From: Liolophura sinensis
Lineage: Eukaryota; Mollusca; Polyplacophora; Chitonida; Chitonidae
NCBI RefSeq assembly: GCF_032854445.1
Contig: NC_088302.1
Coordinates: 5,265,338 to 5,329,337 of the forward strand
Reading direction: 5' to 3'
DNA: 64,000 nucleotides
Part shown: positions 1 through 64,000 of the stretch, one piece after another
Position numbering within the stretch: the first letter of the stretch is position 1
Layout of the letters: each line of letters opens with the position of its first letter
Notes under the pieces: model-generated
Databases searched by the model: none
What the model was told of the DNA's origin: nothing
Seen by the model: only the letters and a program-made list of their open reading frames with translations
Translations under genes and position numbers: made by a program

Positions 1-794
1 CTCCTTTCCTGGGTAGTCGTGTGGCCATGACTGGGAAAATGGGGGCTGAATGGTGGTATGTGAGCTCTATCTGGAGGGAAGCGTGGGTTCGAAACCTAGA
101 GATTGCTAGTACAAATCTCCAGCTGTAAAGCCCTGTTGCACAAGACTTTAGTTAGGCTCACAGGAAGGGGAAAGTGGGGTAACACAAGTAAAGCATGATG
201 TCTTCACCGCTATTTATAGGCTTACATCATCAATATCTGGTACCATTAATAAACACACCACACATCTGTAGAAAGACACAGAAGAAAAGTAAATGACAGT
301 AAATTCTCTAATCTAACTAATACAATCACCAGTTTGTATATATAACTACGTATAAAAGCAATAAGTCTGGAAACCTAACGACCTGTAACTGGGAATGAGA
401 AGACATGTGAAATACGTGTAACTACACCACACACATAAGTATATGTCAAATGTTTAATTTAAACATGCAGTCTTACTTCACAATGAAGATACATGTGATA
501 AATCCCTGTAAAAATTATATACATGGACTGAACTAATGCACACTGCCCCCCACCCCTCCCAAAAAAAACACATACACAAAAAAACACACACACACACACA
601 CAAAAAACACACACACACAAGGTGACAGTGAGAAATAAGGTGACAGTGAGAAATAATGCGACAAAAAACACTTTGTACAGCATGATTCTACATTACAAGC
701 TTTCCCAGAGTACTTCCCCATCATTAGGTCAAGTGGCAACTGTCCAGTGTCACATTATTTCCCACTGAACCTTCTCCATACCCACATCTACAGA
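1..794. other. ATP8A intron sequence without recognised gene
   Basis: Nothing coding was recognised. The next downstream ATP8A exon is expected to the left of the window or is not recognisable here. Confidence 0.4.
584..619. repeat. CA-rich microsatellite
   Basis: Interrupted (CA)n tract with A-runs, preceded by C-rich and A-rich simple sequence. Confidence 0.85.
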
Positions 795-806
795 AGGTGA
801 CTTCGA

Positions 807-911
807 TTTGTTTATTTATTTATTTGATTGGTCTTTTACGCCGTACTCAAGAATATTTCACACAACGGCGGCCAGCATTATGGTGGGTGGAAAGTGGGCA
901 GAGCCCGGGGC
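807..911 (-). mobile_element. SINE family A, 5'-truncated, with target-site duplication
   Basis: The segment is the tail half of the main SINE (T-rich end, then GGTCTTTTACGCCGTACTC and GGCCAGCATTATGGTGGG). It is flanked by a perfect 12-bp duplication AGGTGACTTCGA at 795-806 and 912-923, so the truncation happened on insertion. It ends 34 bp from the donor side of ATP8A exon 991-946. Confidence 0.85.
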
Positions 912-945
912 AGGTGACTTCGACAGATATAATCAGATAACATAC

Positions 946-3900
946 CACTGACCACTCTGTTGTTTGTGGCATCATCTGCTCTGTGGCGTTTCTGAAATAG
1001 AACAAATATGTCACCAGTTACATTACAGTTTTGTAACATTACCACTTCTGCCAATAAGATTATATGTATGAAACGTTCATTCCACCACTGTGTCAATCTA
1101 TCCCCGTGAAGAGTTTGTGCTAATCTATTCATTTATTTATTTATTTCCAGGAATACCAGGCCAATGGTAAAAGGTCCCAATTACAGGCTCCATAAATCAA
1201 ACACAATACATAAATAATATACATATATAAATATATATTACTTCCAACTGTTTTTCACATTTCCCAGACAGAACATTAAATAAATCACAAGGTAAAAAAT
1301 GTATTCTTTTGACAGTGATGTGCACCACCAGAAATATATTATAATAACTAATTCTGGTAATGTTTTAGGCACACTAAAGAAGGTAACTTACAAAATCTTC
1401 TATAATTTCTTTGACAGCTGAGACAAAGAGGATGAGCATAAGGGGCACTGCTGTGGTGTAGCGCCCAGTGGGAGAGACATTGGGGATTTGCTGGAAACAG
1501 ACATATTTAGAGGTTAAATACTCCATTTATGAAGATTATATGTACAAATGACCAAATGAAGTTTTTCTTCTTTTTTATTGCAAATACATTCTTAGTCACC
1601 CTTCACAAAATTTTACCAAAGAATAAATCCTGGTATCAATATTTCCAACTTTGATGATTTACTTCTCAAATCATTTCCACAGAAGTATTGTAGCATTAAA
1701 CATATTCTAACCATTACAAAATCGTTATCTGTTTCAGGAAAGCATTTCCGTCCGTTATAGATAATCACTCTGTCCTGACCCACATGTAAATTGCAGCCAG
1801 TCTTTCCTTTCAGATATTGGCTTCATATGTACTGGGAACTTACCTGCAGTAGTGCAATGAAGAGGAAGAAAATATTGGCATACTTTCTGAACTGCTCAAA
1901 CAGAAACTTTGGGAGGAAGGATATAAAACTATACTTTGCAGTGCTGAAACAAAAAGAAATTTATTAGAAGATAAATTTTTATGACAATGAGACATATTAA
2001 ATGGAATTCTAGAATTGAAATTCCTGAATGAGTCAAAATACTTGACATTTCTTTAGCCCGACTAAATGAAAAGTAGTAAGTTTGACAGTGAACGATGTGC
2101 ATTGTTTTTCTACATGGATTCATTTCAAATTGCTCCACTGGCACTTTGTCAGAAGAGCGGTGTCTTGTTACAAGTACATGTGCATCTAACTCTGTCAGGC
2201 TGGGCTGCTCAATCAGGCTACAACATACAGATAAACACCAGAAGAAGTTTTTATAGCTGGTGGCACCCCCTACATGAAATCTACCAACACATGACTGAGG
2301 GTGACTGTGCCCTGGGTAGGTTAGTGTGCACCCAGTGTTTACCTGATCTGGTTACTGCAGTACTTTTGAGGCTGTGGGGCGTTGATGTGGATCACACGAG
2401 TCTTCTGGGGCTCCACTTCCTCCGTCGTTTCTGACTCCGCCCCATCAGGAGGATGTTGGAACTCCGCTATAATAACAACATATACATTACTATGATGTCC
2501 TGATCTCCTTCTCCCTATTCACGTTGTATGATACATGTAACTGCATCAATTCACAAATTCATTATAAAACAGACTTAAATGAACTTTTAAAATGAAAACT
2601 GAAATAAACTTTTATTTGAATATGCACGGAAAAGATGCTTGTTTACCTGTAAATCAGTGAGCCAAAATTAGGATCTGCTGAGGAGCTTCACATACATGAA
2701 ATTCTCTGATGATACTTACAGCGACCCACTTAATTAAATTTCAGCTGGATAGGTTAATGAGCTACATTTCTTCACCTGCCTAAGCCAGTTGGTTCCAAGC
2801 TGCGTATCAACACATCATTCTCTGCTCTAGCACTGCAGTGCTTGTGAATTAAACCGCTTTGTTTTATGAGCACAACTGAACTAAAAATGTCGCATATTAC
2901 AGAAAAGAACACAAAAGGATATCACATGGAGTGACTTGTTTCAGGTGGGTAATGTTTCTGCAGCTCAGATTGCCATTGATCACAGCCTGGTCTACACTAC
3001 ATGTACCTGATATAAATGTGTCATGCACCCCCCACCTCACACAGAACCCATATACAACTACACTTAACTACATCTACATTATACCTTCTACACATAGAAC
3101 TCTACCTACAGTCATTGGCTCATATATGTATACTGAGTATTTCACTGGTTCCTAACATAGGCATGCCAGTGTTACCACTACCATAATCAAAGATTGTAAA
3201 TACCCTGCCACCTGGAAAAGAAAATGCAGTCCAAATGGATATGCATCACCCAATATGCATAAAGCAGAGCGATAAAGAAACGTTGTTACATCACAGCAAT
3301 CAAAAGTGTTGCTATGTATTCAAATGTAAACATATATATTATAGATGCATCTCTTACATATCCCATTGGATGACACATTCCCCAGAACATTCCCACATAT
3401 TTGACACGCACACTTGACTGTACAGACTGTTCAGGTGAAAGTAAAATATAAATTACCTATCATGAATGTACTCATAATTAAAGTTATTGGCTACATTGGC
3501 AGTGCTGTATATCCATAAACATTTATTAATTTCGGACAAAAAAGGATACATGTACGTATAGACCGTATCAAATTACATGTGCAAAATTGAGCAAATTGAA
3601 AAATTTATTACATGAACGAAACAAATTATGTTCAGCTGACAAGTACTCCTGATAACATCTTCCTTGTGAATGCATGTTGGGTTTTTATGTTCTACTTAAC
3701 ACTTTTTCAGTCATATGGAGTCATTTGTGTGTGTATTTGTATACTGCAAGTCCCTGTTGCAGAAGAACTGCTGCTTCCACTGAAGTATCATGCCAAAGAC
3801 ACCAGACATGACACCAAACCCAGTCACATTTCACTAACACCGGGCCTAAACTGTGCACTTAATGTAACAATATTAGGTCTATGTTTTGTGTACTGTGCAT

Positions 3901-4743
3901 ACACTCACTACAACACTAATGATACATTTGGGTGTTACTGTGGATCTATGAACTTCAAAACATTTGAATGCACTGATGTAGCTTTCTGTATGTGAGTAAC
4001 TGTATGCAAAGAAATGCCTTCTGCTTTGAACAGATCAGTCATATTAACAAACTGATTTCACTTCCATCAATATCTGATCTCATGTTTCCTTCAATATCCA
4101 ATCATCATATCACTGCTTGCAACACTTTGGGCCATGATATCACTTAATCAATCCCTTAATCCATATCACTGCCCTAAATACCTGGATTATTGATAAATCA
4201 TGTCATTGTACTTACCGATACATGTACATCCACCCTACTGTCCTCAGCATGCTTTATCCCTTGATTCATAATTACCTTTCTAAGTGTTTCACAAACTCAT
4301 CGTTTCCAGATCTAGTACCATTTCTGTACGTATCCAAATGTACTTGTATCTAATGGACCCATGGCCTCACGCTGAGAGTAGTGCATGACTGAAGAATCAT
4401 GCCAAAGACACCATACATGACACTCCAGCCAGTGACTTGATCTCTTGAAGTACCGAGAAAAGGTTATGTTTTATTTTCGGAGTCTTATCTTTATTTTCGC
4501 ATTTATACTCTCTGCCATACTCATAGTCCTTAATTATTACAGGTCAAAGGTCACACATGCATAAACCAAGCTTATCTAAGAAAGATATCAAGACATGAAG
4601 TACTGGAAATTATTAGAAAAAACAAAATAGAAATAAATTATTAAAGTAATCAGCAGAAAAACTGAACGAAGAATGATTGAAATCATGCATTCATGCTGTG
4701 CACATGCTGTAAAACAAGCTGACGTCATATGACAAACACATCA

Positions 4744-4803
<60 letters not shown>

Positions 4804-7800
4804 CTAAAAGTAAGATTTTTCTGATGTGGAGAAATGATAGAATAAAAAACAACTCGACTTTCTGACTTTGTGTTCGGACTGAAGTTTTGAACGTCTTGTT
4901 CTTATCAAGGAATGAAGTGTAACAGTTTGACAGGCTTTATATATGGGCATGTTTCCAGGGAGTAAACGGTCAATGGGACAATGAATTGTCAAGTACGGGC
5001 AAAGCCTTTTAAATAGCTATACACAGATATAGATCAAAAAGGATAATAATACTGATCGTACAAAAATCAAACAATGTAATACAGTTCATTATGTACATTA
5101 AACATGGCTTTCTTACATAATGTACAACAATGCATGGTTAATTAACACAGGTGTGATCAAATGGTTGAGACCTATGGCCGATGGCTTCCACTGATACTTA
5201 GTAATAAACTAAGTTTCTTTAACAAAGTCTGGTTTCCATCCTGAACTTTGTAAAATGGAAAAACTTTGAAAGGTGGTGTTAAAGAGATAGAACACTGTCT
5301 AATGTGTCAACTAACAGGAAGAAAACAGTGATTTTCACAGAAAATCTGTTGTCTGTGTACAGCTAGCGGGGATCTGTTAAATCTGTTGTCTGACCAGTGT
5401 ATTGTACATCATATGCGTATATATCATATTTAGATTCACAGGACATGTTCATTTTAACAGTGAATGAGGAGTCAGTTGTTGTAAATTTAACACTTGGACC
5501 TTCCAATATATGGATGCATGCCCCACACCTGGGTTTGTTACATTTACCTACTTGCTTGCATTTCATTTGTTTTCTGAAAATGTGTCATCGTTAACATTTT
5601 ATTCATGTTTGGGCTCCGTTGTTTACTGTTAATAATTGCGGATTTGGAAATGATATCTTTCATTTTGACACTATTGTTCAATATAGGTAACATATTCAGT
5701 ATTATGGGGAATATATTATTGTTGGGATTGCAAGTAGATATACTTTTTTGATTAGCAGCTTGTGGTGAAATTTGTCTTAACACAATTATGGGGTGAGATA
5801 AAGCTTTTCTTATCCCAACGTCTATTAATCCCCTTGGATATCCCCTACAGAGTAAGACAGACTTTAATTCAGTAAGTCGCTCATTCCAAATGGTTGGGTC
5901 GACGACAATAGTACACATCCGTCTAGCCAGTGAATAAGGGATATTTTCCTATGTGTGTCTAGCGTGATTGGAGCCAAAATGAAGATAGAGTTGGGCATCA
6001 GTTGGTTTCCAAAATATATCTGCAGTAAAAATGCATCCAGATCCAACAACCAGAATATCTAAGGATGGAATACTGATACCATTTGCATCCATTGTAAAAG
6101 AAATTTGAGGATGCAGTGCATTAAGGATACCAAACAGGGATTTGATTGGACCATTTTTGATGGCCAAAAAACAGAACAATGACACATATATACATATATG
6201 TGTGTGTGATATGGGACTAGGGGAAGCTGTCAAGCATGCTGGGCCATGAGATATCTGTACCCTCAACATCTTAATACATAAATGGTACAACCTGTCTTGG
6301 TATATTCTGCCCATGTATAAAGTCTTGTAACCCATATTTTGAAACATTCTGAAAAAACTATTGGGTGTAGAAAAATAGTTCGCACAGATTTATTAATCTT
6401 CCCTCTTTAATGATATAAACAAATAATTTTAAGGGTCATATTCGTAATAATTGTATGCATCAATTCCACAGTGCTGTTGTGGGTGGAAAAGCATATCATG
6501 AGAAGTCTTTCAAGTGGCATAAGTATACAATTAATTTACCTGTGGTTATAAGAGAGGTTTAACAAAAGCTTTATCCGAAAGTGATCATTAATATGCAGGG
6601 CCTCACTTGTATGTTGCAATTAGACATTTGGCAACACTTTGGGGTCACATTTAATTTAGTGTGTGTTGTAGTCTCTCAACAAATATCAAAATACCACACT
6701 GCACTGCTTTTCCTCATCCAAATGTTTACAAACAACTTATATTGCTGAACCAGAGACAGATGGGAAAATTGGATAGCATATTCAGTTCACTTTTATAACT
6801 CATACATGCGCATAGAAATCCCAAAAAATAATCACCTTCCAACTTACATGAAAAACACGATCCCCACAAAAGTCCTCCCCATGTACGTGGGACAGGTTGT
6901 TGTACTCCGATGAAGTCACCACACATTCTTATGACGTTTTACATACAATGTATGACATGTATCCAAACTCCTCTACTGTACCTTTGCAACCTACTACGTT
7001 AAGCTCTCCATTACCATATCATGCTGATGTACACAAACATGATATACTTTTTCCACTCTCCTTCCTGGCAAAAGTCAATACTGTCCAATATAGTCATCAA
7101 TAGGGATACTCAGTCAGGTTAAAGTCTAGTGTTTGTGCAACCCAATTACAAGGCACATGCATATTTATTTACACTATTGTTTACACAGTCAACAGTGTAA
7201 CAGTGATACAACACAAAATATCAAAAGCCATACAAACATAATCATGCCAAAACAAAAGTGAAACAAAACATGCAGCTCCCACAGTGAGTTTGTATTCCTG
7301 AGACCTCCTAGTGTTTCACATCTGTCAGACTGGGGTTGGGCACATTAGCTTTACACAGACCCAGGCACAGGGGGGGTAAGCCTGAGATGTCTCTGACATG
7401 GTAACAGCTGAATCTCAACAGGTGAAACACTGACAGGTGCTTACTCAGCACAATCAAAACAGGTGTTAAATTCCCAGTGTTATTTCAGTTAGTAGAAGTA
7501 GTCTTGTTACTGGTTATTTAAGAAGCAGACCAACTCTAAATGTATACCATGAGTGCACCTTTAAACACATAGGACAAACTGAGTCAAACCAAAACAAAAC
7601 TCACGTATGTGGTTTGTGTTTTGCGTCATATCTGTCAAAGGGGTTGACATCTGAAAGTGAAAGTCACAGAAATACAAGAAAAAGAGAAAGTTAAACATCT
7701 AAGTTATCATGCTGTAGCGTTGACAGGCCTGCGATGTGGTATGACTACTGTACACACCTGAAGGGGCAGCACTTAGCTCAGCTAACCAACCTCAGCAGGT

Positions 7801-10800
7801 AATGAATCACGGCCACACCCACAAACACGGTTCTAAAATCAAATCAGCCATGTACATAAAGTGATGAAGACTAAAAGAAAACAAAGGAAATAAAACTCAC
7901 AATATAAATATATAAATCTAGTGACATCGTTTTACCAAGTTTTCCACTTGTATCATGCACGATCAGACTCACAATTCCATTGTTAATTAGAAGAGTTCGA
8001 CGATCAGAATTAAACGAATCAAATCTGTTTTCAGTTCTCACTTGTTACATTCATTTTAACATACCACAAGATGCACACAATCAGCTACCATATGAATAAT
8101 GAAAATAGTAACATGTAATAAAATACCACTGCAGCAGCAAAATATCCATGTGATCACATATAGCAGAAGTAATCCCCTCAATGTTAACGATGCAACATGG
8201 AACATACATGTACAATGTATGTGACTGAAGTCAAATAATAAATGTTAGCAAATCTTTGAGAAATAAAATAGGCCAACAGCATAGTGAGATGTGTTTGGTT
8301 CATGGAGCATGCAACCTCTCACAAGAGTTTGATCAGGTGTACAGAGTTAAGCTTAAAACGTTGCGAGAGGCTGAGTGCTGTGGTGGAAGATTTAATATAC
8401 TGCCTCAACAAGCAGCGAGTGTGACGCAGTTAATCCCCTGGGTAGTTAATATCATTATGTATGTTAGGGTGTTATGATTGATGGGATGATGTAACCATGA
8501 TGGATTACATGGAGTCTAATCTGCTAGTTTGTGGGTGGGGAGGGGGTTAACAACTTGTAAAGCGGTGAATTCGCACGGCCCAACGAAGTATGGCATGACT
8601 GCTTAGTTAATTAGCCATTCTAAATGCAAGTAGTGCACTATTTTAGCATTCTGTGTCAAGTCGAAACTGTAAAAACACAGTCTTGGTGTAAATGTACATG
8701 ACTCAACTGCATATCCTAGCACATCTGTTTGTTTGCTTGAGGTTTAACTCAAGATTCAACAAAATTTCTTCATACACAGAAGTACATGTACCACAAGGGA
8801 GTCTCATATGCATGTGCCTATCTGTATACAAGTGCTGCCTCACTGAAATGCTACATCAAAGACACCATGCTGACTTGAAGCCACATCCATTCACAGTAAC
8901 ATTGTCCATTTTAAAGTCTTCAGCCTGGCAAGACTCTAGACTGAACGCGGGCCTCATGCTTACAACATGCTTACCTGGACATTCCAGGTAGTAAATAGGA
9001 ACAAACATTTCAAGGTAATGCTGTGTAAAATGCAGGTAAACAATACATTAAACACAGCAGTATACATGTGTAATGTATCCAAGAAGAAGAGTATGTATTT
9101 ATGTTAACATATACATACATGAAATATAATCTCATTTAAAAGTCACATGTATATATTCTAATCTGGTAGTAACTCCTTCATTCATCTACATGTACACACA
9201 TATAACATACTATGACTAACCCTGTACCTCTTTTTCCCCCCCACAATCTGGTACCTCTCAGTCTCACATGGAGTGCATGCATAGTGTGGGATTTTACCAG
9301 TAACCCACACCCCAGACCTCACTACATGTAAGTCACAGATTTGTAACACATGTACATGTGCATGTATGTAACATAGCAGAAAATGTGTAATACTGTGTGG
9401 ATTAATCAAACCATACACCTATACTTACATGTACATATTTCCTCAACCATACAGGCATGTACACATGGTAACAACTAGTAGTACTTACCTTGTTTATTAT
9501 GACAAATACGATTCATGTTGTTATGTATATAAAGGGTATAAAATACAAGCATAGCTGATGAGATTTTCTGAAGAAAAACCTAGCATAACTTAAAGTTACT
9601 GACAGTTCAACATCCATTCATTTGGTCATGAATGAAGATCTAAACAGAACAGCTACACGTGTTACTGGCCAAATATGCCAAAAAACATGGATGGGGAAGA
9701 GGCACTCTTGTAAATGAAGCTGTCAATGTAGACACCAGGAAGCTCTAATGACATGAAATACATGTGTACTAATGTTGATGCTTTTCTTTAACTAAGGGCA
9801 GCATAAATCCTAAACACAATGTGCTAACATGCTTGTTTGGGTCAAAGTTCATTTGATTATACATGTATAGTCAAAAGTGTGTGTGACAGTGTATGAGCGT
9901 GTGTAAATACCCAAATGATATGTACACTACACACTGTCCATGTCTGTACATAGGCTGTTGATTATGTGAATCAGAAACAGGGTGAGGCAGACCAATCACA
10001 ACATTCCCTTCAAATCACCCCACAAAGGTCACAAAGGTCTGCTACATCTGCAACAATGTCTCTCTGGTTTCCATGGTGATCAAGTTGCCAGATCAATGTT
10101 AGAACAGTTGCCCTATGTTTTCTTAACATATTACACACCAAACTGTCTTGAATGGATGACATCACTTTGACCTATTGGTTTACTCTGATGGGTGAGGGTA
10201 GGGGTAGGGGATTGCACCTTGGCACACCCGTGACAAAGCTCCTGATAAACCGGGGAGAGCTGGGTCCATACACTCAACATGACAGGTCCAAAGCCTTCAC
10301 TTTCCAGTATATAAGCATTAATGAAAATAAGATGACCATATGTGTAGTTCTACCATCAAACTGAAATAATAACCTTCAGAAATGTTTGCAAATTTATTTG
10401 TGTGGGACAATAAGTCTCTCACTGCACTTTACTTCTGCCATACGATTCTAATATCTAAAGACATCGGTATATCCTTACAAATAGGGTGAATACAGAAAAT
10501 AATATATATAAAAAAAACTGTTAAAGAAACTTGATATTTTTGTCCTTACTCACTACAACATTATACATTTTAGACATTTACTGTCTTGCCAATGCAGGAA
10601 ATCTGGCATATTTTATGAAGACCAATTATTCTGAAGTACAATAAAATATTATACAACAAGCAGTTTAGAAATGAGTGGGGAAAAAAATAAGAAAAGGTTT
10701 ATACAGAGAGCGTTATTTTATACTCATCCTGTCCATGGTGTCAACCCTTCCAGTTATCTACACTGTCTAGGTTCAAACCTGAATTCAAACTCTGTGTTTA

Positions 10801-13800
10801 TATACAATGCACACATGCAACATCATATGACGTGCATCAGATGGACTGTGGTTTATGTGCATTTATGTGCATTTATGTGCATTTGGTACATGTAAAACCA
10901 AACATCACCCACAGGTACATCTGGGTGAACACTTAGTGGGACAATACTTACATGTACAATAAGCTCCGTACTGATATCAGAGCTCTTTACACTGGCCACA
11001 ATCTAATCTTAGCTACAGTCAAAATATACTGTACTTTGAACCTTTAAATCTTTGCACCTGTTCAAAACTGAAACCTTTTCTGAAAAAGTACATTTTATCT
11101 GTTCTTTCTCACTATACACGGTGTAAGCTTGTGTTGTGTGCAAGCTGCTTTAGTTGTAGTTTTACTGCTTGTATTGTGTCTGTTTTGCTCCTAGATATAG
11201 ATGTACATTAGAACATACATGTACCAATCCATGTATATAATATTACATAGAAAATACAGCTGTGCGGTACTTACATGCCGACACTCGCTGACAATAGCGT
11301 TAGTACACAACCTGCACAGCTCTGAATACAACAGTCAACTTGCACAGTGTACAGATTATCTTCTTTTTCTTGTGAGTGCAACAGAAGAGATTCATAACTG
11401 TTTTGAAAAATTTAGGTTGAGTTTATTTCTTGGGAGATATTCAGTTCAGCCTGCATTATGTGACCTGGCTGAATGCCTAATTCCCATATGGTATGAGTGT
11501 TTATTTTGTTTGTAATTAAATAGCTATATGCCATAGCATTCTTCAGGATTGAATGTATCTTAGAATTAAATACCACCACACTAATGGTGTCTAAACTTGC
11601 GGTCTGTGAGTCCAATGCCAACGGGGTGTCCAATCATTACACCAATGACTACATAGAGCACAGGGAGAGCTAACTGGTACAGTCTTCATCTCCTCTCCCT
11701 TCTGGAGCCCCTAAGGCTTTTTCCAACAAAGTGCTAAAATCAATACCAGTCAGGTAATCATTAGCCTGCCTGTGTGGTGACCAAAGCTACGACTCGACAG
11801 GTTAGATTGGTCTGTTGGACTGGAGGTCCTCATGCCATTCTAATGCAGTTACCGAAATTATTTCATGTCTGTACTCTACAATCTACACCATAGCAACACA
11901 ATCACAAGAGCAGGTGTCTATCAGAAGATGGCAATTTTTGTGGTTTCCGAAGAGATGCGATATGTTTTGAGAGCCACTTGACCTAATCACTGATGGTCTA
12001 TACCCTCATGGGTACAAATAGCCGAAACCTCTGATAGGGGCTACAAATGCCAAGTCCCAGCACAATATATTATGTATTAAGGTGGTTACAAGTGTCAATA
12101 ACAACAGACAGGCAATGGTAGAGGGATGATGGGGCAGCCATGTCACAGTCAGAAGCATTCTGTACATACACATATGGATAGATAAATGCCAGCTGGTACA
12201 CAATCATTATCTCCTTAGTTATCATTGTAGGCCACAGGCAAAATATCACACCACTCATTAACATCCAAAGGACATGGCATGATGCTGAGCAAAAAGAAAT
12301 TCATTGGAAACTGAATTCAGATATACTGTAGCATTGTGGATTTATTAAATGCCTGAGGCAAAAGGCCTACCTATGAATGATGTACTGAAGCAATATCACA
12401 TTATATATGTGAATAGGGATACATCTGCAATGAGCCTTAAAGGTTTAGGTATAAAATAGGACAGCTTGTCTAGTGATAGTAGCAAATGTACTTGTAGAAT
12501 ACACAGCTTTCTGCTTCACATATTTGGTTTGAATAGCTTCACTTTTAATGTTTTGGTTTGCCAGTTTATCTAGCAGCACATTAATTTGAACAATACACAG
12601 CTTTCTGCTTCACACATGTGGTTTGAATGGCTACAGTCACTCTCAGTGTAAACAACCTACCATACCATGGTGTAGGTTTGGGTACGTTTGTGCACAACAT
12701 CCCCAGAGAAGAATAGACTGCACTGCTATGGGCAGGAGACTGCATGCAGTCTTGGTAACAAATGCTGCCTCATGAATATTCATACAACCATACAATAACA
12801 CTACAGCCAGTATGGATCATAACAGTGACACAAATCATGCCATGTCCATAGCCTGAGTCAATAAGGCATTACAGGCACTAGTAAAATATTCATCAACACT
12901 CTGCATGCACAGTAATATGATGTATTAAATTTGTTCACTCACATTATAGTACAGGTGAATAGTTCTATTATTCACTGAATCATGAAATCTAGATTTTATT
13001 AAATTAGAGTTAAATGTAAATGTGCGATATCTCACCTCTTACATGTACAATCACGATATTGTGCATACACACATACATGTATACTGATACATTAAGACCT
13101 AAAAAGTGGCAATGTTATTGCTAACAATGAAAATACACCTTATGGCAACTTTTCATTGCTCCTCACATTATAATTACACAAGCTGCAAAAAAAGATAAAA
13201 AGGTACCTGTCAAGAGCTATCCCTTTATTTATAATCAATATGCCTCCAAAGCCATGCATGATTGCATCCTGCCTAAGTTTCTCTTCCCTTTGGCATAGTA
13301 TTATTCACACAAAATAACAAGTCACCTTTCCTTTTCTTTGTCATTGCTGTTTGCCCTTGCACTAGCTTGGATGTCATGTACATGTATCCTTTATCATTAC
13401 CTTACCACGATACTGCATATGGTCTTTAGAATTTGTACAACATGTAACCATATCCTTACAACAAAACCTCACAACACACTAAGGCCATAGAGGAATGCTG
13501 CTCCATGTAGCTACAGCTAATGACATTTACCTAACATTCTGCACACACATATCAGGGAATCTGGGAGAACTTCTTATAAATCAATGTAAACAACAGCAAT
13601 GTACCTCACATGTTTATCTCTCGCAACAGAACACATAAAATTGCCTCTACATCAAAACAATGTACATGTGTATCTGACTACACATTTAAACTGAAACAGA
13701 CACAAGCTACATGTAACATAAGTCAAATGAAAAGTAACCATGCACAACTTAATTCCTGCAATGACTTGCGTACATGTATGCTACAGCATGTTATTCTGCT

Positions 13801-16708
13801 GCTACTAGTTGCTAGTGCCACAACAAATATCTATACCATTATGTGGAACTAAATTTCCACTCTAGTCATACTCATCCCAGCTAAATACACTGTACAAGTA
13901 ACTATAGAATAGGAACTTAGGAGAAATCCACCATCTCCCATGGACAATCATCTCACTTACCCAACAATGATCGCGCTGACAGTGCTAAATGAAATGAAAT
14001 GATTACATGACTTTATGGAGACAAACTGATATAAACATTGGTAGGCACTCCACACTTTCCAGACACAGCGACACATGCATGGTATGTAATTTGGCATTTC
14101 TGGACTATGAGTACATTTCAATGCTTACACAAAACAATGCATGCTGTATCAGATTCTGGGTGTAGAGGGTCTCACCATGACCCCTTAGAAAGCAGAAAGA
14201 GGAAGTAATTTCACAAAATCACTGAATTTGAACAATATACATGTACACTGTACTGAAAAATTAAAAACTGGTGAATGTGATAAAAATAGATTTACATATG
14301 ACAAGGTAAGTGTCACTTCAAGTTGTTAAATATGCCTTAAATGATACCATGAGAACTAGTGATGAGGAAAAAAATTTTAACACAATAAAAAAACACTACA
14401 TGCAGCATTAAATGATATTACAGCTTAATATGCAATGAACTGATATTAAGACTTCTCAAAGCGAAATCAGGTGATTGAATTTAAGTGAGGTTTTCCAATG
14501 ACATTTGAATTTAACTGCAGCCTGAGGCAAAATATTAATGAAAAGTTATATATACTCCAGCATAAAGAGCTAAGCATCTTATCACTCTCTGTACTGTCGA
14601 CATATGTCAGAAGACCTCATCATTTGCATGCATGGTTAGTTTGTAACTGTACATATATGAAATGTGTTAGGCATTAGCTGTTCATCGCTTGAAAATTGTT
14701 GCACACTATCATGAATAGTAGAATGTTTTAAACTCAAGAAAGCCAAAAAATAAAATATGGTTCATTCCCTCAGTATAAGGCTCTAACATGTAAGCAATGT
14801 TCGCATACATTTGAACGTGCAAAAAAAAAGGGGATATGATGTCAGAGTGCCAAGCTGCATACAGTATGGTCCACAAAATCTGCCTTAAAGTTCTAACATT
14901 TGATTTTGCCTTAAAAAGTCTTAACAGTATTAATAAAAGTACTGTGACATGCCGTTTTCAACCATCCATTCAGGTAATGCTAACAATCATGTATTTTAAT
15001 TCTGAGCTGTCTTTTTCTTTAAGCAGCTTTTTTGTGATGTATGACAAACAACACTTCCTAATCCCTTGTACATCTTGCTTTGCTATTATATTTTCAGATA
15101 AGGCAGACTAAGTGAAATTCAGACTGAAAAATTAAGTCAAGGTCAGGTATTCCATGTTCAGCATGTAAGTAACACCCACCACCCAATTTAGAACCCTTTC
15201 AAGACCCATAACTGTGCTGTGGTTATTACAACATGGCTGTAACTTCAGCAATTGCTGTGTTGTGAATCTGGGGCTGGCATGCCATTACAAAGTTCAAATA
15301 AATTAAAAGGTTGATGTCTGTTTTCAAAAATGTTTGAAATTCACCTGCCTCAACGTCTAATCATTGAACTGAAAAAGTCAGTCGGTCTGTTCCACAAAAC
15401 AATTTGTGGAATGAAGATGGGCTTTAAATCCATTATAAAACACCTGCACAGTCCAATTTTTGGTGTGAATCGAAGAGAATAGGACTTGTGTTACAACTTC
15501 GGCAAGTATTAGCTTATTCCCGAGGGGAAATGTTGTTGAAATCCACACAAATATTCCCTCCTCTCTCATGAAAATAGTTTTGTGCCGAGTTGGGTGCACT
15601 AAACTCTTGAAACCACATGCTAGAACAATATGAAAATCAACCTAACAAGAAAGGACCATGCAACCAGTCATAAATGACAAATTTAGCGCAATGGTTCCAT
15701 CGGTCATCGAGGATGCAGATTGGCTGGAACAACTGTCCAGTCAGTTGAGAGAGAAAAGCCACCTATAAAAATTTCAATCAAGACTTGCAGATGTCAACTG
15801 TGCAGTGGTCTTGGTATCCACGTTTTCTGCAAGTGGCCTCAGATACAATCCGGATTTTGGAAGCACCCAATACATTGCGCATGTACACTCTGATTTTGAA
15901 GAGAGAAAAGTCAACACTGAAATGGATTTATGATTGAAAAGATCTTTTTTCTCCTCAAACCACACAAGAAATGGATGCTTGCAGCTGTTTAAGAGTGGAT
16001 TTAAAAGTCCTCAAAGGACCGACGGAATTTTTCAGTTCAATGATTACACACTGAGGCAGGTATATATCAAAAATTGTTATAAATAGACCTCAACACTTAA
16101 TTTAATTGAAATTTAAATTAAAATTCATTGTTGACACCTCTTTTGGACTGCTGACATCATTTATAAAGGATTAATGGGACGCTTGGTGTGAAATGCCACA
16201 TGGTTTACCCATCAGCCACCTTGGGCTCCTTGCCTTCAGCACAGGATTACAAGAATGATACATTGCATGTCAGTTTTTCATTTACCAGTACTTAACTAGT
16301 GATTCTTAACTTTCAGTTTGGTTATATTTTTCTTGCTCATCAAGTGACAGGTTTTATTTGCTCTATCTTAGAACTCGACACACGTCTTTAATTTTATCAC
16401 TTATGTATAGGCCTAGATCAAAAATCCACTGGCAACCACCTGCTCGAAGGAAACAATCAGTTGCATTTTCGTCACGGATGATTCATAAGATCAACAGTTG
16501 CATGGATTTTATGAAACAAACAGTAATGACAGAAGTGCATGTTGAAAACAAAACTGCACTACTTAAAGCTGGCGTTTGGGAAGTGAATTCTCAGAAAATG
16601 ACAAGTGACATTTTCAGAAAGGGACACAAGGAAATTTAATTAATTAATTCTAAATTTTGTCTTACCATCTAGTCGTGTTAAGTCAGTATACTCAGATCTT
16701 CCGGTCAT
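946..16708 (-). CDS. ATP8A: P4-ATPase phospholipid flippase, ATP8A type, 5' part of gene (partial)
   Basis: P4-ATPases of the ATP8A group move aminophospholipids to the cytosolic leaflet. Only the N-terminal part is in the window. Exons in transcript order: 16708-16666 (start [14 protein letters not shown]), optional 7650-7605, 2466-2343, 1943-1844, 1490-1392, 991-946. Joining 16666 directly to 2466 is in frame (codon G|CG). Diagnostic sequence: NQISTAKYSF, then [15 protein letters not shown] leading into the first membrane helix, [29 protein letters not shown] and [11 protein letters not shown]. This block is typical of ATP8A rather than ATP8B, ATP10 or ATP11. The actuator, DKTG and later domains lie left of position 1. 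The gene diverges from EXOSC9. The N-terminal 30 or so residues are poorly conserved in this family, so the start is less sure than the exons from 2466 onward. Confidence 0.9.
2467..4745. other. ATP8A intron with decayed SINE fragments
   Basis: No coding exon was recognised. Stretches at about 3775-3850 and 4371-4445 (CATGCCAAAGACACCAGACATGAC-like) are weathered pieces of the SINE family seen at 53681-53960. Confidence 0.45.
4746..4800. repeat. (AT)n microsatellite
   Basis: Uninterrupted AT dinucleotides. The tract directly abuts the 3' end of a minus-strand retroelement remnant and may have formed as its tail. Confidence 0.95.
4801..6350 (-). pseudogene. Decayed Penelope-like retroelement (RT thumb and GIY-YIG-type C-terminus)
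   Basis: Minus-strand fragments in several frames read in order: [33 protein letters not shown] (about 6150-5950), then [21 protein letters not shown] (about 5880-5815), then [10 protein letters not shown] and YDVQYTGQT (about 5540-5380). This order matches invertebrate reverse transcriptases with a C-terminal GIY-YIG nuclease. A short conserved-looking 3' segment (about 4990-4805) precedes the AT tract. Stops and frameshifts show it is dead; the RT catalytic region is missing. It sits in an ATP8A intron on the same strand as the gene. Confidence 0.7.
6351..7604. other. ATP8A intron, no feature recognised
   Basis: A+T-rich unique sequence. No exon or clear repeat was found. Confidence 0.4.
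7605..7650 (-). other. candidate 46-nt cassette or alternative exon of ATP8A
   Basis: The segment has a pyrimidine-rich acceptor (ctttcag) and a GTGAGT donor. Its length is 46 nt, so including it shifts the frame. Read from exon 1 it gives [15 protein letters not shown] but meets a TGA soon after entering exon 2466-2343. Read from its own first ATG it gives [11 protein letters not shown] and joins the downstream exon in frame. Skipping it also gives an intact protein. It could be an alternative start exon, a poison exon, or it may need an extra exon not recognised here. Confidence 0.45.
7651..16665. other. Large ATP8A first intron
   Basis: About 9 kb with no recognised exon. It holds a decayed SINE piece near 8830-8960, a 42-bp duplicated segment (ACACAGCTTTCTGCTTCACA at about 12499 and 12593) and short simple repeats such as GTGCATTTAT near 10858. 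Open stretches at 15378-15599, 15774-15965 (minus) and 16358-16639 (plus) match nothing I know. A possible 15-nt micro-exon, 13974-13960, has a GTAAGT donor but only a weak acceptor. Confidence 0.4.
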
Positions 16709-16948
16709 TTCTCTTGCCCTGTTTGCAAATTACGGCTTCCAGGCTAAAAGCTGGCATCTAATATTTCTGTGAATGCATCCTGGTATCTTTCCGGGTGTCG
16801 CCGGTCGTCGCCATTTTGAAGGAAGCTGCCTCATTTTGGTGTACTCATAATTACAACTTCCGGTGAAAACATTGGCAGCACATGGCGATGTGATAATTTA
16901 CAGGAGTGGTACCACTTTGTCACGTTTTAGGGATCGCAAGACGAAAAC
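16709..16948. promoter_or_regulatory. putative bidirectional promoter between ATP8A and EXOSC9
   Basis: About 240 bp separate the two predicted start codons, which face away from each other. The interval contains ACTTCCGG near 16855-16862, an ETS/GABP-like site; CTTCCGG also occurs near 16698 just inside the ATP8A start. CGCCATTTT near 16809-16817 is the reverse complement of the YY1-like AAAATGGCG. I see no clear TATA box. These sites are common in divergent housekeeping promoters. Promoter function is inferred from layout and motifs. Confidence 0.6.
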
Positions 16949-19900
16949 ATGCGAGAAATACCTCTCTCATCATGCGAAAGGGATTTTATTTTAAAAACAA
17001 TAGCTGAAAAACAGGTGCGAAATGAATGGTTCGCATCTACGCTTCTATTTTCCACCTCCAAGTTGCCCGTTTTCAATTTTAGTACTTTTACGTCTGTGTA
17101 TTGATGTGGATGGTTCTTTTAATTTTGAGAAAACAAAATATGATCTGAATCACATAAAATCATATATATGCATTGTCTGATTTTATGTTAATAGTGGTAA
17201 TATATGCGGGGTGCAAAGGCCCTGAAAATAGAGAAAATACCCCATTGATTTATATATTTGTTTATTTATTTGATTGCTGTTTTACGCCATACTCAAGAAT
17301 ATTTCACTTATACGACGGCAACCAGCATTATGGTGGGAGGAAACTGGGCTGAGCCCTGGGGAAACCCATGACTGTCCGCAGACTGCTGTCAGACCTTCCC
17401 ATGTACGGCAAGAGAGGAAGCCAACATGAGCTGGACTTGAACTCATACAAACTGCATTAGTGAGAAGCCCTCAGGTCATTACCCTACGCTAGCATGCTTA
17501 CCCACCAAGCCACAGAGGCCCCTTGATTGAGATAAAACTTACATTTATTACTTTCATGGATAACACTGCGGCCACCTGAAATCGCCATTTGTGGATACCT
17601 GGGCACTGCTATTCTGGGGTTTTCTCCATTCCTTGTTTTCATTCCGGTCATGAGCTAGTCTGATCAATAATACATGGTATACTTACCTGGGTATTAAGAT
17701 TTCCATGATGGATTTAGTGTCATAAATTTTGTTTATCTAAGTACCCGTTTGGTTGGTGATGCATCAGAAGCTGGTAAAATATTACATAGAACAAAATCTC
17801 AGAGATTCACTCAGTGGCCATGGGTCATACCTCAACAAAACCTAAGAAAGGATAAACCAAGTAACTGTTTATGATTAATGTATATGTCATTGTGGACTGT
17901 ACTGTTACTATGGCAACATATGTCATTGTGGACTGTGCTGTTACTATGGCAACATATGTCATTGTGGACTGTGCTGTTACTATGGCAGCATGTGTCATTG
18001 TGGACTGGACTGTTACTGTGGCAATATATGTCATTGCGGACTGTACTGTTACTAAGGCAACGTGTCATTGTGGACCATACTGTTGAAGACAAGTGCAACA
18101 GTAGGCCACTTCAGAGCATGTGTATTCTGACAACAACACCGTAGTTATCTGGGTAAAATGGTGATATTAAGATAACTGTAATTTGGACAGGCTCTTAAAT
18201 GTTCTAAGCAAAATTTATCTGACTCTATCTGTACACAACGAGCATGTGGAAGTGTGTTAAAATAACATTACATGTATGTTCTTAAGTTTTATTTAAAAAT
18301 TTCAAAATCATATTTGTTTTGCTTGAGTAATTTGAGCACAACAATAAGGTTTGCGAGTGAACACATATCCTGCTCATTTAATTAGATATAGCATGATATA
18401 GTGTGTTTATAGGAAACAGAGTCATATTTTTGTGTGTCACTCACTTGTCTGACTTGTGGTCTTCTTCATAAGCAGAGACTTGATGGGAGGCAGCCTTATG
18501 ACTACAGGAAGATGAAGATAAGCTTTGGATTAGACAGAGGATGCAGCCAAGTGGAGATAGGAGATACACGGTATAATAAAGAGAAATATACATGATATGA
18601 TGAAGATAACAAATGAGATGGAGGCTATAATAAGCAGATCGAGGATTTTATACTATTGATGTGGCTATATATATTTTTCAGTGCTTTACACTGTATCTTT
18701 GATAATACATTTCCTTATTAGCTCATAATATGAAAAATAGTAAAAATATATTGTTGATGAAGTGTTTATGTGTACAGGTGCTTGGCTCAGGTGTCAGGAG
18801 AAATCACAGCCCCCAAACAAACCCGTCCAACAGATGGCATCCTCTTCACCAATGTGGAGTTATCTCCTATGGCGTGTCCCAGCTTTGAACCTGGAAGGTA
18901 ATTAAGCACAATGAAGTATGTATTTCTGTGTAGTGGCAACTGGGGTCCAAGCTAAACTATCCATTGCTCTCATTGTTTGATTTTGGAAACACAGCTACAT
19001 TGGTTGGATTGAATCCAACTGATATAATTTTATCAGTCCACACAGAATAGTCTTCAGAATGTGTTTGAATAAACACCCAGGAAACCTGCGAAAAGGTTGA
19101 AGAATTGCAATAATCTGACAAAATTAACATGGTTGAAATAGGTAAAATAAGAGAAAACTGGAAATGAGAAGACCTGATGTCAAATTCTGGCTAAATCTGT
19201 GTACCAGAACAAAGAATGAACTATACAGGTTAAGTCTGAATTACTTTAGATGGGAAAGGTTAACCATTGTTACTCCACTATAAAAGAGAGTAAACATATG
19301 TGATGAATGTAACATGACAGTGTTTGATTGTATCATATGCTTGCATAGATTTGCTTCTTTGAGAAAAATAATTAAAGTGTCTGCTTGACTGATAAAAGGA
19401 TATTTTTTTTCTTAATGTTATTGAGGTTTTTCCTACGTGAGACACACAAAGAGACAAAGTAACTGTGAAACAAGACTGTTTTTAGAACTCAATCATTTCT
19501 TAATTTTCAGATTGTCAGACTTTGGTGTGGAACTAAATCGTTTGTTGGAACGGTGCCTGAAGGAGTCCAGGTGTATTGATACAGAATCATTATGTATTGT
19601 AGCAGGGGAAAAGGTGTGTATGTACAGTGGTTTGACTTAGAAGGTGTCCAGGTGTATTGATACACAGTCGTTATGTATTGTGACAAGGGAAAAGGTGTGT
19701 ATGTAAAAAGGTTTGATTTAGAAGGTATCCAGGTGTATTGATACAGAGTCGTTATGTATTATGGCAGGGGAAAGGTGTGTATGTACAATGGTTTGATTCT
19801 GAAGGAGACCAGGTGTATTGATACAGTCATTATGTATTATGGCAAGGGAAAAGGTGTGTATGTACAATAGTTTGATTTTGAAGGCGACCCGATGTATTGA

Positions 19901-22900
19901 TGCAGAGTCATTATGTATTGTGACAGGGGAAAAGTGTGTATGTACAATGGTTTGATTCTAAAGGAGACCAGATGTATTGATACAGAGTCGTCATGTATTG
20001 TGACAGGGGAAAAGGTGTGTATGTACAAGATTTGATTTTGAAGGAGCCCAGTTGTATTGATTCAGTCGTTAAGTATTGTGGTGGGGAAAAAGGTGTGCAT
20101 GTAAAATTGTTGATTTTGAAGGAGCCCAGTTGTATTGATACTGGTTAGTTCATTTTTTAGCAGGAGAAACTATTTGTAATTTATTCTTTCATGTCTGTGT
20201 GTTTAGGTGTGGACCATACGAGTTGATGTCCATGTACTGAACCATGAGGGGAATCTACTGGACTGTGTTAGTGTGGCTGCGATCACAGCACTGGCACATT
20301 TCAGGTAAGACTGACCAGTGGACATTTTCTGTTTTCCTACTTGTTGCCCACATTCTTATGTCTTACCTGTTTCTGACTACAAATCTGCTGCCATCTTATG
20401 TCTTTCTCTGCTTTTAAAATTTGAGTGTCATTAAAGACACACTATTGAGAAGCCCTAACTGGTCATGTCTTGTAATAGGTTCTCTGTGAAGATCATTGCA
20501 GTCATGTTTGAATCATCTTTTCTGTCAGGTGTGCCAGAATTTCATGTCCAGTTTGTCTGCCATCATATAAGTGTAATGTGCCTGAGTATAACAAATAATC
20601 ACCAATCAAATATACATACGAAAACATTTTTGAAAAAATGTAGCATAGCGTATGATCATCTGGTTGCCGTAATTTGCACAAATTCATTCTATTTTCTTAA
20701 CCACTTTATCTCATAGGCCATGTGTAAAAATACTCAAGTTGATAAAACAGAAATATATCTGTATACAAACACAGTTGTTTAAGTAAATACACAATGTATG
20801 CATGTGTGTTTATCAAAGTTAAGAAGGCCTGATGTTTTGTCTGTTCTAGGAGGCCTGATGTGACTGTGAATGGAGATGAGGTTACAGTGGTAAGTACAGG
20901 CAGGTAGTTACATATACATTTGTAAATCTTCAACATTTTCAACCTTCAAAGCTGTTTTTTAGTGGAATTTCTGCTTACAATTATTATGAAAATAACGCTG
21001 AAATCATTGGTTTGTGTCACCAAAGGTGCAAGCTTCCTGTGCAGATTATTTCTCTAAACCACATGGTACTATCAGAATGTTTGGAAATATCTGTTGTAGA
21101 CATTTTTGAAAAGTTGAAGAATTAAGGTACATTTACATGCGTATTGTTCGGTAATTGTAAGCAACAGAGGCCAATTCCATGAAGTCCCCTCTGACTTAAG
21201 TCAAAATATTAAACTTCATCATAATGCTTAGTTTTTTGTGCTGGAAATTAAATTTTCACACATTTGTCTCAAGAGCCTTTGGCTGGAATGTCCCACAAGA
21301 GGTGAGTAAAATTTTAATTTCTTGGGTTAAAAAATAGTCTCTCTAAAATCGTGCTGGTATTTCAGATTTTGACTTAAGTCAGAAACTGTGTTATGGAATT
21401 GATCCCGGTCATCTGTGCAATTATCTGTGCTTAGTACTGTGCATAGGTTTGACCAGCTACAGCCACAGAGCAATGAGCAATAACCAATGAGGTTTTATGT
21501 TTCAGTTGTGGTCTCGCTCATTTTTGAGGTTTTAAGTTAGCAGTTTTGTCAGGCACCTGGCAAAGGTGGTTGGTTTACTATAGCCACTCTCCTCCCTCCT
21601 AAAGTGAAAAATTAAATTCATAAATGAATAAATATTTTAACAGCTTTTTATTTTTTGAAGAACTGAAATTGTACAAGTCTTTATCATACCTCCATTGATC
21701 TCTCCTGACATCTGATTTTTTTTATTTTTTTTTTCGCCCAGCATCCTGTTGAGGAGAAGAACCCTGTACCCCTCAGTGTACTGCACATGCCTCTTACAGT
21801 CACATTCGGATTCTTCGAGCAAGGGTATGGTAGTTCATGAGTATTGTGTTATATTCTGGTTGGTCACCTTTCAGTCGCTATAACATTGTATTTGGAGAGG
21901 AAGAATGTTCCCCATGCAAACAGTTAACTAAAAGTAAAATCTGTGCAGTGTTTCATTGTAAGGTCAAAGGCCCAGCACTGGCTGAGTTAACCAAATCAGC
22001 CCTCACCACTGAGGTCATGTGTTCAAATCCAGCTCCTGATGTTTTGTAAAGAAGATTGCCAGGTGTTTGTGGAAGGCTAGTTGTTTCAATCACGCTGTGC
22101 TAGGATTTTTGTACCAGTAAACCTGATTTCAGTTTCTTGAAAAGAAATCTTTACAGCACATGAATGAAATAAAGTTACAAAACTTATAGGTTTTCAGTGG
22201 TGAAGTTTTCTGTTCATGTACACTTACCCTAGAAGCCATAATGCATATTGGAGAAATCTCACCAAAACGCTGAATAGAAAACCAGGTAGGAATAACACAG
22301 AATACTGAGGATAAAGTTATCATGTCATGGTTTGTTGTACAGGCGATATTTACTGGTGGACCCTCTGAGGAAGGAGGAGTTAGTGATGGATGGCCAGATG
22401 GTGATAGGGATGAACAAACACAGAGAGATCTGTACACTACAGATGACTGGGGACATGCTGCTGCTCAAAGACCAGGTAAACATGGGTATTCAGTATAGAC
22501 AGGTAGACATCACATGGCACAAAGACCAGGTACACAAGCACAGAGAAGTCTGTACACTACAGATGACTGGGGACATGCTGCTGCTCAAAGACCAGATAAA
22601 CATGGGCATACAGTATAGACAGGTAGACATCACATGCCACAAAGACCAGGTACACAAGCACAGAGAAGTCTGTACACTACAGATGACTGGGGACATGCTG
22701 CTGCTCAAAGACCAGGTAAACATGGGCATACAGTATAGACAGGTAGACATCACATGGCACAAAGACCAGGTACACAAGCACAGAGAAGTCTGTACACTAC
22801 AGATGACTGGGGACATGCAGCTGCTCAAAGACCAGATAAACATGGGTATTCAGTATAGACAGGTAGACATCACATGGCACAAAGACCAGGTACACAAGCA

Positions 22901-25900
22901 CAGAGAGATCTGTACACTACAGATGACTGGGGACATGCTGCTGCTCAAAGACCAGATAAACATGGGTATTCAGTACAGACAGGTAGACATCACATGGCAC
23001 AAAGACCAGGTACACAAGCACAGAGAGATCTGTACACTACAGATGACTGGGGACATGCTGCTGCTCAAAGACCAGATAAACATGGGTATTCAGTATAGAC
23101 AGGTAGACATCACATGGCACAAAGACCAGGTACACAAGCACAGAGAAGTCTGTACACTACAGATGACTGGGGACATGCTGCTGCTCAAAGACCAGATAAA
23201 CATGGGTATTCAGTATAGACAGGTAGACATCACATGGCACAAAGACCAGGTACACAAGCACAGAGAGATCTGTACACTACAGATGACTGGGGACATGCTG
23301 CTGCTCAAAGACCAGATAAACATGGGTATTCAGTATAGACAGGTAGACATCACATGGCACAAAGACCAGGTACACAAGCACAGAGAAGTCTGTACACTAC
23401 AGATGACTGGGGACATGCTGCTGCTCAAAGACCAGGTAAACATGGGTATTCAGTACAGACAGGTAGACATCACATGCCACAAAGACCAGGTACACAAGCA
23501 CAGAGAAGTCTGTACACTACAGATGACTGGGGACATGCTGCTGCTCAAAGACCAGGTAAACATGGGTATTCAGTATAGACAGGTAGACATCACATGGCAC
23601 AAAGACCAGGTACACAAGCACAGAGAAGTCTGTACACTACAGATGACTGGGGACATGCTGCTGCTCAAAGACCAGATAAACATGGGTATTCAGTTCAGAC
23701 AGGTAGACATCACATGGCACAAAGACCAGGTACACAAGCACAGAGAAGTCTGTACACTACAGATGACTGGGGACATGCTGCTGCTCAAAGACCAGATAAA
23801 CATGGGTATTCAGTATAGACAGGTAGACATCACATGGCACAAAGACCAGGTACACAAGCACAGAGAAGTCTGTACACTACAGATGACTGGGGACCTGCTG
23901 CTGCTCAAAGACCAGATAAACATGGGCATACAGTATAGACAGGTAGACATCACATGCCACAAAGACCAGGTACACAAGCACAGAGAAGTCTGTACACTAC
24001 AGATGACTGGGGACATGCAGCTGCTCAAAGACCAGATAAACATGGGCATACAGTATAGACAGGTAGACATCACATGGCACAAAGACCAGGTACACATGTG
24101 CATACAGTATAGACAGACATCACATGCCACAAAGACAAGGTACACATGTGTAAATAGTTCTGACAGGCAGACAGCACATGCCACAAAGACCAGGTACACA
24201 TTTGCATACAGTATAAACAGACAGACATTAAACGCTACAAATACCAGGTGCACATGAGAATAGTTCAGACAGGCAGACATCACATGCCACAAAGACCGGG
24301 TACACGTGTAAATAGTTCGAACAGGCAGGCATTATATGCCACAAAGACTAGGTACACATGTGCATACAGTATAGACAGGTAGACATCACATGGCACAAAG
24401 ACCATGTTCAAAAGCACAGAGAAGTCTGCACCCTACAGATGACTGGGGACATGCTGCTGCGCAAAGACCAGGTAAACATGTGTTTACAGTATAGACAGGT
24501 ATACATCACATACTTCACAAAGACGGGGTACATGGGCACAAAGAAATCTGTGCACTACAGATGACCTGGGACATGTTGCTGCTCAAAGACAAGGAAAATA
24601 TGTGTAAATAGTTTAGACAGGTAGACATCACATGCCACAAAGACCAGGTACACAAGCACGGAGAAGTCTGTACACTACAGATGACTGGCGACATGCTGCT
24701 GCTCAGAGACATGGTACACATGTGTAAATAGTTCATACAGGCAGACATCACATGCCACAAAGACCAGGTACACATGTGCATAGACAGGTAGACATCACAT
24801 GCCAGAAAGACCAAGTAAATTTATTTATTTATTTATTTATTTGATTGGTGTTTTACGCCGAACTCAAGAATATTTCACTTATATGACGGCGGCCAGCATT
24901 ATGGTGGGTGGAAACTGGGGAGAGCCCGGGGAAAACCCACAACCATCCACAGGTTGCTGACAGACCTTCCCACGTATGGCCAGAGAGAAAGCCAGCATGA
25001 ACTGGACTTGAACTCACAGGGACCGCATTGGTGAGAGACTCCTGGGTCATTATGCTGCGCTAGTGTGCTAACCAACTGAGCCACGGAGGCCCCAGACCAA
25101 GTAAACATGTGTAAATAATTAAGATAGGCAGACATCACATGCCTCAAAGACCAGGTAAACATGTGTATACAGTATAGACAGGTAGACATCACATACTGCA
25201 CAAAGACCAGGTACATGGGCACTAAGAAATCTGAACACTACAGATGACCGGGGACATGCTGCTGCTCAAAGACAGGGTACACATGTGTAATTAGTTAAGA
25301 CAGGCAGACAAACAGTTACAAAGACCAGTTACACATGTGTTAACAGTTCTGACAGGCAGACATCACATGCCACAAAGACCAGGTACATGTGTATATACAG
25401 GTAGAGATCACATGCCACAAAGGCCAGGAACACATGTGCATGCAGTATAGACAGACAGGCAGACATGACATGCCACAAAGACCAGGTACACATTTGCATA
25501 CAGTATAGACAGGTAGATATCACATGCCACAAAGACCCGATAAACATGTGTAAATAGTTCAGACAGGTAGACATCACATGCGACAAAGACCAGGCAAACT
25601 TGTAAATAGTTCAGACAGGCAGACATCACATGCCACAAAGACCAGGTACACATTTTGTCAAGCCTACTGTACATTTCTATAGATATTGCGTACTGCTGAA
25701 AGACCAGGCCCGCATGTGCTACTGACTTTCTCAGAGTTTAATATTGCTTTATTTGATTAACAGATGTCATTGTTAAATTTTTAAATCAGCAATCACATTC
25801 AAATTACCCTGTTTGCATTAAAACATCAACATTGTTTGAACAGGTGTTGAGATGCTCCAATATTGCTGTTGTAAAAGTCACAGAGATTACAGAACTGATA

Positions 25901-28900
25901 CAGAAGGCTCTCAAGTCTGATGCCGCAAAAAGGTAAGTGATATTTGTCAGTGGGTTCTTCGTGATTGTATTTGATTATTTGATTCTTCTTTTACTACCAC
26001 ATTTTAAGTATAAGTTGATTCAGCTAATATGAGCAAAAGCTATATAAGCTATAAAAGCAGTATAGATGTATCTAGGTTGATATGTTTGCTGAATGTGTTA
26101 AGATAAAGGCTTCTAAATTATACTGTAATATTGATAGAACACAAGTGTAAAGTTATAAAAGCTTTGCTCTTTTGTGAAAAATCTGGACATAAAAGGAATA
26201 GGATGCACATATTTTGTTGCCCCCCACATTTGCTCACAGTGGATACTAGGGATATCACCATGGAACTGGAGCTTTTGGGTGTTGAGTACTTTATTGTTCA
26301 CCTATAGCTAACTTTGACTTGCAGAAGCACTGGGGATAAGGTTGGCTTTACGGAGTTATATGAAGCAGTGAAAATTACCTCCAACGCAAAAGAGGAGGAG
26401 GATGTAGATATCAGTGATGTGAAGGATGCAGCAATGGAGGTTGTTAGACAGGGCAAAGAATTAACAAAAGAGGATGCCAAACTCAAGTATCCTTTGCAAT
26501 GTGTGCAGTTTTCCTATCCCCGCCCTCCAGATAATTGTCAGATATGGAAACATGATGCTTAAATGTTTGAAAGTGTTTTTGTAGACCAATTGACCAGAAG
26601 TACTGACAGTCTTAATCTATTTTGAAAAAAAAACAAAAACATGTGAGCACATACTTTGTGTGTGAGGATACACAGATTACATTTGAAAATCACAAGATAG
26701 CATCTTTTTGGGGAAGATGTCCTATGTGGACTTGTCCAAGATTTTTGTGCAGTAAATCCTACTGTTTTGCCCTTTGTGATTGGCTGGCTACTTCTGTTCA
26801 AATTCAAAATCTCGGTTGTCTGTTAGGTCTTCTTGGCCACTTCTCTCCTGATGTAATCTGGTTACTACTGGTTACAAACATTGTTAAAACCTCAGAAAGG
26901 TATCCTTCTTTTGATAATAGAGAGTCTGTTACATTACAGAGTGCATGTATGGACTAATCTTCTCTACATGACCTGTGTAATATTCTGTACATGACCTGTA
27001 AAATGTTCTGTACATGACCTGTGTAATATTCTGTACATAACCTGTGTATTATTGTGTACATGACCTGTGTAATATTCTGTACCTGACACTTGACCTGTGT
27101 AATATTCTGTACATAACCTGTGTATTATTGTGTACATGATTTGTGTAATATTCTGTACCTGGCACTTGACGTGTGTAATATTCTGTACATAACCTGTGTA
27201 TTATTGTGTACATGATTTGTGTAATATTCTGTACATGACCTGTGTGGTATTCTGTATATGTACATGACCTGTGTATTAAATGCTACAATGTCATTTATAC
27301 CCGCCATGATTTTACCCTTTACTGTGCAACTCAGCCAGAAAACTGCTGTGAAAGTTGTGGTAAGTAGAATGTTCATGACAATTTGTTTTCAAAACAGAGC
27401 AGTATATGTACATGTGTATGTACATTGACATTCAGAACAAACACTAATTTTGTCAGTGTAGAGAAATGGATGCCTGGAATTTGCGGTAAGAAGTTGTCAG
27501 AGGAAGCCGACCATGAAGACTGTAGTGTGTAATATCCTTTAGTCCTGGATATTATTTCAGTGTATGTTTAAGAACTCCTCCAGTTCTGAGAGAACCTAGA
27601 CTGAATTGTTAAAGTTGTGTGAATGACGTCTTTATGTTGAACAGACGGACACCATGGTTCAAAAAGATTTATAGTATAATGGAAAACAAAAAAAATATTT
27701 GCACAATTTGCTATATGTGAAATAAATGTAATTTCTGATATGACATTGAATTGAGCAGATGTTTGTATAAATGTTATTCTCTAAAGTGGGTGAAGTTCAT
27801 TATGTGTGGACAGCATTTTGAAAAGCAATCCAGACTGAACTGGTGAGTCAGTATTGGAATATACATGTGTGTTGCTTGTTCCTCAGGCCCCTGGGACCGG
27901 TCAGATTGGAGAGGGAGGACCCAACTCATGGTTGTTAGATGAGGACTTGGAGAAAGACTTGGAGCAAGAGGAGGCCATTTTGCAGAAGAAGGGAGATAAC
28001 TCTGCAACCAAGAGCATCCCAATTGCTCCTGCAGGTGGAGGTGAGTTGATGGGTCATATTTAGATAATGTCACAATAAACAATAGTGTACTTGTCTATTG
28101 TGAATTGATTTTACTTCCTGTTTGAACAAAAACTGTCTGTTACATATTTCTGAAACAGATAATGGTTAGCGTATGTGAAAATGGGGAAGTTTTATCAGTA
28201 ATGGGGAACTTGTAAAACTCCTTCCCACCTGTATCAAGACAGTCCAGAGCTGTGAACTCATTAATTCTTCCCTTTATTACGTCACAATTATTGGTGCATG
28301 TGTGCTCATAAAACTCCTTCCCCCCGTATCAAGACAGTCCAAACCCGTGAACTCATTAATTCTTCCCTTTATTATGTCACAGTTATGGGTGTATATGTGC
28401 TCATAAAACTCCTTCCCCCCTGTATCAAGACAGTCCAAAGCCGTGAACTCATTAATTCTTCCCTTTATTACATCACAATTATGGGTGCATGTGTGCTCAT
28501 AAAACTCCTTTCCCCCTGTATCAAGACAGTCCAAAGCCGTGAACTCATTAATTCTTCCCTTTATTACATCACAGTTATGGGTGTATGTGCGCTCATAAAA
28601 CATATATGAAGTACACAGGCACTGTAATGTCACAGAAGAAAGTGATGAGTTCTCCTGTCATTTGGACCTTCTGTGTAGCTGGTCCTGGAGTCTCCCAGTG
28701 ATATAAATACATGGTGATTATTTAATTGTTTATTTTGCACCATTTAGAAGAGCGTGTGGATGATTATTGAGAAATTAACATGATCAGTCTCCCATGGACA
28801 TGACAATCTTTTTGTCATAAATCTAATTGTGTGTTTCATGGTGTAAGGATTGGTGTGTGGGAACCTCTTTTCTAAAGTGCCACATGTGCTTGAATCCTCC

Positions 28901-30232
28901 TTGTGCACATTTGGTTGTGAATTTAAGGCGAAAAGTTCGTTACCACCATGGTATATGTGAAACAATGAGTATTGAGTAATTTTGTTAGTGATCTTTACAG
29001 ATATGGATGATGACAGTGAGGAAGAGCCTGTTGTTTTAAACAATGAAGATTTGTATGTCCAAAGAAGGTCAGTTTGTCTTGTGAAATATGAAATTGGTTT
29101 TACACGATTATGATTTGTACCTATTAAGATCAACTATAAAAACATCTGCCCTAGTGTTTTCTGACTATTTTGAACACCAAAGAGCAAATATGGATGTACT
29201 CCCAAACAATTTGTTTAAAATCAAACTGTGCAAAGGTGGTTGGTGGATGGTGGTCATTTGGTCAGTTTTCAGTGCTTGATGAAAGGATGCCCGTTGTAAG
29301 TTTGATTTATTTATTTGGTGTTTTACGCCATAGTCAACAATAATTTACTTATATGACAGCAGCCAGCATTAAGGTGGGAGGAAATTGGGCAGAGCAGCCG
29401 CATGGGTGAGAGCATTCTGAATCATAAATGGGACTTATTTTCATCTTTGCAAGATTGAGAGGATGTGTTTAAAGTGAAACTAGTGAGGGCCAGCTGGAAG
29501 ACCATTGAAATCAACTTTCAAAACTGCACATTTATTGTCAGCCCACCTACCCCCCATCCCCTCCAATAGCTCTAAGTCTCTCTGTATGAGTGTGTGTAGC
29601 TGATCCACGAATAGACTTCTCCCACCCGTAAGGGAGGACTAGTTCCTGAATTAGGTGATGTTGTCTAGCTACAGCTAGTGTTACTGTATTCAGTGTCCAG
29701 TTTGTCTGTTACATGGCAAGGCAGGGTCATCTCCGCCATTGAGATATTCTACAGCACAACATAAAGAAATAGCCAGTGGCATTCGCAGGTATCTGATTGA
29801 TGCCTGCACTCTGAGGTGGGTTAAACGGGCGCGAGATGTGCAGTCATTGAAACCTGCACTATGAAAAGTGAGGAAATGTTGCCGAAAATTGCATTTGTTG
29901 AGAAGAAATGAAAAAATCATGGGTGGAAAATGGATCAAGCAAATAAATACAGTATGAAAGTGAATAAATCATTATTTGAAGCGGTGTACCTTGCAAATGC
30001 ATCCGTAGAAGATATGAATGTACTTGTGCCAGCAGGGCGTGTATTGAGATTGCTCTTTCTGCAAAAATTCACTCATGTAAAAACCAAATTCTAATAACTC
30101 AGTTCTTACAATTTTTGCAGGGAGATGAAAATAGAAACTCCTGACGAGTCTTCAGTCAAGAAAACATCCCAAGGAGCCAAGGCTACTTCTCCAGCACCAA
30201 AGGCGAAAAAAAAGAAAAAGAGGAAATCATGA
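16949..30232 (+). CDS. EXOSC9: Exosome complex component RRP45 (EXOSC9), complete, 14 exons
   Basis: EXOSC9 is one of six RNase PH-like ring subunits of the RNA exosome, acting in 3'-5' RNA decay in nucleus and cytoplasm; the animal ring subunits are structural rather than catalytic. Exons: 16949-17014, 18476-18570, 18778-18897, 19511-19613, 20207-20304, 20850-20889, 21742-21824, 22343-22475, 25844-25932, 26325-26486, 27335-27359, 27887-28040, 29001-29067, 30121-30232. The phases agree throughout and give about 448 aa; human is about 439. Landmarks: MREIPLSSCERDFIL start, RLDGRQPYDYR, GILFTNVELSPMA, CIDTESLCIVAGEKV, RVDVHVLNHEGN, RRPDVTVNGDEV, MNKHREICTLQ, then VLRCSNIAVVKVTEITEL. After the fold come acidic DMDDDSEEEP and a lysine-rich end. 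Introns after exons 4 and 8 begin with tandem copies of the exon end. The donor of exon 10 (GTATCC) is weak. Confidence 0.95.
17251..17522 (-). mobile_element. SINE family A, full length
   Basis: From the T-rich tail at the left through the central domain (ATTATGGTGGGAGGAAACTGG) to the tRNA-like head, read on the minus strand as GGGGCCTCTGTGGCTTGGTGG with a B-box-like GAGTTCAAGTCC. Short TTGATT repeats flank it. It lies in EXOSC9 intron 1. Confidence 0.88.
17880..18085. repeat. 36-bp tandem repeat, about 5-6 copies
   Basis: The unit is close to TGTCATTGTGGACTGTGCTG followed by TTACTATGGCAACATA. Thirty-six is a multiple of three, so spurious open frames appear on both strands. It lies in EXOSC9 intron 1. 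Confidence 0.9.
19557..20155 (+). repeat. 82-bp array derived from EXOSC9 exon 4 and its donor
   Basis: The first copy is the real exon end (AGTCCAGGTGTATTGATACA through GGGGAAAAG|GTGTGTATGTAC). About seven further copies follow in the intron, each keeping roughly 55 nt of exon and 27 nt of intron, including most of the 5' splice site. Copies differ by substitutions and small indels. Confidence 0.92.
21958..22120 (+). mobile_element. possible tRNA-derived SINE (family D)
   Basis: GGCCCAGCACTGGCTGAGTT resembles a tRNA head with an A-box, and GTGTTCAAATCC resembles a B-box 55 bp later. There is only one clear copy in the window, so the family status is uncertain. Confidence 0.4.
22410..24100 (+). 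repeat. 120-bp array derived from EXOSC9 exon 8 and its donor, 14 units
   Basis: Each unit holds the exon end encoding HREICTLQMTGDMLLLKDQ, the donor CAG|GTAAAC, and about 63 bp of intron. Copies start at 22419 and every 120 bp to 23979. Identity is very high. Each unit also holds a second CAAAGACCAGGTA, so two donor-like sites per unit. The exon frame is open from 22343 to 24257. Confidence 0.96.
24101..25670 (+). repeat. degenerate flank of the EXOSC9 array, about 54-bp units
   Basis: Mostly short units (GTACACATGTGTAAATAGTT, then CAGACAGGCAGACATCACAT, then GCCACAAAGACCAG) that lack the exon piece. Exon-containing copies reappear, more diverged, near 24413, 24536, 24655 and 25217. A SINE interrupts the array. 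Confidence 0.88.
24820..25093 (-). mobile_element. SINE family A, full length, inserted in the array
   Basis: Complete element from T-rich tail to tRNA-like head (minus strand GGGGCCTCCGTGGCTCAGTT). A perfect 12-bp target duplication AGACCAAGTAAA lies at 808-819 and 094-105 of the 24 kb and 25 kb segments (24808-24819, 25094-25105). Confidence 0.95.
26955..27285. repeat. about 23-bp tandem repeat
   Basis: Units like ACATGACCTGTGTAATATTC + TGT, about a dozen irregular copies, in the EXOSC9 intron between exons 10 and 11. Confidence 0.88.
28180..28710 (+). repeat. interspersed element (family E) with internal 96-bp tandem expansion
   Basis: Four 96-bp units (AACTCATTAATTCTTCCCTT, then TATTACGTCACAATTA) are followed by a unique tail (ATGTCACAGAAGAAAGTGAT to GGTCCTGGAGTCTCCCAG). 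The same core and tail, without the tandem expansion, occur at 47935-48125. It lies in the EXOSC9 intron between exons 12 and 13. Confidence 0.75.
29301..29427 (-). mobile_element. SINE family A, internally deleted
   Basis: Tail and central domain (GTGTTTTACGCCATAGTC, CAGCATTAAGGTGGGAGG) join directly to sequence near the head (CCGCATGGGTGAGAG). Confidence 0.75.
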
Positions 30233-30381
30233 AGTCTTGAAATCATGAAGTCCTGTGGTCATTAAAGCCTGTGACCTGTGACTGAGTGTTTGTGCGCCAG
30301 TCAGTGCCGTACTTTTTATTGTGAATACAACTCATAAATTTTGACCATGTTGCATTTTTTTTTTTTTGCAATTTTTAAAAG

Positions 30382-30387
30382 AATAAA
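30382..30387 (+). terminator. candidate EXOSC9 polyadenylation signal
   Basis: AATAAA lies 150 nt after the EXOSC9 stop codon in an A/T-rich stretch (gaataaataaaat), with a second AATAAA around 30430. It is the first canonical hexamer downstream of the stop. Confidence 0.5.
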
Positions 30388-30835
30388 TAAAATTTCTGTG
30401 GACACAGCTACTTGTTTTTATGTACACTAAAAATAAATGTTCCATTTCCTCTATGTATTATTTGTTTGGTGTTTTACGCTCTACTTCACTTATGACAGCG
30501 GCCCGCATTAGGGTGGGAGAAAACCAGCATACTCCTTAAAGCACATTAGCCACTCTCTAGACACGCCTTACATCACTGCCACCACTACACCAGTTTAACA
30601 TCTGGGAACTTTGCCATGCATATGGGTTTGTCTTATTGACACCACCAATGGCCTCATGTGGACCTATAAGTAACGCTTATCAGTTGTTAATCTTGTGTGT
30701 ACTTTGGATGAGAATAAATGTTTATCAAGTATTAATAGAAATAAAAGGTGGAGAAATTGTTTTCCAACATCAGTTCCCATTGCACTGTTCCAGATTTCTG
30801 TTCAAACTTGCATAGTGATGTGCAGTAACAAATAA
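30388..30835. other. EXOSC9 3' flank with SINE fragment
   Basis: A short SINE A fragment (GGTGTTTTACGCTCTACTTC) lies at about 30462-30530. Otherwise unique. Confidence 0.5.
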
Positions 30836-31350
30836 GGAGAGCACAGGCAGAGGCTGGTGGAGCCCACGATCAACCACAGGCGACTCAGACATTCCCATGT
30901 ACAATAGAGTGAGTGAGTGCTTGGGGTTTAACGTCGTACTCAACAATTTTTCAGTCATGACGACGAAGGAATCATTAGGGTGCATGTACGTGTAATGTGC
31001 CTCCTTGTTGCAGGACGGATTTCCACCGCTCTTATTTAGTGCTGCTTCACTGAGACGACTTACCGAAGGCAAGTAAGCCGCCCCGCCCGAGCCATTATAC
31101 TGATACGGGTCAACCAGTCGTTGCACTATCCCCTTCATGCTGAACGCCAAGCGAGGAAGTTACAACTTCCTCTTTTAAAGTCTTAGGTGTGACTCGATCA
31201 AGGATTGATCCTGGATCTACCGGTCCCGAAGCGGACACTCTACCAACTGTGCTATCCGGGCCGGTCCATGTACAATAGAGTAAGCCAGTATGAGCTCAAG
31301 TTCAGTAATGCCGAGAGGCCGTTTTTACTGCGCTGTGCTAGCACATTTGT
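30836..31350 (-). mobile_element. SINE family A copy split by a nested SINE
   Basis: Left part (about 30836-30910, GAGCCCACGATCAACCACAG to CATTCCCATGTACAATAGAG) and right part (about 31282-31345, AAGCCAGTATGAGCTCAAGT to GAGAGGCC) are adjacent segments of the family A consensus, separated by a family B element. Confidence 0.75.
30911..31265 (-). mobile_element. SINE family B, full length, nested
   Basis: The tRNA-like head on the minus strand reads GCCCGGATAGCACAGTTGGT with a B-box-like GGATCAATCC; the tail ends in CACTCACTCAC. A perfect 16-bp target duplication CCATGTACAATAGAGT lies at 30895-30910 and 31266-31281. Confidence 0.92.
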
Positions 31351-33796
31351 CACTACCCCGGTGGCTATTCCCCCTGGGAGTAGGGATAGTGTTGGAGATT
31401 ATTAGATATTACAAGTACTTTTGCTTCAACCATTGTGCATGTTGAAGTTAGGTTTTCTTTTTATATCTTGTGGAGGTGGTGCTAGGGTGAAGGGGGACTG
31501 AGCCATAGAATGATTTTAGCACAATGGATTAATTTCTACTGTAATATAAACTTCAGCCATTATTATAATGCTTAGTCACTGGCAGGATGCACGCAGCACG
31601 CCCACCGAAGCTTACAGGTGCAGTTCTGGGAATGAAGTCTTTACACGAGGACTGCATGGTATTTACTCCTGTGTGCTACACTCAAATATACTGCAAGTTG
31701 CAGAGATTCGAATTTATAACTTATACTTCAGCTGTACATAAATGGCGTGGCTTAAGGTTGGCCTCCAGCCGGTAAAGCTGGCAGTATAGCAATGTTAAAA
31801 CAAAATGTTGGCAGGCAGGGGATGGTATCTCAAGTGCTTACAGGTTTTGTGCCAATTTTATTTTTTTTGGGGGTAAATTTACATTTCTGCACCATTTTGT
31901 ACGTAGTTAAAAATTTTGAGTTCGGTCCAGATGCAGATTGTTTTTTTTAACCCAGTGTTACTACCCATTTGGAAGTTACCAGATTAAACTGTTCCAGCAA
32001 CCAGCTTGATGTAGACATTGTGAGCAGCTTATTTTTGACACTTAAAGTGTAAGCTGTATGTGGTTGTATGGCACAGTAATGAACAAATTTGAGCATATAT
32101 TTTGTGGTTGAAGACATTTTCTACATAGTGTAAATATTAAGTTACCGTCATTAGTCTTTCACAGGTGAGCTCTTTGGAAGCCTTGCCACTAAATGCAAGT
32201 CTGGAAATTTCTAAAAATCGTAGGATAAGATATCTACGAAAATTGGGGTTACTCAAGTACTTTCAACCTTTGGTGTAAAAAAGGTACACCCACAAAAGTA
32301 GGGAATATAGGGTCAGACACTGAATGTGAGGTACACCTGCAAAAGTAGGGAATATAGGGTCAGACTGTTCTGCTGCAGCATCAGCAGAGGCAATCCCCAG
32401 CCCTTGTTTATAGTGTCCACACTGTCATTCTTACAATGGGTAAAACGCCAATCCCAAAATGATTTTGCAAATACTTCTCCAATCAGATTCAAGGATCCAG
32501 TGCAAAGGTGATCAGAAAAAAAAAAAAAAAAAATCAACTGTCAAAGTATGCATTTAGTTAAGGTAAAGAAATTAAAAAAGCCATTTTCAAATGTATAGGT
32601 CTTTATTTTGTTGTGTTAGTACCATAGCTGTACAAAACAGTTGTCCTTTGAGACAAACATAAAAAACATGCTAATCTTAAAATATTGTACAAATATTAAC
32701 CAATGCACTGTACAGAATTGGACAGCTGACTTTTAGAGCAGATTCCTATGGGCAGAAAAGTGCCAAACGTAAAGCCTCCAAAACAAGAAAAAAAACGATT
32801 CATTTTTCAAGTACCCAAGAATTAAAATTTTGAAACAATAAACAGAACTTGAGCTTTGGCATAGTTTAAAACAAAAACAAAACAAAATTAAAAATAATGG
32901 AGGCTTCCCTTTAGGCTCAGTTATGCTTTCTAATATACTACTTTAAGTTATCTGTTCTACAAGCAGGTATCCAATCCTAATAAATACTGATTTGGACATT
33001 GTCTAAAATGAAGGTCTTTATCAGGGATGAAAATTAATAATGCATAAAAGTCGTACATGATTGAACGTTTCTATCACCAGTCACTTTCTCATTCATTTTT
33101 CATTCACACATGGTTAAAATATCTGTAGACGAGTAATTACATCGTAAAGGAATCGCTAAAAATCATTTCCACATGATAGCTAGAAAATGATCATGATTAT
33201 GATGCTTTGTAAATATTGCATTTCCTATTCTAGCATCACATAAAAATCTAAGTATCAAAAGAGCTGACTCAGTCCAGCATAAATTTAGTTGTGTAAATCC
33301 AGAAGGTGGGAGGGGGGTGGAAAAAAAAAAAAATTTTTTTTTAGAGATTTAAGAAAATCCAAAAATATTAGAATTTTTTAACTAGCTGTATGGGTTTCAT
33401 CCTGGAAAACCTGTAAATATTGTTCAATATCTGACTAGAGCATTTGTTACTGAAGTCCAGATTGGTTAAGTATTACTTTGAAGCTACATTTTCAAAATTA
33501 CTGGCTATAGTAATTTCCTCGAAAACCCCGCCTGGTGAAATCTTTGGACCGAGTCAGCTCCTTAAAGGGGAGAAAAAAAAAAAAAAAAAAAAAAAAAAAA
33601 ACACAATTGTCCACTGTTATGCTCTGAAGGATGAGCCCATTTCAGGAAACACAGACAGCTTAAAATCAACTGGTTCTCCAGTATTGAAACAAGCCACATG
33701 TGCAAAGTGAACATGGGCCCCTGATACCCTAGGAGTAAATGAAAGAACAATGGCATTTTGGGGAAATGTCCAATGGAAGTACAGCACTGAGATTGG
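31351..33796. other. region between converging EXOSC9 and cyclin A 3' ends
   Basis: No gene was recognised. It includes a probable cyclin A 3' UTR (33796 down to about 32590) and a direct duplication near 32285-32375 in which AAAAGTAGGGAATATAGGGT appears twice. Poly(A) tracts occur at 32518-32533 and 33574-33600. Confidence 0.45.
32602..32607 (-). terminator. candidate cyclin A polyadenylation signal
   Basis: TTTATT on the plus strand is AATAAA on the minus strand, about 1.2 kb beyond the cyclin A stop. It would leave more than 2 kb between the EXOSC9 and cyclin A 3' ends. Confidence 0.35.
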
Positions 33797-36700
33797 CTAC
33801 AATGGTAGCGACATGGGAGGTTGCATGAGCGACACCTGGTGGAATCTGCAACAGAGAAAGGGCAATGGATGCAAGTTGAGTTTATTTGGAAAAATAGAGT
33901 GAAAGAAACAAACTTTCAATTATATTTTTTGAAAAATTGTGAAAACATAAAAAGTTTGGTGCATGTAAATACATAAATGATTGGTTACATCTGCCTTCAA
34001 TTTGGTGTGCATGCATGTAATTTGCAGCTTTTTTAAAAGCAGAAATGAACGAATACAAGTCCCATCATGCAAAACAATTATACATGTATGCAAGACTAGT
34101 ATATTTGGCTTACTTTGGTTGTCTGTATTTCTCCTGCACAGCCTGTTGTGCGTGGTTTGGAGACTCACAGAAGGTACGATGTAACTGGTGCAGGCATTCA
34201 CTCAACTGAGGGATGTCATAACCAGTCTCTTGGACCATTTGACTAGACTGAAGAGAAAAGGATGGCGGAAACTTCAGTAATAACAAAAAGAATATTTGGA
34301 TTCTTAGTATGGTCCATGTTAAAAATGGGTCAAATTAAAACAGATCGATCAAGTAAGCTACTTGGATGCATATTAAAAAAAAAAACAAACTTTTACTACC
34401 CAGCTGTTTAGAACAGAATTATGATGTAAAAACGAGTTTATAGCTTTGGACCTTTTCGTTACAAGCAGGACATTTTTATAAGTTCCCCGGTTCTCGTGTC
34501 TAATGTACCACGAGGTATTTTAAACACATCGAGGCTTACCCAGGCTTCTTTCTGGAATGTGTGGTTGGCTAAACAGACAGCAGCTGCAGCTATCGTACTG
34601 GGCAAGAACTTCATATAAGTCTCAGCATCTATCAACGTCGATTCAATCAAGAACTGAAAATTGGGAAAAAAAAAAAAAAGAAAAAAAGTCAGATTTAAGG
34701 TATGGAGGCATGGCCTGGTCAGCATATATGGCAATCAGGAATAGGCCTGTTGGTTGCACCGATAACTAAAATGTTGGGGGTTATGCAACATTATCTGAAT
34801 TATTATTCGATTATCTGAATATTCGGTATGACGGGACAATTCCAAAACTGTCTTCTCTCCAGTTGGTTTGAACATTGTTATGCAAATTTTGCCAGGCAAT
34901 TCTCAGTAGCCGAGAAGATATTTCAAATATTAGTCCTACATTAAAGTAAATAAATTACCCACCATAGCCAGAGCCTCCACTTTCTCATCAGCACCACATT
35001 GCTTAACAAAGCGCTCACAGAACCAGTTAATGGTGGGGACTGCCACATCAAAAGACAGAACCTTCAACACCAAGTGCTCCATTCGTAATACCTGAAAAGA
35101 TTAGGTTAAACAATTTACGGGTAAAATATAACTTGAACTCCAGAAAAAAACAAAAAAAAACAAACAAACATTCACATCTTGCTTCTTAAATGTCTCGGTA
35201 TAACAATGTGGCCATTACCTGCTTCTTTGAATAGGTGTCGTCAGTGATGTAAACAAATTCCCCAACATCTGGTGGATAAATTTCTTCATATTTTCTGTAG
35301 GAAAAAAAAAAACGGAGCGCAACAAAGTTAATTAATGTATATTAGGGAATGAAGGATATGTTTTATAAGCATACTGGATTAAACTTTCAGCCTTACAAGA
35401 CCATCCAACATAGCAATTCGAGAGCAACAGGGAGAAGTGGACAAAAAACTGGTCCATCTAGATGGACTCCTATGAATGTCCATTTTGAAATAGTGTCAAG
35501 ACCAAAAAAAAAAAAAAATGGCAAGGATTTCAAACTCCCATCTCCTCCAATTGTGGCATCATCTATGTAATTTTATGATGGAATCTGATACTATCCTATA
35601 AAACTTGCATGAGCGGTCATTGACTGCTAGAACTTCTGCGGTACCAAGTGCCTTGCTGTCTACAGCCACTTTGAAATGACATTTTCAGGTTTGAAATGCA
35701 ACAGACTTGGTATTGAAATCCAAGAATACTATTTCTATTGCCATCTCCAAGAACTTCAACCTTAATTCAATCCAAAACATGCTGTGAGTGCGGACCTCAC
35801 TGAGATCGTGGGAAGGTCTGTCAGCAACATGCAGATGTTAGTGGGTCCCTCCCCCTGTTTCCTGCCACCATAATGCTGGCCACCAAGTGAAATATTCGAC
35901 TATGGTGTAAAACACCAATCAAATAAACAAAAAGCAGATGACCAAATAGCAGACCATGCAAAACTGAACATTAAATAAAAAAAAAAATAGGCACCCTTGG
36001 AGGCCAGATCACTGTTCCTATCAAGGGAATTTAGGCAAACGTCTATCCAGAACTAGATAGCACTTACGCTGCCAAGAACATGCTGGCTGCTCCCACAAGT
36101 TGTAGCTTTCCTCTAAGGACGGACATATGTGAGAGAAACCGGTCAATGTAGTTAACAGCCAAGAACAGAGTTTCCCTGTGAAGCTTGTATTCCTCTGCAA
36201 CCTCTACTAGCCAGTCTACCAATATACACCTCATGTTAGTCGTGATATCTGGCTGCTTCTTCATGTAACCAGCTTTTGGACGATTTCTGGTCTGAAAATG
36301 GAAAAGGAAAAAAAAAAAAAATACATTAACAGCCGTGCATAACCACAGATTCAGTGAATGTTTTAGTCCAGGGGTCATCATTCAATATTTAAAAAAAAAA
36401 AAAAAAGCTCAAGGTGAAGACAAATAATTGAAGATAATTGACTCAATTACGAATATTTGCATGGTACAAATCTGACTATACCGGTATTTTAATTGTTGAA
36501 TTATTTTACTTTGACCTGTGGACATACCTCTGCTTCCCTTAAGTAAGCATAGATGTCTGCGGCATACTCTGGCACGCCCACTATTATGGCATCACGATCT
36601 GCTTTTTCATCCCTTTCTTCTATAGAAGTATCCAACACCATAGGAGATTCTGCAATAATATCGTATATCCAATGTTAAAAACTGACAATTATGATCCACA

Positions 36701-37635
36701 CGCTAACTTTACAATTCGCAGATTATGGCCGGGTTTACCATAATTTTTTCGTGATCGATTTATCTACATGGTCTTCGGTCAAGGAAATTGTAGGCTTCAT
36801 ACTTTGGTCATTTAATATTAGTGTTAATGCAGAAGACCTCTAGGAAAATTTGCGTTGGGCAAGTTATAAAACAAATGAAAATAAAAAGAAATTGACATAA
36901 CAAGGTTGGTAATAAAAATAAAAGCAGAACCGTTTAAACATTACGACAGTACTAAAAGCATACCAGTCTTTTCGTCTATAGATATGTCATGGTCGTCCAC
37001 CTGAGCTGTGGACAATGGCACCCTCGGTAGGGCGGTTATGGCGTCGTTCAACTCCAGCTTAGGCTCGGAAGATTCAGAAACCTGCGATCTCTGCCTTGTT
37101 TGAATTCCAACATTCTCTTGGTCAATGTGGATTTTGAACGACTGCAACTCTCCGAAAGCGGATTTTCCAGCAGCTTTCGTGAAAGCGTTCTCCTTATCCG
37201 AGCAAATTTCATTGGTGGATGCCTGCGCGGGACCAGAAAATGAAATATTAAATTCAAAAATCTAGAGATAAATAAGTGTCACGAGTTTAACACTTACACC
37301 ACAGATTAATACCACATTAAAATTTACAATTTCAACCATGAATGGACATATCTGTACACAAAGTTTTGGACGAGAAAGGAGAGCCGTTGAAAATTCAAAA
37401 GCGACATGGCTGCCGGCTTCAACAACAACATACATGTAGGCCTCACCTTAGCGGCTCTAAACGGCTGAATTCTTTGAGACTGGTTGGTAATAGTTCCCAA
37501 AGCTGCCCGTTTTGGTGCAATTGGTCCATTATTCCTAGTTTGAAAGTCTTCTCGTTTAGACCTTCTCTGCCCCTGAGCTCGAGTCTCCATGCTGTTCTCG
37601 TCCAGGGAAGGATTCACACTGGAGACCGAAAACAT
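33797..37635 (-). CDS. CCNA: Cyclin A, complete, 9 exons
   Basis: Cyclin A binds and activates CDK2/CDK1 in S phase and G2/M. Exons in transcript order: 37635-37447, 37222-36964, 36649-36528, 36291-36068, 35294-35219, 35091-34963, 34653-34540, 34247-34114, 33845-33797; all phases fit, giving 431 aa (human cyclin A2 is 432). The N-terminus has a destruction box RAALGTITN at residues 43-51 and a KEN box at 73-75. The cyclin fold follows: [19 protein letters not shown] with Met210 and Trp217 of the substrate-docking patch, [54 protein letters not shown]. The end [10 protein letters not shown] matches the family's terminal exon. MRCIL replaces the usual MRAIL. The ATG at 37635 is the first in frame, but the frame is open without ATG for about 260 nt upstream, so a further 5' exon is possible. 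Confidence 0.96.
35806..35930 (+). mobile_element. SINE family A, 5'-truncated
   Basis: GGGAAGGTCTGTCAGCAACA through CACCATAATGCTGGCCACC to AAAACACCAATCAAATAAAC. It lies in the cyclin A intron between exons 4 and 5. Confidence 0.82.
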
Positions 37636-37851
37636 GTCTATAGCTTGCGGGTGCGTGGAAAGAAGTAGATTTTTAGCGAAATCCCAACAACTCCTATCAA
37701 AGATGGTAGATTCCTCGTACAGACCAACAAGATGTTCAAGCTTCCCCAAGTCGACAAGATCTAATGTGCCTTCGTTTAAAGCGCTTGATATAAAATCTGG
37801 AGCAGTTGTGAAGACAATGAAGCTACTGACAGAACACTGAGAGGCAGCCCG

Positions 37852-37884
37852 TTGAATTCCCCGCGAGGTATAAACCAGCCAATC
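37852..37884 (-). promoter_or_regulatory. putative cyclin A promoter: CCAAT box and CDE/CHR-like pair
   Basis: On the minus strand ATTGG (inverted CCAAT at 37879-37883) lies upstream of TCGCGGGG (37859-37866), followed directly by AATTCAA. Vertebrate cyclin A promoters carry CCAAT boxes upstream of a cell-cycle-dependent element TCGCGGG and a nearby CHR (TTGAA). Here the TTGAA lies on the opposite strand. The similarity may be by chance. Confidence 0.4.
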
Positions 37885-40800
37885 AAATCGCGCGGTTCAC
37901 TCGTTGCCGATAAACATGTTAAATAACGAGGCTACGCAGAACTCTCTTAGCAGAGGTTTTAACATAACAATAACGTAGGAGAAGTCTCGATGCCCGTGCT
38001 ACGTGCTTTGCGTGCTGTTCGTGTATATTTCCGTGACCACGTGGGTGTGTTAGCAAGGGATTTCTCACATGTCAGTTTCACCTGTTTGAAACGTAACCAA
38101 CCTAGTTTTATGTGATAGCGTGTCACTGGCGTTGTCGTTCCTCTATTCAGCTCGTATTTTTTTTATGTTTTTTTTTTTTCACAATGAGTATTCATACTTA
38201 GTACTCTCCGAATTATGTATCGCGACAGTAGTGTTGAAAGTCGCTAAATATACAGCTTAGTGAATCACATAGTGGAACTTGTAGTGCTATTGGGCCTACA
38301 GTATATACCAAGCTTATTTGCTAAGCTGTAGGCCTATGGTGTTAATATGGCCTGTAGATGCCAAAAGCATATGGTGACGTTAAAATCTCCATATCCGTTT
38401 GGAATGAACGTCATTCTCCACTCTCGGGCTTGTCCGATAAATAAGTAAAGATGTATAATTTATCCACAATTCACTTTTTTGTGTGTACGCTGAGTCGTAC
38501 ATTAATTAGGGCCTATACATGTACATGTACGTACATGATGAAATATACTGATGTGTGTTTATTAATTTCATGGTCATTCACCTTGATAAACGGGGTCGAC
38601 TATAGTAGGTCTGCGTTTTTGTTGAAGACGTTAGACCTAACCTACATTCTCTCTGCCATTGGTATGGTAGGAAAGCTGTGATTTTAAACTACCGTCTGTG
38701 TTTGTTATGTGACTTCGGATGTCCTTTTGACTGACTAGTAAATTCCTTATCCGTAGTAGATCCACTACTTGACGTTTTATTGTCGCGATAAAATTGAAAT
38801 ATTGTTGAAAGCGACGTTAAAACTTTCACTCACTCACTCACCTAACCTACATAAATTATCGAGCGGAACATTTCGTAACTCAATACATTTCACGTCCGAG
38901 ATTTTACTTGTGAGTATAGGCCAGTTGGCCTACATATCCATTTTAACTATTGAAAACATGTACATGTATAGGCCTACATCCTAGAATTTATACGTTTAGA
39001 CAAGCATTGCGTTTCAAGTAAGTTATTCTAGCTGTTGACGGGCATGCTTTATCTACCGATTTTGGTCGGTGCGGGCAAGCAGGTGCATGAGAATTTCCAA
39101 CTCCAATTCAACTGCCCCAGTATCTGTTACGTAATGGTCATTCACGTATCGGCGCACTGGCATTGACCTCGTTCTGCTCATCCGTGGCGTAATTAGCATT
39201 TGCATGACTAAGAACAGGTTTGTACTTGTGAAATGGTCTGAACATTTGCCAGTACTGGAACGCATGAACATTTGGCCCAAACGATTGTGAACTGCATCAT
39301 TTCTTTCCTATGCGCATTCGGCCCCTACAGGGCCTACGTACGTACTTCTAAACTGCATACGTGGTAGGCCTACCACATAAAAATTCTCGGACTGAACATG
39401 AATAGGCCCTGTTAATGGGAATATATCTGATATAGGCCTAGGCGTAAAAAGACTGTCTTCAAAACAGAAAGAATATAACAAGCGGTCGAGGGTCGGATGG
39501 TTGTTAGTATATAGACCCCTGTATGTACAGGCCACCTAACTTTAGAAATAAAACTTCATAGTGGCTTAAATTGTATATAACTCCTGATCAATCGACAATA
39601 TAAAAATATAGCTGAAAGGGAAAAAGTAACAGAAAACGAACGAATGTTTTGTTGTTTTTGTTCTTTAATGACGGGAGTTGTATGAAAACACCATCTCGAC
39701 CTCTTGACACCATTTTCACTGTTGATGGGTTACAGCATTTTTTTAGTGCGCATAAATATTGATATGAGATGACTGACTGCTGCATATATAATCTTAAGTT
39801 TTGCCTTTCACATTTTCCTTCTTCTTCACATTTTTTTCATTGGCGTTTTCATTTCCTTCAGATTAAACCTGTCGAGAAACGCAACGGACATAATGTGTGT
39901 ATTGGATATCGTTAGGTTTTGTATACCGGTAATATGTTGGCTTATTCAGGTCACTTCGGAAGTTTCGACGATCTGGAAAATGCCTATCACAAGCGACATG
40001 CAGGGGACAGTTGACAGTAGCCCCTCCATATTACATAACCCATCTTTATTTGACTGTCGGCCGAATATAAGCTAGCTTGGGTTACGTGTGAAGTGGATTA
40101 CCATCTGTCACCCAGTGAGAATGACTCGCTTAGAATGCTGGCACAGCTTGGAGGCTATTTAAGTCTAGCACCCAGTTCGTAGACGACGGGGGAGAGCGCC
40201 AAATTGACCGACAGCGCGGTTTATATGCGGGAACTAGCTCTATCCTCCAGCCCATTGATCCCAGCTAGTATGACTGTTCCTTCTGAGATCAGCGTCTGGC
40301 CGAAGACGGCTGGTTGATTGATTGGTCTTCAGGAACGTCTTTGATCACTAATGAGGCAGCTCTGAATGAAGGATTTAATTGACCCGAAAAGTTCGCCTGA
40401 CGGTTCCATTGAAGTTGTGCAGAAGTGGTGTGAAATCGTGCGCCGCCACGGTATAAGGATTCGTGCTTCCTGGATACAGCATTCGGTTTCTTGCGACCAT
40501 AAGGGCCACATGTACAGTTATCTCGCAGATTCGAACCCGAGTACGTGGAATCTTTAATATGCCGAACAGGGCCAACTATATATTTACCAATTCTGCCTGG
40601 CAGATTGTCTCAGTTTCTAAATGGAACGTATATATGCTTGGGGTTTTACGGCATACTTAGCAATTTTTCAGTCGTTTGATAACTAGGAATCATTGCATGT
40701 CTCTACGGTGCAGGTGGCAGGCGAGTAAATGCCGCCAAAATTAAGGGTTGCCGACACTGAAGTAAACGTATCACGCCGAAGACACTAGACAAGACACCGA

Positions 40801-42639
40801 CACCCAGTGGTATGACCACGCCAACCAATCACGTTTCCTCTAACCCAGAGTGTGTTCAGTGTCATGCGAGAAGTGTTTGGTATAACCCGAACCGGGCTTT
40901 CTCCCGGACTTCGCGGTTCTAAATAGTAACCTACCGCTTGCTGCTTTAGACACTGTGTTGCTCGAAAACGCAACATTGTATCTTCGTTGTTCATCCATGC
41001 ACGGTTGTGTAACCCTCGATAGGTACCTGCAGCTCAAAGGTCCGCTGAGCAAGTTAAGGTAGATGTATAGTTGCAAACTTGCGCATGCTGGTCGTAAATT
41101 GTACAATGAGCAACGCAAGCACAGCTTCTCCAACTCCGCAAGCATGTGGTCTTCATGTACACAATGATTTACACAAATCTGGTCACATGCACACCAACTG
41201 TAGTGGGTTTTTTTGTGTACTGTACACCAAATCAAACCAGTTCTCTTCCAAGCAATTTATTTCTGAATTTTGAAACCATAACAAAACAACTTCATGTGTC
41301 TGGCTCTATTACAGACACGTCACACAAAAATTTATCACACGTTTGGAAATTATCACTAACACTGCAACAGCATCCTTATATCTTAAGCAGGTACACCAAT
41401 GAGCATGATCTCAACAACAACATGGGTACGGTAGCACCGAATTGCAACCTTAGACACAGTAACAAGTGCAATATCTAGTAAATGCTTCCATTTTAGCCAT
41501 TGCAGCCAGTGATTATGGAATGAAAACAAATAAAATCTGTAAACATCTACTGAACATTCGGTCAATCTTACATGTACATACATCAAGGCCATTCTATCAT
41601 ACTGGGACAACTTTGAATATACAGCCCATGTACACAGCTGGGATATACATGTACTATAGATTAGATCTAAGTCTATAGATTACAAGCATATCCACTCTAT
41701 TATTCTATGCATATTTTCATAAAGTATATATACTGGAATTTTCAGAGCGTGTAACTGATTGTGACAACCAGTATCTGATTTTACAAGTTGATTGTGACAA
41801 CCAGTAACTGATTTTACAAGTGAAGTCTGATGCTGTACACAGGAGATCTGAGATCTTCAATCACGCACAAGTCTCTTGTTAATAAGAGATGTATAAAAAT
41901 CAAAAATATCAAAATTATAACATTCAACATAAATAGTAATTACTGAAATAATTATTCAATGTCATGACAGTTAGAAAATTGCTTTCTTGAAATTGGCACT
42001 AGCATACCATTTTTTTCACTCAAAACCTAGATCATAAAGTTCTACCTGCAAAATCAGATAAAATGGTGACCGAGAAAACTGGAATAGAGTAATACGGTTA
42101 TATAAGTACACTCAGATTATGTATTACCATAGCAAATTAAGCGATGTGCCCCCTCACACTTTCCCACACATATATCAAACATTCAATAGAGAACTCTGAG
42201 CTTATGCCTTTATCAAAGGTGTGTACTCTTTTGTTCTCTCTTTTAGAACATCACACTTTTGGTGTGTGCTCAAAAAATTCTTATGTAGTGCCCTAATTCC
42301 ATAAGAGAAACTTTCAGAGCAGTTCATGCACATTTTTAATTTGATTTTGGAGACAAAACTAAAATGGTTGGATTGGCCAGTTTTATGGCTTCACAAGAAG
42401 TATAATTTTATGAGTGTTTCCGCTGCAGTTTGAACAGCTCTGAGTAGCTTCCCAGAGTCTCCCAAAGCGCTATATTACAGAGATGAACAGCAATAATCAT
42501 ACACAATCTTACTGTGAAATGTCCATTATCTTAATCGTATGATAAACTAACACTGGTTCATTTTGTTCGGACTGAGCTGGTGTCCCTACAGTTGTTACAC
42601 TTATGCTGATAAATGATGTCATGCCTCTGCCGGTGTTAC
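37885..42639. other. intergenic region between cyclin A and RAD50
   Basis: No gene was recognised. A SINE B tail piece lies near 38790-38845 (GCGACGTTAAAACTTTCACT, CACTCACTCAC) and a family C fragment at 40628-40830. A 34-bp direct repeat (GATTGTGACAACCAGTATCT) occurs at about 41757 and 41789. A perfect B-box-like GGTTCGAATC on the minus strand near 40530 has no convincing A-box partner. Confidence 0.45.
40628..40830 (-). mobile_element. SINE family C fragment
   Basis: Shares GCTTGGGGTTTTACGGCATA, CAATTTTTCAGTC and CGAAGACACTAGACAAGAC with the copy at 53681-53960. Confidence 0.55.
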
Positions 42640-42729
42640 CTCCTCAGCAGAGTGGTACGCCTTCAGCAGAGTGGTACGTCCTCAGCAGAGTGGTACATCC
42701 TCAGCAGAGTGGTACGTCTTCAGCAGAGC
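42640..42729. repeat. 19-bp tandem repeat directly after the RAD50 stop
   Basis: About five copies of CTCAGCAGAGTGGTACGTC (plus strand), beginning within a few bases of the RAD50 TGA, so they lie in its 3' UTR. Confidence 0.85.
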
Positions 42730-63911
<21,182 letters not shown>

Positions 63912-64000
63912 CTAGGAAAAATAAAATACTTTTATTTGCTGATGTAGAACAAACTGATTCAGAAGGCAAGAAATACATAGTGAATAGTTTGAGATATATT

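What the first reader, a model, noticed from the sequence alone, without database searches (positions are those of the whole stretch)
22343..24257. EXOSC9 exon 8 end and its splice donor are tandemly copied 14 times, in frame
The 120-bp unit spans the exon/intron border. Every unit repeats the coding segment HREICTLQMTGDMLLLKDQ and the donor CAG|GTAAAC. Unit length is divisible by three and no unit has a stop in the exon frame, so using the donor of copy n would add (n-1) x 40 residues and still join exon 9 (VLRCSN) in phase. This could give a length-variable RRP45, or the array may act only as decoy donors. Near-identical copies suggest recent expansion.
Basis: partly seen in the sequence, partly recalled or inferred. 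Interest (0 to 1): 0.85.

Follow-up and report, generated by a model that had tools for sequence, protein, structure and literature searches.

The report
Splice-junction minisatellite in chiton EXOSC9
In a chiton gene for an RNA-degrading complex, the end of one exon together with its splice signal has been copied head-to-tail 14 times into the next intron; this is a known kind of repeat ("mirage") that recurs in other genes sampled from this genome, and it most likely does not lengthen the protein.

Summary
The array is real: 14 near-identical 120-bp units (22414-24096) begin inside exon 8 of EXOSC9/RRP45 and carry its last 62 bases and splice donor into the intron. One detail of the finding is wrong: only units 1, 3, 9 and 10 keep CAG|GTAAAC, and ten read CAGATAAAC. 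The exon frame is open to 24255, but this is little more than chance.

It is not a one-off. The same gene has a second array over the exon-4 donor, and RAD50 in the window has a third. In three gene families sampled across this genome, 12 of 189 exon ends and 5 of 189 exon starts carry junction-spanning arrays, near what random array placement predicts.

The assembly matches the published chiton Liolophura sinensis. Amphioxus genes have the same structures, called "mirages". The best explanation is recurrent neutral tandem duplication, tolerated because the exon-side copy of the junction stays intact. The array is then intronic, with the 22475 donor the main one. A length-variable RRP45 is unlikely, but transcripts and individuals could not be examined. 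New here: a chiton, a rough rate, and natural sets of identical competing donors. Five paper searches listed no report of this in chitons or other molluscs.

The parts
22343..22475 (+). Exon 8 of EXOSC9/RRP45; its last 62 bases (22414-22475) are part of unit 1 of the array
   Evidence: PDB 2nn6_A E 3.4e-14; tblastn gene model; acceptor and donor positions
22473..22481 (+). Presumed true 5' splice site CAG|GTAAAC, cut after 22475
22414..24096 (+). Tandem array, 14 units of 120 bp (62 bp exon-derived, 58 bp intron-derived)
   Evidence: TRF; unit table
22713..22721 (+). Copied donor CAG|GTAAAC, unit 3 (identical copies at 23433 in unit 9 and 23553 in unit 10)
24255..24257 (+). First in-frame stop (TGA) after exon 8
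24412..24471 (+). Older diverged copy of the exon-8 end
24536..24593 (+). Older diverged copy of the exon-8 end
24652..24710 (+). Older diverged copy of the exon-8 end
25219..25273 (+). Older diverged copy of the exon-8 end
25094..25653 (+). Degenerate ~54-bp repeats; many units end in AAAGACCAGGTA or a one-mismatch form, a short exon-end/donor copy
   Evidence: TRF; 12-mer positions
25844..25932 (+). Exon 9 (VLRCSN...), the splice partner
19511..19613 (+). Exon 4 of EXOSC9; its last ~55 bases and donor AAG|GTGTGT seed a second array
19558..20141 (+). Second junction-spanning array in the same gene, ~81 bp x 7.3, over the exon-4 donor
   Evidence: TRF; similarity z 27.9
59420..61609 (-). Third junction-spanning array: ~50-bp units over the donor (GAG|GTACAG, cut at 61590) of a RAD50 exon (61685-61590)

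Best explanation
The array is a splice-junction-spanning minisatellite of the kind called a 'mirage' in amphioxus. A tandem duplication covered the last 62 bases of EXOSC9 exon 8, its 5' splice site and 58 bases of intron. Further duplication and homogenisation expanded it to 14 units beside the exon, while older copies drifted further downstream. The duplication does no harm because the exon-side copy keeps the whole exon and its donor in place; everything after 22475 stays intronic and is removed by splicing to exon 9. Similar arrays lie in many introns of this genome and run into exon ends about as often as random placement predicts. Shown: anatomy, copy relations, recurrence, random-like placement in the sample. 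Inferred: that the 22475 donor is used almost exclusively and that the array has no function.
For: Array and exon identity. Two more junction arrays in the window; exon ends recur in 3 of 23 downstream introns, next-exon starts in 0 of 23. Genome sample: 12 of 189 exon ends and 5 of 189 exon starts carry junction-spanning arrays after curation by eye. Random placement of the same arrays gives donor 8.1 expected against 10 seen, acceptor 7.9 against 6, whole-exon 16.2 against 1 (automatic exon boundaries). Donor GTs are kept in 143 of 163 array copies, other GTs of the same units in 563 of 654, so no overall purge or preservation (one of its 12 arrays, L042, was later dropped). No codon-position bias in older copies. 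Period divisible by 3 in 5 of 15 arrays. Precedent: amphioxus mirages, reported not to interfere with regular splicing (PMC3087553 passages; PMC3902484 passage).
Against: No RNA data, so the donor used is not observed. Three copied donors (units 3, 9, 10) match the true one at all nine splice-site positions, sit in nearly identical local context and are in phase. Leaving out the exon-8 array, donor GTs are kept in 130 of 138 copies against 464 of 539 other GTs, and the per-array comparison over all 12 arrays gives P 0.034; copies within an array are not independent, so this is a hint at most. Among 11 distinct unit substitutions 5 are synonymous against 18.9% expected (P 0.04); this ignores transition bias and rests on few events. 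The decline of identity with distance from the exon is not general: of 9 arrays with four or more full copies it reaches P below 0.05 in 2 (EXOSC9 exon 8, RAD50). Exon ends are hit more often than exon starts (12 v 5, P 0.14), so some donor preference is not excluded.
Confidence: 0.85

Rival explanations
1. Length-variable RRP45: donors in different units are used, adding 80, 320 or 360 residues (units 3, 9, 10) and still joining exon 9 in phase.
For: Frame open to 24255; four identical CAG|GTAAAC donors (true one included) and 28 weaker GT sites lie in phase before the stop. Human internal repeats at exon-intron boundaries can change splicing (PMC2812944 passages). 5 of 11 distinct unit substitutions are synonymous (P 0.04).
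Against: 10 of 14 units lost the GT. An extra stretch would interrupt the conserved region between KDQ and VLRCS. No codon-position bias in older copies. The sister array of exon 4 stops in frame 24 bases after its donor. Amphioxus mirages are reported not to disturb splicing.
Confidence: 0.06
2. Functional donor array: the many 5'-splice-site-like copies bind U1 or act as decoys that tune splicing or intron retention.
For: Sites scoring 4.4 bits or more from the true donor through intron 8: 52 against 18.4 in shuffles (weight matrix recalled, not from a call). Donor GTs kept in 130 of 138 copies outside the exon-8 array.
Against: With all 12 arrays the retention equals that of other GTs (143/163 v 563/654). 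Array positions look random with respect to exon ends.
Confidence: 0.06
3. Duplication is targeted to 5' splice sites, for example by transcription-coupled breaks at the junction.
For: 12 donor against 5 acceptor cases in the sample; 3 against 0 in the window, one of which is why the window was examined.
Against: 12 v 5 gives P 0.14 and 14 v 5 gives P 0.064; the donor count is near random expectation (10 v 8.1). A selection filter could give the same bias: extra acceptors upstream of the true one should be more harmful than extra donors downstream (inference).
Confidence: 0.08
4. Assembly artefact in copy number.
For: Near-identical arrays can be mis-sized; no reads were available here.
Against: HiFi reads average 8,347 bp at 14x (PMC11068029), about five times the 1.7-kb array; units carry a non-trivial variant pattern; the same architecture recurs at other loci.
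Confidence: 0.03

Closest known systems
Amphioxus 'mirages' (Adh3, BflGb6, BflGb9, TnC; Canestro et al. 2002 as cited in PMC3087553 and PMC3902484)
   Same: Minisatellite-like tandem copies of an exon-intron boundary, splice signals included; both 5' and 3' boundaries affected; homogenised units; reported units of 10-160 bp
   Different: Here the genome is a chiton (mollusc), not a cephalochordate; a family-based sample gives 17 junction arrays at 378 tested exon ends and starts; regular splicing and length variation, reported in amphioxus, are untested here
Human internal tandem repeats at exon-intron boundaries in segmental duplications (PMC2812944)
   Same: Tandem repeats located at exon-intron boundaries
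   Different: There they vary between paralogues, with transcript support for new introns; here one locus was found by the DNA search and no transcripts were seen
[quoted passage not shown] potato RdRp, PMC4974935)
   Same: Tandem duplication across an intron-exon boundary copies splice signals
   Different: No new intron is evident here; the copies lie inside an existing intron

Membership tests
Mirage minisatellite (amphioxus) | Tandem repeat whose unit spans an exon-intron boundary | tested here: met
   Unit 1 = 22414-22533 spans the exon-8 donor
Mirage minisatellite (amphioxus) | Copies carry splice signals, many but not all intact | tested here: met
   4 of 14 units keep CAG|GTAAAC; donor GT kept in 143 of 163 copies over 12 arrays, one of them (L042) later dropped
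Mirage minisatellite (amphioxus) | Occurs in several genes and at both boundary types | tested here: met
   12 of 189 exon ends, 5 of 189 exon starts after curation by eye
Mirage minisatellite (amphioxus) | Concerted evolution inside the cluster, diverged outer units | tested here: met
   In the EXOSC9 exon-8 array: 93-98% near the exon, 84-87% in the four distal full copies, rho -0.66, P 0.004; the decline is significant in 2 of 9 arrays tested
Mirage minisatellite (amphioxus) | Regular splicing is not disturbed | not testable with these tools
   No transcript data
Mirage minisatellite (amphioxus) | Length polymorphism and somatic instability | not testable with these tools
   The DNA search found and scored one candidate region in G000, so no second haplotype to compare
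Coding VNTR (length-variable protein) | Repeat is translated, with frame and codons maintained | tested here: inconclusive
   Frame open to 24255, but no codon-position bias in older copies (P 0.51); 5 of 11 distinct substitutions synonymous, P 0.04
Intron gain by tandem duplication | A new intron bounded by duplicated splice signals | not testable with these tools
   Needs transcripts or an outgroup gene structure

The most novel reading that the evidence does not exclude
Chitons independently evolved a genome-wide population of thousands of splice-junction minisatellites (several percent of exon ends), in which copied donors, identical to the true one and in phase in some genes such as EXOSC9 and perhaps a TCP1-family gene, are used at a measurable level, so exon length varies with array length between individuals or cells.
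Probability: 0.12. Interest if true: 0.8.

Novelty: new member of a known kind. Interest (0 to 1): 0.45.

Why it matters
If the sampled rate holds, this chiton carries very many natural experiments in which near-identical 5' splice sites compete in cis at fixed spacing. That makes the old question of how the spliceosome chooses among identical sites testable in a living animal with ordinary long-read cDNA. It also extends mirages from cephalochordates to a mollusc, which suggests that they may arise wherever minisatellite turnover in introns is high. For annotation, gene predictors may call false exons or wrong donors in such introns.

Tried and rejected
Rejected: 'every unit keeps the donor'. 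Rejected as evidence of coding: the open frame, because the exon end makes up half the unit and only 5 of 15 arrays have a period divisible by 3. Rejected cases in the genome sample: L042 (the Pfam match ran past the donor; the array is intronic), the L006 pair 26642195/26643291 (read as mutually exclusive exons), the second L032 hit (same array), L079 (array stops short of the exon). Dropping L042 would give 140/160 against 541/631 (my arithmetic), no change in reading. The automatic counts still contain L042 and L079. The binomial values printed for 10 v 3, 12 v 3 and 10 v 6, and its 5 of 12 for periods, used uncurated counts and are not relied on.

Led nowhere: no tRNA and no Rfam match at gathering score in the window. 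Canestro 2002 and Zhuo 2007 are not held; a guessed DOI for Canestro was not held either. Literature searches for the phenomenon; one search listed 15 of 144 papers, the other four listed all they found. I judged listings by title and opening of the abstract and opened six papers in part (PMC3087553, PMC3902484, PMC11068029, its correction PMC12441733, PMC4974935, PMC2812944); the mollusc gene-structure papers listed were not opened. AlphaFold was not run: a spliced protein is not contiguous in the window.
Full report
The observation. The tandem array is there: TRF reports 14.0 copies of a 120-bp unit at 22414-24096 with 97% matches, and each unit differs from the consensus at 0-4 positions. 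The exon is the eighth of EXOSC9/RRP45: residues 2-44 of its translation match the human exosome subunit 2nn6_A at E 3.4e-14. The exon frame stays open for 637 codons, to a TGA at 24255. The finding errs on the donors: units 1, 3, 9 and 10 keep CAG|GTAAAC, while the other 10 of 14 read CAGATAAAC. Before the stop, 4 GTAAAC sites (the true donor included), 14 GTACAC and 14 GTAGAC sites lie in the exon phase.

Depth of the structure. The array is the youngest layer. Four diverged copies of the exon end lie further downstream (24412-24471, 24536-24593, 24652-24710, 25219-25273). A shorter ~54-bp repeat fills much of the remaining intron, and many of its units end in the same AAAGACCAGGTA that ends the exon and begins the intron. 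That 12-mer, allowing one mismatch, occurs 43 times between 22467 and 25637 and nowhere else in the window. Because the exon side codes LKDQ, which is also present in human RRP45, I infer that the exon is the source and the intron copies are derived. Identity to unit 1 falls with distance: 93-98% for the next 13 units, 84-87% for four distal full copies (rho -0.66, P 0.004). This decline is not general: of 9 arrays with four or more full copies it reaches P below 0.05 in two, this one and RAD50.

Not a single case. The tblastn output also showed that the 81-bp array at 19558-20141 in the same gene is made of the exon-4 end and its donor. A 50-bp array at 59420-61609 on the minus strand includes the donor of a RAD50 exon. 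I tested 23 introns of the two genes: the exon end recurs in the downstream intron in 3 of 23 (z 27.9, 36.2 and 8.6), and the start of the next exon recurs in the upstream intron in 0 of 23. In RAD50, the first bases of a further intron (after 58282) are copied without exon sequence (z 15.6), and in the 50-bp case the last 40 bases before the assigned next exon also recur (z 9.7), though that exon start is uncertain. The window was picked for one of the three exon-end cases.

Genome sample. The window lies in G000, contig C8. I listed exon matches of three Pfam families (myosin head, TCP1 chaperonin, kinesin: 81, 50 and 132 matches) and took 190 of these 263 by hand, favouring neighbouring exons with few stops, in 80 stretches of 227,180 bases. 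It is therefore not a random sample of genes. 189 exon ends and 189 exon starts had enough flank to test. Self-similarity of 34 or more (highest value over shuffles 32) was found for 12 exon ends and 4 exon starts. By eye I removed one mutually exclusive exon pair (one hit on each side), one second hit in the same array and one misplaced exon end, which leaves 9 and 3. I then added short or degenerate junction arrays found through TRF edges, a step that covered the 170 exon ends and 170 exon starts with an acceptable splice-site score: three at exon ends and two at exon starts. The curated count is 12 of 189 exon ends (L010, L032, two in L053, L057, L065, two in L066, and the shorter or more degenerate L006, L040, L048, L072) and 5 of 189 exon starts (L015, L041, L074, L037, L013). 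The donor excess is not significant (12 v 5, P 0.14; 14 v 5 with the two unselected window cases, P 0.064).

Placement. Merged tandem arrays (period 20 or more, TRF score 100 or more) number 65 and cover 29,369 of the 227,180 bases. Random placement of them inside the same stretches, over 151 exons with both ends assigned automatically, predicts 8.1 donor-spanning, 7.9 acceptor-spanning and 16.2 whole-exon overlaps; 10, 6 and 1 are seen. The automatic set includes L042 and L079, which I reject by eye, and its one whole-exon case is the second L032 copy. The simplest reading is that arrays arise without regard to exon ends, that those engulfing whole exons are removed by selection, and that those reaching into one exon end survive because the exon-side copy of the junction remains intact. 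The last two steps are inference.

Function tests. If copied donors were purged or needed, their GT should differ from other GTs in the same units. Over 12 donor arrays it does not: 143 of 163 kept, against 563 of 654 (L042 is among the 12). Without the exon-8 array it is 130 of 138 against 464 of 539, and a per-array test on all 12 gives P 0.034; copies within an array are not independent, so I take this as a hint only. For translation, the four older exon-end copies differ from the array consensus by 8, 4 and 6 changes at codon positions 1, 2 and 3 (P 0.51). Against the exon itself they differ by 7, 3 and 12 (summed), a third-position excess that I ascribe to changes on the exon's own lineage because it vanishes against the consensus. 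Among 11 distinct substitutions between units 5 are synonymous against 18.9% expected (P 0.04), a small sample that ignores transition bias; the chance of no stop among 11 substitutions is 0.61. Of 15 donor arrays, 5 have a period divisible by three, as chance predicts. Of those five, the exon-8 array (14.8 units) and one TCP1-family array (L066, 6.5 units) are open in frame; the other three stop within one unit.

Organism and literature. G000 has 632 contigs with C1 of 96,433,062 and C9 of 37,343,639 bases. These equal the longest scaffold and the N50 of the chiton assembly published as Liolophura japonica, 632 scaffolds (PMC11068029, passages), since corrected to L. sinensis (PMC12441733, passages). 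The totals differ slightly (609,464,459 bases held, 609,495,693 published). HiFi reads averaged 8,347 bp at 14x, long enough to span the array. [quoted passage not shown] PMC3902484 (passage) adds TnC and PGBD5. The original Adh3 paper is not held and is known to me through these citations and from recall. Human repeats at exon-intron boundaries have been linked to new introns (PMC2812944, passages), and tandem duplication across a boundary gave a new potato intron (PMC4974935, abstract). Searches listed no such report for a chiton or another mollusc by title or abstract opening; the mollusc papers among them were not opened, and one search listed 15 of 144.

Verdict. The array is a mirage-type junction minisatellite, one of a class that recurs in this chiton. 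The most likely state is that the 22475 donor is used and the array is spliced out. The three identical, in-phase copied donors make EXOSC9 a clean natural test of donor choice, and that is the main reason to look further. No transcripts, reads or second individuals were available.

Noticed in passing
59420-61609 (minus strand): RAD50 intron array of 50-bp units starting inside the exon end (donor GAG|GTACAG); 39 of 42 scored copies keep GT.
   Followed up: yes
55624-58266 (minus strand): 89-bp x 30 array beginning about 15 bases inside a RAD50 intron; its first intron bases are copied but no exon sequence is.
   Followed up: partly
34104-34247 (minus strand): Cyclin C-terminal domain match (Pfam PF02984, E 2.1e-5) near EXOSC9; EXOSC9 and CCNA2 are also neighbours in human (recalled), so the pair may be an old linkage.
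   Followed up: no
24822-25110: Dispersed-repeat-like segment inside EXOSC9 intron 8, similar by eye to a stretch near 42.9 kb on the other strand; looks like a SINE family.
   Followed up: no
G000 contig C99: Seven COX1 matches about 15.5 kb apart on one contig, and one on C632: the mitochondrial genome seems to be assembled as a head-to-tail concatemer.
   Followed up: no
L032 2188-4260: Kinesin exon end and donor in a 73-bp x 22 array, with a second, longer copy of the exon end near the far side; could be a step toward exon or intron gain.
   Followed up: partly
L006 596-1787 (C1:26642195 and 26643291): Myosin exons of the same segment in tandem copies at 78-81% identity, with a further copy between them; read as mutually exclusive exons.
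   Followed up: no
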